Shown here: in pieces, positions 1 through 64,000 of the stretch | Layout: each line of letters starts with the position of its first letter | How positions within the stretch are numbered: position 1 is the first letter of the stretch | NCBI GenBank assembly: GCA_947503245.1 | Contig: CANNCV010000001.1 | Span: forward strand, 1,735,501 to 1,799,500 | Direction: 5' to 3' | Length of the DNA stretch: 64,000 bases | Origin: an uncultured Sphingomonadaceae bacterium | GTDB taxonomy: Bacteria > Pseudomonadota > Alphaproteobacteria > Sphingomonadales > Sphingomonadaceae | Translations under genes and position numbers: made by a program | Notes under the pieces: model-generated | The model's database searches: none | Told to the model about the DNA's origin: nothing | The model's input: only the letters and a program-made list of their open reading frames with translations

Positions 1-1
1 T

Positions 2-1522
2 GTATCGAAAACCATAGATCATCTGGCCTTTTGCGGAAGGGAGCATAGCGAAGCGCTTGTCCTGCGAGGTTCTGTCCTTAGCTATGATATGTTAAATCTC
101 CGTATTGCAGCCCTTGCACAATGGTTGATGTCGCGTGGTTTGGTCAAAGGTGATCGGGTCGCGACGTGGCTGAACAAGACGGATATAGCCTGTTTGATGC
201 CACTGGCCGCTGCACGGGCGGGGTTGGTGCACGTTCCGGTTAACCCATTGCTAAAAGCTCCGCAGGTGAAGCATATTCTTTTTGACAGCAGGACAAAACT
301 GCTCATCGCTAATAAGGCGCGGCTACGCTTGCTGGATGGTGTAGGCGTGGAAGCATTGCAGTTGGTGGAAGACACAACACTGGCAACATTGCCGGAAGCT
401 GAGGCGCAGTGGCGTTCTGGTTCCGATCATGATCCTGATGAATTGGCAGCAATATTATATACCAGCGGTTCAACAGGTATGCCAAAAGGCGTTATGCTGA
501 GCCATGCAAATATGTGGTTGGGTGCGGTAAGCGTCGCGCAATATCTGCAGATGCAAGCTGACGATAGGACGCTTTGCGTATTGCCGCTGAGTTTTGATTA
601 TGGTCAGAATCAACTGCTCTCAACCTGGTATGCTGGCGGCGCGTGCTACCCAATAGATTATTTAACGCCGCGCGATGTTTTGAAAGCATTGGCCAAATAT
701 CGGATTACGACCTTGGCTGCTGTGCCCCCTCTATGGGTGCAGCTTATTGAACAGGATTGGCCAGAAGGTGCGACACAATCTTTGCGCCGTCTCACTAATA
801 GTGGCGGGGCATTGACGACTGGTTTAATCAAAGCGTTGCAGGAAAAATCTCCCGATAGCGATATTTTCCCCATGTATGGTCTGACCGAGGCCTTCCGCTC
901 AACCTATTTGCCGCCGCATATGGTCAATGACCATCCAACTTCTATGGGCAAAGCTATTCCCTTTGCCGAAATCATGCTGGTCGACGAAAAAGGGCAATTG
1001 ATTGAAGGTGAGGGTGAAGGGGAATTGGTGCATGCAGGGCCGTTAGTGTCTCTCGGCTATTGGCAGGATCAAGAACGTACAGATAGGCGCTTTAAAACTG
1101 CGCCTCGAGGCTCTGTCTATGGCGGAATAGCTGTATATTCGGGGGATATTGTCAGACGCGATGCGGCGGGTCTGTTATATTTTGTCGGGCGCAATGATGC
1201 GATGATAAAGTCGTCAGGCAACAGAATTAGCCCCAGCGAAGTGGAAGAGGCGGCGCTGTCGTCCAATATGGTCAGCGAAGCGGTAGCCATGGGGCGGCCT
1301 GATGCGCGGCTTGGAGAGTCAATTTTATTGATAACACGCGCAGCAGATGGCTCACTTGAAGACAATGATGCGCAGCAGTGGAAAGATAATCTTACCAAAT
1401 ATATGAAAACGGTCATTGCTGGCTATATGGTGCCTCAAGAGATAGTCTTGCTTCCATCTTTACCGCGCAATGCCAATGGCAAGATTGATCGCAGCTTGCT
1501 GGCAAAGGAATATAGTCAATGA
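2..1522 (+). CDS. XrtA/PEP-CTERM-associated acyl-CoA ligase (AMP-forming), 5' truncated
   Basis: Adenylate-forming enzyme of the ANL superfamily, expected to activate an acyl group with ATP. The frame is open from base 2 with no stop, and the residues before the first internal Met (VSKTIDHLAF..., LVLRGSVLSYD) match the usual N-terminus of this family, so the true start lies outside the window and the ATG at 89 is internal. Visible motifs are the AMP-binding P-loop YTSGSTGMPKG, the MYGLTE segment and the C-terminal NGKIDR lysine motif. Its stop overlaps the decarboxylase start (ATGA). Ligase-decarboxylase pairs of this kind accompany exosortase A exopolysaccharide loci; the real substrate is unknown. 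No acyl carrier protein gene lies between the two, although some related loci have one nearby. Confidence 0.88.
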   Translation, partial: VSKTIDHLAFCGREHSEALVLRGSVLSYDMLNLRIAALAQWLMSRGLVKGDRVATWLNKTDIACLMPLAAARAGLVHVPVNPLLKAPQVKHILFDSRTKLLIANKARLRLLDGVGVEALQLVEDTTLATLPEAEAQWRSGSDHDPDELAAILYTSGSTGMPKGVMLSHANMWLGAVSVAQYLQMQADDRTLCVLPLSFDYGQNQLLSTWYAGGACYPIDYLTPRDVLKALAKYRITTLAAVPPLWVQLIEQDWPEGATQSLRRLTNSGGALTTGLIKALQEKSPDSDIFPMYGLTEAFRSTYLPPHMVNDHPTSMGKAIPFAEIMLVDEKGQLIEGEGEGELVHAGPLVSLGYWQDQERTDRRFKTAPRGSVYGGIAVYSGDIVRRDAAGLLYFVGRNDAMIKSSGNRISPSEVEEAALSSNMVSEAVAMGRPDARLGESILLITRAADGSLEDNDAQQWKDNLTKYMKTVIAGYMVPQEIVLLPSLPRNANGKIDRSLLAKEYSQ

Positions 1523-2802
1523 GTGGCGATACAAATATGCCTGCCGAGAAGCAGATCAAACCCAAAGCTTTTGGACCTGTGTCAAAGGGCTATCCGTTGA
1601 TCGATGGAAAAATCCATATAGCAGGCAGGGCAGTTGAGGATTGGATTGGCGAGATAGGCCAAACCCCTGCCTTTTTATATGATGCCGCACTTTTGGACCA
1701 GAGAGTTACCGATTTGCGTGCCGCCATGCCGGAGCGGCTGGCTATCCATTATGCCATGAAGGCCAACCCTTTTGCGCCCTTTTTGCGGCATATGATTGGC
1801 CTTTGTGACGGTATTGATTTGGCTTCTGGCGGCGAACTTGAAATGGCGTTGGATAATGGTGCGCAGCCATCGCATATGAGTTTTGCAGGCCCGGCAAAGA
1901 CAGATGCTGAGCTAAAACTGGCGATCAAAAAAGGGGTTACAATCAATCTGGAGTCAGAGGGAGAGGCAGAGCGTTGTCTCGCAATTGGTCACTCCCTTGG
2001 CATAAAGCCGCGTCTCGCAGTCCGGGTAAACCCTGATTTTGATTTACGCGGTTCTGGTATGCGCATGGGCGGCGGCGCAAAGGCATTTGGGGTCGATCAG
2101 GAGCGTGTGCCTGGCCTTGTCCGCCATATCATAGCCGCTGGTGCGCATTGGCGTGGTTTTCATATCTATGCTGGTTCACAATCGCTCGATAGCGACGCAT
2201 TGGCGGAAACGCAGGCCAAAACAATAGCTTTGGCGGCGCAATTGGCCAATGCCATTGGCGTTGCGCCAGAACATATCAATCTTGGTGGCGGTTTTGGCAT
2301 CCCTTATTTTGCCAAAGATAAACCAGTCGACCTCAATATCATAGGAGAGAAGCTGAAACGGCAATTTTCCAATCTTCCTGTCATTTTGAAGGACTGCAAA
2401 TTTGCCATTGAGCTAGGCCGCTATCTGGCCGGCGAAGCTGGAATATATGTCACACGGATTATTGATAAAAAAATCAGCCATGGCGAGATTTTTCTGGCTT
2501 GTGATGGTGGTCTGCATCATCAATTGGCAGCCAGCGGTAATTTCGGTACTGTTGTGCGCCGTAATTACCCGATTGCAATGGCAAGCCAGCGTGATGGCGC
2601 CGAAGAAATCGTCAATATTGTTGGCTGTCTTTGCACCCCGCTTGATCGTCTGGGAGACCGCGTTTTACTGAGTCGGGCCGAAGTCGGAGATTTGGTCATA
2701 ATCTTCTGTGCGGGTGCCTATGGTGCGAGTGCAAGCCCTGTAAATTTCCTCGGGCATGGGCCTGCTGCAGAGATTTTACTTAACGATAAAAACGATCAAT
2801 AA
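1519..2802 (+). CDS. XrtA/PEP-CTERM-associated pyridoxal-dependent decarboxylase
   Basis: Fold-type III PLP enzyme of the ornithine/diaminopimelate/arginine decarboxylase family, 427 aa. The PLP lysine is expected at Lys81 in HYAMKANPF. The glycine-rich phosphate-binding motif LGGGFGIPY and the C-terminal CDGGLHH segment are present; the C-terminal cysteine motif is at VGCLCTPLD. The ATG start overlaps the ligase stop by 4 bp, so the two are translationally coupled. The family is specific to exosortase A loci, where it probably makes an amine-bearing precursor; the substrate cannot be told from the sequence. A 297-bp spacer separates it from the export genes. Confidence 0.9.
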   Translation: MSGDTNMPAEKQIKPKAFGPVSKGYPLIDGKIHIAGRAVEDWIGEIGQTPAFLYDAALLDQRVTDLRAAMPERLAIHYAMKANPFAPFLRHMIGLCDGIDLASGGELEMALDNGAQPSHMSFAGPAKTDAELKLAIKKGVTINLESEGEAERCLAIGHSLGIKPRLAVRVNPDFDLRGSGMRMGGGAKAFGVDQERVPGLVRHIIAAGAHWRGFHIYAGSQSLDSDALAETQAKTIALAAQLANAIGVAPEHINLGGGFGIPYFAKDKPVDLNIIGEKLKRQFSNLPVILKDCKFAIELGRYLAGEAGIYVTRIIDKKISHGEIFLACDGGLHHQLAASGNFGTVVRRNYPIAMASQRDGAEEIVNIVGCLCTPLDRLGDRVLLSRAEVGDLVIIFCAGAYGASASPVNFLGHGPAAEILLNDKNDQ

Positions 2803-3099
2803 TTTCTCTTCCAGCGTTTAATTGGCCTGCAGGAGACATTTCATTAACCATATTTGAACTAGAAAATCCTAAGCTTTGACATGGATTCAGATGCTTAGTG
2901 GGCATATATAAGCATCTGTTAACACCGTAATAAGTGCGCGGTTCAAATCGGGACAGCCAATGGTTACCGACGTTTAACGGGCCAATCCTAACGCTCTGTT
3001 CACCCTTTTCATATTATAGACATTCTCGGTTGCATAATATGTGCATGGACCATCCCTAATTGGATTCTCCATCACACATGCAAATACGGGACGAATTTT
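2803..3099 (+). promoter_or_regulatory. Intergenic control region ahead of the exopolysaccharide export genes
   Basis: The only long non-coding stretch in the exopolysaccharide locus. It contains a perfect 10-bp inverted repeat (2888-2918, listed separately) and three TTAAC-type half-sites (2844-2851 TTAACCAT, 2919-2926, 2974-2978) that resemble CtrA half-sites but are not correctly paired. AT-rich hexamers such as TATTAT at 3012-3017 could be -10 elements, but no matching -35 is convincing, and no sigma-54 -24/-12 pair was seen. The region most likely holds the promoter of the 3100-16202 gene block. Confidence 0.5.
2888..2918. repeat. Perfect 10-bp inverted repeat (candidate operator or RNA hairpin)
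   Basis: CAGATGCTTA at 2888-2897 is the exact reverse complement of TAAGCATCTG at 2909-2918, with an 11-nt AT-rich centre. No T-tract follows, so it is not a standard intrinsic terminator for the decarboxylase gene. Its place 180 bp upstream of the export gene suits an operator, but a transcript hairpin is also possible. Confidence 0.6.
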
Positions 3100-3741
3100 A
3101 TGCGAAGTAACAGTTTTCTATTCCGTCTTACCCTGCCGCTCAGTGCGGCGGCGTTGACCTCTGCTTGCGCTGGTGTCGGTTCCTTACCGCCACCACCACA
3201 AATTTCGACGACTGCGCCGGTAAGTGATGAATATATTATCGGGCCTTATACTGGCCTGTCCATTTTCGTCTGGCGCAATCCGGAATTGAGTTCGGAAGTT
3301 ACTGTGCGACCAGATGGCCGGATCAGTACGCCATTGATTACCGATCTGGTAGTCGCTGGCAAAACGCCGACAATGGTTGCGCAGGATATTCGCGTACAAT
3401 TATCGCAATTTATTAAAGATCCTATCGTGTCAGTGTCGGTGACAGACTTTCAAGAAGGCGGCGTTAGCTCCCAATCTGTTAGAATTGTTGGCGCTATTGA
3501 GCGACCTGCCTCGCTTCCCTTCCGCGCTGATCTGACACTGCTTGATGCTATTATTGCAGTAGGCGGACTATCTGAATTCGCAGCAGGGAACCGAGCACGG
3601 TTGCAACGGGTTGATCGTCAGACGGGACGTCCGGTGGAATATAGGCTGCGTTTAAGTGATTTGATCAAACGCGGGGATACGAGCGCAAATGTGCGTTTAT
3701 TGCCCGGTGACGTGATCATTATTCCGCAGAGCAGTTTTTAA
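3100..3741 (+). CDS. XrtA/PEP-CTERM system polysaccharide export lipoprotein (Wza/EpsE-like)
   Basis: 213-aa outer-membrane export protein. The N-terminus is a lipoprotein-type signal with a likely acylated Cys23 (LTSAC, a non-classical lipobox). The Poly_export domain follows (DEYIIGPYTGLSIFVWRNPELS..., VRPDGRISTPLI) and then a SLBB-like segment (VRIVGAIERP, LTLLDAIIAVGG) ending in LLPGDVIIIPQ. It should form the periplasmic/outer-membrane channel through which the polymer leaves, together with the chain-length protein encoded next. It is the first gene after the 297-bp control region; the Shine-Dalgarno sequence is weak (GACGA). Confidence 0.9.
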   Translation: MRSNSFLFRLTLPLSAAALTSACAGVGSLPPPPQISTTAPVSDEYIIGPYTGLSIFVWRNPELSSEVTVRPDGRISTPLITDLVVAGKTPTMVAQDIRVQLSQFIKDPIVSVSVTDFQEGGVSSQSVRIVGAIERPASLPFRADLTLLDAIIAVGGLSEFAAGNRARLQRVDRQTGRPVEYRLRLSDLIKRGDTSANVRLLPGDVIIIPQSSF

Positions 3742-3813
3742 TAGGCTGCTCTGGCTGATTGATGAGAGATATTGCTGGCTTCGGCATATTTGGAGCGCAT
3801 TAAAGGGTGATTG

Positions 3814-5352
3814 ATGAACGGTTTATACGATGAATTCAGGATTGCAGTGCACAGCGTTTGGCAACGACGCTGGATTGCACTGGCTATTGCCTGGGTGATT
3901 TGCCTGGTGGGCTGGCTTGCCGTCGCAATGATCCCCAATTCTTATGAATCCAGTGCGCGTATATTGGTGCAGATGAATACCATCTTGCCCAATCAGAGCC
4001 AATTGGATGCACAAGAGCGGCAGCGTGAGATTGAGCAGGTTCAACAATCTCTGACATCGGCTGTAAACCTCGAAAAAGTCGTGCGCTCCACCGATTTGGG
4101 GCAAAATGTTGCCACTCCGCGAGAGATGCAGGGCAAAGTTAATGCATTGCGCGGTAACATCAGTGTTGTTGCACAGGATGAAGGCTTTTTCGAAATATCG
4201 GCCAGATCATCTGACTCCAACATGACCGATGGTGAAAATGCCAAAATTGCGCGTGATATTGTCCAAAAGCTCATCGATATCTTCGTTGAAGAAAATTTGG
4301 CAGGTGGCAGAGGTGAAACCCGTAAAACGCTGAAATTCCTTGATGATCAGCTGGCCTCTCGCCAGATTGAGCTTGAAGAAGCCGAAGCAAGGCGCGTTGC
4401 TTTTGAGACACAAAATCTGGGCCTGTTGCCTGGATCTGGCTCAATTGGTCAGCGGCTATCAAAAACCAATGATGATCTACGTAGGATAAACGCAGAATTG
4501 TCATCAGCTCAAGCCTCTTTAAGTGCCTTAAATTCGCAATTGGGTTCGACATCACCTACCATTAGTACGCCAAGTTTTAACGGCACTGGCGGCGGTGCGC
4601 GTGGGCAACTGGCACAGGCTCAACAGCGGCTTTCTGTCCTGCGTGCACGCGGCTTGACCGATCAGCACCCTGATATTGTTTCTGCACAAAGAGAGGTCGC
4701 AGATTTGCGTACCCGTGCAGCGAATGAGCCTTCGGGCAGCACCACAATAACGCAACCCAATCCGGCTTATTCATCTTTGCAAAGTTTACAAGCCGATCGT
4801 CAGGCAAATGTTGCTGCATTGTTGCAACAAAAGGCTGTGCTGGAAGCTGATATTGCCAGCCTTAGGGATAAACAGGCAACGGAACCTGGTTTGGCTGCTG
4901 AACAGTCTCAGCTTAACCGCGACTATGAAGTTTTGAAAAACCAATATGACGAACTGTTGGAACAGCGCGAAGCATTGCGCTTGCGCGGGCAAGTGCAAAC
5001 AGAAACAGATGCACTGCGCTTTAGCGTAACCGATCCGCCAAGTTCACCAACATCGCCAGTTGATCCTAATCGCCCACTTTTGCTGGCAATGGTTCTCGCA
5101 GCAGGTGTTGGTGGCGGCATTGCAGCAGCGTTTGCTTTGGCGCAGATCAAGGCGAGCTATGCAACAGCGGAACGCCTTGCCAAGGCGGCGGGCTTGCCGG
5201 TTGTTGGTTCAATTTCCCACACACTTACCAATGCTCAGCGAGTGCTGCGTAAACGGCGCATGCGCTGGTTTTATGGAAGTGCTGTTGGATTGTTCGTGTT
5301 GTTCGGAATCTTGCAAGCGCTCGAGGTTGTCGAACGTGGTTCAGTGGTGTGA
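3814..5352 (+). CDS. XrtA system polysaccharide chain-length determinant (Wzz family)
   Basis: Inner-membrane polysaccharide co-polymerase of about 512 aa. A first membrane segment lies near residues 20-41 (WIALAIAWVICLVGWLAVAMI). It is followed by a large periplasmic part with long coiled coils and the proline-rich PSSPTSPVDPNRP motif just before a second membrane segment (LLLAMVLAAGVGGGIAAAFAL). A further hydrophobic stretch (FYGSAVGLFVLFGILQAL) sits near the C-terminus. It should set polymer length and contact the cognate autokinase. The ATG at 3814 is preferred to the TTG at 3811 because AAAGGG at 3802-3807 is then well spaced and family members begin MN-LYD. The kinase gene follows 11 bp after its stop. 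Confidence 0.9.
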   Translation: MNGLYDEFRIAVHSVWQRRWIALAIAWVICLVGWLAVAMIPNSYESSARILVQMNTILPNQSQLDAQERQREIEQVQQSLTSAVNLEKVVRSTDLGQNVATPREMQGKVNALRGNISVVAQDEGFFEISARSSDSNMTDGENAKIARDIVQKLIDIFVEENLAGGRGETRKTLKFLDDQLASRQIELEEAEARRVAFETQNLGLLPGSGSIGQRLSKTNDDLRRINAELSSAQASLSALNSQLGSTSPTISTPSFNGTGGGARGQLAQAQQRLSVLRARGLTDQHPDIVSAQREVADLRTRAANEPSGSTTITQPNPAYSSLQSLQADRQANVAALLQQKAVLEADIASLRDKQATEPGLAAEQSQLNRDYEVLKNQYDELLEQREALRLRGQVQTETDALRFSVTDPPSSPTSPVDPNRPLLLAMVLAAGVGGGIAAAFALAQIKASYATAERLAKAAGLPVVGSISHTLTNAQRVLRKRRMRWFYGSAVGLFVLFGILQALEVVERGSVV

Positions 5353-5363
5353 AGGGTAAGAAG

Positions 5364-6452
5364 ATGACAGAATATAGACCCTTGGGTGGTACCGGTAAGG
5401 ATGGCCGATCACTGCTGGAAAAAGCAGCTGATCGCTATGACCTATCCAATATCAGCAACCTTTCTCAAACTATTGATAAAGAGGCGCTTCCTGTTGAACC
5501 GAAAGAGGCTATTGCGCCGCAAGAAGTCGCCGCAGAGCCAGAACCAACGGTAGAGCAACCAGAAGCCGTAGTAACACCGAATTTAAGCATGTTGCAGAAT
5601 ATGGCTGACGCAGCGATAGCCGCTGATGAACAAGTGGTTGAAGACGCCATTCAGAGCCCAGACGCGGTTAAAGCTGATCTGATCCCAGAACGGAAACATA
5701 AACGCCCAACGAGCCAGCCCGTTCAGGAAATTGACCGCGATGCCCTGAGAGATGCAAACTTTATTGTTCCTGATGGACCTGTGACAGGTCTTTCGGAGGA
5801 ATTCCGCATCGTAAAGCGGCAATTGCTGTCACATGTGTCATCCAGCCGCAGGGGCAATTTTGACACTATGGCAAACAGGATATTGATTTGCTCTGCGCAA
5901 TCGGGCGAAGGCAAGACCTTCTGTGCCATAAATCTGGCGCTCTCTATCGCCGCTGAGCAGGATTATAATGTGTTGCTCATCGATGCTGATTTCGCAAAGC
6001 CGGGGGCAAGTTCTACATTCGGTTTGCGGCGTCAGGCAGGGTTGATGGATGCACTAAGCAATGATCAATATGATATAGCTGATCTTATTGTACCAACAGA
6101 TATTCCCGGTTTTTCTATTTTGCCGGCGGGTAACAGAACCAATTTGGACACAGAGTTTCTTGCCTCCGCACGGACCGGCGAGGTGCTTGATCAATTGGCA
6201 GATGAAGATCCACGGCGGATTATGATTTTTGATTCCCCGCCTGCACTTGCTGCCTCACCAGCTTCTGAACTGGCATCCCATGTTGGCCAGGCATTGATGA
6301 TCGTGCGTGCAGATAAAACCAGCGAGACAGCATTGCGCGATGCGCTGAGCCTAGTCGCGCGCTGTGACAAGATTCAATTGATGCTCAATGGAGTGAAATT
6401 CTCGGCAACCGGACGCAGTTTCGGTTCCTATTACGGCTATGGAGAAGAATAA
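5364..6452 (+). CDS. XrtA-associated BY-type tyrosine autokinase (CpsD/CapB family)
   Basis: Cytoplasmic MinD/ParA-fold kinase of 362 aa that partners the Wzz-like protein. Residues 1-125 are an acidic, Pro/Glu-rich, low-complexity linker. The kinase domain has a Walker A motif at about 177-185 (SAQSGEGKT), a Walker A' motif near 203-210 (VLLIDADF) and a Walker B segment IMIFDSPPA. The C-terminus has a short tyrosine cluster (GSYYGYGEE), likely autophosphorylated, shorter than in many homologues. The ATG at 5364 is chosen over the GTG at 5349 because AAGGG at 5352-5357 is well placed. The stop shares one base with the next start. Confidence 0.88.
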   Translation: MTEYRPLGGTGKDGRSLLEKAADRYDLSNISNLSQTIDKEALPVEPKEAIAPQEVAAEPEPTVEQPEAVVTPNLSMLQNMADAAIAADEQVVEDAIQSPDAVKADLIPERKHKRPTSQPVQEIDRDALRDANFIVPDGPVTGLSEEFRIVKRQLLSHVSSSRRGNFDTMANRILICSAQSGEGKTFCAINLALSIAAEQDYNVLLIDADFAKPGASSTFGLRRQAGLMDALSNDQYDIADLIVPTDIPGFSILPAGNRTNLDTEFLASARTGEVLDQLADEDPRRIMIFDSPPALAASPASELASHVGQALMIVRADKTSETALRDALSLVARCDKIQLMLNGVKFSATGRSFGSYYGYGEE

Positions 6453-8140
6453 TGGCCTATTCCCTTAACAGGCTAACTGGAAATATTGCATTGGGCATGG
6501 CGCTAATGGCCGGTTCAACGACCGCCTTGCATGCACAGCAATTGCCCGTCGATGATGGCGCATTTTCCGAGCCTACAAGAAATGACGATGGTGAGCGTTC
6601 GGGACGCCGGACCAATATTACGCCTTATATTGAATTGGGGCAGGTATTATTGGCGCAGCTAACGCCCGGCGATGAGGTTTTGACCTATAGCGTGGTTGCT
6701 GTGGGTGTTGATGCCAGCGCACGCACATCACGCGCTGAAGGCCAGATAAGCTTACGCTATGAACGCCGAATTGATTATGGTGATGATATTGGCGACCAAG
6801 ATATTGTCAGCGGTATTGCACGCGGCAGTGTGAACGTCATACCCGGCGCATTAAATTTTGATGCAGGGGCTTTGGCGACACGCTCACGTATTGATGCGCG
6901 CGGTGTACAACCTGCTAACCTGGTCGGCAATGTCGATAATGTAACACAGGTCTATACCGTATTTGCTGGTCCAACCTTGGCAACAAATGTCGGTTCACTG
7001 TCTGTCAACGGCGCTTACCGTGCTGGCTATACTCTTGTCGAAAGTGACAATGATGTACTGATTGCTGGGGGCCAGCCTGCATTAGACATTTTTGACGATA
7101 GCATTAGCCATGTCGCAAATTTGGGAATTGGCCAACAGCCAAATGTTTCAGGTCTGCCATTTGGTTGGGCATTAAGCGCGAGTTACAGACGGGAAGATAC
7201 TGAACAGCTCGACCAACGGTTTGAAGATTTTGTCGGTCGTGCAGATGTGACAGTGCCTATTACACAGGCCGTGTCTCTGGTCGGCGGTATCGGCTATGAA
7301 GATGTCTCTGTTAGTGAGCGCGATGCCGTACGTGACATAGATGGCAACCCCGTTGTGGGCGCAGATGGCCGTCTGGTAACGGACAGCGCTTCGCCGCGTC
7401 TTTTGTCCTTTGATACTGATGGGTTGATCTGGGATGCCGGTGTGTTGTGGCGCCCAAGCCGCAGAACATCGCTAGAAGCACGTGTTGGCCGCCGTTTCGG
7501 CAGCACCACTTATATCGGAAATCTAAACTATCAGCCAAATTCACGAACAGTGTTCACAATCTCTGCATTTGATACTGTTTCCGGTTTTGGCGGGTTGTTA
7601 AATGACAATCTGGCGCTGCTACCAACGCAGTTTGATAGTTTCCGTAATCCGCTTACGGGCGATCTGAACAATAATATTTTGGGCAATGCCAATAATGTGT
7701 CTTTCAATAATGCATTACAAACGGCGTCGTCATCAATCTTCCGTTCTCGCGGTGTGACGGCATCTTTGTCCACGCAATTGGGTGGATGGCAAACCGGTTT
7801 TGCTGCTGGCTATAACCGCCGCCGCTTCCTCAATTCTGAATTGGGTGCTCTGTCAGATATTGCAGGCAATCTGGATCAGAATATTTTCGGTACATTCTTT
7901 GCCAGTACACAAATTGATCAGGCTTCCTCGTTCAATACTGCCATTTATGCAAATTATCTGGATAGTGGTTTCGAGGATGCAGGTGATGTGCTGACATTGG
8001 GTGCCAATGCCGCATATTTGCGTTCGATCACACGTGGTCTGACAGCAAGCGCCGCATTGGGCATTGATAGCTTTGATCAAGAAGGTTTTGATGATCAGGT
8101 TACGGCATCTGCGCTGCTTGGGTTGCGATATTCTTTCTAA
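6452..8140 (+). CDS. PEP-CTERM system-associated outer-membrane beta-barrel protein (TIGR03016-like)
   Basis: 562-aa exported protein with a Sec signal peptide (cleavage after TTALHAQ). After an acidic N-terminal segment come many short amphipathic strands rich in Arg, Asp, Asn and aromatic residues, ending in RYSF with a terminal Phe, the hallmark of BAM-assembled barrels. Position and shape match the large outer-membrane protein found at the same place in XrtA loci, probably a structural or transport partner for the polymer. Its exact role is unknown. TAATG overlap with the kinase gene shows co-translation. Confidence 0.85.
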   Translation: MAYSLNRLTGNIALGMALMAGSTTALHAQQLPVDDGAFSEPTRNDDGERSGRRTNITPYIELGQVLLAQLTPGDEVLTYSVVAVGVDASARTSRAEGQISLRYERRIDYGDDIGDQDIVSGIARGSVNVIPGALNFDAGALATRSRIDARGVQPANLVGNVDNVTQVYTVFAGPTLATNVGSLSVNGAYRAGYTLVESDNDVLIAGGQPALDIFDDSISHVANLGIGQQPNVSGLPFGWALSASYRREDTEQLDQRFEDFVGRADVTVPITQAVSLVGGIGYEDVSVSERDAVRDIDGNPVVGADGRLVTDSASPRLLSFDTDGLIWDAGVLWRPSRRTSLEARVGRRFGSTTYIGNLNYQPNSRTVFTISAFDTVSGFGGLLNDNLALLPTQFDSFRNPLTGDLNNNILGNANNVSFNNALQTASSSIFRSRGVTASLSTQLGGWQTGFAAGYNRRRFLNSELGALSDIAGNLDQNIFGTFFASTQIDQASSFNTAIYANYLDSGFEDAGDVLTLGANAAYLRSITRGLTASAALGIDSFDQEGFDDQVTASALLGLRYSF

Positions 8141-8208
8141 AATAATGCGACTAAGCATCAGATATAAAATGAATAAACCAGACCGCATTTCGCGATAGGG
8201 AAAAGACA

Positions 8209-9447
8209 ATGTACGAAGACTATTATGGTTTGAACGCTCGGCCGTTCCAGTTAACGCCTGATCCTGACTATTATTTTGATAGCCGGACGCACCGTAAGGC
8301 TTTGTCTTATCTTGGTTACGGGCTGGCACAGGGTGAGGGCTTTATTGTCATCACCGGCGAGATCGGCTCAGGCAAAAGCACCTTGGTCGCCCATTTGATG
8401 CGCACCATTGATACAACCCGTCTTAATGTTGCGCAGATTGTCAGCAGCCAATTGGGTGCGAGCGATTTACTGCAGATGATTGCCATTCAATTTGGCCTTT
8501 CACCTGCCGGTATGGACAAAGCCGCGCTGCTCACTGCATTGGAAAGCCATTTTCATGATCAGGCGCGGCATGGACGCCGTTCATTGCTGATTGTTGATGA
8601 GGCACAGATGCTTGACCGCAATGCTTTGGAAGAGCTGCGTATGCTTTCCAACTTGCAACTGGGTAATCAGGCATTGCTCCAGATTTTCCTGCTCGGTCAG
8701 CCTGAATTTCGCGATATGCTGCATGGGGATGATGCATTAGAGCAATTGCGCCAACGCGTTATCGCAACACACCATCTTGAAGGGATGAGCGAGGACGAAG
8801 TACAGCCCTATATCGAGCATAGACTGCGCAAGGCAGGCTGGGATGGTACGCCTGGGTTTTCCAACGGAGCCATTGCGGAAATCTATCAATATAGTCAGGG
8901 TATACCGCGGCTGCTCAATGCCTTTATGAGCCGTGTTTTGCTCATGGGCGCAATGGAAGAAGCAGATGCCATCTCCGGCCTATTGGTCCGCGCTGTCCAT
9001 GCCGATATTGTTTCCGATGTTCCTATGCCCAAAATGCAGACTGCGGTGATGAACCAAGCTGAAAATGACCAATCTGACGAAGATATTGATCAAGAGCCGG
9101 TGCAGGAAGACGACATCAACGACCAAGCACCTGAGCCGGTCATGGATGAGCCCAGTTCCGCTATGCAATTCGTGGACAGCGCGCAACATGAGGCTTTTCA
9201 GGCCGAATTGGAAGAGCGCGAAGCCGCGCGGGCAGAGGCAATGACATTGGTTCTGGAACGGATTGCCGGTCTTGAGCAGAAGCTGGAAGCCAAACAGGTC
9301 AATATGCAGGACTTGATGGCGACTGCAGATAGAGTTGGCGCTTTAGAGGCGCGTATGGCAGAACAGGAACGCGCAATGCGTCGGATCGTAACCAAGCTTA
9401 TTGGCTGGGTTGAAGCTGAAGATGTAAGGGTACGCCGCGCTGCCTGA
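8209..9447 (+). CDS. XrtA/PEP-CTERM system-associated ATPase (ExeA-like AAA)
   Basis: 412-aa ATPase starting MYEDYYGLNARPF, the signature N-terminus of this family. Walker A is at 50-58 (GEIGSGKST) and Walker B at 125-133 (SLLIVDEAQ). The C-terminal third (about 280-400) is very acidic and then forms a coiled coil. It resembles the ExeA ATPase of type II secretion but lacks an obvious transmembrane segment and peptidoglycan-binding domain. It is a conserved member of XrtA loci and probably energises assembly or regulation of the export machinery. AGGGAAAAG lies 5 bp before the start. Confidence 0.88.
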   Translation: MYEDYYGLNARPFQLTPDPDYYFDSRTHRKALSYLGYGLAQGEGFIVITGEIGSGKSTLVAHLMRTIDTTRLNVAQIVSSQLGASDLLQMIAIQFGLSPAGMDKAALLTALESHFHDQARHGRRSLLIVDEAQMLDRNALEELRMLSNLQLGNQALLQIFLLGQPEFRDMLHGDDALEQLRQRVIATHHLEGMSEDEVQPYIEHRLRKAGWDGTPGFSNGAIAEIYQYSQGIPRLLNAFMSRVLLMGAMEEADAISGLLVRAVHADIVSDVPMPKMQTAVMNQAENDQSDEDIDQEPVQEDDINDQAPEPVMDEPSSAMQFVDSAQHEAFQAELEEREAARAEAMTLVLERIAGLEQKLEAKQVNMQDLMATADRVGALEARMAEQERAMRRIVTKLIGWVEAEDVRVRRAA

Positions 9448-9499
9448 GCTCCATAATGGGGCATGGTAATAGAGTAAGAGCAGTGATAGGATCGGCTTG

Positions 9500-10387
9500 A
9501 TGACAAAAGCAACACCGCTGACCAACGGCCTTTCCGTCGATATTGAGGACTGGTTCCAGGTCGGTGCTTTTGAAAACACAATTGACCCTGCTGACTGGGA
9601 TGCTCTGCAACATCGTGTTGAGAGAAATACTGACGCCGTTATCGCGCTATTTGCTGAGGCTGGTGTATCCGCTACATTTTTCACATTGGGCTGGGTGGCA
9701 AAGCGTTACCCGGCATTGATACGCCGTATTGTTGATGCTGGCCATGAAGTAGCAAGCCATGGCTGGGCACACGCACGCGTTTTCACGATGAGTGCAGAGG
9801 AATTTGCTGCTGACATCGACAGAGCCAAAAAAACACTTGAGGATGCTGGCGGACAAGCGGTCACGGGATATCGCGCGCCAAGCTTTTCCATCGACCAACG
9901 CACACCCTTTGCGCATAGAATTCTTGCAGAAAAAGGCTATGCTTACTCATCCAGTGTCGCGCCATTGCAGCACGATCATTATGGCTGGCCTGATGCTCCG
10001 CGCTTTGCTTATCGGCCGCTTGCTGATGCGCCTTTGATTGAGGTTCCGGTTACAACGGTGCGGATGAATAATCGCAACTTTGCGGCTGGAGGCGGCGGCT
10101 TTTTCCGTTTGTTCCCTTATCCAGTATCGCGTTGGGCCATTCAACGTGTCAATCAGCATGATGGGCAGCCAGCAATATTCTATTTTCACCCATGGGAAAT
10201 TGACCCTGACCAACCACGCGTTGATAATGCGCCGCTAAAGTCACGTTTGCGCCATTATGCGCGATTAAGCGCCATGGCGGATAAGTTGCGCAAGCTGACG
10301 CATGAATTTTCTTGGGGCCGTATGGACGAGCTTGTTGCCGCTATGGATGTGGATCAGCAAGAAGTGACCGCTAAGGCTGCGGCATGA
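9500..10387 (+). CDS. XrtA system polysaccharide deacetylase
   Basis: 295-aa NodB-fold deacetylase expected to remove N- or O-acetyl groups from the exopolysaccharide. The metal/catalytic motifs are visible: Asp14/Asp17 in VDIEDWFQ, the His pair in SHGWAH (His87, His91), and GYRAPSFS at 123-130. The later FYFHPWEID motif supplies the catalytic His. There is no signal peptide, so it acts in the cytoplasm or is membrane-associated. ATG at 9500 is preferred to TTG at 9497. The stop overlaps the FemAB gene start by 4 bp. Confidence 0.9.
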   Translation: MTKATPLTNGLSVDIEDWFQVGAFENTIDPADWDALQHRVERNTDAVIALFAEAGVSATFFTLGWVAKRYPALIRRIVDAGHEVASHGWAHARVFTMSAEEFAADIDRAKKTLEDAGGQAVTGYRAPSFSIDQRTPFAHRILAEKGYAYSSSVAPLQHDHYGWPDAPRFAYRPLADAPLIEVPVTTVRMNNRNFAAGGGGFFRLFPYPVSRWAIQRVNQHDGQPAIFYFHPWEIDPDQPRVDNAPLKSRLRHYARLSAMADKLRKLTHEFSWGRMDELVAAMDVDQQEVTAKAAA

Positions 10388-11481
10388 ATATGCCGTTGGA
10401 CCAATCCGCATTAGAGGTTTTGAGGGCGGATGAGCCTGCCTCTGTACAGATAGCGGATAGTCATGATCAGTCTGCACGCGCTTGCTACCAATCCTATATT
10501 GGTCTCGATCATGCTACTGCATTCCATAGCCTTGCTTGGATAGACGCCATCACCAATGCCACAGGCCATAAGTCATGGCTGTTGATAGCCCGTCGCGGCA
10601 GTGATGTTTGCGGGGTATTGCCGTGCCATATGATCAGCTCAATGCTCTTTGGTAAGGCCTTGGTTTCGACAGGTTTTGCAGTCGGCGGCGGCATAATGGC
10701 CAATGATGATGTGATTGTGAATGATCTGGCCGATGCATTTTGGAATTTGGCCAACATCCATAATTGCCCCACTGCAGAGCTGCGCGGCGGTATGCTGCCC
10801 AAGGGTGCAGAATGGCATCACAAAACCGATAGTCATTTGGGATTTGTCACACTGCTTGCTGATGATGACGAAGCGCAGTTGAAAGCCATTCCGCGCAAAC
10901 AACGCGCAGAGATCCGTAAGGGATTGAAGAATGATCTGACGATACGCATCGGCAGCGATGTTCAAGATCTAAAATGGCACTATCAGGTCTATTCAGAAAG
11001 TGTCCGCAATTTGGGAACGCCGGTCTTTCCAAAGCAGCTATTTCGCGAAGTTTTGAAAACTTTTGGCGACGCGGCGGACATATTGACCGTTCTTGATAAT
11101 GAAAAGCCCGTTGCCTCAGTATTGAGTCTTTATCATAATGGCCATGTCATGCCCTATTGGGGCGGAGGTACATTTGCTGCGCGGCAATTGCGAGCCAATG
11201 ACATTATGTATTATGCATTGATGAACCATGCACGAGAGCGTGGCTGTCATGCCTTTGATTTTGGCCGGTCCAAAGTTGATACCGGCGCAGCGCATTTTAA
11301 AAAGAATTGGGGTTTTGAGGGGAAACCTCTCGCTTATGCAGTGAGAGCTGCAGACGGTACGCCGCCACGGGATATCAATCCACTTAGCCCCAAATATCAG
11401 GCACGGATTAAACTTTGGCAGAAATTGCCGCTGCCGATAGCCAATATATTGGGGCCAGTCATTGCACGTGGATTGGGATAA
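10384..11481 (+). CDS. FemAB-like XrtA/PEP-CTERM system-associated protein
   Basis: 365-aa double-GNAT (FemAB/acetyltransferase-like) protein. Two acetyltransferase-like halves can be seen: SWLLIARRGSDVCGVLP... in the first and KPVASVLSLYHNGHVMPYWGGGT with FDFGRSKVDTGAAHFKKNWGFE in the second. Family members transfer aminoacyl or acyl groups. In this locus the likely target is a sugar or lipid-linked intermediate of the polymer, which is inference. It overlaps the deacetylase (ATGA) and the following glycosyltransferase (TAATG) and is thus tightly coupled to both. Confidence 0.87.
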   Translation: MNMPLDQSALEVLRADEPASVQIADSHDQSARACYQSYIGLDHATAFHSLAWIDAITNATGHKSWLLIARRGSDVCGVLPCHMISSMLFGKALVSTGFAVGGGIMANDDVIVNDLADAFWNLANIHNCPTAELRGGMLPKGAEWHHKTDSHLGFVTLLADDDEAQLKAIPRKQRAEIRKGLKNDLTIRIGSDVQDLKWHYQVYSESVRNLGTPVFPKQLFREVLKTFGDAADILTVLDNEKPVASVLSLYHNGHVMPYWGGGTFAARQLRANDIMYYALMNHARERGCHAFDFGRSKVDTGAAHFKKNWGFEGKPLAYAVRAADGTPPRDINPLSPKYQARIKLWQKLPLPIANILGPVIARGLG

Positions 11482-12704
11482 TGTCTGTCCTTTTTCTCGC
11501 GCATCGCATTCCCTTTCCGCCTGATCGCGGTGATAAGATACGTTCTCATCACCTTATAAAGGCTATTGCGCGGATCGCACCCGTCCATATTGCCTGCTTT
11601 GCGGACAGCGCATCGGAGATGGCGCATGAGGGTGATCTGGCATCGCTTTCACAGAGCTATTGCCTTGTCCGGCGGCACAAATCTATGAACTGGGCTGGTT
11701 TGCAAGGCCTTATGACCGGGAAACCTATTTCTCTGACGTCATTTCATGATCAGGAAATCGCCAAATATGTGCGCTCTGTGGTCACTGAATTTCAGATCAA
11801 GACCATCTTTGTTTTTTCTGGCCAAATGGCGCAATATATCCCCGATGATTATAAGGGCAGAATTGTTATAGATTTTGTCGATATGGATTCCGAAAAATTC
11901 GCCAGCTATGCCGAAAGCGCGGCTATGGGCATGGGGTATATCTATGCCAGAGAAGCGCGTTTATTGCGCAAATTTGAAATTGCCATGGCTGAAAAAGCTA
12001 ATGTTTCGACATTTGTGAGCGATAATGAAGTGGAAGTATTCCGCACTTTAGCACCAAATTGCCAAGCTGATATACGCACCTTATCTAATGGCATTGATAC
12101 ATCTTTTTATGACCCGCGCAGTATCAGCCTGACCACACTTGCCGGACAAATCTCTGATGCTGACATATTGTTTACTGGTCAGATGGACTATCCACCAAAT
12201 ATAGAGGCGGTAACCCGCTTTGCTTTGGAAATGATGCCAAAAATTCTAGCGCAAAACCCAGATGCCAGGTTCGTGATAGTCGGTCGGCAACCAACAGAGG
12301 CTGTGCAGTCTTTACATAATGGTGAGACGGTTATTGTCACTGGCGAAGTTGACGATGTTCGCCCATGGCTATTGGGGGCAAAAATGGTTGTCGCACCTTT
12401 ATCTGTGGCCCGCGGTGTGCAGAACAAAGTGCTTGAAGCGATGGCTATGGAAAAGACTGTTTTCGCATCGCGTGAGGCAGCCACCGGAATTGATGCGGAG
12501 GATGGTGTTCATTTTTGCGTATCGCAAAATGACGATGAGATGGTCGAATATATCAACTCCATGTTCAAGCGCGGAAAGAAGCTGCGTGCTATAGGCATTG
12601 CGGCGCGCCGCCATGTTCAGGACAGTATGAGCTGGAATGCCATGTTAAGTGACTTGCCAGAGCTCATATTGGGTAATGGTGGAAACCGAGAAGAGATGCT
12701 GTGA
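11481..12704 (+). CDS. PEP-CTERM/XrtA system glycosyltransferase (TIGR03087-like, GT-B)
   Basis: 407-aa retaining GT-B glycosyltransferase. The start at 11481 gives MSVLFLAHRIPFPPDRGDK, the usual family N-terminus; a longer frame upstream runs into the FemAB gene and is not used. The C-terminal half carries DILFTGQMDYPPNIEAV, FVIVGRQP and the donor-binding AKMVVAPLSVARGVQNKVLEAMAM region. It should add one sugar during assembly of the repeat unit. It is the only glycosyltransferase in the window, so the remaining ones and the initiating transferase must be elsewhere, probably upstream of the left edge. Confidence 0.9.
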   Translation: MSVLFLAHRIPFPPDRGDKIRSHHLIKAIARIAPVHIACFADSASEMAHEGDLASLSQSYCLVRRHKSMNWAGLQGLMTGKPISLTSFHDQEIAKYVRSVVTEFQIKTIFVFSGQMAQYIPDDYKGRIVIDFVDMDSEKFASYAESAAMGMGYIYAREARLLRKFEIAMAEKANVSTFVSDNEVEVFRTLAPNCQADIRTLSNGIDTSFYDPRSISLTTLAGQISDADILFTGQMDYPPNIEAVTRFALEMMPKILAQNPDARFVIVGRQPTEAVQSLHNGETVIVTGEVDDVRPWLLGAKMVVAPLSVARGVQNKVLEAMAMEKTVFASREAATGIDAEDGVHFCVSQNDDEMVEYINSMFKRGKKLRAIGIAARRHVQDSMSWNAMLSDLPELILGNGGNREEML

Positions 12705-14272
12705 CAGTAGCGCAGACCTCCGATAAAGCTTCTGGGCTATCACAATCGGTCAAATCCTCGCGATTTGGTATTGATACTGTGCCGCCATATTGGCAGCAGC
12801 CTTTATCGCATTTGGCTTTATCATGGTTGGCCTTGTGTCTACTCTTCTGGTCAGACCTTAGCGATATGGTGACCATTTGGTGGAATGTCTCGACCTATAA
12901 TCACATATTGTTGATACCGCCGATTATCGGCTGGTTGGTGTGGCAATATTTGCCGCAACTGAAAAACATATATCCCCGTTTCAGCTATTTTGGCGCATTA
13001 TGGCTTTTGGGCGGCGCATTAGCATGGGTAATTGGGGAGGCATCGGGCATTGCTCTGTTTCGCCATATCGCTTTTGTTGTGATGTTGCAGGGCAGCGCCA
13101 TGGCATTTTGCGGAATTACCGCGAGCCGAATCCTTATTTTCCCGCTTCTCTATGCATTTTTCTTGGTTCCTGTGGGCGAGGAAATTGTCCCATGGCTGCA
13201 AACGGTTACTGCTGATATCTCAATGATATTACTAGGCTGGGCCAATATTCCCGCATTTCGTGAGGGCGTATTTATATCGACCCCTACAGGATATTTTGAA
13301 GTTGCCGAGGCGTGTTCAGGGGTAAAATTCCTTATTGCAATGATTGCTTATGGCGTGCTGGTCGCGCATGTCGGTTTTCAGTCTTGGTTACGGCGCATAG
13401 CCTTTCTTATCGCATGCTTCGCATTTCCCATATTGGCCAATGGCGTGCGGGCGTGGGGCACAATCTACATTGCCCATCATTACAGTCTCGATTTCGCGAC
13501 CGGTTTTGACCATGTTTTTTACGGCTGGTTCTTTTTTGCATTTGTTTTGATTGCCGTGATGGGCACGGCCTGGCCGTTTTTTGATCGCGGCCTAGATGAT
13601 TTAGGGCGCTCTGATATCAGCCGCTTCATCGGCAAGCAGAGTATGACGGCCCGTTCTAATAAACCATTGGCAATAACGGTCGCAATTATTGCGCTGCCCA
13701 TGCTGTGGTTCGCGCTTACCACTAATGCCCGCGCTGTTCTGCCAGAGCAGATTAAAGCGCCAAATGTAAGCGCATGGGAAGCAAGTGAAGACCGTTTCAA
13801 TGCGCCATGGCAACCTATTCAAAAAGGCGCTGCGCATGAAATAATGCAAAGCTACGTGAATCAGCAGGGCGCAAAAGTAACCCTATATTTCGCGCTTTAT
13901 GATCGTCAGTCGGATGGCAAGGAACTGATCGGCTATGGCCAAGGTGCCTTTGACCCAGAGAGTGAATGGGCGTGGGCAGCAAATGGAACCGCTATTGGCG
14001 ATGTGCCCTCAATAAGGCTGACCGCGCCAGGGCCAGTACATAGAGAAGCCGCGAGCATTTATATCTATGGTGATACCGTTTCGCCAAGTGCCACGCGCAT
14101 TAAAATTGCAATGCTGCAAGATCGCCTAATAGGGCGGCATCAGCCAGCAGGTGTTCTGATTATCTCATCCGAAGATAGCGAAGGCATGCCAGCTGCATCC
14201 GCAATACATGCTTTTGTGGATGATAATGATGGGCTTGAGCAACTTGCCCGCAAGATTGCATCCGGCCAATGA
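12701..14272 (+). CDS. xrtA: Exosortase A with C-terminal EpsI domain
   Basis: 523-aa polytopic membrane cysteine protease/transpeptidase that recognises PEP-CTERM sorting signals. The conserved triad is present: Cys205 in EACSGVKFL, Arg250 in NGVRAWGT and His271 in GFDHVFYGW, all next to membrane helices; about eight hydrophobic segments are seen in the first 290 residues. Residues from about 325 form an EpsI-type (DUF3485) extracytoplasmic domain fused to the exosortase, starting after a last membrane segment (LAITVAIIALPMLWFAL). The GTG start overlaps the previous stop (GTGA). No PEP-CTERM substrate is encoded in the window. Confidence 0.93.
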   Translation: MTVAQTSDKASGLSQSVKSSRFGIDTVPPYWQQPLSHLALSWLALCLLFWSDLSDMVTIWWNVSTYNHILLIPPIIGWLVWQYLPQLKNIYPRFSYFGALWLLGGALAWVIGEASGIALFRHIAFVVMLQGSAMAFCGITASRILIFPLLYAFFLVPVGEEIVPWLQTVTADISMILLGWANIPAFREGVFISTPTGYFEVAEACSGVKFLIAMIAYGVLVAHVGFQSWLRRIAFLIACFAFPILANGVRAWGTIYIAHHYSLDFATGFDHVFYGWFFFAFVLIAVMGTAWPFFDRGLDDLGRSDISRFIGKQSMTARSNKPLAITVAIIALPMLWFALTTNARAVLPEQIKAPNVSAWEASEDRFNAPWQPIQKGAAHEIMQSYVNQQGAKVTLYFALYDRQSDGKELIGYGQGAFDPESEWAWAANGTAIGDVPSIRLTAPGPVHREAASIYIYGDTVSPSATRIKIAMLQDRLIGRHQPAGVLIISSEDSEGMPAASAIHAFVDDNDGLEQLARKIASGQ

Positions 14273-14306
14273 ATATACCTCTCACTCTGCAAAAGAACAT
14301 CATCTA

Positions 14307-16202
14307 ATGTGCGGAATTACCGGGATTTTTTATCCAGACACACCCAAGCCGGTTGACCCCGCGCGCGTTAAGCTGATGGCGGATGCCTTGGCGCATCGCG
14401 GGCCGGATGGTGAAGGTGTGTGGACAGATCGCGGCATTGGTCTGGGGCACAGACGGCTGTCCATTATCGATCTTGCCGGGGGCGCGCAACCCATGCAATC
14501 GCCTGAGGGGCGCTATGTCATAAGCTATAATGGTGAGGTTTATAATTTTCAGGCCATTCGCAAAGAGTTGGAAGCCGCAGGTGATGTCTTCCAGACAGCG
14601 AGTGATACAGAGGTTATATTGCTCGCATGGCGGCGCTGGGGTGAGGGGGCAATAGCTAGGCTCAATGGCATGTTCGCCTTTGCCATTTATGACCGTGAAG
14701 ACCATAGTTTAACGCTGGTGCGTGACAGGTTGGGCGTAAAGCCGCTTTTTTATACCAGCCTGCCAGATGGCGGTATCATCTTCGCATCAGAACTGAAAGC
14801 CCTTATGGCGCATCCGGCCTTGCGGCCTGCGCCAGATGAACGTGCGGTAGAGGCGTTTCTGGCTTGGGGTTATGTGCCCGACCATTTGTGCTTGGTGCGC
14901 GGCGTGAAGAAGCTCGCAGCAGGGCATATTGTGCGTTTCATAGCAGGGCAAAGTGAAGTCTCGCCAAAACGCTATTGGCAGGCTGATTTTCGCGAACGCA
15001 GCAATGCTTCGCAAGCCGAGCTACAAGACGAACTGCTTGCTTTGATGCAGGATGCCGTTGGTTTACGGATGATCTCTGATGTTCCTCTAGGCGCGTTTTT
15101 GTCAGGCGGGGTTGATAGCTCTGCTGTTGTGGCGCTGATGGCGGAACGCAGCAAATCTGCGGTTGAGACGTGCTCAATAGGCTTTGACAGTAAGCAGCTT
15201 GATGAGAGCAATTATGCTGAGCGGATCGCCACTTTATTTGCAACCAATCACCATGCGCAAACGGTAACATCTGATGATTTTGGCCTGGTTGATGAGCTTG
15301 CGGGAATATTTGATGAGCCATTTGCCGATGGATCTGCCTTGCCGACATTGCAAGTGTGTGCGTTAGCGCGAAAAAATGTGACTGTAGCGCTTTCTGGTGA
15401 TGGTGCCGACGAGGCACTGGCTGGATATCGCCGTCATGTCTTTCACCATGGTGAGGAACGGGTGCGATCCATGCTTCCCGCGGGACTGCGCAAGACTGTA
15501 TTTGGCGCATTGGGGGCAATCTATCCCAAAGCGGATTGGGCACCGCGGCCATTGCGTGCCAAAACCACTTTTCTGGCTTTGGCAGCTGATGGCAATCGTG
15601 CCTATGCGGATGCGTTGGCAGTGACCGCACAAGCGCAGCGCAACGCATTGTATCGCCCAGCGCTTACCAAAGCGCTACAAGGCTATAATGCCGAGGCTGA
15701 AGCCGTGGAGATGATGGCTAATGCCCCTGCCAGAAGCGGCTTGGACCGCGCGCAATATGCCGATCTAACCTTATGGCTGCCGGGTGATATATTGACCAAG
15801 GTGGACCGGACCAGCATGGCGGTCAGTCTGGAAGCGCGCGAGCCGTTACTGGATTATCGTCTGATAGAATTTGCCGCGCGTTTGCCAGAAAAATATCGGG
15901 TGCAAGGCGGGCAGGGCAAATGGCTTATGAAAAAGACTATGGAGCGGTATCTGCCTGAAGAGATACTCTACCGACCCAAAATGGGCTTTGTCACGCCGAT
16001 CAGCCAGTGGCTTCGCGGACCTTTGGCAGACACTGCACGCAGTATCGCGGCTCCTGATGGGCTGGCACGAACAGGTTGGTTTGATGAAGTTGCTTTGTCA
16101 AAAATGGCTGAAGAGCATATTGCTGGCTATCGCGATTCCGGTCGCTCTCTATGGCAAATGATCATGCTCGACAAAGCGATGAAAAATTTGTTCAGCCTCT
16201 AA
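14307..16202 (+). CDS. XrtA/PEP-CTERM system amidotransferase (asparagine synthase type)
   Basis: 631-aa class II glutamine amidotransferase fused to an asparagine-synthase ATP-pyrophosphatase domain. The start at 14307 places the catalytic Cys at position 2 (MCGITGIF); an upstream in-frame extension would bury it and overlap xrtA. The glutaminase motif RGPDGEG and the PPi loop SGGVDSS at 266-272 are intact. Family context suggests it amidates a sugar or protein component of the exopolysaccharide system rather than making free asparagine. It is the last gene of the block, 34 bp after xrtA, and ends 9 bp from the convergent truA gene with no visible terminator between them. Confidence 0.9.
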   Translation: MCGITGIFYPDTPKPVDPARVKLMADALAHRGPDGEGVWTDRGIGLGHRRLSIIDLAGGAQPMQSPEGRYVISYNGEVYNFQAIRKELEAAGDVFQTASDTEVILLAWRRWGEGAIARLNGMFAFAIYDREDHSLTLVRDRLGVKPLFYTSLPDGGIIFASELKALMAHPALRPAPDERAVEAFLAWGYVPDHLCLVRGVKKLAAGHIVRFIAGQSEVSPKRYWQADFRERSNASQAELQDELLALMQDAVGLRMISDVPLGAFLSGGVDSSAVVALMAERSKSAVETCSIGFDSKQLDESNYAERIATLFATNHHAQTVTSDDFGLVDELAGIFDEPFADGSALPTLQVCALARKNVTVALSGDGADEALAGYRRHVFHHGEERVRSMLPAGLRKTVFGALGAIYPKADWAPRPLRAKTTFLALAADGNRAYADALAVTAQAQRNALYRPALTKALQGYNAEAEAVEMMANAPARSGLDRAQYADLTLWLPGDILTKVDRTSMAVSLEAREPLLDYRLIEFAARLPEKYRVQGGQGKWLMKKTMERYLPEEILYRPKMGFVTPISQWLRGPLADTARSIAAPDGLARTGWFDEVALSKMAEEHIAGYRDSGRSLWQMIMLDKAMKNLFSL

Positions 16203-16211
16203 AAACTGGCA

Positions 16212-16961
16212 TTAACACTCATCAGGATAATCAGCTTTTACAAAATATAGTCCGTCCGGCGGGGCATTAAGGCCAAGCGCATGTCTATCGGCAGCATCCA
16301 GCGCATCTTTCAAGTCACTCGCGCTCCAGTCACCGCGGCCGACCATCATCAAGCATCCAACCATAGACCGGACTTGATGATGCAGAAATGATCGCGCCGA
16401 AACCTCGCAATGAATATCATCGCCATCACGAACAATATCCAGCCGGTCCAAAGTTTTCACTGGACTTTGGGATTGGCAATGGGCGGAGCGAAATGTCGTA
16501 AAGTCATGCAGCCCGACCAGCAATTGTGCAGCATCATGCATCGCCTGCGCATCCAGTTCTTTGGCCACTTGCCATGCAAGACCTTTTTGCCAGCTTAGCG
16601 GGGCTCTGCGATTAATGATCGTGTAGCGATAATGGCGTGCCAGACAGTCAAACCGGGCATGCCAGTCATCATCAACAATCTGACAATCGGTCACTGCAAT
16701 GGGCTGTGGGCGCAAATGGGCATTGAGTGCTTCGCCCAACCTGAAAGGGGTGAGCGATTTGGAGATGTCGATATGCGCGCGCATGGCCAACGCATGGACG
16801 CCAGCATCTGTGCGCCCTGCAGCGACCATTGTTACATCCTCGCCGGACACTGCCTTTGCTGCGGTTTCCACGGCTTCCTGCACCGATGGCCCATGCTTCT
16901 GACGTTGCAGGCCCATATAAGGGCGGCCATCAAATTCTAATGTCAGCGCATATCGCGTCAT
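16212..16961 (-). CDS. truA: tRNA pseudouridine(38-40) synthase TruA
   Basis: 249-aa enzyme that converts uridines 38-40 of tRNA anticodon stems to pseudouridine. The catalytic Asp52 sits in [11 protein letters not shown], and the N-terminal [19 protein letters not shown] is family-typical. It is downstream of fmt with a 4-bp ATGA overlap, so both come from one transcript. Length is normal for the family. Confidence 0.96.
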
Positions 16962-17863
16962 GTCACTATCGTGCCTTTGGCAATGCTGGTGCCACGCAGA
17001 AAGTCTGCCACAGGCATCGCCGGCTTTCCTGCTTTTTGAACAGTTATAGGACGAATGGCGCCATCATTTGCAGCGATGGTAAGTTTCTCATCCAAAACAG
17101 TAGCAGCCACGCCATTTTGCTCCAAGATTTGCGCACTATGAACACGGTAACGCACGTCATCAATCTCAAAAAATGCGCCCGGCCATGGAGTGAAAGCACG
17201 TATTTGTCGCTGAACATCAATGGCGCTTTGTTCAAAATTAATGCGGCCTTCAGCTTTCTCTATCTTCTTTGCATAGGTCACGCCTGTTTCGGGTTGCGGC
17301 TCTGGCGATATATGCTCCAGATCATCAAGGGTTTCAGCCATAAGCTGCGCGCCCATTTCTGCGATCTCGTCGGTCAGCTCTCCTGCATTTTTGTTGGCAA
17401 TCTGCGTCACGGCTTTGGTCAGCATGGGGCCAGTATCCAGTCCTGCCTCCATCTGCATTATGGTAACGCCTGTCTCTTCATCCCCAGCCAATATTGCCCG
17501 TTGCACTGGCGCAGCACCGCGCCATCGGGGCAATAAAGACCCGTGAACATTCAGGCAGCCATGGCGAGGGATATCCAGAACGGCTTGCGGCAGGATCAGT
17601 CCATAAGCGGCAACCACGGCAATATCGGGCTGTAATGCAGCAAATTGACTCTGCGCCTCTGCGGTTTTCAGGCTTTTAGGGTGCAGGACGGTCAGACCCA
17701 GTTTCTCAGCACAGGCCTGCATGGGAGAGGGGCGCAGCTTCTTACCGCGCCCTGCGGCACGCGGAGGTTGGCAATATACAGCAGCAATGTCGTGACCTTG
17801 ATCGTATAAAGTCTGCAAAGTCGGGACCGCAAAATCCGGTGTACCCATGATAACGATCCGCAT
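16958..17863 (-). CDS. fmt: Methionyl-tRNA formyltransferase
   Basis: 301-aa enzyme that formylates initiator Met-tRNA from 10-formyl-THF. The N-terminal Rossmann domain begins [16 protein letters not shown], the catalytic segment [15 protein letters not shown] lies at about 105-119, and the C-terminal OB-like domain ends [11 protein letters not shown]. It is head-to-head with recR-def, so fmt and def (its usual operon partner) are split over two divergent transcripts here. The 124-bp spacer to recR must hold both promoters. Confidence 0.96.
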
Positions 17864-17987
17864 CTCTTCTCTCCAACTGCCAGTGATATGCCATGGTCTG
17901 GCAATCTTTGCGTAAGATAATGACTGGTTTGGCTTTTGCTGTACAAGGCCTTGCCACCTCTATGGCTTTGCCCGTAATGAAGCTGGC

Positions 17988-18584
17988 ATGGCATCGCAAG
18001 AGATAGAATTATTAGCGGATCAACTGGCTAAGCTGCCGGGGCTGGGGCCGCGCTCTGCGCGCAGAGCTGTATTGCATCTCATAAAGCAGCGTGAAACTGC
18101 GCTTTCGCCGCTCATTCGCGCCATGGAAACGGTGCGTGATCGTCTAACGGTTTGCGATATTTGTAGCAATATTGATACGGTCAATCCTTGCGGCGTATGC
18201 AGTGATGATCGGCGCGATAACACTGCTTTATGCGTGGTTGAGGAGGTTGCTGATTTGTGGGCGCTGGATCGCTCGCGACTCTTTGCGGGCCGTTACCATG
18301 TGCTGGGCGGACGCTTGTCGGCGCTGGATGGTGTCGGACCTGAAGATCTCAGCATTGATCGCTTGCTTGACCGTATAGAGGAAGGCGGTGTGAATGAGGT
18401 TGTGCTTGCACTGAATGCCACGTTGGAAGGGCAGACCACTTCGCACTATATTGCCGAAAAGCTGGCGGATAAGCCCTTACGCATAACCCAATTGGCGCAT
18501 GGACTGCCAGTCGGTGGTGAGCTTGATTACCTTGACGAGGGGACGCTTGCACAAGCCTTGCGAGCAAGGCGACCTCTGGGTTAA
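17988..18584 (+). CDS. recR: Recombination mediator protein RecR
   Basis: 198-aa protein of the RecFOR pathway that helps load RecA at gaps. It shows the N-terminal helix-hairpin-helix region ([16 protein letters not shown]), a C4 zinc finger (Cys56, Cys59, Cys68, Cys71) and a Toprim domain ([14 protein letters not shown]..., [15 protein letters not shown]). Def follows 60 bp downstream in the same direction. No dnaX or YbaB-type gene is adjacent. Confidence 0.96.
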
Positions 18585-18644
18585 GAGCGACTTTCTTTCC
18601 ATGCATGTCTTGCAGGAAAAGCGACAAAGGATTATTTCACCCTC

Positions 18645-19172
18645 ATGGCTATACGACCGATAGTAGAAGTTCCTGACCCACGGCTCAAACAGGTTTCCAA
18701 ATCTGTGGAGACATTTGATGATGATCTCAAGACGCTGGTTGAGGATATGTTTGACACCATGTATGATGCACCGGGCATAGGCTTGGCTGCCATTCAGGTG
18801 GGTGTTCCTCTGCGTGTGTTGGTTATTGATCTGCAGGAACCTCTTGAAGAAGGCGGCGAGCCTGTACGCGACCCGAAGGTCTTCATCAATCCAGAGATTC
18901 TCGATCCTTCAGAGGATATGGGCGTCTATCAGGAAGGGTGCCTGTCCGTGCCCGATCAATTTGCCGATGTCGAGCGTCCGGCCACATGCCGTGCTCGTTG
19001 GCAGGATCTGGACGGCAGTAGCCATCAGATGGATTTTGAAGGGCTTATGGCCACCTGTTTACAGCATGAGATGGACCATTTGGAGGGGATATTGTTTATC
19101 GATCACCTTTCCCGGCTAAAACGCAATATGGTTCTGAAAAAGCTGGATAAGGCGCGGAAAGCCGCAGCCTAG
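18645..19172 (+). CDS. def: Peptide deformylase
   Basis: 175-aa metalloenzyme that removes N-formyl groups from nascent proteins. All three motifs are intact: [10 protein letters not shown] at 44-53 (usual form GxGLAAxQ), EGCLS with metal ligand Cys99, and QHEMDHLEG with His141, Glu142 and His145. It ends in a Lys-rich tail as usual. Probably transcribed with recR. The Shine-Dalgarno AAAGG is distant (about 14 nt). Confidence 0.96.
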
Positions 19173-19269
19173 CATTTCACGGCGGATAATCGCCCGGTTG
19201 CTCTTGTAAAAACGCCTCCATCACTGTACGTTCCTGTTGTGTTCTTTCTAGTATTGACAGGGGATATTT

Positions 19270-20670
19270 GTGGCTGAAGGCCTGCTTCCGATTATTATTG
19301 CTATCATCACTTTGTTGATAGGTCTTGCCATTGGTTGGTTTGTCGGCACGCGTCCCATTGCGGCCTTACGGGCTGAACAGCAAGAAGCTGACGCTGAGGT
19401 TAAAGCGTTGAATGAGCGTCTTTTGACCGAATTGCGGGGCATGGAAGCGCTCAAGCAAAATGCTGAGCGTGCTGATGCTTTGAGCGAGCAGGTTGAGACG
19501 CTGCGTCAGGAACGTGAGCAGATAGGGCAGGATAATGCTCGGCTAAAGGCCAATGCCGCCAATCATGAAAAGCAGGTCGCGCAATTGTCTCAACAGCGTG
19601 AGGAGCTGGTGCGGCAATTTGGTAATGTTGGTAACAAATTGCTAGAAGAAGCGCGGGAGAAGTTTCTTGAACGGGCTAATGAGCGATTTTCCCAGTCAGA
19701 GGAAAAAAGCGAGGAGCGGATTAAGGCCTTGCTCCATCCTGTTGGCGCGAAGTTGACGGCATATGAGCAGCAAATTGAGCGTGTAGAGAAACAGCGCAAT
19801 GAAGCCTATGGCGATCTAAAGGGCCTTATGGATCAGATGCGTGTGGGGCAGGATAATGTCCGGCAGGAAACTGCGCGGCTCGTCAATTCACTGCGCAATG
19901 CGCCAAAGGCCCGTGGCCGCTGGGGTGAACAGCAATTGCGCAACGTGTTGGAAACATGCGGTCTGGCCGAACATACCGACTTTGTGATGGAGCAAAGCAT
20001 CGCAACAGAGGAAGGGCATTTGCGGCCTGATGCCGTGGTCCGTATTCCGGGTGGTCAGTCCTTGGTCATTGACGCCAAGGTTTCGCTTAATGCCTATCAG
20101 GACGCGTTTGCCGCTGATGATGACGATGGACGTGCGGTGGCGCTGGCGGCACATTGCCAGTCGATGAAAGCACATATTGATGGCCTATCACGTAAAGCCT
20201 ATTGGGATCAGTTTGAGAACGCACCCGATTATGTCATCATGTTTGTACCGGGCGAACATTTCCTTGCGGCCGCTCTGGAATATGATGCTAGCCTATGGGA
20301 TTTTGCATTTGAAAAGAAAGTCTTGCTAGCGACACCTACCAACTTAGTGGCGATTGCTCGCACAGTGTCCAGCGTCTGGCGGCAAGAAGGTTTGGCGCGC
20401 GAGGCAAAACAGATCGGGCAATTGGGCAAAGAAATGTATGATCGACTGGCGGTGTCTGCCGAGCATTTGAAACGCATGGGTACGGGCCTCAATTCAGCGG
20501 TTGGCAATTATAACAAATTTGTCGGTAGCTTTGAACGTAATGTATTGGCTACTGGCCGTCGTTTTGCAGAGCTTAATGTTGAAACCGGTAAACGCGAATT
20601 GGATGAGGTCCCGACGCTAGACGCACTACCGCGCTATGGTGATGAAAAACCTGGAGAGACGGATGTATAG
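19270..20670 (+). CDS. rmuC: DNA recombination protein RmuC
   Basis: 466-aa RmuC-family protein. It has an N-terminal membrane anchor (LLPIIIAIITLLIGLAIGWFVG), a long coiled coil at roughly 35-215, and the C-terminal PD-(D/E)XK-like nuclease domain (ARGRWGEQQLRNVLE, VRIPGGQSLVIDAKVSLNAY). RmuC limits rearrangements at inverted repeats in Escherichia coli. The GTG start is supported by AGGGGAT 4 bp upstream. Its stop lies inside the beginning of the next gene. Confidence 0.93.
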   Translation: MAEGLLPIIIAIITLLIGLAIGWFVGTRPIAALRAEQQEADAEVKALNERLLTELRGMEALKQNAERADALSEQVETLRQEREQIGQDNARLKANAANHEKQVAQLSQQREELVRQFGNVGNKLLEEAREKFLERANERFSQSEEKSEERIKALLHPVGAKLTAYEQQIERVEKQRNEAYGDLKGLMDQMRVGQDNVRQETARLVNSLRNAPKARGRWGEQQLRNVLETCGLAEHTDFVMEQSIATEEGHLRPDAVVRIPGGQSLVIDAKVSLNAYQDAFAADDDDGRAVALAAHCQSMKAHIDGLSRKAYWDQFENAPDYVIMFVPGEHFLAAALEYDASLWDFAFEKKVLLATPTNLVAIARTVSSVWRQEGLAREAKQIGQLGKEMYDRLAVSAEHLKRMGTGLNSAVGNYNKFVGSFERNVLATGRRFAELNVETGKRELDEVPTLDALPRYGDEKPGETDV

Positions 20671-21379
20671 GATGTTAGCAATAGGCTTGACTGTCTTTGC
20701 TTCAATAGCCCTTTTAATTTTTACGCAAAATACGCATGCAGACTCTGTAGCCTCAAATAAGATGGAGCTGTTGGAGCAGGCTGTGAATGTTGTACCGAAA
20801 GACAAAATTCCGCCGCTTGATAGATGTTTTAAGGATACCGGTTTCGCAAAATTTCGTGCTCGATTGCGGTCGATTGTTGCAGCTCAAGATGTAACTGCGC
20901 TTCGCAATATCATGGCGCCTGATGCGCATTTTGGTTTTAACTATACTCAGGATATTGACGACTTCTTTGCGCCGGTGGATCAGAATGGAGAAATCCAATC
21001 CATTGATTGGAAATATTGGAATGTCATTTTAGAGTTGGGTTGTATCGAAGTCGGTGAAAGCAAAATTATACCTTCTTTCGTTGCGCTTTTTGGCCATGAG
21101 CGTGATATCTATGAGACGGTTTTTCCATTATATCCTGATGTCGTGCTCTATGAAACGCAGGATGTTAACGCCAAAAAGCTGCAAACACTGAATTGGGAGT
21201 ATCTTAGCCCCGTATATTCAAAGGATTATGAGAATGATGATTGGCTGGCAGTCAAAACTGATAATGGCATAGTTGGTTTTGTACGACGTGAGGAGGTTAC
21301 AAGCTATATTACGCCGCATCTGCAATTTAAAAAACTTGCGGGAGAGTGGCGCATTACACGCTTTGGTTTCGTCGATTAA
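20663..21379 (+). CDS. Exported SH3-like protein of unknown function
   Basis: 238-aa protein with a Sec signal peptide (MYRMLAIGL...ALLIFTQNTHA). The mature N-terminal half has two cysteines (DRCFKDTG, LELGCIEV) that could pair. The C-terminal 75 residues look like a bacterial SH3 fold (DVVLYETQDVNAKKL..., WLAVKTDNGIVGFVRREEV), typical of envelope proteins. The ATG at 20663 is chosen for its GGAGAG 4 bp upstream, which lies inside rmuC; the genes overlap by 8 bp in another frame and are thus coupled. Codon use looks more AT-rich than in rmuC. Function not recognised. Confidence 0.75.
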   Translation: MYRMLAIGLTVFASIALLIFTQNTHADSVASNKMELLEQAVNVVPKDKIPPLDRCFKDTGFAKFRARLRSIVAAQDVTALRNIMAPDAHFGFNYTQDIDDFFAPVDQNGEIQSIDWKYWNVILELGCIEVGESKIIPSFVALFGHERDIYETVFPLYPDVVLYETQDVNAKKLQTLNWEYLSPVYSKDYENDDWLAVKTDNGIVGFVRREEVTSYITPHLQFKKLAGEWRITRFGFVD

Positions 21380-21386
21380 CCTTAGG

Positions 21387-22193
21387 CTATTTTTGCCGCT
21401 GCTGGTTAAGCACCTCATAGGCCATCACGGCGGTTGCTATCGCGGCATTTAGGCTATCGGCTTTGCCTAACATGGGAATTTTCACCCGCACGTCGCATTG
21501 TGTCTCATATTCTTCGGGCAGGCCTTGTGCTTCATTACCGATCAGCAGAAATGTCGGCGCTTCATACTGTACGGATTGATAATCAATATCGGTTTGCAGC
21601 GATGTCGCGACCAATTGCCCGTCATCACCGCGCAGCCATGGCAGAAATTCTCCCCAATCGGCCTGTACAATGGATTGCGTGAACACCGCGCCCATGCTGG
21701 CGCGCACGGCTTCGACTGAAAAAGGATCAACGCATTGGTCCAGCAATATCAACCCACCTGCACCAACTGCGTCCCCGGTTCGCAAAATTGTGCCGAGGTT
21801 TCCAGGGTCACGAATGGCTTGGCCAACCAACCAGATTGAACTTGTATGACGATCAAGTGCCTCCAGTGTCACATCACGATCAGCGAAGACACCAAGGACA
21901 GATTGCGGATTATCTTTTCCAGAAATCTTTGCCAATATGTCCGGGCTGGTCAGGATGATGTCGCCGTGCGCAGCGCTAACAGCATCGGTCAGTGCCTGAA
22001 CCAAAGGGTGTTGATCCCGCGCTTCGGCCATCACCAATATGCGCGGCACAGAGCCTGCTTCCAAAGCCTCGGTGAGCAAGCGCAACCCTTCCGCCAAAAA
22101 AACGCCTTCGCGTTTGCGGTGCTTCTTCTCACGCAATGACCGCAAATATTTGACAGTCGGGTTGGAGAAACCAGTGATTGTTCGAAAAGTCAT
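21387..22193 (-). CDS. TrmH/SpoU-family RNA 2'-O-methyltransferase
   Basis: 268-aa SPOUT methyltransferase. An N-terminal SpoU substrate-binding region (HRKREGVFLAEGLRLLTEAL) precedes the trefoil-knot catalytic domain with its three motifs: RDPGNLGTILRTGDAVG, FLLIGNEAQGLPEE and IPMLGKADSLNAAIATAV. It methylates a ribose in rRNA or tRNA; whether this is an RlmB-type or another target cannot be decided. It lies 24 bp downstream of the HPr gene on the same strand and may be read from that operon. It ends 7 bp from the convergent SH3 gene. Confidence 0.92.
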   Translation of the reverse strand: MTFRTITGFSNPTVKYLRSLREKKHRKREGVFLAEGLRLLTEALEAGSVPRILVMAEARDQHPLVQALTDAVSAAHGDIILTSPDILAKISGKDNPQSVLGVFADRDVTLEALDRHTSSIWLVGQAIRDPGNLGTILRTGDAVGAGGLILLDQCVDPFSVEAVRASMGAVFTQSIVQADWGEFLPWLRGDDGQLVATSLQTDIDYQSVQYEAPTFLLIGNEAQGLPEEYETQCDVRVKIPMLGKADSLNAAIATAVMAYEVLNQQRQK

Positions 22194-22217
22194 GGCAAAA
22201 GTGTCAATTGCTCGCGA

Positions 22218-22490
22218 TCAATCTTCGCCAAAGCCATCTACAACAAGGCCGACCAGTTTAGCCAGCGCGGCATCGGCATTTTCACCTTTAACAGTGATGG
22301 TTATTTCATCACCCTTTGCTGCGCCCAGCATTAGCAACCCCATGATGCTATCACCCGCGACCACATTGTCTTTTTTGGCAACGGTTACTTGCTGACCATC
22401 GGTCAAATGGGCAACGGCGTTGACAAATTTTGAACTGGCTCTGGCATGCAGACCCTTACGGTTGCAGACTATGACCTTCTCACTGGCCAT
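22218..22490 (-). CDS. ptsH: Phosphocarrier protein HPr
   Basis: 90-aa HPr. The phosphorylated His15 is in RKGLHARASSK, and Ser48 in AGDSIMGLLML corresponds to the regulatory serine phosphorylated by HprK. It starts 11 bp inside the EIIA gene. With EIIA and HprK nearby but no EIIB/EIIC gene, it probably serves a regulatory rather than sugar-transporting phosphotransfer chain. Enzyme I (ptsP or ptsI) is not in the window. Confidence 0.95.
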   Translation of the reverse strand: MASEKVIVCNRKGLHARASSKFVNAVAHLTDGQQVTVAKKDNVVAGDSIMGLLMLGAAKGDEITITVKGENADAALAKLVGLVVDGFGED

Positions 22491-22902
22491 TTGCGGTTTT
22501 GCCTTGGATATTTAGTAATTCCGATGCGACAGATATATATTTCTGTCCGGCCTCACGCGCTGCGGCGACTGCGCTGGTTACGTCCATCGCTTTGCGCGCG
22601 CCTTCCAGGCGGATGAGCATAGGCAGATTTACGCCGGCAATAACCTCAATATGACCGGTCTCCATGAGAGATATGGCAAGGTTGGAAGGCGTGCCACCGA
22701 ACAAATCGGTCAATATGATAACGCCTTCACCTGTATTATTATCACTAATCGCTTTGGCGATATCTTCGCGCCTTTTTTCCATATCATCATTGGGTGCAAT
22801 ACAGATGGTCGCAATCTGTTTTTGTTTGCCAACAACATGCTCCATTGCGGAGACAAATTCATTGGCCAAAAGCCCATGGGTTACCAACACGATACCGATC
22901 AT
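22480..22902 (-). CDS. PTS EIIA component, mannose/fructose (EIIA-Man) family
   Basis: 140-aa EIIA-Man-like protein. The start at 22902 gives MIGIVLVTHG, with active-site His9; a longer upstream extension would overlap the rapZ end and lacks family similarity. The core motifs VIILTDLFGGTPSNLAIS and the GVNLPML segment are intact. In Alphaproteobacteria this protein accepts phosphate from HPr and is thought to act as a regulator, since no EIIB/C partners accompany it. It overlaps ptsH by 11 bp and lies 73 bp after rapZ. Confidence 0.93.
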   Translation of the reverse strand: MIGIVLVTHGLLANEFVSAMEHVVGKQKQIATICIAPNDDMEKRREDIAKAISDNNTGEGVIILTDLFGGTPSNLAISLMETGHIEVIAGVNLPMLIRLEGARKAMDVTSAVAAAREAGQKYISVASELLNIQGKTANGQ

Positions 22903-22975
22903 CTTAGGCTGGCTCCATGACAATAAACTGATGATGCAGGGATTGTTTCTGCATGTCCAAACTTCCTGAAACGGT

Positions 22976-23935
22976 CTAGCTTTGGTCATTCTCGACCGCG
23001 TCTACAGGACGCGATGCAAGATTTCGATGGGTGACACTGGGCGAAAATCCTCCTTCGCGCAACCCCTGTGCAATTCTTTCTGCGGTAAAGACTGAACGAT
23101 GCCTGCCGCCAGTGCAACCAAAGGCTATATGGACATAGGCTTTGCCTTGCTCCGCATAGCGCGGCAAGAGAAAGAGGAGCATAGATAATATGCGGTCAAA
23201 GGCTTCAGCAAAGGCGATATCCGCGCTCACATAATCGCCAACGGGTGCATCTTGTCCGGTTAGCGGTCGCAAACTTTCCTCCCAATGCGGATTGCGCAGG
23301 AAGCGCATATCAAACACCAGATCGGCCACAGGCGGCATGCCCCGCGCAAAACCAAAGCTGGATATGCTGATAATGGGTTGGCTGGCGTGCTGCTCACCAA
23401 AGCTGTTCCTTATGTGCTGAGCAAGATCAGGGACACTAAGGCCAGAAGTTGTTATCAGCTTGTCAGACCAGCGCCGTAACGGGGCAAGCAAATCGCGTTC
23501 CTCTGCAATGCCATCAATGGCTGGTCTGTCCTTTGCCAAGGGGTGAGGGCGGCGCGTCTCATTATAACGCCGCTCCAACTCCAGATCGCTGCATTCCAGA
23601 AAGACAGTCTGGATGGAAAGATTATCCCGACTGCTTAACTCTTTAATAGTTTCAATGACTGAAGCAGGATCGAAGCCCCTGGTCCTGGTATCGAACCCTA
23701 TGGCGAGGCGGCCATCAATCGATGCACGGCCAGCTGCACTGGGCGTTGCCAAAAGCCCCTTCAACAATCTGATAGGGAAATTGTCGATGATCTCCCAGCC
23801 CATATCTTCCAGTGTTTTGAGCATGGTTGACTTGCCCGCGCCTGACATGCCGGTGACGAGCACGATATCAGAATTTGCTTTTGTGGAGGCAGTCTGACTG
23901 TCGCTGGTCTGTGGTGTGATGATATCGGAACTCAT
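22976..23935 (-). CDS. rapZ: RNase adapter protein RapZ (YvcJ family P-loop protein)
   Basis: 319-aa protein with Walker A at 29-37 (GMSGAGKST) and the conserved C-terminal HIAFGCTGGRHRSV segment that binds RNA or metabolites in characterised RapZ proteins. The N-terminal 22 residues are a Ser/Thr-rich extension. In enterobacteria RapZ directs RNase E to the GlmZ small RNA in response to glucosamine-6-phosphate; in Alphaproteobacteria its role is less clear. It lies 5 bp after hprK and upstream of EIIA, in the same operon. Confidence 0.94.
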   Translation of the reverse strand: MSSDIITPQTSDSQTASTKANSDIVLVTGMSGAGKSTMLKTLEDMGWEIIDNFPIRLLKGLLATPSAAGRASIDGRLAIGFDTRTRGFDPASVIETIKELSSRDNLSIQTVFLECSDLELERRYNETRRPHPLAKDRPAIDGIAEERDLLAPLRRWSDKLITTSGLSVPDLAQHIRNSFGEQHASQPIISISSFGFARGMPPVADLVFDMRFLRNPHWEESLRPLTGQDAPVGDYVSADIAFAEAFDRILSMLLFLLPRYAEQGKAYVHIAFGCTGGRHRSVFTAERIAQGLREGGFSPSVTHRNLASRPVDAVENDQS

Positions 23936-23940
23936 ATCCT

Positions 23941-24390
23941 TTATGTGGCGCAGAGCCCATAGAGTTTCAACGCATATTCTATCTTCAATGGGGCTAGGTT
24001 CAAATCGGGACGAATGTCGATTTCGGGGATGGCTATATCAGCGATCTTCACCTGTTTAGCCTTTTCGCGATATCGCGGTGCTTCTCTGTCGAGATTGACT
24101 TTTAATGCAACAGGGACCGGTTCTGTCACCGCATTGACTTGAACAATGCCCAAATTGCGTATTTCAATCTTGTTCGCAATATTGGGATGCGGCATGGCAA
24201 AAAGCATGGTTTTTTGTGAATATAATTGTGTTTGATCATCACTGACCAAAGCCGCGCCGCGGTCCATTAATAACAATGAGACGGCGCTTTTGCCTATTCC
24301 AGAAGGTCCGCAAAGCAAGATCGCACGATTGTCAATTGCCACAGTGCTTGCCGCGTAAGCAAAAGAGTCATGCAAAGCTTTGTTGGTCAT
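23941..24390 (-). CDS. hprK: HPr kinase/phosphorylase, short alphaproteobacterial form
   Basis: 149-aa protein holding only the C-terminal catalytic domain of HprK, as is usual in Alphaproteobacteria. The P-loop GPSGIGKS is at 28-35 and SDDQTQLY follows; the HPrK signature region (IEIRNLGIVQV) is present. It phosphorylates HPr on the regulatory serine. ATG at 24390 is preferred; a TTG at 24396 would overlap the chvG stop. The gap to chvG is 2 bp, so both are on one transcript. Confidence 0.92.
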   Translation of the reverse strand: MTNKALHDSFAYAASTVAIDNRAILLCGPSGIGKSAVSLLLMDRGAALVSDDQTQLYSQKTMLFAMPHPNIANKIEIRNLGIVQVNAVTEPVPVALKVNLDREAPRYREKAKQVKIADIAIPEIDIRPDLNLAPLKIEYALKLYGLCAT

Positions 24391-24392
24391 AT

Positions 24393-25964
24393 TCAATCCA
24401 CCAATATAATATTGGTCGGTATTGCTGGGATACGAATGTTAAAGCAGGCACCGGACAACCCATCACCACGACTGCCGGCGACTATGCTGCCCTGATGTGC
24501 CTCAATGATAGAGCGCGCAATAGCCAAGCCAAGCCCGCTATGTTTACCAAATTCCGACTCTTTTTGCCTGCCACTATAAAAGCGGTGGAAGATTTGTTCG
24601 CGCTCACGTTCTGGAATCCCCGGACCATGATCCAATATCTGCATCACGACATCTTGCCCATCGCGCGTCACGAAAATCTCAATAAGGCCTGATTCCGGGC
24701 TAAATGATACAGCATTATCCAGCAGATTCTCAATAACCTGCGCTAGTCTGCTACTCTCTCCAAACACCATCGCCACATTTTTACGAGGTCTGGCATAGGC
24801 AATTGATCGCCCCTCATTCATTTGCCTTTCTTCACGATTGGCCAATAAATCGGCAACCATTTCGCCCATATCAATGGGCAGAAAGTGAGCGCGTGTTAAC
24901 TGCGCATCGACGCGTGAAGCATCGGATATACCGGAAATAAGCCGATCTATTCTCAAAACATCGGAAGAGGCGATATCAAGCAATTGCTTTTGTAAATCAG
25001 GGTCTTCAACACGCTCCATACTTTCCAGTGCAGAGCGTAGCGATGCCAAGGGGTTTTTGATTTCATGACTGACATCCGCAGCAAAAGCCTCAGTCGCATC
25101 AATTTTTTGGCGCAGGGCATTTGTCATATCTGACAGCGCGCGCGCTAGCTGGCCAATCTCATCACCGCGTGTCGGTAATCTGGGTACCTCAACGTCACGT
25201 GCCCGGCCAAGGCGCACCTGATTTGCTGCACTTGCCAGACCTTGCAATGGGCGAACAATTGTCCTTGCCAGAAATAGCGATAATAATATTGAGACGATCA
25301 AAACAGATATGAAGATAATACCCAGCGCAAGCCTTTGATCACGGACCGTGGCTGTAATTGTTCGCGCGTTTCGCGTTGATAGCAGAACCATATCTGTTCC
25401 GCGCACTGGGGCTGTGGCGCTAATCATCAATGTCCTGTCAGGGGCGAATCTGACGCGCGATATTGCTTCACCTGTTTCAATCGCTTTTACCATTTCAGGC
25501 CATTGTGTAAGCGTATCCCTATCAGGCTCAGTATAAGAGGTTAGCTCTGGCGCACCGACAATCCGATCAATAACGCGATCCAAAAATCGTGCGACATGCC
25601 GTTGCCATTTCTCTGTGGCCGGATCACGCAATGCATATTGCGGCTCTTGCAGCGAGAAACTGTCGGTAAGCTTCTCTCCAGAACGCCGATAGACACGGAT
25701 ACGTGACTCTTTTTGTTTAGCAAATTCCAGAAGCACATTCTCGCGCTCGGCCATATTAATTTTGCCAGCTGTCATTGCCAGTAAGGCGATCCGGTTTGCA
25801 TCTTCGATTTGCCGACTTTGGACAAGGTTGCTGCGATAATTATCGAGATAAAATATACCGCCAGCCAAAGCGGCAACAGCAAAGATATTAACAGCCAATA
25901 TCCGTGCGGTTAGCGATAGCCTGCGGCTCCAAAATAAAGAAGCGGGCGATTCAGTCTTCATCAT
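24393..25964 (-). CDS. chvG: Sensor histidine kinase ChvG
   Basis: About 523 aa. It has two membrane helices (about 21-41 and 212-233) flanking a periplasmic sensor domain, then HAMP (about 234-285), the phosphoacceptor His300 in [18 protein letters not shown], and an HATPase domain ending [16 protein letters not shown]. ChvG/ExoS senses acid or envelope stress in plant-associated and pathogenic Alphaproteobacteria and phosphorylates ChvI. The ATGATG start (25964/25961) lies inside the last codons of chvI; which Met is used is uncertain. Organisation with hprK is conserved in the class. Confidence 0.93.
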
Positions 25965-26661
25965 TAAAACGGTAGCCAGCGCCATAAAGCGTATCAATGG
26001 CTGAGAACTCGTCATCAACTTCACGGAATTTGCGGCGCAGTCGTTTTATGTGGCTGTCTATAGTGCGGTCATCGACATAGACATCATCCTGATAGGCCGT
26101 ATCCATCAGCTGGTTGCGGCTTTTGACCACACCCGGGCGCTGGGCCAAAGTTTCCAGAATAAGAAACTCGGTTACAGTCAGCACAACCTTTTTGTCCTTC
26201 CAATGAACGGCATGACGCGCAGGATCGAGGGTTAAATGACCGCGGACGACTGGTTCGGCCGGAGGGGCTTCATCTTCTGAAACTATTGTTTGCGCAATCA
26301 GCTCTGTTCGGCGCAATATTGCTTTGATACGGGCAATTAAAAGTCGCTGAGAAAAGGGTTTGGCGATATAATCATCTGCGCCCATAGCCAGACCCAAAGC
26401 TTCATCAAGTTCGTCATCTTTTGATGTAAGAAAGATAACCGGCATAGATAGTTTTTCACGCACTCTACGCAGCAGTTCGAGCCCATCCATATGCGGCATT
26501 TTGATATCAAATACGGCCAGATCTGCAGGGTTTTCAAGCAAAGCGGGCAGGGCGGCCTCTCCGCTATTGTAGATGCGGGTTGTAAAACCTTCAGCCTGTA
26601 GAGCGATTGATACCGATGTTAAAATATTGCGGTCATCATCAACCAAAGCAATAGTCGCCAT
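25951..26661 (-). CDS. chvI: DNA-binding response regulator ChvI
   Basis: 236-aa OmpR/PhoB-family regulator. The receiver domain has the acidic pocket LVDDD (7-10), phosphoacceptor Asp52 in VFDIKMP, and the Lys of AKPF. The winged-helix DNA-binding domain has [25 protein letters not shown] and ends GYRFNDED. It is the first gene of the chvI-chvG-hprK-rapZ-EIIA-ptsH run. A 10-bp inverted repeat begins 22 bp upstream of the start codon. Confidence 0.95.
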
Positions 26662-26682
26662 ATGTCAGGTCCGTTTATTCAA

Positions 26683-26722
26683 TGGCCTTGCTGATAGGTA
26701 GATGGTCAATTGAGCAAGGCCA
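26683..26722 (-). repeat. Perfect 10-bp inverted repeat just upstream of chvI
   Basis: TGGCCTTGCT at 26683-26692 is the exact reverse complement of AGCAAGGCCA at 26713-26722, with a 20-nt centre. It ends 21 bp before the chvI ATG, so on the chvI transcript it would form a stable stem-loop directly before the ribosome-binding region, or on DNA an operator. The rest of the 220-bp gap between chvI and the next gene holds no other clear signal except the strong Shine-Dalgarno sequence of that gene. Confidence 0.55.
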
Positions 26723-26881
26723 ATAGAATTTTGGCATGGCGCAAGCTGCCGTGATTGTCCAGTCTGAGAGATTATTATATAGCAAAAGCAGCAATATTCG
26801 ATTTTACAAATTACTGCGGAAAATACTGTCTATTGCTGTCCAAAAGTAATATGCGTATTCATATGTAAAAGGAGTGAGCTT

Positions 26882-27247
26882 ATGAGTATGTTAGATGGCG
26901 TTTTGAAGAATCTGCCGGTTGGCGCAGACAGCATTGGTGAAATCGCTGAAAAATTGGGTATGGACCCGTCCATGGTAGAAAAAGGCGTTGCTGCATTGGG
27001 GCAATCTCATGGCGAAGATGGGGACACAATGGCCGCTGCTTCAGAAAAAACCGGACTGGATAGCGGTGCATTGAGCGGAATAATGGATCAGCTTGGCGGT
27101 GAAGGTGGTTTGGGCCAGATTTCAGAAATGCTGGGCAGCGATGAAGGCATTATGGGCAAAATTTCTGGCTTCCTCGATCAAGATGGCGATGGCAATCCAC
27201 TTAATGATGTTATGGGAATGGCCGGAAAGTTCTTCGGTAAAAAATAA
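26882..27247 (+). CDS. Small DUF937-like protein
   Basis: 121-aa protein rich in Gly, Met and acidic residues. It contains repeated short helices (SGIMDQLGGEGG, ISEMLGSDEGIMGKISGFL) and a D-x-D-x-D-G loop (LDQDGDGNPLNDV) near the C-terminus that resembles a calcium-binding loop but lacks the position-12 Glu. The shape resembles YidB/DUF937 proteins; function is unknown. There is no signal peptide. A very strong Shine-Dalgarno sequence (AAAGGAG at 26868-26874) and an intrinsic terminator 23 bp after the stop suggest a well-expressed single-gene transcript. Confidence 0.72.
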   Translation: MSMLDGVLKNLPVGADSIGEIAEKLGMDPSMVEKGVAALGQSHGEDGDTMAAASEKTGLDSGALSGIMDQLGGEGGLGQISEMLGSDEGIMGKISGFLDQDGDGNPLNDVMGMAGKFFGKK

Positions 27248-27269
27248 CATTACCAAATCCACAGGTCGC

Positions 27270-27299
27270 AAAAGCCCGTCCGTAATGGCGGGCTTTTTT
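27270..27299 (+). terminator. Intrinsic terminator after the DUF937-like gene
   Basis: AAAAGCCCG at 27270-27278 pairs with CGGGCTTTT at 27289-27297 around a 10-nt loop, followed by a run of six T residues within and after the stem. It would also work in part on the opposite strand because of the A-run. It separates the small gene from the peptidase gene. Confidence 0.88.
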
Positions 27300-27359
27300 G
27301 TGCCTGTGTTGGCAATTGGGTACTTGCCAATCCTGTCAAAACTTGTCAGCAGATGCTGC

Positions 27360-28871
27360 ATGATAAACTATAAACTTGCCCGTCCGCTCTCTAATATTTG
27401 TCTCGCTTTACTGACTGCGTCTGGCCTTTGTTCAAGCATAGCCCATGCTCAGAGTGGCAAACCCACTACAGAAGAAGATGTTCGCGAGCATATTGCTATA
27501 TTGGCAAGTGACGATTTTGCTGGACGTAATCCTGGAACAATCGGTGAAACCAAAACGCTCAACTATTTGGCTGAGCAATGGGCTGCGTCTGGGATGGTAT
27601 CTGGCACAAATGACCCTAAGAATCCATGGTTTCAGCCAGTACCTCTATCGCAAAGAACAACTGCGGCCGCGACAATGCGTTTTGTGCGGTCTGGAAGAGA
27701 CATTGATGTAGACCGAAATGGTATTTTACTCTCTGGACGAGAGACGAACTCTAATGTCTCAGGAGAAGTCGTCTTTGTTGGATATGGCGTTGATGCGGTT
27801 GAAAATGAAGCTGCTGATGTCGAAGGCAAAATTGCGTTGATGCTTTTTGGTTCACCCGAAGGCGCAGAAGATTTTCCTTCACGGCAAGAGCGGGTTGAAG
27901 CCCTTGCGGGGGCTGGCGCTTCTGCAGTGCTTACAATTGCACCTTCGCAATTCCCATGGGGTGCTATCCGCAATCAGGTTAGCCGAGGATCTTATGGCCG
28001 AGATACGAGTGGCGATGCGCCGATGATCTCCGGTCTGGTCAATGCTGATTTTGTTGCAGCACTTTTTAAGGGCTCAGGCAGCACATTGGCCAAAGAGACA
28101 GAAAAATCGAATGAGGAAGGCTATATTGCGTTCGCTATGGGCGTTGCAGCTGATCTTACAGCAGTCATGCAAATACGTAAGTTTAACAGCTATAATGTTA
28201 TCGGCAAATTTCCTGGCAAAAAGCCGGGTTCAGGTGCTGTGCTTTTTCTCGGGCATTGGGACCATTTCGGTACATGCCGCCCGGTTGAAGCGGAAGACCG
28301 TATATGTAACGGGGCACTTGATAATGCGTCGGGAATGGCAGTTTTAACCGAAGTGGCTGAAGAACTGGGCGCTATGGGACCATTCGACCGTGATATTTAT
28401 TTCATGGGAACCACCGCAGAAGAACGTGGTTTGCTCGGGGCTTATCATTTCGCGGATAATCCGCCTTTTCCTCTAAAAGACATAGTGATTGCGCTTAACA
28501 TCGACACCATTGCGATAGCAGAGCGCGGCGCACCCGTTGCGATTATTGGTCGCGGTGAGACGGACCTAGATGCGACTATCGATTCGGTTTCTGAATCGAT
28601 TGGACGCAAGGTAGAAACGTCATTGGATTCCAATGCCTTTATCCAACGTCAGGATGGCTGGGCTCTTGCTGCAAAAGGTGTCCCTGCCTTCATGGTCGGT
28701 GGATCGTTTGCAGATTTGGAATTGCTGCAAAGCTATTTGAGCGGTGATTATCATGGACCTGGTGACGAGCTTAAAGAAGGCTTCGTCTTGGGCGGTGCTG
28801 CGGAAGACACAGATCTGCATATTGCCTTGGCAGAATATTTTGCGAATGAGGCAACATATCCCGGGAAGTGA
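27360..28871 (+). CDS. Exported M28-family zinc aminopeptidase
   Basis: 503-aa secreted metallopeptidase. ATG at 27360 gives a Sec signal peptide (MINYKLARPL...SSIAHA). A PA-like insert (VVFVGYGVDAVENEAADVEGKIALML) is followed by the di-zinc site: LGHWDHFGT (His), GALDNASGMAVL (bridging Asp), TTAEERGLLGA (catalytic Glu and ligand), ALNIDT (Asp) and YHGPGDE (His). It probably degrades peptides in the periplasm or outside the cell. It stands alone between a terminator and guaB. Confidence 0.92.
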   Translation: MINYKLARPLSNICLALLTASGLCSSIAHAQSGKPTTEEDVREHIAILASDDFAGRNPGTIGETKTLNYLAEQWAASGMVSGTNDPKNPWFQPVPLSQRTTAAATMRFVRSGRDIDVDRNGILLSGRETNSNVSGEVVFVGYGVDAVENEAADVEGKIALMLFGSPEGAEDFPSRQERVEALAGAGASAVLTIAPSQFPWGAIRNQVSRGSYGRDTSGDAPMISGLVNADFVAALFKGSGSTLAKETEKSNEEGYIAFAMGVAADLTAVMQIRKFNSYNVIGKFPGKKPGSGAVLFLGHWDHFGTCRPVEAEDRICNGALDNASGMAVLTEVAEELGAMGPFDRDIYFMGTTAEERGLLGAYHFADNPPFPLKDIVIALNIDTIAIAERGAPVAIIGRGETDLDATIDSVSESIGRKVETSLDSNAFIQRQDGWALAAKGVPAFMVGGSFADLELLQSYLSGDYHGPGDELKEGFVLGGAAEDTDLHIALAEYFANEATYPGK

Positions 28872-28912
28872 AACGCTCCATTTGGCGTTATAGAAACATA
28901 TTGACTTGTTAT

Positions 28913-28926
28913 CGCGAATATTCGCG
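28913..28926. repeat. 14-bp perfect palindrome upstream of guaB
   Basis: CGCGAATATTCGCG is fully self-complementary with no spacer. It follows a TTGACT hexamer at 28901-28906 that looks like a -35 element, so it would lie in the promoter spacer; a matching -10 (GATAGT at 28928-28933) is spaced too far (21 bp) to be sure. Candidate operator in the 187-bp guaB leader. Confidence 0.5.
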
Positions 28927-29037
28927 GGATAGTCTGGTCATTACAAAGTCTAATGGCTAAATGAACTGCCACGACTCGAGGCTGCTAGCTTCGCGTCACA
29001 GTTTTTCGCATCAACAGGTCGCACAGCCAATGGGTGA

Positions 29038-30733
<1,696 letters not shown>

Positions 30734-30737
<4 letters not shown>

Positions 30738-31957
30738 GAGAACCGGCCCGTGTGCAAGCAGCGATTGAACTGCTTGATGCGATTATCATAGCAGCACGCG
30801 ATGGCGGTGCATCAGCAGATAGCATCGCAAAAGATTATTTCCGGGCGCGGCGCTATATGGGATCAAAAGACCGGAGAGCGGTTCGAGAATATTGCTATGC
30901 TGTTATTCGCAAAATCGGCGATTTGCCGCAATCAGGGCGTGCAGCAATGGTCGCCTATGCGCAGCAAGACATTGAAATAGAAGCCCTCTTTGACGGTTCG
31001 CAATATGGGCCTGCGCCGATTACTGAATCCGAACAATTGGACGCAGCACCCATGGCACAGTTTGGTGCTATTCCAGACTGGCTGATCCAACATCTGCCCG
31101 AATGGCTCGACGAACGAGAACAGGCTGCTTTGTTTGAACGCGCTCCCCTTGATGTCAGATTGTACGACCTGACGGCAGAAGAGCTGAGCAAGGAATTCCC
31201 ACAAGCACAATTTGATTGTCTATTAGCTACAGCGGCACGTTTGCCGGCCGGAACCCAATTGGCGGCGCATCCTTTTTGGCGCGAAGGCAGGTTTGATATT
31301 CAGGATATGGGCAGCCAGCATATCGTAGCTGCCTGTCAGCCGTTGCGTCACAAAAAGATGATTGACTTGTGTGCAGGCGCAGGTGGGAAAGCGTTGGGAT
31401 TGGCTGCTTTGGCGCAAGACGATGCGCAGATTCTGGCCTGCGATACATCGCGCGCACGCCTGTCAGAATTGCCGCACAGAGCGCATCGACTAAATCTTTA
31501 CAATGTCGAAAGCCGTTTGCTTAATCCCAATAAAGAACTGTCTGCCTTGTCTGACTGGGCCGGTAAGGCGGATCTGGTTTTGGTCGATGCTCCGTGTAGC
31601 GGAACGGGAACATGGCGGCGTAATCCTGAAACGCGGTGGCGGTTAAATCCGGCGCGGCTTGAGCGGTTAAAGGCTTTGCAAAACCATATTCTTACCTATG
31701 CCGGTGAACTGGTGCGGCCCGGCGGTACATTGGCTTATGCTGTATGCTCGCTATTGCCGGAAGAAGGCCCTTTGCAAATTGAACAATTTCTATCCGCCCA
31801 CACTGGCTGGACAGTTGATGTTCCTGATATAGGGTGCGGCAGGCCAGTAGTTGGCAATGCCATTCACCATAGGGAAAGTGCGCATGGCATAGTCTTGACC
31901 CCTCATCACGACCAAAGCGATGGATTTTTCTTCACCCGTCTGAAAAAACCATGCTAA
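30734..31957 (+). CDS. rsmB: 16S rRNA m5C methyltransferase, RsmB/NOP family
   Basis: 407-aa SAM-dependent RNA methyltransferase. The N-terminal part resembles a NusB-like RNA-binding region in reduced form. The catalytic domain has KMIDLCAGAGGKALGLAAL (SAM site), VDAPCSGTGTWRRNPETRW (Cys in motif IV) and AYAVCSLLPEEG (catalytic Cys of motif VI, with Val instead of the common Thr before it). RsmB methylates C967 of 16S rRNA in E. coli; the exact target here could differ. Coupled to the small upstream gene. Confidence 0.88.
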
Positions 31958-31988
31958 CATAGTTAAGATGACTGCTTCGGAGTTTATT

Positions 31989-32510
31989 ATGCGTTTTTCA
32001 TCGCCTGCTCTTGCCCTGGCGGCAATTCTTACTTTGACCTCAAGTACAATTTACAGTCAGCAACCTGTTTATGAACCCGATCCGCGATCGGTTTTGCTGA
32101 CCAATGAAGGGCAATCTGCCCTGCAAACAGGCGATAAATCAAAGGCGCGTGATTATTTTGAAGCCGCTCTGGCAATTGATCCGGGGAACCGCGGTGCTTT
32201 TCTCGGTCTTGCCGAGGCAGCACGCGCAGAAGGTCTGCCCGGACAAGCGATTAGCTTTTATCGCCGTGTTCTGGAACTAGAACCTACCAATACAGCGGCT
32301 CTTTCTGGTCAAGGGCGTGCCTATATTCAGCGCGGTGCGATTGAAAAAGCCAAAATTAATCTGACCAGACTTGAAAATCTGTGTGACACGGATTGTCTTG
32401 ATCGCAAATTACTTGCGGCAAGCCTAGCTGATAATGAGCAGCAAGCGGTCGTGTCTGCCGAAGCTGTTACGCTCAAGCCAACGGTCAGCGAGCAGACCAA
32501 AACCCCTTGA
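31989..32510 (+). CDS. Exported TPR-repeat protein
   Basis: 173-aa protein with a signal peptide (MRFSSPALALAAILTLTSSTIYS, then QQ) and two to three tetratricopeptide repeats (GQSALQTGDKSKARDYFEAALAIDPGN, GLPGQAISFYRRVLELEPTN, GRAYIQRGAIEKAKINLTRLE). A C-terminal pair of cysteines (LCDTDCLD) may form a disulfide. It probably acts as a scaffold in the periplasm. The ATG at 31989 is chosen because CGGAG is 6 bp upstream; an ATG at 31968 lacks one. It converges on the DUF481 gene, 11 bp away. Confidence 0.8.
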   Translation: MRFSSPALALAAILTLTSSTIYSQQPVYEPDPRSVLLTNEGQSALQTGDKSKARDYFEAALAIDPGNRGAFLGLAEAARAEGLPGQAISFYRRVLELEPTNTAALSGQGRAYIQRGAIEKAKINLTRLENLCDTDCLDRKLLAASLADNEQQAVVSAEAVTLKPTVSEQTKTP

Positions 32511-32521
32511 ATTGATGCGCG

Positions 32522-33451
32522 TCAAAAGCCGTAGATAATGGTGAAACGCGTCAATGTGTCTGTCGATACAGCGCCAACCGGTGGGCTGGATTCATATTCG
32601 ACAGTGTAAGAGATGCGCGCAGACAGGGCATCGCTCAGCGCTGCTTCTAAACCAGTGATAGAGCGGACAGTTGAGTTTCCTGATTGAATATAGATCTGTC
32701 CATCCTGTGTCAGCTTAATGCGTTCGGCAATCTGCCAATCAAAATCTAATGCGCCCAATCCGGCTATGCTGCTATCAGAGCCGCCGCCGATAAAACTGGT
32801 TTGCCGCCATGCAGGGCCAGCATTGACGCTAAGTGAGATATTCTCTTCATCAATGACGCGGTACCCAAGGCCAGCGGACGCGCTGATACGTGAAGAAAAG
32901 CCCTGAAAGCGATCCCGCTCATATTGCCCTAAGCCATATGCGAAGAGACGATCGCTAATAGTATAGTTGGGCTCATAAGCGAACAGAAACTGTTCTTTGG
33001 TCGTTTCGCCATTGGTGCGTTGAAAATCGGCAAGAGCGGTCAGCTTATGGCGCCAATTCTCACTCTTTTTCTCTAGATTGAGGCCAGCTGTTACGCCAAC
33101 ATTGTTGGTGTTACCACTGGAGCGAAAGCCGCCTAACTCGCCTTGACCAGACCAGTTTTCAAACAGGCCATTATTAGCGTATTTTTCGGCTTTTGCAGCC
33201 TCTTCAGCCTGAGCAATCTCAACTGCGCGAGATTGTTTATATGCAGCAAGTTGAGCGTCGAGCGCGCTTGCTTCATCTGGGTTGGTTTTCTTAGCCAGAT
33301 TGATAACGGTTTCAACAGCGTCATCATCTTTTTGCGCAATTGCTTCATCGATTAAAGCGCGGACAGGGTCAGGCAGTTGGGCAAAGGCAGGTTGGCTGGC
33401 GATAAGAGCCAGAATGAATGCGGCTGAGCGGGCAGTGGTTTTTTTCATCAT
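32522..33451 (-). CDS. DUF481 outer-membrane protein
   Basis: 309-aa protein with a signal peptide (MMKKTTARSAAFILALIASQPAFA). It has a charged helical/coiled segment (about 28-95) and then a DUF481 (YdiY-like) beta-barrel domain: GQGELGGFRSSGNTNNVGVTAGLNL, LFAYGLGQYERDRFQGF, ending TIIYGF with terminal Phe. Such proteins sit in the outer membrane and are often linked to salt or acid stress; the function is not defined. It starts 15 bp after the rppH stop and may be in the same transcript. Confidence 0.85.
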   Translation of the reverse strand: MMKKTTARSAAFILALIASQPAFAQLPDPVRALIDEAIAQKDDDAVETVINLAKKTNPDEASALDAQLAAYKQSRAVEIAQAEEAAKAEKYANNGLFENWSGQGELGGFRSSGNTNNVGVTAGLNLEKKSENWRHKLTALADFQRTNGETTKEQFLFAYEPNYTISDRLFAYGLGQYERDRFQGFSSRISASAGLGYRVIDEENISLSVNAGPAWRQTSFIGGGSDSSIAGLGALDFDWQIAERIKLTQDGQIYIQSGNSTVRSITGLEAALSDALSARISYTVEYESSPPVGAVSTDTLTRFTIIYGF

Positions 33452-33466
33452 GCTATATTCTATAGA

Positions 33467-33955
33467 TCAAACACTTTGCAGATGGGGAATAAACTCTTGT
33501 AACACAGCTTTATAAAGCTCTTTTTTGAACGGAACGATCATATCTGGTAATTGCTGTGCATCGGTCCATTTCCACCGCGAAAATTCCTGATGGCCTGTTT
33601 CAATATTGATATCTGTATCGTGCCCATTAAAGCGCAGCAAAAACCATTTCTGCCTCTGCCCGCGCCATTTACCCTTCCAAATTTTGCCGATCAGTTCTTC
33701 AGGCAAATCATAAAAAAGCTCTTGAGCAGATTCTGCGATAATATCGACCTTATTGGCTGCAATCCCGGTTTCTTCGGTCAATTCCCGCAACGCCGCATCG
33801 CGCGCTGTTTCGCCAGCATCAATGCCACCTTGCGGCATTTGCCATGCGTCGCTGTCAGGATTGTCTAACCTTTGCCCGACAAAGACCTGATTATCGCTGT
33901 TCACAAGCATGATACCGGCACAGGGCCGATAGGGCAGGTTGCTGGCTTTAGTCAT
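33467..33955 (-). CDS. rppH: RNA pyrophosphohydrolase
   Basis: 162-aa Nudix hydrolase with the complete box GGIDAGETARDAALRELTEETGI and the family start YRPCAGIMLVN. It removes pyrophosphate from mRNA 5' ends, which triggers decay, or hydrolyses dinucleoside polyphosphates (an IalA-type activity in Alphaproteobacteria). Its start overlaps the stop of the upstream hydrolase gene by ATGA, an unusual partner. Confidence 0.92.
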   Translation of the reverse strand: MTKASNLPYRPCAGIMLVNSDNQVFVGQRLDNPDSDAWQMPQGGIDAGETARDAALRELTEETGIAANKVDIIAESAQELFYDLPEELIGKIWKGKWRGQRQKWFLLRFNGHDTDINIETGHQEFSRWKWTDAQQLPDMIVPFKKELYKAVLQEFIPHLQSV

Positions 33956-34929
33956 GATGGTGTCTGTCCTGATATGTTGGAAAGCAGGCTATGCAAACAT
34001 TCTGTCATGTTTTTACAATCCTGCTCTCCGCTGGGTATTACCTTACGCAGACCAATCAACCCATGGACGGTGCCGCGCGCTTCGTAAAAACTTGTTGTTA
34101 CGCCTGCCTCCAACAATTTTGCACCATAAGCCCTCCCTTGATCGCGTAATGGGTCCAGCCCGGCAGTGATCAGAACCGTTGGCGGAGTTAATGCATGGTC
34201 GAAGTCATCAATTACATTATAAAGAGGGTTGGCATTGTCAGGCTGGTAGGCATTGTCGAACCAGTCCATACCATCGCGGGTGAGCACAAAACCATCGGCA
34301 AAGTCATCCATGCTTTGCCAATCTTTGCGGGCGCTGACGACGGGATAGATCGGCATTTGCGCGATCACAGGTACTTTTGCAGGGTTGGTGGCAAGCGATT
34401 GGCTGATGACAATAGCAAGATTACCGCCAGCACTGTCACCAACAGGTATAAGACCGGTGATATTCAAACCCAGTTCTTTTGGTGATTCTGCCAGCCAGCG
34501 TGCCACAGCAACTGCATCTTGTGCAGCGGCGGGAAAGGGGTGCTCCGGCGCGAGCCGGTAATCTACAGCAATCACTGGTAGATCAAGCTGGTCTGCCAAG
34601 AATGTGCAAAATGGATGATGGGTATCAAGATCGCCGATAACAAAGCCGCCGCCATGAACAAAAATGATCGCCGGACCTGAGTCGCGCTCGGCGCTTTTGT
34701 CATAATAGCGCAAGGGAATATCACCCGCTGGGCCTGCACAGTGCAGATCACGAATGATGGCAAGCTCTGTAGGGTCTGCATCGGCGACATGGCGCATAGC
34801 CAGATAGGTTTGCCGCGCCTCTGCAACCGGTAGTTCGTGCATCGGTGTGCTCACCATCGCTTCCAGCATGTTGAGGCATGCCTGTACATCAGGCCGTACA
34901 AAATGCTGTTTGGTTTCGCTGTCGCTCAT
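33952..34929 (-). CDS. Alpha/beta hydrolase, hormone-sensitive lipase family
   Basis: 325-aa cytoplasmic esterase/lipase. The oxyanion-hole motif FVHGGGFVIGD, nucleophile elbow GDSAGGN, acid residue in TAGLDPLRDQG and catalytic His in GTVHGLIGL mark bacterial HSL (family IV) esterases. The natural ester is unknown. It is divergent from korA across 150 bp and coupled to rppH by a 4-bp overlap. Confidence 0.9.
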   Translation of the reverse strand: MSDSETKQHFVRPDVQACLNMLEAMVSTPMHELPVAEARQTYLAMRHVADADPTELAIIRDLHCAGPAGDIPLRYYDKSAERDSGPAIIFVHGGGFVIGDLDTHHPFCTFLADQLDLPVIAVDYRLAPEHPFPAAAQDAVAVARWLAESPKELGLNITGLIPVGDSAGGNLAIVISQSLATNPAKVPVIAQMPIYPVVSARKDWQSMDDFADGFVLTRDGMDWFDNAYQPDNANPLYNVIDDFDHALTPPTVLITAGLDPLRDQGRAYGAKLLEAGVTTSFYEARGTVHGLIGLRKVIPSGEQDCKNMTECLHSLLSNISGQTPS

Positions 34930-35079
34930 AATCTCTCCTGTGATCTCTCATTCCTGCTTGACGCAATGGGCATAGCCTGAATGATTGCTTATATATAATT
35001 TCTTCATTGCACACTTGTCGTCAGTCTTTAAGTCAGGCAATCAGATTTTGAGGATTTTATAGAGAAGGGTTAGCTGCCA
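34930..35079 (+). promoter_or_regulatory. Divergent promoter region between the hydrolase gene and korA
   Basis: It contains a consensus -10-like TATAAT at 34994-34999 in the korA direction and a TTGACG at 34958-34963, but the two are about 30 bp apart, so they cannot be one promoter. The TATAAT is the best candidate for korAB. AGAGAAGGG at 35061-35069 is the ribosome-binding site for korA. Confidence 0.35.
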
Positions 35080-36948
35080 ATGGCAAGCGCCGCGAAAAAT
35101 ATGAACGATATGACATCAGACAGTCAGCCCGACGCCGTTACAGTCCGCTTCGCAGGAGATAGTGGCGACGGGATGCAGCTAACCGGCGGGCAATTCACGC
35201 TTTCTACAGCGCTTTCCGGCAATGATCTTGCCACTTTTCCCGACTTTCCCGCAGAAATACGCGCGCCGCAAGGAACGCTTTTCGGTGTGTCGGCTTTTCA
35301 GATCAATTTTGGCAGCCGTAAAATCAATACTGCGGGCGATGAACCTGATGTGCTGGTTGCGATGAACCCTGCCGCTTTGAAGGTCAATGTGGCTGCATTA
35401 CGTCCCGGCGGCCTAATCATTGCTGACAGCGGTGAATTTGGTGACCGCAATCTGGCCAAGGCAAAATATGACAGCAATCCGCTGGAAGATGGATCTCTTG
35501 GCAAATGGCAGTTGATGGCGTTTGATATTTCGGCGCTTACACTGGAAGCTGTAAAGCCATTTGGCCTATCAAACAAAGAAGCACTACGCTGTAAAAACAT
35601 GTGGACCTTGGGGCTATCGCTCTGGATGTTTGATCGTGATCGCCAGCCCATTGTCGACTGGCTGAAAGCCAAATTTGCCAAAAAGCCGGATATTGCCGAT
35701 GCTAATATCGCAGCATTAAATGCTGGCCATGCTTATGGTGAGACAGCGGAACTGTCTGGCCCGATGCAGAAGGTTTCTATTCCTGCTGCACCATCAGAGC
35801 CCGGCGTTTATCGCACCGTAACCGGTGCAGAATCGATTTCACTCGGTCTTGTTGCTGGCGCGCAGTTGGCCAGCTTGCCGATGTTCTTTGGTGGATACCC
35901 GATCACGCCGGCCTCTGCGATTTTGCATCATCTGGCCCGCTATAAAGAATATGGTGTGACGACTTTCCAAGCTGAAGATGAGATTGCTGCAATTTGCGCT
36001 GCTTTGGGCGCAAGCTATGCAGGATCTTTAGGCGTTACATCCTCGTCTGGCCCCGGCATTGCCTTGAAAGGCGAGGCAATGGGGCTTGCGATAATGACCG
36101 AATTGCCTCTGGTTATCGTCAACTCACAGCGTGGCGGCCCTTCAACAGGTCTGCCGACCAAGACCGAGCAATCTGATTTGTATCAGGCGGTATATGGCCG
36201 CAATGGCGATGCTCCGATGCCGGTTATTGCGGCCTGCTCTCCGGGAGATGCTTTTGACTGTGCTATCGAAGCTGTGCGGATAGCGACCCATTATATGACG
36301 CCGGTTATGTTGTTGACGGATGGTTATATCGCCAATGCTGCCGAGCCTTGGAAAGTACCGGATATGAGCAGCTATGCGCCATTTCCCATTGAGCATATGA
36401 CCAAGGCGCAGGAAGGCGGCTTTTTGCCTTATGGCCGTGATGAAAAGCTGTCGCGTCCATGGGTGAAGCCGGGAACGCCTGAATTGATGCACCGTATTGG
36501 CGGTATCGAAAAAGCGGTTGATACTGGCCATATTGAATATGCCCCTGAAAACCACCAAGCGATGACGGATATTCGCCGTGATAAGGTTTTGGGCGTAGCT
36601 GACAGCATTCCTGATCAGGCCGTTGATATGGGCGAGGTATCAGGCAAATTGGCTGTCATCGGTTGGGGTTCCACCTATGGGCCGATCAGTCAAGCCGTGC
36701 GCCGCTCACGCGATGCTGGTCTGGATGTTTCCCATATCCATATTCGCCATATCTGGCCGATGCCCAATAATTTGGGTGACCTTTTGCGCTCTTATGACCG
36801 TGTCATCGTGCCCGAAATGAATACAGGTCAGCTCAAAACCATCTTGCGCGACCAGTTTTTGGTCGATGCGCGGCCGGTCAACAAAGTATCGGGCCAACCG
36901 TTCAAAATTGCAGAGCTGGAAGCAGCGATTGCGGAGAATATCGCATGA
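35080..36948 (+). CDS. korA: 2-oxoacid:acceptor (2-oxoglutarate:ferredoxin) oxidoreductase, alpha subunit
   Basis: 622-aa fused gamma-alpha subunit. The gamma-type domain comes first (VRFAGDSGDGMQLTGGQFTLST, FPAEIRAPQGTLFGVSAFQINF) and the alpha pyrimidine-binding domain follows (YPITPASAILHHLA, QAEDEIAAICAALGAS, RGGPSTGLPTKTEQSDL). With KorB it oxidatively decarboxylates a 2-oxoacid to acyl-CoA, reducing ferredoxin. This two-subunit type is found in aerobes. An alternative ATG at 35101 is possible. No ferredoxin gene is adjacent. Confidence 0.93.
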   Translation: MASAAKNMNDMTSDSQPDAVTVRFAGDSGDGMQLTGGQFTLSTALSGNDLATFPDFPAEIRAPQGTLFGVSAFQINFGSRKINTAGDEPDVLVAMNPAALKVNVAALRPGGLIIADSGEFGDRNLAKAKYDSNPLEDGSLGKWQLMAFDISALTLEAVKPFGLSNKEALRCKNMWTLGLSLWMFDRDRQPIVDWLKAKFAKKPDIADANIAALNAGHAYGETAELSGPMQKVSIPAAPSEPGVYRTVTGAESISLGLVAGAQLASLPMFFGGYPITPASAILHHLARYKEYGVTTFQAEDEIAAICAALGASYAGSLGVTSSSGPGIALKGEAMGLAIMTELPLVIVNSQRGGPSTGLPTKTEQSDLYQAVYGRNGDAPMPVIAACSPGDAFDCAIEAVRIATHYMTPVMLLTDGYIANAAEPWKVPDMSSYAPFPIEHMTKAQEGGFLPYGRDEKLSRPWVKPGTPELMHRIGGIEKAVDTGHIEYAPENHQAMTDIRRDKVLGVADSIPDQAVDMGEVSGKLAVIGWGSTYGPISQAVRRSRDAGLDVSHIHIRHIWPMPNNLGDLLRSYDRVIVPEMNTGQLKTILRDQFLVDARPVNKVSGQPFKIAELEAAIAENIA

Positions 36949-37958
36949 ATGAAATCACCAAAATCGAAACCACGTTAAAAGATTGGGAAACCGATCAAGA
37001 AGTGCGCTGGTGCCCGGGTTGCGGGGATTATGCGATATTGAAAGCTGTACAGCGCACCATGCCGCAATTGGGCGCTGACCCATCCAACACTGTTTTCATT
37101 TCGGGCATTGGCTGCTCTAGCCGTTTCCCATATTATATGGAGACATATGGTTTTCACACCATCCATGGCCGTGCGCCGGCAGTGGCGACTGGTGTTAAAC
37201 TGGCTAACCCTGAGCTGGATGTGTGGATTGTTACTGGTGATGGTGATGGCCTATCTATCGGCGGCAATCACAGCATGCATATTTTGCGGCGTAATCTGGA
37301 TTGCCAGATCATGCTGTTCAATAATGAGATTTATGGTCTGACCAAGGGTCAATATTCACCCACATCGCGTGAAGGCACAAACAGTCCGTCAACGCCTTAT
37401 GGGTCTGTCGATCGTCCAGCGACACCATGTGCATTTGCATTGGGTTCTGGAGCGCGTTTTGTTGCGCGCGGCATTGATGTCGATAAACGTTTGCCGGATG
37501 TGTTGAAGGCAGCGCACGCACATAAAGGCGCAGCTTTTATTGAGATTTTTCAAAACTGTATCGTGTATAATAAAGATGTTTTCGATGAATTTGCCGCTAA
37601 GAAAACGGCCGCTTCGACCCAGCTTTGGCTAGAAAATGGTGAACCGATGCTGTTTGAAAAAGGCGCAAAAGGTATTGCCTTGGATGCGGAAGCTATGGCG
37701 CTAAAAGTGGTCGATATTGTGGATGGTGACTGGCAGGCCGCGGGTGTTATGGTGCACGATGTCACCAATCGCGCTGTGGCGCACATGCTGGTCGAGCTGC
37801 AATTTGGCGATTTCCCAATGCCGCTTGGCGTAATCTATGATGATCCTGCACCAACATTTGAGGCGGATATGGGAGCGCAGCAAGAAAAAGTGGTGGCTGG
37901 AAAGACCGCGGATTTGCAGGCTCTGGTGGGCAAAGGCCAAAGCTGGACGGTGAAGTAG
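36945..37958 (+). CDS. korB: 2-oxoacid:acceptor (2-oxoglutarate:ferredoxin) oxidoreductase, beta subunit
   Basis: 337-aa TPP- and Fe-S-binding subunit. Cys23 and Cys26 (RWCPGCGDY) and the Cys in GIGCSSRFPYY are Fe-S ligands. The TPP-binding motif is VTGDGDGLSIGGNH...LFNNEIYGLTKGQ. It overlaps korA by ATGA. Substrate preference (2-oxoglutarate versus pyruvate) is inferred from close resemblance to KorB and not proven by sequence. Confidence 0.94.
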   Translation: MNEITKIETTLKDWETDQEVRWCPGCGDYAILKAVQRTMPQLGADPSNTVFISGIGCSSRFPYYMETYGFHTIHGRAPAVATGVKLANPELDVWIVTGDGDGLSIGGNHSMHILRRNLDCQIMLFNNEIYGLTKGQYSPTSREGTNSPSTPYGSVDRPATPCAFALGSGARFVARGIDVDKRLPDVLKAAHAHKGAAFIEIFQNCIVYNKDVFDEFAAKKTAASTQLWLENGEPMLFEKGAKGIALDAEAMALKVVDIVDGDWQAAGVMVHDVTNRAVAHMLVELQFGDFPMPLGVIYDDPAPTFEADMGAQQEKVVAGKTADLQALVGKGQSWTVK

Positions 37959-38015
37959 GTAGATGGGTCGGTTTTGTAACTACCCGTCATAGCCTCTATC
38001 TAAAGCTCAATGTTA

Positions 38016-39545
38016 TTAAGGGTAAATACCGCAGACATTGGCAGCATCATCCAGTGAAAACTTCTCGGCCTTACCGAGATCGGTGAGAAATACACGGCGT
38101 GTTCCGCTTTCTGTTACCAAATATGTGTAGATTTTTAGGGTTTCGGCGTTTCGCATGCTGTTGAGCTCAGCATTTGCGTGTTTTAGAATGCGCCCGCCAC
38201 TGTTCATGCGGCTTTTATCTACAAAATCTGCGATTCGTGAGTTTTCGAATGACTTTAGAAACAGCAATTCTGTCTTCTGCCCATCGGCTATTACGTCTAA
38301 CCGGTTATCTATTGATTCAACATCTAAAGGTATAATCAATTTAAAGGTAATTTCAGGAAATTTTCTTGCGCATTGCAACTGAATTTGTGCTGGTTTGCCA
38401 AGAACTTCGATATCTTTCACAATGAGACGGCTATCTATTTCGTCATTCTTTTTTACGGTAAACCCCCAACCGCCAATGGTGGACAATCGCATCAACGAGG
38501 CTTTGAAATCGCCTGAATCTTTAGCAAGTTCTCGCTTAAACTCTCTCAATCGCTGCGCACGTTCTGCTCGTCTCACAATCGGGCTGATACCGACATCAAT
38601 CGATGCGATCATCTGCTCCTTCACATCGCGTGAGCCGAAAGATGCAATTCTGCGCAATCCTGCGTTGGAAACTTCAATATCGCGTTTATCAGTGACTAAT
38701 TGTAAACGTGTAACCTCTTGATTGATTATCGCTGAAAAACCTTGATCGATTTTAATTTGAAAGTCTTTGCGCAAGGTATTCAGAACGGATTTATCGATCA
38801 ATTTATACTCTATATCGAAGCCGTGCAACAGTTGGCTGACATTGAGATATTCACGCAAACTATCAATTCCATCAGAGGTATAGCTTGCATATTTTTCAGC
38901 CAATCTGCGGGTTGCAAAGGTGGTTTTTTCCTTATTTTCGTACTGTGAAACTTGCGATCTTCCTATATTGGATAAACGCTGTCGTACATAATCTGGAATC
39001 AACTTTGATGGCAGATTAAAGGCTATAAGTTTGGCTGCTGCGGCGTCATGGTAGCGCGATGTTACACGTTCTATCACTAAGGCTCGAAGGTTCTGACCTT
39101 CAAAACCTTCGGCACTTTTCTTTAATGCCTTACGCTGGTTTTTGTCGCGAAACAAAATAAGATCGGAACATTCATCACGTGTTTGGAATATAATGGCATC
39201 AGGATTACCAACGGCCATGCCAACTCTTTCAGGTCTATTGCGCGGACCAATCAAAAATTGGTAAGAAGGAGCGTGATAGGTTATTAGTCTTTCACCACTG
39301 GTCAGACCATAGCGATAGGCAGGGATGCCATTGGATCCTAATTTCCACTGGGATATTAATCCACTACCGGATTTTTTGATCGAAACGTCTGATTTGATTA
39401 CTCTGCCATAACAGGACACTACACCATACCATTTCCCAATAATCGGTATGGAGTCTATTTTTGGAGCCTGTGCATATGAAGCGCTAATGAAGCTCAATGA
39501 AGCGGGAGTAGCGATGGCAAAAACCTTAAACACTTTACCGAGCAT
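38016..39545 (-). CDS. Exported protein of unknown function (509 aa)
   Basis: Signal peptide MLGKVFKVFAIATPASLSFISASYA, then a first domain of about 110 residues that looks beta-rich (IIGKWYGVVSCYGRVIKSDVSI..., ERLITYHAPSYQFLIGPR, IIFQTRDECSDLILF). A charged, mainly helical middle (about 130-350) follows, then a mixed C-terminal domain ending DAANVCGIYP. There is no transmembrane segment and no recognised catalytic motif. Cysteines are few and could pair. Codon use is clearly more AT-rich than in korAB next door, hinting at acquisition or relaxed selection. Transcribed alone, convergent with korB. Confidence 0.7.
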   Translation of the reverse strand: MLGKVFKVFAIATPASLSFISASYAQAPKIDSIPIIGKWYGVVSCYGRVIKSDVSIKKSGSGLISQWKLGSNGIPAYRYGLTSGERLITYHAPSYQFLIGPRNRPERVGMAVGNPDAIIFQTRDECSDLILFRDKNQRKALKKSAEGFEGQNLRALVIERVTSRYHDAAAAKLIAFNLPSKLIPDYVRQRLSNIGRSQVSQYENKEKTTFATRRLAEKYASYTSDGIDSLREYLNVSQLLHGFDIEYKLIDKSVLNTLRKDFQIKIDQGFSAIINQEVTRLQLVTDKRDIEVSNAGLRRIASFGSRDVKEQMIASIDVGISPIVRRAERAQRLREFKRELAKDSGDFKASLMRLSTIGGWGFTVKKNDEIDSRLIVKDIEVLGKPAQIQLQCARKFPEITFKLIIPLDVESIDNRLDVIADGQKTELLFLKSFENSRIADFVDKSRMNSGGRILKHANAELNSMRNAETLKIYTYLVTESGTRRVFLTDLGKAEKFSLDDAANVCGIYP

Positions 39546-39719
39546 ATAATTTGCTACCTATTATAACATTTCATTTTGTACTTTAGTAACCAAATCTCAA
39601 ACGAACATTACACGAGCATAGGCGACTTACAACACTACATGTCTTTGGTAATTTGTACGAACCTCTACTGGCAATGAATAACAGTTGTAATAGGGGCTTT
39701 TTTTTGCCAGCTGCACTTT
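39546..39719. promoter_or_regulatory. Divergent intergenic region with LexA-like site and inverted repeat
   Basis: It holds GAAC-N7-GAGC at 39603-39617, one base off the alphaproteobacterial LexA box GAAC-N7-GAAC. It also holds a perfect 7-bp inverted repeat CTGGCAA (39668-39674) / TTGCCAG (39704-39710), with a run of eight T residues inside its right half. Both lie upstream of the YdjM-like gene. No clear -35/-10 pair was found. Confidence 0.3.
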
Positions 39720-40676
39720 ATGGATAATTTCACTCATAGCCTTGCGGGCTGGGCGCTTTCTCAGGCTGGTCTGAAACGCAAAACGGGGCTTGCCACCGCC
39801 ACACTTATCATCGCTGCCAATCTGCCGGATATTGACGCAGTTGCGACATTATTGGGTGGGCATCAGCATTTGGCGATACGTCGCGGCATCACTCATGGGC
39901 CGATTGCGATGATAGTGCTGCCGATAGTGCTCACTTTCGCGATCATAGGGTTTGACCGCTGGCAAGCTAAGCGCGGTAAGCGGCCTACGGGCCGAGCGCC
40001 GATCCGGCCTGTCTGGCTTTTGGCGCTCGCTTTTATCGGTACATGGAGTCATCCCGCACTGGATCTCATGAACAGCTATGGTGTGCGCCTTTTGGAGCCG
40101 TTTTCCAGCCAATGGTATTATGGCGACACCTTATATATCATCGATGTCTGGCTATGGCTGATATTGCCCATTGGTATCTGGTATTCGCGAAAACTTGAAA
40201 AAAAGGGGAGTGGGCGCTGGCGCACTCCTGCACTGATCGTTGTAGCCATGGCCTTGGCCTATATTCAGTTTAACAGCTGGTTCACGAAGAGAGCTGTGCT
40301 GAAAACATCTGTTGCGGTAACTCTGGCAGACCAGGGCAATTTGCCAGAACAAGTGGTAGCCAATCCCGTGCCAGTCAAATTCTGGGAGCGCGAAATGTTG
40401 TGGCGTCAGGATGATGGCTATGGGACAGGGCAATATAGTTTGGCGAATGGCGCCGGCCTCTCGGGTGAGCGCTTTGCCAGCAATATGGATAATCCCGCTA
40501 TGGCCTTTGCACGGCAAAAGAACCCTGACTTGGATGCCTATCTGTTTTGGTCGCGAATGCCTTTTGCAAAGATCGAAGAGCATAATGGCAAGACTGTGGT
40601 TATCGTGCGTGATGCGCGTCTTACAAATCCGCTCTTGGGGGATCGTTTTACGGTTACGACCGTTATTAACGAATAG
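39720..40676 (+). CDS. YdjM-like membrane-bound metal-dependent hydrolase
   Basis: 318-aa polytopic membrane protein. The N-terminal MDNFTHSLAGWALSQAGL and the AANLPDIDAVATLLGG and RRGITHGPIAM motifs carry the His and Asp residues of the LexA-binding/inner-membrane YdjM family (putative metal hydrolases). At least four hydrophobic helices are seen, followed by a soluble C-terminal domain from about 205. In E. coli ydjM is an SOS gene. It sits 59 bp upstream of the photolyase gene in the same direction, consistent with a DNA-damage context. Confidence 0.82.
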   Translation: MDNFTHSLAGWALSQAGLKRKTGLATATLIIAANLPDIDAVATLLGGHQHLAIRRGITHGPIAMIVLPIVLTFAIIGFDRWQAKRGKRPTGRAPIRPVWLLALAFIGTWSHPALDLMNSYGVRLLEPFSSQWYYGDTLYIIDVWLWLILPIGIWYSRKLEKKGSGRWRTPALIVVAMALAYIQFNSWFTKRAVLKTSVAVTLADQGNLPEQVVANPVPVKFWEREMLWRQDDGYGTGQYSLANGAGLSGERFASNMDNPAMAFARQKNPDLDAYLFWSRMPFAKIEEHNGKTVVIVRDARLTNPLLGDRFTVTTVINE

Positions 40677-40735
40677 AGAGTCGAGCCGTGTCTCAAAGTT
40701 AAGAGCGCACAGAATAATTTACCGATAGAGGGTTT

Positions 40736-42145
40736 ATGCAACCAGTCATTATATGGTTTCGCCGCGACTTGCGCCTTGCCGATCAGGCGGCGGTGCGGGC
40801 AGCAGCTGATAGCGGTGCACCCATTATTGCCGTTTATGTTCTGGATGATGAAACCCCAAAACATCGCAAACTGGGCGGCGCCTCGCGATGGTGGCTGCAT
40901 CATAGTTTGCAATCTCTCGGCAAAGCCTTGGAGGCGCGTGGATCAAAGCTGATTTTGCGGCGCGGAAATAGTGCCAATATCATTGCCGATATCGCGCATA
41001 AGGCAGGTGCTTCTGCGGTTCATGCACTTCATCATTATGAACCATGGTGGCTGAATGCACAAAAGGCGCTGCGCAAAGCCATGTCCGATGATATTGCTCT
41101 GGAACTACACCATGGCAATTATCTCGTGCCTCCGGGCAGTGTCACTACGGGCAGCGGTAACCCCTATAAAGTATATACCCCTTTTTGGCGCGCACTGAAT
41201 CAGCATATGCCGCCGCCTCAACCCTTACCCACCCCGCAATCATTTGTAGCGCCGGACAATTGGCCGGTCAGCGATGATTTGGATGAGTGGGCGCTATTGC
41301 CTAGCAAGCCAAATTGGGCGAAGGGCTTTGCGGAGATGTGGACGCCAGATGAGGAGGGCGCTGCCAACAGCTTATCGAATTTTGCGCCTAAGGCCGACGC
41401 TTATGACGAAAAACGCAACCTACCCAGTGTTGCGGATACATCTTTTCTTTCCCCACATTTGCATTTTGGCGAGATCAGTCCAGCCACAATCTGGCACAAG
41501 GTTATGGAATGTTCGCAAAATGGCGGCAGTGACGTTGAAACCTATTTGAAGGAAATTGTCTGGCGCGATTATGCGCAAAATCTGGTCTTCCAATTCCCGC
41601 AATATGGCCGGGATAATGGGCGTTCGCAATTTGATAAACTGCCATGGCGTGACATGGATGACGAAAGAGTATCCGCTGAATTCACGGCATGGACCAAAGG
41701 CCGCACAGGCTATCCTATTGTCGATGCCGGTATGCGCGAACTTTGGACAACGGGATGGATGCATAACCGTGTGCGGATGATAACGGCCAGCTTTCTGACC
41801 AAGCATTTGCTGATCGACTGGCGCCATGGCGAGCAATGGTTTTGGGATACTTTGGTGGATGCAGACTATGCCAGCAATGCCAGCAATTGGCAGTGGGTCG
41901 CAGGAACAGGCATGGATGCCAATATGTTTGTGCGGATCATGGCCCCGCTAACCCAATCAGAGAAATTTGATGCAGGAAATTATATCCGCAAATGGGTGCC
42001 AGAACTTGCTGACCTGGATGATCCATATGTCCATGATCCAGATGAATTTGGCCGCAGGCCCAAAGGCTATCCGCGCAAGATGATTCCGCATAAAGTGGCG
42101 CGCCAGCGTGCCCTTGATGCACATGACACTATCAAAAAGAGCTAG
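40736..42145 (+). CDS. phrB: Deoxyribodipyrimidine photolyase
   Basis: 469-aa cryptochrome/photolyase family protein. The N-terminal Rossmann (antenna) domain starts VIIWFRRDLRLADQAAV. The FAD-binding domain has WRDYAQNLVFQFP, TGYPIVDAGMRELWTTGWMHNRVRMITASFLTKHLLIDWR and the SNWQWVAGTGMDANMFVRIMAP segment. It should repair cyclobutane pyrimidine dimers with blue light. Length and motifs are those of a class I enzyme; the antenna cofactor is unknown. It is followed by the cyclopropane synthase gene. Confidence 0.94.
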   Translation: MQPVIIWFRRDLRLADQAAVRAAADSGAPIIAVYVLDDETPKHRKLGGASRWWLHHSLQSLGKALEARGSKLILRRGNSANIIADIAHKAGASAVHALHHYEPWWLNAQKALRKAMSDDIALELHHGNYLVPPGSVTTGSGNPYKVYTPFWRALNQHMPPPQPLPTPQSFVAPDNWPVSDDLDEWALLPSKPNWAKGFAEMWTPDEEGAANSLSNFAPKADAYDEKRNLPSVADTSFLSPHLHFGEISPATIWHKVMECSQNGGSDVETYLKEIVWRDYAQNLVFQFPQYGRDNGRSQFDKLPWRDMDDERVSAEFTAWTKGRTGYPIVDAGMRELWTTGWMHNRVRMITASFLTKHLLIDWRHGEQWFWDTLVDADYASNASNWQWVAGTGMDANMFVRIMAPLTQSEKFDAGNYIRKWVPELADLDDPYVHDPDEFGRRPKGYPRKMIPHKVARQRALDAHDTIKKS

Positions 42146-42218
42146 GCTCAGAAGCTAATTCTGTGGGCATGTGCGTTTGACGATTGCAACGCTTTAATAG
42201 TCGAGCCATAAGCAGATA

Positions 42219-43520
42219 ATGAATGCCGGACAGGGACATCGTGGCCAGCAATTTTTGCAAGCCGATAAGGGCTTCGCAACGGGGCAGGGCATATTGTCCA
42301 ATCTGGCCGGATCGTACCCAAAGAAATTAATGCACCGTGTCTTTACGCGCTATCTTGATCAGATAGATGCTGGGCTGGAGTCCGGTCGTATTGAAGGGCA
42401 TTTGCCCAATGGCGAGATTTGCATTTTGGGCGGCAGAAGCGACGGACCGGTCGCTATTGTCTATTTGAACCAGTGGCGGGCTTTGTTGCGGGTTGCGCGC
42501 TCTGGTTCGGTTGGCCTTTATAAAGCATGGGAGCTAGGCGAGTGGGACAGCCCTGACCCTGTGCAATTATTTACGCTTTTTGTCGTCAATCGCAAAGCAA
42601 TGGGCAGTATGGCAAGAGCCTCTGGAACGGCGCGGATGCTCAACCGCATAGGACATTTCTTCCGCCGCAATACCGGTCAGAAAGCCCGTGAGAATATCGC
42701 TTTCCACTATGATTTGGGCAATGATTTTTACGCTGCTTGGCTCGATAAGAGCATGACCTATTCTTCAGCGATGTTTGATAATGCCAGCGACACTTTGGAA
42801 AGTGCGCAACGAACCAAGATGCAGGCCATTGCGGATCGGTTGAACGTTGGGCGGGATGATAAAGTGCTGGAAATCGGCTTTGGCTGGGGGGCCATGTCTC
42901 GCCATGTTGCTAAGGCGAGGGGAGCACTTGTCACCGGCATTACCTTATCGTCTCAACAGCTTGAATACGCGCAAACGCAAGCAAATTGTAGCGGCTTATC
43001 GAACAAGCTGGATTATCAGCTGATTGACTATCGTGATATTGAAGGCCAGTTTGACGCGATTATGAGCGTGGAAATGGTTGAAGCTGTAGGACAGGAATAT
43101 TGGGGCGTCTATTTAGACAGAATTGCCAATTTACTCAGACCTGATGGCAGGGCCGCAATCCAGTATATTGCTATTGCTGATGATATTTTTGAGAAATATG
43201 CCAGCAATGTCGACTTCATCCAGACTTATATTTTCCCGGGCGGCATGCTGCTTTCTGAAAGCCAATTTCGTGCCTTGGCGGAGGAGCGTGGTCTTGAGTG
43301 GTGCGAGCCATTACATTTTGGTAATGACTATGCGCAAACGTTGCTGATGTGGCGGAAAAGATTTGACGATGCTGCTGAAAATGGGCGTCTACCTGACGGC
43401 TTTGATACACATTTTGCGCGGCTTTGGCGCTTTTATCTGATGTATTGCGAAGGAGGGTTCAGAGGCGGAGGCATTTATGTCGGTCAAGTCACGCTGGTGA
43501 AATCAGGGGAATGTGCCTAA
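42219..43520 (+). CDS. cfa: Cyclopropane-fatty-acyl-phospholipid synthase family methyltransferase
   Basis: 433-aa SAM-dependent enzyme. After an N-terminal lipid-binding domain come the core motifs AFHYDLGNDFYAAWLD, MTYSSAMF, the SAM site VLEIGFGWGAMSRHVA, DYRDIEGQFDAIMSVEMVEAVG and YIFPGGMLLSESQ. It transfers a methylene group to unsaturated acyl chains of membrane lipids, a protection against acid and oxidative stress. The start codon has no clear Shine-Dalgarno sequence. Photolyase-cfa adjacency recalls light/singlet-oxygen stress clusters of other Alphaproteobacteria. Confidence 0.91.
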   Translation: MNAGQGHRGQQFLQADKGFATGQGILSNLAGSYPKKLMHRVFTRYLDQIDAGLESGRIEGHLPNGEICILGGRSDGPVAIVYLNQWRALLRVARSGSVGLYKAWELGEWDSPDPVQLFTLFVVNRKAMGSMARASGTARMLNRIGHFFRRNTGQKARENIAFHYDLGNDFYAAWLDKSMTYSSAMFDNASDTLESAQRTKMQAIADRLNVGRDDKVLEIGFGWGAMSRHVAKARGALVTGITLSSQQLEYAQTQANCSGLSNKLDYQLIDYRDIEGQFDAIMSVEMVEAVGQEYWGVYLDRIANLLRPDGRAAIQYIAIADDIFEKYASNVDFIQTYIFPGGMLLSESQFRALAEERGLEWCEPLHFGNDYAQTLLMWRKRFDDAAENGRLPDGFDTHFARLWRFYLMYCEGGFRGGGIYVGQVTLVKSGECA

Positions 43521-43555
43521 CATGCAAAATAGATATAAATATATGGGGATGAGAG

Positions 43556-44791
43556 ATGCGAATTTTGACGGCGATAGCGGCATCGGCATTGATGCTGGGC
43601 GTTACTGGTTGCGACTTTGTCAAAAAGACAGCTGCGGATGCTGCTGGTTTGCCAACGGACAATAACGTGCTTTTCTGGACTCAAGACCAGCGCGATAACG
43701 CTTTTCGTCAGATGGAAATCCTGGCGGAAACACGTATCATCTCTGCTGGCGAAGAAACCTATGACTTGGCGCAGGGCAAAGCTATTGATTTGGGTGAATG
43801 GCAAGGCGAGGGTGTTCGCAGCTGGAACTTGACCAAATATATGTTGGACCAACGCGCGGCGGGCGTGATTATTTTGCACAAGGGCAAGATACGGTTGGAA
43901 AAATATGAGCTGGACTATGCTGCCGATGGCAGATGGACCAGCTTTTCTGTAGCCAAATCCTTTGTTTCCAACCTTGTTGGCGCTGCTGTGCAAGATGGCT
44001 ATATTTCATCGCTTAATGATCCACTGACACAATATATCCCTGAGCTAAAGGGCAGCGGATATGACGGCGTTACCGTTGAACAATTGCTCACCATGACGTC
44101 GGGTGTGAAATGGAATGAGGATTATGCCGACCCGGAATCAGATGTTGCCAAGTTCAATCTGGTAAAGTCCAAAGATGGTGATAATCCAATCCTGACCTAT
44201 ATGGCGACTTTGGAGCGTGAGGCAGAGCCGGGCACGCGCTGGCAATATAATACAGGTGAAACCAATTTGATTGGCGTGTTGGTGGCCAAGGCGACAGATA
44301 AAACCTTGGCCGACTATCTGTCAGAAAAAATCTGGGCTCCTTATGGCATGCAAATGGATGCCGAATGGCTGCTAAATGACGGTGGTTATGAGATTGGCGG
44401 CTGCTGTATCTCAGCTGCATTGCGCGATTATGCGCTTTTGGGTCAATTTGTAGTTGATGGCGGCAAAGCTGGGGATCAACAAATTGTGCCTGAAGGCTGG
44501 TTTGAAAAGGCTGGCGTGAAACAGGCCGATATTGGATTGCCGGGCAAGGGCTATGGCTATCAATGGTGGACTTATGATGATGGCAGTTTCGCTGCGCAGG
44601 GCATTTTCGGGCAAGGCATATTTATCGATCCTGCTCGCGAACTGGTTGTAGCGTCAAATGGTAACTGGCCTGAAGCGACCAATGATCGCCTCAAAACAGC
44701 GCGTGATAATTTCTATAAAGCGGTGCAGGCAGCAGTTGATGCGGAAGGTGGGCGTCAACCGGATGCCGATAATAGCGGTTCGGCGGATTGA
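43556..44791 (+). CDS. Serine hydrolase lipoprotein (class C beta-lactamase-like)
   Basis: 411-aa lipoprotein with lipobox VTGC (Cys19). The beta-lactamase/transpeptidase fold shows the SxxK motif in SFSVAKSFVS, the YxN-type triad member in WQYNTGETN, and a C-terminal GYGYQWWTYDDG segment in the place of the KTG box. It is probably an esterase or peptidase acting at the envelope; true beta-lactamase activity is not implied. The strong Shine-Dalgarno GGGGATGAG lies just upstream. A hairpin follows the stop. Confidence 0.86.
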   Translation: MRILTAIAASALMLGVTGCDFVKKTAADAAGLPTDNNVLFWTQDQRDNAFRQMEILAETRIISAGEETYDLAQGKAIDLGEWQGEGVRSWNLTKYMLDQRAAGVIILHKGKIRLEKYELDYAADGRWTSFSVAKSFVSNLVGAAVQDGYISSLNDPLTQYIPELKGSGYDGVTVEQLLTMTSGVKWNEDYADPESDVAKFNLVKSKDGDNPILTYMATLEREAEPGTRWQYNTGETNLIGVLVAKATDKTLADYLSEKIWAPYGMQMDAEWLLNDGGYEIGGCCISAALRDYALLGQFVVDGGKAGDQQIVPEGWFEKAGVKQADIGLPGKGYGYQWWTYDDGSFAAQGIFGQGIFIDPARELVVASNGNWPEATNDRLKTARDNFYKAVQAAVDAEGGRQPDADNSGSAD

Positions 44792-44794
44792 CTA

Positions 44795-44818
44795 ACGGGC
44801 CGGGTAACTCCGGCCCGT
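44795..44818. terminator. Strong GC hairpin between convergent genes
   Basis: ACGGGCCGG at 44795-44803 pairs perfectly with CCGGCCCGT at 44810-44818 around a 6-nt loop, 3 bp after the serine hydrolase stop and 11 bp from the end of the convergent SDR gene. There is no T-tract on either side, so it may act as a weak bidirectional terminator or 3'-end stabiliser. Confidence 0.6.
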
Positions 44819-44829
44819 AAATATTGGCA

Positions 44830-45546
44830 TTAGCCAATTTGAAAGCGGCTATTTGTTGTAAAGCCGCTAATCGCCAATTCTGTTATCTTATCCGCAACAA
44901 CATCCGGTGTTTTCAGTGTCATCGGGTCCTCTCCGGGATAAGCCTCAGCGCGCATATCCGTGCGTGTTTTGCCCGGATCGATAATGGCTGTGGTTATCTT
45001 GCTGATATTGCGCATTTCTTCGCCATAGCTCGCTACCAATGTTTCCAGTGCTGCTTTGGATGCGCCATAACCACCCCAAAATGCGCGTGGTTTTGCGCCG
45101 ACTGAGCTGGTCATAGCAAAGATTTTTCCGGCATCACTTTTGCGTAGCATCGGGTCGAAAGCGGCAATAAGGGCATGTTGCGCGAGAATGTTGATCGTCA
45201 AAATCTCACTAAAGTCTTTGCCTGCCATATTCGCAATCGGACCCAAATTGCCCAAAATAGCGGCATTGAGGACGAGCATATCAAGTGCTGGCCATCGTTC
45301 ACCAAATGCTGCGGCCAATCGCGCAACGGAATCGCCATCTGCTATATCTAAAGGTGCAATAGTTGCTGATCCGCCAGCATCAAAAATAGCATCCTCGACT
45401 TTTTCCAATTCGTCGGCATTGCGTGCAACCAGCAAAATATGTGCACCCTGTGCTGCAAGAGACTTGGCAATAGCGGCCCCAATACCTTTGCTTGCTCCGG
45501 TTACCAGTGCAACCTTGTCCGCCAATGGCAATGCATCATCGCTCAT
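44830..45546 (-). CDS. SDR-family NAD(P)-dependent oxidoreductase
   Basis: 238-aa short-chain dehydrogenase. The cofactor motif TGASKGIG is at 16-23, followed by the NAAILG segment, catalytic Ser in AMTSSVGA and the YxxxK pair in GGYGASKAALE. The substrate is unknown. It starts within the purF stop codon (ATGA overlap), so it is translated from the purF transcript; this pairing is common in Alphaproteobacteria. Confidence 0.92.
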   Translation of the reverse strand: MSDDALPLADKVALVTGASKGIGAAIAKSLAAQGAHILLVARNADELEKVEDAIFDAGGSATIAPLDIADGDSVARLAAAFGERWPALDMLVLNAAILGNLGPIANMAGKDFSEILTINILAQHALIAAFDPMLRKSDAGKIFAMTSSVGAKPRAFWGGYGASKAALETLVASYGEEMRNISKITTAIIDPGKTRTDMRAEAYPGEDPMTLKTPDVVADKITELAISGFTTNSRFQIG

Positions 45547-47015
45547 TCGACATTCGCCTTTTCTATACGCTCTGCAAGCAGGGCAAACTGATCTGGATCA
45601 TCCCGCTCTTCCAGGTCGGTGAGACGTGTAGGGTAGCAGCCAGTAAAACAGGCATCGCAATATTGCGGCTGTTCTTCATCGCGGCTTGCTACGCCAAGAG
45701 CCCGATAAAGCCCCTCAATGGAAAGAAAAGAGAGGCTATCCGCTTGAATATATTCGCGCATTTGCTCAATGGAGCGCTGTGCCGCCAGCAATTTCTCTCG
45801 TGCAGGGGTATCGACGCCATAAAAACAACTATGCATGGTCGGCGGGCTGGCGATGCGCATATGCACTTCGGCCGCGCCAGCATCGCGCATCATCTCGACG
45901 ATTTTGGAGCTGGTTGTGCCGCGAACAATCGAGTCATCAATAAGTACAATGCGCTTGCCATCGACGAGGTGACGATTGGCATTATGTTTCAGCTTCACGC
46001 CTAAGTGGCGAACACCGTCACCGGGTTGAATGAATGTTCGACCAACATAATGAGAGCGAATAATACCCAGTTCAAAAGGCAGATTGGCCGCTTGCGCATA
46101 TCCTATAGCTGCTGGCGTGCCGCTGTCAGGGACGGGAATAACCAAATCCGCATCGACGGCATTTTCTGCGGCGAGTTCGGCTCCAATGGCTTTACGCACA
46201 GAATAGACAGAAGAGCCATCAACAATCGAGTCAGGCCGCGAGAAATAAACATGCTCAAAGATGCAGGGACGGGGTTGTTGCTTTACAAATGGATGGTGTG
46301 AACGCAGTTCGCCGCCACTTACGACAACCAGTTCTCCAGGCTCCACACTGCGCAAATATTCTGCACCAACCACATCCAATGCGACTGTCTCAGAGGCGAA
46401 TATATAAGCATCACCCAATTTGCCGATGATGAGCGGGCGGATACCCAAAGGATCGCGACATGCAATCATGCCCTGTTTGGTCATGCAAATCAGGGAATAT
46501 GCGCCTTCAACTTTTTTCAGCGCATCAATAAATCGATCTAATAATGTGCGATATTGTGAAGTCGCGACCAAATGGATGATGGTTTCTGTGTCTGATGTAG
46601 ATTGAAAGATTGACCCATCGCGAACCAAGTCTCTGCGAAGTTTTTCTGCATTTGAGATATTGCCATTATGCGCGATCGAAAAGCCGCCCGTTGAAAGCTC
46701 GGCATATAATGGTTGCACATTGCGAAGGGCGGTTTCGCCAGATGTGGAATAGCGGACATGGCCTAAAGCATAAACGCCTTTCAAACGGTCCATAACCTCG
46801 CCGCTGTCAAAATTCCCGGCGACATGGCCCATGGCTCTATGGCTGTGAAAGTCGCCATCATCAAAGCTGGTAATACCTGCGGCTTCTTGCCCGCGATGTT
46901 GTAAGGCGTGGAGGCCGAGAGCGACCAGGGCGGCGGCATCCTCACCGTTTGCAACGCCGAAAACGCCGCATTCCTCTCTCAACTTATCATCGTCGAACGG
47001 ATGTGTGGTCAGCAT
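45543..47015 (-). CDS. purF: Amidophosphoribosyltransferase
   Basis: 490-aa enzyme for the first committed step of purine synthesis (PRPP + glutamine to phosphoribosylamine). The N-terminal nucleophile is Cys16 (EECGVFGV), so a 15-residue propeptide must be removed. The PRPP-binding motif is [18 protein letters not shown]-terminal cysteines ([12 protein letters not shown]) with an upstream Cys ([10 protein letters not shown]) indicate the Bacillus-type Fe-S cluster form. It lies head-to-head with hisI. Confidence 0.96.
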
Positions 47016-47166
47016 TGCGGCGAATCCCTATGTCGTTTCATCGCCTTATAAGAAGAAGGAAATGAATTGTCTCGTATCCATTGCTGCATTTTATCATTTG
47101 CAGCAAAACTTTGTGCAAACATCGCTATTGGATTGCCAGTTGCGCCATAACAGCTTAAAAAAACTT

Positions 47167-47526
47167 ATGGATAAATTTCGTGAAACCGGCCTGAATTTTG
47201 ACCCTAAATTTGACAGTAATGGCTTATTGGCTGCTGTTGTCACGGATGCTGACTCTGGTGATGTTCTGATGCTCGCTTATATGAATGATGAAGCGATAAG
47301 AATGACTTTGGAGACAGGAAAGGCGCATTTTTTTTCCCGCTCGCGCCAGAAATTATGGCTTAAGGGTGAGACTTCTGGGAATTTTCTCAATGTTCAGGAT
47401 ATGCGGATTGATTGTGATCAAGATGCTTTGTGGGTGATTGCAAAGCCAGTCGGGCCAACATGCCATACTGGCGCAAATTCCTGTTTCTATAGGCAAGTAA
47501 CCGCCACTGGCTTGCAACGTTTATGA
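47167..47526 (+). CDS. hisI: Phosphoribosyl-AMP cyclohydrolase
   Basis: 119-aa monofunctional HisI for the third step of histidine synthesis; no HisE domain is fused. The zinc ligands Cys83, Cys99 and Cys106 are seen in IDCDQDALW and [12 protein letters not shown], along with [18 protein letters not shown]. The start at 47167 is chosen because it matches family N-termini; the upstream open frame overlaps purF and lacks similarity. It is away from other his genes and overlaps the next lipoprotein gene. Confidence 0.94.
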
Positions 47527-48068
47527 TAAGAGCGGGCTCTATTATATTGAAGGTATTTGCCTGCATTTCACTGGCCGGCTGTGATGGCGCATCGCTCGCG
47601 CCAGCAAGTGATGCTGCTTCGAATAGTGAATTAGAGCGCGCGGCAATTGATGCAGGGATTATTGTAGACCCGGCTAATCTTGATCTGGCAGGTCTTTATG
47701 AAGCGGGCAGCGAGCTGAATAATGATCGGTTTTGCGCGGTCCGTGACGAAGATAATTATAAGGTCGGCCTTATGGTCTATTATGGCAGCGACCAAATGTG
47801 CGCTGGGCAGGGACAGGCAGTGCTGGATGGGGAAAGTGTTTTGATCACCATAGCAGCGCAAGATGATGATGAAGAGACTTGCGAAATCACAGCAATATTT
47901 GACGGTGAACAGATTGCTTTCCCGGGCAGTATTTCCAACAACTGCGCGCGGCTTTGTTCACAAAGAGCATCGATGGCAGGCGTCTCTATTCCTTTGGTTG
48001 AGAGTGGATCAAAATCTGCTGCTCGTGCAAAAGATGCCGAGGCAAACCGAATGTGCTCGTCAGAATAG
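47523..48068 (+). CDS. Small lipoprotein of unknown function coupled to hisI
   Basis: 181-aa predicted lipoprotein with a clear lipobox LAGC (Cys20). The mature part is acidic and contains seven cysteines ([40 protein letters not shown]), suggesting disulfides in the periplasm. ATGA overlap with hisI. Family not recognised; similar acidic lipoproteins occur in sphingomonads. Confidence 0.75.
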
Positions 48069-48084
48069 TCGCTGCAAAATCAAC

Positions 48085-48113
48085 TTGACGTTTACGTTAA
48101 GGTAATGCATAAC
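48085..48113 (+). promoter_or_regulatory. Promoter and MerR-type operator of the acyl-CoA dehydrogenase operon
   Basis: TTGACG (48085-48090) and CATAAC (48108-48113) form a -35/-10 pair with a 17-bp spacer. The imperfect 16-bp palindrome TTGACGTTTACGTTAA (48085-48100, core ACGT-N2-ACGT, 12 of 16 symmetric) overlaps it and resembles operators of LiuR-type MerR regulators. Transcription would start near 48120, exactly at an in-frame ATG of the MerR gene. Confidence 0.55.
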
Positions 48114-48119
48114 AAGTTT

Positions 48120-48545
48120 ATGCCAAATTCGGATCATGCAACGCTCGAAACACCTGATGTCCATAATCGGGAGCATTATTCAATCTCCGATCTTTCTGAT
48201 GAGTTCGGGGTTACGGCGCGCGCACTTCGCTTTTATGAAGATGAAGGCCTGATTTTCCCGCAACGCAATGGTATGACCAGAGTTTATGGGAAGCGTGATC
48301 GTGCCCGGCTTGCATGGATAATGCGGGCGAAAAATGTCGGCTTTAGTCTTGCTGAAATTCGCGAGATGATTGACCTGTATGACCTGGGTGATGATCGGGC
48401 AGAGCAGCGCAGAGTCACCATTGCCAAATGCGAAGAACGTATCGCGCTTTTGGATAAGCAAAAAAAAGACATTGAAAGTTCAATCAACGAGCTACGCTCA
48501 TTTGTGGATATGGTGAAACAAGTAGAGCTAGAGACAAAAACGTAA
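48120..48545 (+). CDS. MerR-family transcriptional regulator
   Basis: About 141 aa. The helix-turn-helix and wing are [45 protein letters not shown] split over residues 20-65, followed by a long dimerisation coiled coil ([21 protein letters not shown]...). It has no metal-binding cysteine loop, unlike MerR/CueR. Sequence and neighbour (acyl-CoA dehydrogenase) suggest a LiuR-like regulator of acyl-CoA or branched-chain amino-acid catabolism. The ATG at 48120 is preferred because the likely transcription start coincides with it; ATG at 48105 (5 residues longer) lies between -35 and -10. Confidence 0.85.
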
Positions 48546-48622
48546 AATAACATTTGCGGTTCGATCAATTAAAGACAATCCTATTTCGGTAACAACCGAC
48601 CTGACAGCAGAAGGAAGTTCAT

Positions 48623-50425
48623 ATGCCACAATATTCAGCGCCAGTGCGCGATTCACAATTCATTCTCAATGAGGTTTTGGGCCTTGAGAAATTTTCTAAT
48701 CTCCCCGGGTTCGAAAATGCCAGTTCCGATATGGTTGAAGCGGTTTTGACCGAGGGAGGAAAATTTGTTGAGCAGGTCTTGTTCCCCATCAACCAAAGCG
48801 GGGACCAGCAAGGCTGCACCCGTCATGATGATGGCAGCGTTACTACGCCTGATGGTTTTAAAGACGCCTATGACCAATTTTGCGAAGGTGGCTGGGGCAC
48901 GTTGACAGCTCCGGAAGAATTTGGCGGGCAGGAATTGCCGCATGTCGTGGGTTTTGCTTTTGAAGAATTTATTACATCGTCCAACATGGCATTTGGCATG
49001 TATCCTGGCCTAACAGGCGGTGCCGTTGCTGCGATTTTGGCGAAAGGCAGCCAAGAGCAGAAAGAAAAATATGCGCCCAATATGATCTCTGGCAAATGGG
49101 GCGGCACGATGAACCTGACCGAGCCGCATTGCGGCACGGATTTGGGCCTTATCCGCACCAAGGCAGAGCCTCAATTGGATGGCAGCCATAAGATTAGCGG
49201 CACGAAAATCTTTATCTCCTCTGGTGAGCATGATTTGACCGAAAACATCATTCACTTGGTGCTGGCAAAAACACCCGACGCGCCGGATAGTGTGAAGGGT
49301 ATATCCTTGTTCATAGTACCCAAATTCATGGTCAATGAAGACGGCTCTTTGGGTGAGCGTAATGCTGTGTCCTGTGGTTCTATTGAACATAAAATGGGCA
49401 TTCACGGCAATTCAACCTGCGTCATGAATTATGACGGCGCAACCGGCTATATGGTGGGTGAAGAAAATAAAGGCCTTGCTGCAATGTTCATCATGATGAA
49501 CGCAGCGCGTCTGGGCGTTGGTCTGCAAGGGCTGGGTGTTGGTGAAGTGGCCTATCAAAACGCTGTGCAATATGCTGCCGACCGTCGTCAGGGGCGCGCA
49601 TTGGACGGCGCGAAAGACGCTGATGAAAAAGCCGATACCTTATTTGTTCACCCCGATGTGCGCCGCATGCTGATGGAGGCTAAGTCGATTAATGAAGGTT
49701 TGCGGGCGCTGATTTTGTGGGGCGCGTTGCAGGTTGATCTGACGCACAAGGCGCAGACCGATGAAGACCGTGAAATGGCGGATGATTTGATCAGCCTTTT
49801 GACACCTGTGATCAAGGGCTATGGCACCGATAAGGGTTATGAGATCGCCACCAATATGCAGCAAGTCTATGGCGGGCACGGCTATATTGCTGAATGGGGC
49901 ATGGAACAATATGTGCGCGATGCACGTATTGCGATGATCTATGAAGGCACAAATGGCGTGCAAGCCATGGATTTGGTTGGCCGTAAGCTGGCGCAAAATG
50001 GTGGACGTGCTGTGCAAGCGCTGTTCAAAATCGTTGATGAAGAATGCGCCGAAGCGAAATCAGATGATGCGCTGGCCGATTTTGCCACCCGTCTTGAAAA
50101 AGCCAATGGTGAATTGAAGGCAGCGACCATGTGGTTCATGCAAAATGGGATGCAAAACCCCAACCATGTTGGTGCCGGTGCACACAGCTATATGCATATC
50201 ATGGGCATTGTTTCACTTGGCCTGATGTGGTTGCGCATGAGCAAGGCCGCGCGTCAAGGCTTGGCTGACGGCACAGGCAATGCGAAATTTTATGAGACAA
50301 AATTGGCAACAGCGCGCTATTTTGCCGAGCGTATTATGCCTGATGCTGGCGCATTGCGCCGCAAGATTGAGGCAGGCGGTGATGCCATCATGGCGCTGGA
50401 CCCAGAAATGTTCCAAGCCGCTTAA
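48623..50425 (+). CDS. Acyl-CoA dehydrogenase with C-terminal extension
   Basis: 600-aa FAD enzyme of the long (DmdC/AidB-like, about 600-residue) acyl-CoA dehydrogenase type. It has the N-terminal all-alpha domain, the middle beta domain ([32 protein letters not shown]), the C-terminal helical domain with catalytic Glu in [19 protein letters not shown], and an extra C-terminal domain. Annotated relatives are 3-methylmercaptopropionyl-CoA dehydrogenases, but substrate specificity is not clear from sequence. AGAAGGAAG precedes the start. It probably shares the MerR transcript (77-bp gap with no second operator) and ends at a strong terminator. Confidence 0.92.
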
Positions 50426-50442
50426 GCATAAGTGACCGAAAC

Positions 50443-50480
50443 AAAAAAGGCGCGAAGGATATATCCCTCGCGCCTTTTTT
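50443..50480. terminator. Strong bidirectional intrinsic terminator
   Basis: AAAAAAGGCGCGA at 50443-50455 pairs perfectly with TCGCGCCTTTTTT at 50468-50480, and the inner AGGAT/ATCCC part extends the stem. A-run and T-run flank the hairpin, so it can stop transcription of the dehydrogenase and of the convergent gene at 50537-51661. Confidence 0.93.
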
Positions 50481-50536
50481 GTTGGTGACGTTTTTTATGT
50501 CTAAGTTGAAGAGCTACTGAGAATCTAACCAATCAC

Positions 50537-51661
50537 CTATATGGTGATAAGGATTGCATCGCTGCCATCAGCCTCAAATTTAATCGTACTGCTCTTACTT
50601 TTTTGCAGCAATTTGCTTTTTCCAGTGAGTATCTGCTGATATTGTTTGGCACTGAAATCCCCCTTATAGGGTCCAAAAAATGTTATTTTGCCAATCTCAT
50701 ATATGGCAAAACTGCGCTGTTTAGGATTGGTGGCATCAACAGACGAGATAAAGGCTTTTCCGGTGTCGCCAAAGGGTGCGATTATGCGGCTGCCATCTTT
50801 ATCTTCGCTGCGATAAACATAATAGGTCAGTCCATCAATCGTGTAACTGTCAGCGATACACCATTGGGAATAGGGAGTGGCTATTGGTGATTTGTCATGT
50901 GTATTCTTATCTATTTGTAAGGCTCCTGCAAGAAGGTTCCCCAAAACACCTAAGCCAGATAAAGTTTTGTCTGGGCGTCCGTCTCTGGTAAGTTTTGCTT
51001 TACCTTCCAACCCAATTGCGCACCGAGCGGGCTGATCTAATGATAATGTTGCGACTGCTTCACTATTAGAAACCTTGGTGCCGGCAACAATTGTGCCCAA
51101 TATCTTTTCAACCTCTGCGCTCTCTGACTGTGGGCCAGTCACGCGATATTTGACAATCCAGTCACCCACTTTTGCAAAAGCTGCTGCTGTTGCTAATTTG
51201 CTATCAGTGAAGGGATGGAAAAGCGTGATTGCTCCTTTCTCGTTCCCTCCGAAAGAGGCAAGTTTCAGAGCTTTCCCTCTATCTTGCAAACCGAAACGCG
51301 AATCTATTGCTACCCCGGTAAGAACTGCATTCATCTCTGCGTCGGCAAGGCTTGGTCGGTAGATATAGATGCTGGTGTAAATGCCCTCATTTTCATGAGC
51401 ATATTGCAGAATATTGTCCATACCATCGGTGCCACTCTTGGCCTCTTGGCTGGAATCATATTGAACAATACCAAAATCCGTTGGCAAGGTGACGCCGGAA
51501 TGATGCACGGAAAGTCCATCACCATTTGCATACCATCCTGCCAGAATTGGTTCTTTTTCTTCGGCTTTCTCGTCCGCGCCATCTGTTTCTTGCGCATGAA
51601 CAATAGATGGTATGGAGCCCAAAAATGCTGCGGCGCTCATCGCTAATATAAACTTGTTCAT
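50537..51661 (-). CDS. Exported protein of unknown function (374 aa)
   Basis: Signal peptide MNKFILAMSAAAFLGSIPSIVHA followed by an acidic linker (QETDGADEKAEEKEP). The body is a mixture of strands and helices (WYANGDGLSVHHSGVTLP..., GIYTSIYIYRPSLADAEMNAVL, TIDGLTYYVYRSEDKDG) without recognised catalytic motifs; the C-terminus is IKFEADGSDAILITI. The ATG at 51661 is chosen for GGGGAG 10 bp upstream; an in-frame ATG further up lacks support. Monocistronic by position. Family unknown. Confidence 0.72.
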   Translation of the reverse strand: MNKFILAMSAAAFLGSIPSIVHAQETDGADEKAEEKEPILAGWYANGDGLSVHHSGVTLPTDFGIVQYDSSQEAKSGTDGMDNILQYAHENEGIYTSIYIYRPSLADAEMNAVLTGVAIDSRFGLQDRGKALKLASFGGNEKGAITLFHPFTDSKLATAAAFAKVGDWIVKYRVTGPQSESAEVEKILGTIVAGTKVSNSEAVATLSLDQPARCAIGLEGKAKLTRDGRPDKTLSGLGVLGNLLAGALQIDKNTHDKSPIATPYSQWCIADSYTIDGLTYYVYRSEDKDGSRIIAPFGDTGKAFISSVDATNPKQRSFAIYEIGKITFFGPYKGDFSAKQYQQILTGKSKLLQKSKSSTIKFEADGSDAILITI

Positions 51662-51827
51662 CTGCAATATCTCCCCATGAATTGCAGCAAGGTTAGTTAA
51701 TTGTGCATGACTATACAAGCAGGGCAACGACCACAGCTTGTAACAGTAGTAGAAATATCAATGCGCCGTCATGCTCCCGCAGGTTATGCAGCCAAGAAGT
51801 TTCCAACTTGGCCGCGCCTGTTAGGTT
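51662..51827. other. Intergenic region between cysK end and the unknown exported gene
   Basis: 166 bp without a gene. The only structure seen is a perfect 7-bp inverted repeat, CTGCAAT (51662-51668) / ATTGCAG (51681-51687), which on the transcript of the downstream gene places its Shine-Dalgarno sequence in the loop. No terminator for the upstream region was recognised. Confidence 0.4.
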
Positions 51828-52745
51828 TTACTCTGGCAAGAAGTCCGGCACAGATAAATAGCGCTCACCCGTGTCATAATTAAAGCCAAGAACTTTCGCA
51901 CCGGATGGCAAATCGTGCAATTTTTGGGCAATTGCTGCCAGTGTCGCGCCTGATGAAATACCGACCAGCATGCCTTCTTCGCTTGCGGCGCGCCGTGCCA
52001 TGTCTTTGGCATCTGCCGGATCAACCGCAATCGCGCCATCAATGCTTTGCGTGTGCAAATTGCCGGGGATAAACCCTGCGCCGATACCCTGAATAGGGTG
52101 TGGTCCAGGCTGACCGCCGCTTATCACCGGGGAGAGTGTGGGCTCAACCGCATAGACTTTCAAATCTTTCCAATGCTGCTTCAATACCTCCGCGACACCA
52201 GTAATGTGGCCGCCTGTACCAACACCGGTTATGATCGCATCCAATGGATCATCCTGAAAATCAGCCAGAATTTCCTGTGCAGTAGTGCGGACATGCACAT
52301 CCACATTGGCCGGATTTTCAAATTGTTGCGGCATCCATGCGCCGGGTGTTTGATCGATCAGTTCTTGAGCGCGTTCAATTGCACCTTTCATACCTTTTTC
52401 TTTCGGCGTCAGGTCAAAGCTTGCACCATAAGCCAGCATAAGGCGCCGGCGCTCTATAGACATGGATTCTGGCATGACCAGCACGAGCTTATAGCCCTTG
52501 ACTGCTGCAACCATGGCCAAGCCAACACCGGTATTTCCTGATGTCGGTTCGATGATCGTACCGCCGGGTTGCAGAGCGCCGGATTGTTCTGCCGCTTCGA
52601 TCATCGCCAATGCGATGCGGTCTTTGATGGAACCGCCGGGGTTTGATCGCTCTGACTTAATCCAGACATGCGCATCGCCAAAAAGTCGCTGCATTTTGAT
52701 ATGCGGTGTATTTCCAATAGTTTGGAGGATGTTATCGGCAATCAT
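51828..52745 (-). CDS. cysK: Cysteine synthase (O-acetylserine sulfhydrylase)
   Basis: 305-aa fold-type II PLP enzyme. The PLP lysine is Lys41 ([10 protein letters not shown]), the substrate loop is [11 protein letters not shown] and the phosphate-binding loop is [11 protein letters not shown]. It makes cysteine from O-acetylserine and sulfide. The C-terminus fits CysK rather than the shorter CysM, but the two are hard to separate by eye. It lies 24 bp after the MFS gene on the same strand. Confidence 0.92.
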
Positions 52746-52769
52746 GGCAATGTCCTTTTCCTAAAATCA

Positions 52770-54113
52770 TCATTTCGCATCGGCTGCGGTCTTGTCGTTC
52801 TCTATATTGCTATGCTTGGGCTCAGCTTTCAAGAGATGATCAGGCTGATCAAAAGTCTTAGCCGCGGCCAATTGCGGGAAAAGCCGCGACCAAAAGGCTG
52901 TGACCGCTATTGCTCCGGCCCCGCCGCCGACTATCGCTGCGACAGGTCCGATAATGAATGCGAGGCTGCCCGTGAATGCGTCACCTAGTTCGTTAGAGGC
53001 GCTGATGGTCATTTGGCTGACCGCATTAACCCGGCCGCGCTTTTCATCAGGCGTATGCAATTGGATCAATGAAGAGCGCACGAAAACGCCAAACATATCC
53101 GCTGCTCCGCATGCTGCCAAACATATAATCGATAGCGGCAGCCAAGTGCTGAGGCCAAAGCCGATAGTCCCGATGCCAAAGATCATCATGGATGCCAGCA
53201 TAACGAGACCAACATTTTTCTTCAGTGGATAGATGGATAGCAATGCACCAGTGAGCACTGCGCCAATGGCTGGGGCAGGGGCGAGTAAGGAAAGAGCCAA
53301 CTCATCGGAACCCAATATATCACGCGCAAAAACAGGGATCATTGCTTGTGCGCCGGCAAGAAACATCACCATCAAATCAAGCGTGATGGCTCCTAGGACG
53401 AGTTTGTTGGTGCCAACATAAGCAAGGCCGTCGACCAATTGTTTGAGCGGGCCATGCTTCCGGTTCATCATGCTGCGCGGGACTGGCGAGATAAGAAACA
53501 TTGCCAATGTCGCGACGCCAAACAGAGCGACACATATAAAATAGGGGAAAGAGGGTGATATTGCATAGAGCGGGCCAGCCATAGCAGGGCCAGCAATAAC
53601 ACCGACCTGCCACGCGATTGTCGACAAAGCTATGGCGCGCGGCAATGAGTCTGCTGGTACCAGATTGGGCGCAAGGGAGGTCATAGCCGGACCCAGAAAT
53701 GCGCGTGCTATGCCCAATAATGCGGAGACTGCATAAATAGAGATGATTGAAATAGCATCAAAATAGGTCATCAATGCCAGAATGAGCGCGACCAATGCCT
53801 GCCCGCTTAAAACGATACGGGCTATCCACCGCCTATCAGCGCGGTCAGCCACCCAGCCCACAATCGGAGTGAGCACAAAAAGCGGAAGAAATTGTACAAG
53901 CCCGATAATGCCAAGGACAAAGGCTGCCTGTTCAATGCTGGAGCCGGAATCACGCGCGAGATTATATGCCTGCCACCCCACGATAAGCATCATCGCATTA
54001 AGTGAGAACATTGCGAACAGCCGTGCCGTCCAGAAATAGCGGTAATTGGCTATCGCAAATGGATGTACTGACGACGGGGTAGAATTAGGGGCAGAATCAT
54101 GTGTGTCACTCAT
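52770..54113 (-). CDS. MFS transporter (EntS/multidrug-exporter type)
   Basis: 447-aa major facilitator with about 11-12 membrane helices. The start at 54113 gives MSDTHDSAPNSTPSSVHPFAIANYRYFWTARLFAMFS, the family N-terminus. The A-type loop GWVADRADRRWIAR and the central loop (PRSMMNRKHGPLKQLVDGLAYV) are typical of EntS-like exporters. The C-terminus is a hydrophilic tail (AAAKTFDQPDHLLKAEPKHS...). The substrate is unknown. It is divergent from the DUF885 gene across 140 bp. Confidence 0.88.
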   Translation of the reverse strand: MSDTHDSAPNSTPSSVHPFAIANYRYFWTARLFAMFSLNAMMLIVGWQAYNLARDSGSSIEQAAFVLGIIGLVQFLPLFVLTPIVGWVADRADRRWIARIVLSGQALVALILALMTYFDAISIISIYAVSALLGIARAFLGPAMTSLAPNLVPADSLPRAIALSTIAWQVGVIAGPAMAGPLYAISPSFPYFICVALFGVATLAMFLISPVPRSMMNRKHGPLKQLVDGLAYVGTNKLVLGAITLDLMVMFLAGAQAMIPVFARDILGSDELALSLLAPAPAIGAVLTGALLSIYPLKKNVGLVMLASMMIFGIGTIGFGLSTWLPLSIICLAACGAADMFGVFVRSSLIQLHTPDEKRGRVNAVSQMTISASNELGDAFTGSLAFIIGPVAAIVGGGAGAIAVTAFWSRLFPQLAAAKTFDQPDHLLKAEPKHSNIENDKTAADAK

Positions 54114-54253
54114 GCGCTCTGTTAGGATTATGCGAGGCAAACCGCAATTGCCGCGATCACTGCCGTGCAATCGCTACAAGAAAAGACTTGTCCCTTGCCT
54201 TGCTGCGACGGGCAGGTCACAATGCCCTATCAACAATCATAATGGGCATTCTC

Positions 54254-55978
54254 ATGATCAAAAAATCTCTTTTATTGGCGGCTGTTGCTAGTGTTAGCCT
54301 GACCGTCTCTGGCTGTAAGAAAGTGGACTCAGATACCGATATTGCAGCAGAAGATTTGAGCGAATGGGGCAGGTTCGCGCAAGACTATATTGATGGATAT
54401 TTGCCGCTCAACCCTGTCTTCGCAGTTGGCTCGGGCAAGCATGAATATGATGGCCAATTGCCGGATTGGAGCGAAAAGGGCATTGCTGCGCGTATTGCTT
54501 ATTTGAAAGAAAAGAAAGCTGCAGCACTCGCTTTTGATGCGGCCGATATGTCCAAAGCAGACGCATTTGAGCGTGATTATCTCGTTTCGACTATTGATGG
54601 CGAACTGTTCTGGTCAGAAACATCTGAAGCGCTGTACACCAACCCTGCCGTATATCGCGGCGCATTAAGCCCGGCGACTTATGTTACTGTTCCCTATGCG
54701 GATGAGGAAACGCGATTTAAAGCCTATATTACATATCTGGGCAATATTCCGGCAGCTGCCGAACAAATCCGCGCCAATTTGCGCACGCCTATGCCAGAGA
54801 CATTTGTCAATTTGGGCATAGGGTCTTTTCAAGGCTATGCTGATTATTATCGCGGCGATGCGATTAAGGAATTCGGCGGCATTACAGACAAAGACCTGTT
54901 GGCGCAGCATGATGCAGCGGTTGAGAAAGCCGCAGCCGCTATGGAAGGCTTGGCCAATTGGTTACGCAGCGAAAAGTCTAATGCAACTCAGAATTATGCT
55001 TTGGGCGCAGAGAAATTCGCTGCCATGTTGAAGGCCACTGAAGGCGTTGACATTTCACTGGCCGAACTGAAAGCCATTGGTGTTGCTGATATGCGCCGTA
55101 ACCAGAAAGCTTTGCGTGAAGCCTGTGCAGCCTATGCGCCGGAAACGGATATTACTGGCTGTATAACCAAAGCCAATCAGGATAAACCAGACGGCGGTGC
55201 GGTACAGGGTGCTCGCAATCAATTGGCCAGTCTTAAAACTTTTGTTGCTGATAATGATATTGTCACAATCCCCAGCGATGAGGAAGCCAAGGTGGAGGAA
55301 GCGCCGCCCTATCGGCGCAGCAATCTGGCCTATATCAATATTCCGGGCGCTTATGAAAAAGGTCTGCCATCGGTATATTATATCTCGCCGCCGGACCCGT
55401 CATGGGATGCTGCCAAGCAACAGGCTTATATTCCCGGCAAGTCTGATTTGCTCTATATTTCTGTCCATGAAGTTTGGCCCGGGCATTTCCTGAACTTCCT
55501 GCATGCGCAAAAGGCAAAGTCTTTGTTTGGACGTCTTTTTGTCGGCTATGCCTTTGCTGAGGGCTGGGCCCATTATACCGAAGAAATGATGTGGGATGCT
55601 GGCCTGGGTGAGGGGGATCCGGGCAACCATATCGGGCAATTGACCAATGCGCTGCTGCGCAATGTGCGTTATCTGTCGGCTATTGGTTTGCATACTGAAG
55701 GTATGACGGTCGAGCAATCGCGACAGATGTTTATCACGGATGGTTTTCAATCAGAAGGCAGCGCCGAACAACAGGCCGCGCGCGGCACTTATGACCCTGC
55801 CTATCTCAATTACACCATGGGTAAGCTGATGATCCAGAAACTGCGCGAGGACTGGACTGGCGGTGATCGCACCAAGTGGAAGGCTTTTCATGACGAGTTT
55901 CTGTCATATGGCGGCCCGCCCATTCCGATGGTACGCGCAGCTATGATGAAGGAAGACACGCCAAAAGCTGTCTTCTAA
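54254..55978 (+). CDS. DUF885-family lipoprotein (putative metallopeptidase)
   Basis: 574-aa protein. The ATG at 54254 gives a lipoprotein signal with Cys21 (TVSGC). The conserved DUF885 motif HEVWPGHFLNF sits in a helical alpha-rich domain, followed by FAEGWAHYTEEMMW; both motifs together suggest a gluzincin-like metallopeptidase. Helical throughout, as in the family. The ATG at 54242 is an alternative; the longer frame overlaps the divergent MFS gene and is rejected. Confidence 0.87.
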   Translation: MIKKSLLLAAVASVSLTVSGCKKVDSDTDIAAEDLSEWGRFAQDYIDGYLPLNPVFAVGSGKHEYDGQLPDWSEKGIAARIAYLKEKKAAALAFDAADMSKADAFERDYLVSTIDGELFWSETSEALYTNPAVYRGALSPATYVTVPYADEETRFKAYITYLGNIPAAAEQIRANLRTPMPETFVNLGIGSFQGYADYYRGDAIKEFGGITDKDLLAQHDAAVEKAAAAMEGLANWLRSEKSNATQNYALGAEKFAAMLKATEGVDISLAELKAIGVADMRRNQKALREACAAYAPETDITGCITKANQDKPDGGAVQGARNQLASLKTFVADNDIVTIPSDEEAKVEEAPPYRRSNLAYINIPGAYEKGLPSVYYISPPDPSWDAAKQQAYIPGKSDLLYISVHEVWPGHFLNFLHAQKAKSLFGRLFVGYAFAEGWAHYTEEMMWDAGLGEGDPGNHIGQLTNALLRNVRYLSAIGLHTEGMTVEQSRQMFITDGFQSEGSAEQQAARGTYDPAYLNYTMGKLMIQKLREDWTGGDRTKWKAFHDEFLSYGGPPIPMVRAAMMKEDTPKAVF

Positions 55979-56024
55979 TCAATAGAAATATTGGCTGAAA
56001 ATGCGGGGTTTTTATCGAGGCAGC

Positions 56025-56768
56025 TTAGCTTGCCTTGATAATAACCTCTGTGCCCAATTGCGCGATTGCAAACAGCTTGGCCGCAAATTCATCAGGCACT
56101 CCAACACAGCCATGGGTTGCATAACCATATTCGACGCTGCTGCCATGAATGGCGATACCGTCATTTGTAAGGCGCATCATATATGGCATGGGCACAAAAT
56201 AGAGGTTGGAGATATGGTCTTTATTCTTTTGCGTAATAGTGAATTTGCCAGTCGGCGTTGGCTTTTCATCCGCGCCATAGAGAATGACCGCAGTGCCGAT
56301 TTCATAACCGCCGCGATAGACAGATAATGTCTGGGCATCGAGATTAACGGATACGAGCAGTTTCCCGTCTTTCGGTGCGCCTTCTTCGTCCCAGACCCAA
56401 TCGCCATGTTGAAATTCGCCCTCAATTTCAAAAATGCGCTTAATCTCATAGCCGTCAATTGAGGCTGTGGCCGCACTTTCAGGTCGCGCAACGTCGCCAT
56501 CAGGGCTGGCATCGGCTATTCTGTTATCTGCAGAAGCAAGCTCGACAGCGTCAACATCAACGGCTGATGCTGCAATAGCTTCGTCAATATCGGCCAGATC
56601 ATATTGCAATTTAGGCCCAGGTTGCGCGGACGCTGCGGTGTCTTGATCAGTGGCTCCGCTAGGCGCCAATATCGCAAAGGCGGGCACAATGATGGCGGCG
56701 CAAATAATAGCACCCCATGCCCCGCGGCGGATCATTTGCGAAGTGGTTGGTGTGTTTTTTGTCGCCAT
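56025..56768 (-). CDS. L,D-transpeptidase (YkuD domain)
   Basis: 247-aa envelope protein with an N-terminal membrane/signal anchor (GAWGAIICAAIIVPAFAIL), an Ala/Asp-rich linker to about residue 110, and a YkuD domain. The catalytic motif is IHGSS...YATHGCVGVP with His208, His219 and Cys221; a Gly replaces the usual Arg/Asn two residues after the Cys. It should cross-link peptidoglycan or attach proteins to it. It stands alone between divergent and convergent neighbours. Confidence 0.88.
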   Translation of the reverse strand: MATKNTPTTSQMIRRGAWGAIICAAIIVPAFAILAPSGATDQDTAASAQPGPKLQYDLADIDEAIAASAVDVDAVELASADNRIADASPDGDVARPESAATASIDGYEIKRIFEIEGEFQHGDWVWDEEGAPKDGKLLVSVNLDAQTLSVYRGGYEIGTAVILYGADEKPTPTGKFTITQKNKDHISNLYFVPMPYMMRLTNDGIAIHGSSVEYGYATHGCVGVPDEFAAKLFAIAQLGTEVIIKAS

Positions 56769-57019
56769 AATATGTAAGTCTTTGCCTTGGAAGAATTTTG
56801 TGTACGCACTAGACGCACATATATTTCATAATCTTAAATATCACTTCCCAACATTTTTGCCAAGCCGCACAGGGACAGTGTTTCAAGCCGGTACGGTATA
56901 TATTGCAAAACTTACTGTTCAATGAGCCCGTTTCCTGACATTTGGATGGCAGCATCGGTTTTTGTAAACTCTTGCACATGCTATCACGGACTATCAAAGC
57001 TAAGGACCGTCTTAATTCT
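56769..57019. promoter_or_regulatory. Divergent intergenic region between the L,D-transpeptidase and antiporter genes
   Basis: 251 bp that must carry both promoters. It is AT-rich near the transpeptidase start; no convincing promoter pair, repeat or RNA gene was recognised. AAGGA at 57002-57006 is a distant ribosome-binding site for the antiporter. Confidence 0.3.
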
Positions 57020-58915
57020 ATGTCTGATTTCCTGCTTCTTGCTTTCATCCTGCTCACTGCGTCGATTGTTGCGGTCCCCATTGCATCGCGCTTTGGCCTC
57101 GGTTCGGTATTGGGCTATTTGATTGCAGGAATAGCTATCGGTCCCTTATTGGCCTGGCTATCGGTCGATGTCGTTTCGATCCAGCATTTCGCTGAATTTG
57201 GCGTGGTGATGATGCTGTTTCTGGTAGGGTTGGAGTTGAACCCACAATTGCTCTGGAAGATGCGGGCAAAATTGCTCGGTCTTGGCGGCGCGCAAGTTTT
57301 ACTGACTATCATTGTTATTACGGGCATTGCTTTGTTGCTGGGTCTGCAATGGCGATATGCGTTGGCCATTGGTTTTATTTTGACATTGTCGTCCACGGCA
57401 ATTGTTCTCCAAACGCTGAATGAAAAAGGTCTGATGAAGAGTGATGGTGGTGAATGCAGCTTCTCTGTTCTGTTATTTCAGGACATCGCTGTTATCCCTA
57501 TTCTGGCTTTCCTGCCCTTATTAGCGGCACCGGAGTTGGCCAGTTTGGCTCATCCTGATTTGGCATTTTTGGCCGGAGCAGCGGCAGAAAGCGATACTGG
57601 CTCTATAAGCATGGTTGAAAATATGGAGGGCTGGCAGACTGGCCTGGTTACCATTGGCGCAATTGCAGCAATTATTTTCGGCGGCAATTATCTCGCTGGA
57701 CCACTTTTCCATTTTGTTTCAACTGCACGACTGCGTGAATTGTTCACCGCCACGGCGCTGGTGGTGGTTATTGGTATTGCCCTGCTGATGACTTTGGTTG
57801 GTCTATCACCTGCTTTAGGGGCGTTTCTGGCCGGTGTGGTATTGGCCAATAGTGAATATCGGCATGAACTAGAAGCTGATATTGCTCCATTTCGTGGAAT
57901 GCTTCTGGGGCTGTTCTTTATAACCGTCGGGGCAGGCATAAATTTCTCGTTATTGGCCTCTGATTTTACCACAATAATAGCGCTGACGCTTGGCCTGATC
58001 GTGGTAAAGTCATTTTTGCTCTACATATTGGGAGGCATTTCCGGGTTGAAAGGCTGTGCGCGCTGGCTGTTTGCCCTGGGGCTCGCTCAGGCTGGTGAAT
58101 TTGGCTTTGTCTTGTTGTCCTTCAGCACCGCTAATAATGTCTTGCCCCAAGGTGTAGCTGACCAGCTGCTTTTGGTTGTTGCATTGTCCATGCTGCTAAC
58201 GCCGCCTATGTTCATTTTTTATGATAAGGTGATCGCACCATATTATGCACGCGGGCAGGCACCTGACGATGATGTTATTGAAGAAGATGCGCAGATCATT
58301 ATCGCCGGGCGAGGGCGCGTTGGTGGCATAGTTGATCGTATGCTTGGCGCTCTCGGGCACAGTGCGACCGTTATCGATTATAGCTCTCGCCAACTGAACA
58401 TCCTGCGCACCTTTGGTATGGACCATACATATTTTGGAGATGCCACGCGGCCTGATTTGCTGATGTCGGCAGGTATAGATAATGCAAAATTGCTAATTGT
58501 TGCGATTGATGGGCGAGATCAGATTAACGCTATGGTGGAATATGTTGTGCGCAATTTCCCCAATGTGCACGTGGTCGCACGGGCCGTTGATCGCGATCAT
58601 GTTTATGAATTATGGGCGCGTGGCTGTCGTGATATAATCCGCGAAACCTATGACAGTTCTTTGCGTATTGGGCGTTCGGCGTTTGAAGCTTTAGGCGTTA
58701 GCCGCGACAAAGCTGAGCGATTAAAAGATGTTTTCCAAAATGTAGATGGTGAATTGATGGTGCATGCCGCTGATGCGTATAAACTTGATATTCCTGCTTG
58801 GGAAAATGAGGATTTGGTCGATCTGATCAAGCAACAACGTCCTGATTGGGAACGCAAAATGTCCATCCAAATGCAAGCCATACTTAATGAGAATGAGGAT
58901 GATAAACCTGACTAG
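57020..58915 (+). CDS. Monovalent cation:proton antiporter-2 (KefB/CPA2 family)
   Basis: 631-aa membrane protein. The Na+/H+ exchanger domain (about 1-390) has roughly 12 helices with the family segments FLVGLELNPQLLW, LSSTAIVLQTLNEKG, LLFQDIAVIPIL and FITVGAGINFSLL. A cytoplasmic TrkA-N/RCK Rossmann domain follows (IIIAGRGRVGGIVDRML, FGDATRPDLL), then a short C-terminal helix. It exports K+ or Na+ in exchange for H+, probably gated by a nucleotide or glutathione adduct. The start at 57020 gives the usual MSDFLLLAFILL; upstream in-frame Mets are possible but lack family similarity. Confidence 0.9.
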   Translation: MSDFLLLAFILLTASIVAVPIASRFGLGSVLGYLIAGIAIGPLLAWLSVDVVSIQHFAEFGVVMMLFLVGLELNPQLLWKMRAKLLGLGGAQVLLTIIVITGIALLLGLQWRYALAIGFILTLSSTAIVLQTLNEKGLMKSDGGECSFSVLLFQDIAVIPILAFLPLLAAPELASLAHPDLAFLAGAAAESDTGSISMVENMEGWQTGLVTIGAIAAIIFGGNYLAGPLFHFVSTARLRELFTATALVVVIGIALLMTLVGLSPALGAFLAGVVLANSEYRHELEADIAPFRGMLLGLFFITVGAGINFSLLASDFTTIIALTLGLIVVKSFLLYILGGISGLKGCARWLFALGLAQAGEFGFVLLSFSTANNVLPQGVADQLLLVVALSMLLTPPMFIFYDKVIAPYYARGQAPDDDVIEEDAQIIIAGRGRVGGIVDRMLGALGHSATVIDYSSRQLNILRTFGMDHTYFGDATRPDLLMSAGIDNAKLLIVAIDGRDQINAMVEYVVRNFPNVHVVARAVDRDHVYELWARGCRDIIRETYDSSLRIGRSAFEALGVSRDKAERLKDVFQNVDGELMVHAADAYKLDIPAWENEDLVDLIKQQRPDWERKMSIQMQAILNENEDDKPD

Positions 58916-58938
58916 AGAGCAGGTGAAATAACGGTTTC

Positions 58939-61260
58939 TCAACCCAGGCTTACAAAACTGTCCAATACACGTTTGCGTCCTGATGTTTCAAAATCGATTT
59001 CCAATTTATTGCCTTCCTTTTCTGCGACAAGGCCATATCCGAATTTCTGGTGAAATATACGGGCGCCTATGGCAATATCATCTCGGCCTTTATTGCCCAG
59101 ACTAACTGCGCTTTGGCGGCTCTCACCAAGGCGTCTTGGACGTGTATCAAAACTGCCGCTTTGGGCTGCTCTTTTCCACCCCGGGCCGCGATGCGCCGCA
59201 CGTTCAGGATCATTTGCCAAATGTGCAAATGGGTCTTCACGTTCGGAGAAATTGGCTTGCCAAAGGCTTGCACCGCCGCTCAGGCTAGACTCTTCCTCAA
59301 TAGTTTCAGGGGGTAATTCACCAATAAAGCGTGATGGGATAGCACTGGTCCATTGGCCATAAATACGCCGGTTTGCAGCATGCAAAATGGTGCAGCGTTT
59401 GCGGGCTCGTGTGATAGCGACATAGCCCAATCGGCGTTCCTCTTCCAATGAGCGGGTGCCACCTTCATCAAGAGCGCGTTGCGAGGGGAAAACCCCTTCT
59501 TCCCAACCAACCAGAAATGTATTGTGAAATTCCAAACCTTTGGCAGCATGGATGGTCATGATGGTCACTTTGTCATCATCAGGGCTGGCATCATTGTCCA
59601 TAACCAGACTGACATGTTCCAGAAAGTCACCCAGGTTTTCATATTCTTCCATAGCGCGTGACAGTTCGGACAGGTTTTCCAAGCGACCGGACGCTTCAAC
59701 GCTCCGTTCTGCCTGCAGCATCGCCGTATAGCCGCAATCATCCAAAATCAGCCGCACAAGATCAGCCGGACAAAGTTGGCGTGCCTGTTCTCGCCAATGC
59801 GCAACATATTTCATCAGGCTGCCCAAAGCACTACGCGCCCGTGCAGGAAGCTCATCACTGTCCAAAATATCAAATGCTGCTTGTGAAAGTGATGAACCGC
59901 TTGCCCTTGCAAGACGATGCACTTTCTCAACCGATTTATCGCCAAGGCCACGTTTCGGAGTGTTGACAATCCGTTCAAAGGCCAGACCATCAGCAGGTTG
60001 GTTGACGACACGCAGATAGGCCAGAGCATCACGTATCTCGGCACGTTCATAGAAGCGGAAGCCGCCAACAATGCGATAGGGCATGCCAATGGCGATAAAC
60101 CTGTCTTCAAACTCACGTGTTTGGAATTGCGCACGCACCAAAATCGCGCAATCATTTAACTGCTCACCAGAGCGCTGGAGACTTTCCAGTTCGTCGCCTA
60201 CACGGCGGGCTTCCTCTGGACCGTCCCATACACCAAGTATTTTGACTTTTTCGCCCTCATCAATTTCGGTCCAGAGGGTCTTTCCTAACCGGTCGCTATT
60301 GCTGGCAATCAGCCCTGAAGCGGCAGCCAAAATTTGCGGTGTTGAACGATAATTCTGCTCTAACCGTATGACTTTTGCTTGCGGGAAGTCTTTCTCAAAC
60401 CGCAAAATATTGGCGACTTCTGCGCCGCGCCAGCTGTAAATACTTTGATCGTCATCACCCACACAGCAGATATTTTTACGCTTCTGTGCCAGTAAGCGAA
60501 GCCAGAGATATTGTGCGGCATTTGTGTCCTGATACTCATCGACCAGAATGTAACGAAAACGTTCTTGATATTGCTGCAGAACATCAGAGTGGGTTTTGAG
60601 CAAAGTCAGTGCATGCAGGAGCAGATCACCAAAGTCACAGGCATTCAGCGCTTTTAGACGGTCCTGATAAAGCTGATATATTTCCTGACCGCGCCCTTGC
60701 GCATAGAGTTCATTATCCGCTGCGCTCAGTTCCGATGGATTAAGCGCACGGTTCTTCCAACCATCAATAAAGCCAGCCAGTTGCCGCGCAGGAAAGCGTT
60801 TATCATCGATTTCACTTGCCTGAATAAGTTGCTTGAGCAGACGCAGCTGATCGTCTGTATCAATGATAGTGAAGTTGCTCTGCAGGCCCATAAGCTCGGC
60901 ATGGCGGCGCAATATTTTGGCTCCGATAGAATGAAAAGTGCCAAGCCATGGCATACCTTCAACGGCCTCACCAACATGCCGTCCAACACGTTCGCGCATT
61001 TCGCGAGCGGCCTTGTTGGTGAAGGTTACTGCCAAAATTTCAGAGGGCCAAGCCTTACGGGTGTATAATATATGTGCGAGCCGGGCCGTCAACGCCGCAG
61101 TTTTGCCTGTGCCGGCACCTGCAAGCATCAAAACTGGGCCATCTATTGTGAGAACGGCGTCACGTTGAGGCGCGTTGAGCATCGCCATATAAGGCGGCAC
61201 ATTATCATCTGGAGTGTCCAGTTGATCAAAAGCTTCCATGTCGGAATTGGGATCATGCAT
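58939..61260 (-). CDS. uvrD: ATP-dependent DNA helicase UvrD/PcrA
   Basis: About 774-aa SF1A helicase. Walker A AGAGTGKT at 47-54, Walker B VDEYQDTNAAQ, motif III GDDDQSIYSWRGA, motif IV RLEQNYRST, motif V TIHAAKGLEF and motif VI VAITRARK are all intact. The C-terminal KFGYGLVAEKEGNKLEIDF segment is the Tudor-like domain that in PcrA contacts RNA polymerase. It acts in mismatch and nucleotide excision repair. The start is uncertain (ATG at 61260 or 61239; the TTG at 61296 is less likely). It follows rsmD on the same strand. Confidence 0.94.
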   Translation of the reverse strand: MHDPNSDMEAFDQLDTPDDNVPPYMAMLNAPQRDAVLTIDGPVLMLAGAGTGKTAALTARLAHILYTRKAWPSEILAVTFTNKAAREMRERVGRHVGEAVEGMPWLGTFHSIGAKILRRHAELMGLQSNFTIIDTDDQLRLLKQLIQASEIDDKRFPARQLAGFIDGWKNRALNPSELSAADNELYAQGRGQEIYQLYQDRLKALNACDFGDLLLHALTLLKTHSDVLQQYQERFRYILVDEYQDTNAAQYLWLRLLAQKRKNICCVGDDDQSIYSWRGAEVANILRFEKDFPQAKVIRLEQNYRSTPQILAAASGLIASNSDRLGKTLWTEIDEGEKVKILGVWDGPEEARRVGDELESLQRSGEQLNDCAILVRAQFQTREFEDRFIAIGMPYRIVGGFRFYERAEIRDALAYLRVVNQPADGLAFERIVNTPKRGLGDKSVEKVHRLARASGSSLSQAAFDILDSDELPARARSALGSLMKYVAHWREQARQLCPADLVRLILDDCGYTAMLQAERSVEASGRLENLSELSRAMEEYENLGDFLEHVSLVMDNDASPDDDKVTIMTIHAAKGLEFHNTFLVGWEEGVFPSQRALDEGGTRSLEEERRLGYVAITRARKRCTILHAANRRIYGQWTSAIPSRFIGELPPETIEEESSLSGGASLWQANFSEREDPFAHLANDPERAAHRGPGWKRAAQSGSFDTRPRRLGESRQSAVSLGNKGRDDIAIGARIFHQKFGYGLVAEKEGNKLEIDFETSGRKRVLDSFVSLG

Positions 61261-61299
61261 GATTGAACATTTATGGAACATTGCCCCATCGGGCAAGCC

Positions 61300-61866
61300 C
61301 TAACCGACAGTTGCACCAGCTATTTTTGGTCGCAATATATGCAACATCGCTTTGCCGACTTTGCGCTCGGCATCTTTTTCGAAATCAATGTGCTCGACAT
61401 TTTCATCGCGCCCAGTCTCAATAGCGATCCAAGTCGATGGCGCGAACCATCCCAGCCGATTCAGTTTATCAAGAGCAACCGCGCCGGCATTGCTGCCATA
61501 AGGCGGGTCCATAAGAACCAGATCAGCAGTTTTGACAGCGGTACCTATCGACATGACAGATGCCATCCGGACAGTCGCTTTTTCCTCGGCGCCCAGATGC
61601 GCAATATTGGCTTCCAGCTGTTTAACAGCCGTGCGGTCCTGCTCTACAAAATAGCAATGCTTCGCGCCGCGTGAGAGAGCTTCTAACCCCAATGCCCCTG
61701 TGCCAGCAAACAGATCGAGAATTTCCAGATCTTCAAAGCTACCCAATCGACTGGTCAGCATGGAAAATAAGGTTTCACGCGTGCGATCTGCTGTGGGGCG
61801 TGTGATGTCAGTGCCCTTAGGCGCACCGATATGGCGGCCGCGATATTCTCCTGAAATGATGCGCAT
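61300..61866 (-). CDS. rsmD: 16S rRNA (guanine(966)-N(2))-methyltransferase RsmD
   Basis: 188-aa SAM methyltransferase starting MRIISGEYRGRHI. The SAM site DLFAGTGALG is at 51-60 and the catalytic DPPY at 120-123. It methylates G966 of 16S rRNA. Located 2 bp after the pseudouridine synthase stop, so it is co-transcribed with it, and followed by uvrD. Confidence 0.95.
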   Translation of the reverse strand: MRIISGEYRGRHIGAPKGTDITRPTADRTRETLFSMLTSRLGSFEDLEILDLFAGTGALGLEALSRGAKHCYFVEQDRTAVKQLEANIAHLGAEEKATVRMASVMSIGTAVKTADLVLMDPPYGSNAGAVALDKLNRLGWFAPSTWIAIETGRDENVEHIDFEKDAERKVGKAMLHILRPKIAGATVG

Positions 61867-61868
61867 GG

Positions 61869-62699
61869 CTATTTCTTTTCAGCCTTTTCAAAGCGTTTGC
61901 GGAAATTGACCAGTTCAATCTTTCGTACTGTGGCGACTTCACCCTTGGCCAGATCATCAAGGTAAAATGGGCCATATGATGTGCGTATCAATCGGGAAAC
62001 CTGAAGGCCGAGATGTTCAAGAACACGGCGCACTTCGCGGTTCTTGCCCTCTTTCAATGTCAGTTCCACCCATTGGTTTTTGCCTGTTCGGCGTTCCAAA
62101 TTGGCATCAATGCGCCCATAGCGAACACCCTGAATCACTGTTCCAGAGATGAGATCTTCCAACTGGCTTTGGCTGACATCGCCAAAAGTGCGTGCGCGAT
62201 ATGTGCGGGGAATACCGGATGCTGGCAATTCCATCTGCCGTTTGAATGCGCCATCATTGGTAAGCAGCAATAGACCCTCGGTATTAAGATCCAATCGGCC
62301 TATTGGCATAACACGCGGCAAATCGGCACCAGTGTTTTTGAACACATCATAAATGGTCGTTCGCCCGCTAAAATCCCGTTCTGCGGTCAGTGCACCGACT
62401 GGTTTGTGAAAACGCCATAGCTTGGTTGGTTCCGGCTGTTTCACCATTTTTCCATCAACGGTGATGCCATGCAGGCTGTGCAATAATGTTGCTGGTGTGG
62501 TTATTGTCTCGCCATCTTTGGCAATGCGTCCATCGGCGATCATCCGCTCAACCTCACGGCGGGAAGCGACGCCGGAGCGCGCCAGTAATTTGGCAATGCG
62601 GTCACCTTTTGCGGGTTCCTCAGTGTCCTGGGCACCGGACATGTTATCGGATTGGTTATCGCCTAGCGGATCGAAAGCAGGGGAGGTTTTTTTGGGCAT
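61869..62699 (-). CDS. rluB: Pseudouridine synthase, RluB/RsuA family
   Basis: 276-aa enzyme. ATG at 62699 gives MPKKTSPAFDPL; the longer upstream frame has no family similarity. An N-terminal S4 RNA-binding domain (RIAKLLARSGVASRREVERMIADGRI) is followed by the catalytic domain with Asp in MPIGRLDLNTEGLLLLTNDG and KEGKNREVRRVLEHLGLQVSRLIR. RluB modifies U2605 of 23S rRNA and RsuA modifies 16S; the C-terminal length fits RluB best. First gene of the rluB-rsmD(-uvrD) run. Confidence 0.88.
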   Translation of the reverse strand: MPKKTSPAFDPLGDNQSDNMSGAQDTEEPAKGDRIAKLLARSGVASRREVERMIADGRIAKDGETITTPATLLHSLHGITVDGKMVKQPEPTKLWRFHKPVGALTAERDFSGRTTIYDVFKNTGADLPRVMPIGRLDLNTEGLLLLTNDGAFKRQMELPASGIPRTYRARTFGDVSQSQLEDLISGTVIQGVRYGRIDANLERRTGKNQWVELTLKEGKNREVRRVLEHLGLQVSRLIRTSYGPFYLDDLAKGEVATVRKIELVNFRKRFEKAEKK

Positions 62700-62871
62700 G
62701 GGCGGCCTATAGCAAGCTGATAACAAAACGACAGCCGGAAACTGCACAGGCTGCATTGTTGCGAATATGCAATATTTTTTGCTCGCGATGAAATTTCGAT
62801 GCGAGAGTGTAACTCTTTGGGGCTGCAATGCGTATTAACAATGACACGATAATTTTTTGCTGAGATAAGAT
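62700..62871. promoter_or_regulatory. Divergent intergenic region upstream of rluB and the DUF1223 gene
   Basis: 172 bp with small dyads: GAAATTTC (62790-62797) nested inside CTCGC (62782-62786)/GCGAG (62801-62805), and AGAGT (62804-62808)/ACTCT (62812-62816). They lie between the two start sites and could be operators. No clear promoter pair was identified. Confidence 0.3.
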
Positions 62872-63627
62872 ATGCGTTTAATGGGCTTTTCATTGTTGGC
62901 AGTTGGCACTCTGGGTGTTGGCTTTATGGCTTTCCAGTCTATGGACAGCGATGCCGCGCAAAAGAACACGTCATTTGATAATATGGATCGTGCTGTTGTG
63001 GCAGAGCTTTTCACCAGTCAGGGCTGTTCTTCATGCCCGCCAGCTGACACCGTTGCGGCGCATCTGGCCAAGAATGACAATGTGATTTTGATCAGCCGTC
63101 CAGTAACCTATTGGGACCGTCTAGGCTGGAAAGATACTTTGGCGCGAGAAGAGAATACTGAATTACAACGCGAATATGCACGTAAAGATTTTGCCAATGC
63201 AGGTGTATATACGCCGCAAATGGTGATTAACGGGCACCGTGCTGCCATCGGTTCGCGTGAATATCAGGTGCGCGACATTATCATGTCCGAACTGAAGAAA
63301 AGCAGTGCGGCTGATTTGAACGTTGTCAAAAATGATCAGGGTGGTTTCACTTTGACTTTGGATGGTTCCAGTGATGGACGTGCATCCGTCACACTTGTTG
63401 CGTTGGATAGCTCTGAAACAGTGCAGGTTGGCCGTGGTGAAAACCGGGGACGCAAATTGACCTATACAAATGTTCTGCGCGATGAAAACGTCATAGGCAC
63501 TTGGAATGGCGGTACAGCGCAATATACTGTGACAGCTGCGGACATGCAGATTGCAGATGCTGACCGCTATGCAGTGATCGTCCAGCAAGCAGGCGCAGGG
63601 GATATTGTTGCAGCAAGCTATTTGTAA
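62872..63627 (+). CDS. DUF1223 thioredoxin-like secreted protein
   Basis: 251-aa exported protein. The signal/anchor is MRLMGFSLLAVGTLGVGFMAFQSM. The DUF1223 domain starts VVAELFTSQGCSSCPPAD with a CSSC redox-type pair and continues with VTYWDRLGWKDTLA and YTPQMVINGHRAAIGS, the conserved family blocks. A beta-rich C-terminal domain follows. It is a thioredoxin-fold protein of unknown role in the periplasm. Divergent from rluB across 172 bp. Confidence 0.9.
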   Translation: MRLMGFSLLAVGTLGVGFMAFQSMDSDAAQKNTSFDNMDRAVVAELFTSQGCSSCPPADTVAAHLAKNDNVILISRPVTYWDRLGWKDTLAREENTELQREYARKDFANAGVYTPQMVINGHRAAIGSREYQVRDIIMSELKKSSAADLNVVKNDQGGFTLTLDGSSDGRASVTLVALDSSETVQVGRGENRGRKLTYTNVLRDENVIGTWNGGTAQYTVTAADMQIADADRYAVIVQQAGAGDIVAASYL

Positions 63628-63750
63628 CAGCTTGTTCCTCAGCTTATCACGGCTCTAAACATCTGTTTGGACACTCCATATTAACCAATCCGTTATTGCG
63701 TCTTTGACAATGCAATGCCATGACACGCCTTTGCAAAGGGCGGGTAATAT

Positions 63751-64000
63751 ATGACGGCAATACGTAATCCAGATTGGCGGAAAAGGCTTCCTATAGGGTT
63801 GCAGCCCTATTTTCAAAAGTCAGCTATTGCTGCACTTTTGCTAGGCGTCTCTTCTGGTTTTCCCTTTGCCATGATTGCAGCAACACTCACTACGAGGCTT
63901 GCCCAATCTGGCATTGAAAAGTCGACTGTGACACTGTTTGCGCTGACGTTTCTTGCTTATAATTTCAAATGGATATGGGCACCGATTGTCGATGTTGTAA
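63751..64000 (+). CDS. AmpG-like MFS muropeptide permease, 3' truncated by window edge
   Basis: The frame opens at ATG 63751 and stays open to the last base, giving at least 83 residues. The sequence PYFQKSAIAALLLGVSSGFPFAMIAATL followed, after a short loop, by TLFALTFLAYNFKWIWAPIVD (two membrane helices with the FKWIWAP motif) is the AmpG/PAT-family N-terminus. AmpG imports anhydromuropeptides for cell-wall recycling. GGGCGGG is found about 6 bp upstream, and a TTGACA hexamer at 63704-63709 may be its -35. The C-terminal part lies outside the window. Confidence 0.82.
   Translation, partial: MTAIRNPDWRKRLPIGLQPYFQKSAIAALLLGVSSGFPFAMIAATLTTRLAQSGIEKSTVTLFALTFLAYNFKWIWAPIVDVV

Follow-up and report, generated by a model that had tools for sequence, protein, structure and literature searches.

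Does the messenger RNA of a catabolic regulator begin directly on the regulator's own start codon? The question is raised by a locus in the window, the whole 64,000-nt stretch of DNA from an uncultured Sphingomonadaceae bacterium that was analysed. Here a -35/-10 pair stands so close to a MerR-family regulator gene that the predicted transcription start falls on an in-frame ATG. The features on which the answer depends are as follows.

47523-48068, + strand: 181-aa open reading frame (ORF) from the ORF list, with a lipoprotein-like N-terminus (judged by eye)
48085-48090, + strand: -35 hexamer TTGACG, read from the sequence
48085-48107, + strand: predicted MerR/LiuR-type operator that takes in the -35 hexamer and all of the spacer (31.8 bits, motif from 66 other genera)
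48091-48107, + strand: spacer of 17 nt, read from the sequence
48105-48107, + strand: ATG within the operator, rejected as start codon by comparison with relatives
48108-48113, + strand: weak -10 element CATAAC, its position fixed by relatives
48120-48122, + strand: ATG, start codon and predicted transcription start, placed by its distance to the -35 hexamer in relatives
48120-48545, + strand: MerR-family regulator, 141 aa from 48120 (Pfam MerR_1, MerR-DNA-bind and MerR above cut-offs)
48609-48617, + strand: Shine-Dalgarno-like AGAAGGAAG of the dehydrogenase gene, from the sequence (predicted pairing -6.3 kcal/mol)
48623-50425, + strand: acyl-CoA dehydrogenase, 600 aa, with an Acyl-CoA_dh_C domain (Pfam)
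50440-50483, + strand: likely intrinsic terminator and operon end (hairpin of -28.7 kcal/mol, z -7.25, then a T run)

The gene order on the + strand is hisI, the 181-aa ORF, the MerR regulator and the 600-aa acyl-CoA dehydrogenase. The winged-helix DNA-binding domain of the MerR family was found in the regulator through Pfam; no NCBIfam equivalog model reached its cut-off for this protein. Given the strong terminator after the dehydrogenase gene, the transcript probably carries both regulator and dehydrogenase. A simple terminator scan did not detect the hairpin at 50440-50483. This hairpin is preceded by an A run and followed by a T run and may perhaps serve as a terminator for both strands. 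The pairing of the regulator with a downstream acyl-CoA dehydrogenase is conserved among relatives. Six loci were fetched for this check and five were read by ORF list (L190 was left out); the pair is present in all five genomes read, one from the same genus and four from other genera. A dehydrogenase start was found downstream in 53 of 54 loci, the exception being L030, where the search met no ATG nearby.

Direct reading of the letters bears out the -35/-10 pair of the preliminary description and its aim at an in-frame ATG at 48120: CATAAC is followed after 6 nt by this ATG, which shares its frame with the MerR ORF listed as beginning at ATG 48105. By itself, the promoter at 48085-48113 is not strong. 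An E. coli-type promoter scan of 47500-48700 returned 0 promoters (shuffles gave a mean of 1.7), and at -12 the window carries C, a position occupied by T in 86% of the 128 relatives that were aligned. Because the E. coli-type scan finds nothing here, the case for a leaderless promoter rests on the relatives. Their -10 element amounts to little more than TA; this TA and the -35 element resemble the Caulobacter RpoD consensus as quoted in PMC8144410. The only Shine-Dalgarno-like stretch upstream of the regulator is AAGG at 48099-48102, which ends 2 nt short of ATG 48105 and 17 nt short of ATG 48120. Upstream of ATG 48120 the 16S tail is predicted to pair at -2.9 kcal/mol, and upstream of ATG 48105 at -0.5 kcal/mol.

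The choice between the two ATGs was also decided by relatives, in favour of 48120 as had been proposed. An in-frame ATG at the offset equivalent to 48105 occurs in only 3 of 143 family loci; the equivalent ATG is still in frame in L002, is not in frame in L003 and is followed directly by a stop codon in L004 (ATG-TAG). Comparison with relatives places ATG 48105 in the poorly kept right arm of the operator. L003 has an additional in-frame ATG 12 nt upstream of its chosen start. A start at 48120 corrects the likely length of the regulator to 141 aa rather than 146.

The preliminary description had placed a LiuR-like palindrome over the -35 element. The overlap holds, but not the extent: the palindrome CTTGACGTTTACGTTAAG spans 48084-48101, with 14 of 18 positions self-complementary (counted by eye), and the operator is wider, reaching 48107 and filling both the -35 hexamer and the spacer. 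With a motif built from 66 other genera and without its own genus, the operator at 48085 scores 31.8 bits. The best unrelated site in the 64-kb window scores 11.3 bits with the same motif, and in 60 simulated 64-kb sequences (first-order Markov) the top site averages 9.2 bits and never exceeds 16.7. The operator is thus far above chance, and it lies over the regulator's own predicted promoter. Its motif, which we take to be LiuR-like (a likeness, not a proof), is conserved among orthologs; many relatives carry the full form TTGACGTTTACGTAAACGTCAA followed by the -10 element, and the window preserves the left arm and centre well but the right arm poorly. Because of the 6-nt periodicity of the motif, the motif aligner places the operators of L009, L132, L140, L147 and L148 6 nt off. 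Given these shifts, the hexamer itself was used to count start distances.

The gene was matched in 162 of 199 family genomes. Removal of 6 repeats from the 160 loci with a hit gave 143 loci of the family itself and 11 from other families of the order; the 143 are distinct upstream regions and represent part of what exists. Of the 143, 130 have an in-frame start 34-38 nt downstream of the -35 hexamer (35 nt in 66, 36 in 47, 34 in 7, 37 in 7 and 38 in 3), and 128 have one 33-38 nt after the operator start, with ATG as the start in 124 of these. When each genus is represented by a single genome, the hexamer test is passed by 62 of 68, and an ATG stands 33-38 nt from the operator start in 61 of 68, against a codon-shuffled expectation of 7.0 (sd 2.4, maximum 15 in 500 trials). 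The -35/-10/start geometry that had been described for one locus is therefore fixed across the family. It recurs in 71 named loci and is missed in 9 among the best 80 of 581 confirmed loci; 64 of the 72 named loci that were absent from the first set carry it, within the same best 80. By title these 80 are sphingomonads, apart from two broader labels; Blastomonas natatoria DSM 3183 (L228) and Sphingobium boeckii DSM 25079 (L231) are two that share the layout. Ahead of the conserved domain, by contrast, the regulator has anything from 4 to 37 codons, and a fixed distance to the promoter combined with a variable N-terminus indicates that the start follows the promoter and not the protein.

Thirteen of the 143 loci miss the hexamer test. 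L054, L110, L113, L123 and L138 fail only the hexamer filter and have ATG 35 nt after a TTG hexamer. Eight family loci do not fit (L016, L082, L102, L121, L122, L124, L135 and L160); L016 was counted as a miss, with a possible GTG 37 nt after another TTGACT seen by eye. In L082 the regulator start is 62 nt from the operator start. Where a leaderless start would be expected, 37 nt from the operator start, L082 has a two-codon frame, ATG-AAC-TAA.

The 35-nt class has T at -12 in 59 of 66 loci and A at -11 in 62 of 66; in the 36-nt class the spacing between TA and operator is unchanged (T in 43 of 47, A in 41 of 47), and a one-base leader is hence possible there. C or T precedes the ATG at 118 of 130 regulator starts compared with 25 of 53 dehydrogenase starts (P = 7e-10), or at 54 of 62 regulator starts when counted by genus (P = 6e-6 against the dehydrogenase starts). 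Related species are not independent samples, and all P values given here are guides.

Also upheld was the claim that no Shine-Dalgarno sequence precedes ATG 48120, and in the family such pairing is not enriched. A Shine-Dalgarno 4-mer precedes 39 of 128 family regulator starts (36% in shuffled controls), and pairing at -6 kcal/mol or better is found at 13 of 128 (19% in shuffled controls); pairing is at or below chance. Median pairing is -5.5 kcal/mol for dehydrogenase starts (n = 53, from 43 family and 10 other loci) compared with -3.3 kcal/mol for regulator starts (n = 41, all family loci; P = 4e-7). Six family members have starts 57-70 nt after the operator start and predicted leaders of about 22-35 nt, and these pair at -4.1 to -8.1 kcal/mol (P = 0.001; two of the six are near-identical). 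Since such late-start members pair better, a Shine-Dalgarno sequence is mostly present where a leader exists.

Outside the family the layout is rare. Of 21 loci from other families of the order, one (L182) has an ATG in frame at 33-38 nt, and four more have only GTG or TTG there. For the class, the 28 matches with loci among 34 listed outside the family were examined, and 21 of these loci have an operator above 15 bits; 3 of these 21 have the layout (L204, L215 and L223). L217 has the layout and its operator scored low. Many loci outside the family keep the operator and TA, which argues that promoter and operator are older. As far as these loci indicate, leaderlessness is mainly a trait of this one family.

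The own genome holds further candidate sites. A full 22-bp site, TTGACGTTAACGTGAACGTCAA, lies upstream of etfB-etfA (L061:1501-1522; G000:C1:181206-181227) and probably belongs to the same regulon. A partial site lies upstream of a second acyl-CoA dehydrogenase gene with the Shine-Dalgarno-like AAGAGGAAG (L072:1501-1516; G000:C2:235168-235183). The starts of etfB and of this second dehydrogenase gene are well beyond 35 nt from the site. Electron-transfer flavoprotein accepts electrons from acyl-CoA dehydrogenases, so the candidate set makes sense as a regulon. Motif searches of the own genome gave no excess of sites, with 8 and 7 matches on the two strands at one mismatch (control, 14 and 17) and 5 and 5 for a looser exact pattern (control, 6 and 9). 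Sites were therefore named only if a near-full motif was followed by a fitting gene. Matches in or beside unrelated genes (L068 and L070) were taken as chance, and the other one-mismatch hits (L064-L067, L071 and L073), like L184-L186, lie outside the examined set.

Upstream of the regulator, 41 of 43 loci have hisI in the same orientation. In 22 of the 43 (for example L006, L014 and L015) the hisI stop codon is the TGA within the -35 hexamer TTGACG, so that the end of hisI, a promoter element and the operator share the same bases. The window instead has the 181-aa ORF inserted, which ends 16 nt before the -35 hexamer on the same strand and has neither a Pfam nor an NCBIfam match. Ten further loci among the 43 examined carry a relative of it (25-47% identity) at this place, between hisI and the regulator gene. 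Here, as in other loci, hisI ends 500 nt or more from the -35 hexamer. Across the 43 loci the regulator start distance is equal whether hisI ends in the -35 hexamer or at least 500 nt away.

Taken together, we consider it highly probable that a LiuR-like MerR repressor is made from its own leaderless mRNA and cotranscribed with an acyl-CoA dehydrogenase. We infer repression, the inducer, cotranscription and the exact 5' end in the following form. The MerR gene would be the first of a two-gene catabolic operon, and RNA polymerase would start on the A of ATG 48120 or no more than 1-2 nt from it. The regulator would then be translated from a leaderless mRNA through its 5'-terminal AUG, and the dehydrogenase through its own Shine-Dalgarno sequence. 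In the absence of inducer the regulator would sit on 48085-48107, covering the -35 hexamer and spacer, and block polymerase; the inducer, presumably an acyl-CoA, would release it. By analogy with AcuR, the leaderless start probably has a low yield and keeps the regulator scarce relative to the enzyme. A leaderless fusion of the AcuR regulator yielded about 7.5% as much as the enzyme fusion (PMC3017554), although leaderless and leadered mRNAs are translated with similar efficiency in Caulobacter (PMC4117421), which speaks against a simple yield argument.

Three other readings have to be weighed against this one. The regulator could be translated, from 48105 or 48120, on a longer leadered mRNA that comes from a promoter upstream of 48085 or from read-through of hisI and the 181-aa ORF. 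The proximity of that ORF, the regular presence of hisI on the same strand and the frame of ATG 48105 here and in L002 are all in its favour, and about half of the Zymomonas leaderless units also have a leadered form (PMC7566282). However, neither ATG has a Shine-Dalgarno sequence at the usual distance, an in-frame ATG equivalent to 48105 is nearly absent from the family (3 of 143), and the fixed distance between start and promoter would be left without a reason; we regard a leadered mRNA as very unlikely. Genome compaction could have brought the start near the promoter, with a short real leader of about 3-10 nt and leaderlessness unselected. Such an origin would suit the very tight stretch in the 22 of 43 loci where hisI ends within the -35 hexamer, and the spread of start distances over 34-38 nt. 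It is weakened by the equal start distance with near and far hisI, by the pyrimidine that precedes the ATG in the 34-, 35- and 36-nt classes alike and by the other families, where the operator is retained but the distance mostly is not (1 of 21 in the order, 3 of 21 in the class), and we give it a similarly slim chance.

Finally, the regulator could activate its promoter as classical MerR proteins do. It has MerR DNA-binding domains, and among proteins of solved structure those closest to it in sequence are CueR activators. The spacer is nevertheless 17 nt, compared with 19-20 bp in metal-responsive MerR systems (PMC1526738), the site covers the -35 hexamer, and LiuR is described as a MerR-family repressor (PMC3223726). 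Activation is thus improbable, and a leaderless, self-repressed operon is the reading we retain.

A wider proposal is that promoter and start codon form one inherited unit in one bacterial family, in which the promoter dictates the protein start and leaves the N-terminal tail at liberty to vary in length (4 to 37 codons), and that the leaderless start was selected as a throttle that keeps a self-repressor scarce compared with its enzyme and couples production of the repressor to 70S ribosome state. We offer it tentatively, as a reading somewhat less likely than not. Outgroups that share the operator but have different leaders, together with the few family members that carry a leader and a Shine-Dalgarno sequence, would make the value of leaderlessness directly testable. 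One gene has the predicted leaderless layout in 62 of 68 genera sampled, beside natural leadered counterparts, which makes leaderless translation of a self-repressor testable by simple swaps. The distance to a conserved operator can also call leaderless starts from sequence alone.

Leaderless mRNAs have been mapped in Caulobacter (375; PMC4117421), Sinorhizobium (171; PMC3616915) and Zymomonas (119; PMC7566282), and hence leaderless starts are common enough in the class to be expected. These maps each cover a single species, whereas here one gene is followed over a family. Literature searches linking LiuR with leaderless mRNAs, and on leaderless genes in Sphingomonas, found no paper, and in the literature searched we found no earlier description of a family-wide lock of the start codon to the operator such as the alignments suggest. 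LiuR is likewise a MerR-family repressor of acyl-CoA-producing catabolism (of branched-chain amino acids) in proteobacteria, and neither its motif nor a leaderless mRNA is among the features described in the excerpts of PMC3223726 and PMC5343134. LiuR controls branched-chain amino acid or related acyl-CoA catabolism genes; here the candidate sites precede etfBA and acyl-CoA dehydrogenases, which need not be liu genes. CvkR of Anabaena is also a MerR-type repressor from a leaderless mRNA, and its annotated start was corrected through homologs and a mapped 5' end (PMC9938897). It differs in that it controls a CRISPR-associated transposon in a cyanobacterium through a different operator, and the excerpted account does not list a fixed operator-start distance over a family (PMC9938897). 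Closest in plan is AcuR, which has a regulator-first catabolic operon in an alphaproteobacterium, an operator over the promoter, self-repression and enzyme genes with Shine-Dalgarno sequences, and similar layouts were predicted in other bacteria (PMC3017554). The AcuR mRNA starts exactly at the regulator AUG as measured by RACE, whereas here the 5' end is predicted, and AcuR is an acrylate-responsive TetR-family protein with another operator sequence (PMC3017554). The present locus has the regulator first, the operator over the promoter and a Shine-Dalgarno sequence on the enzyme gene; given its MerR rather than TetR domains, the regulator is not an AcuR and shares only the same plan. AcuR and CvkR are precedents for a repressor made from a leaderless mRNA.
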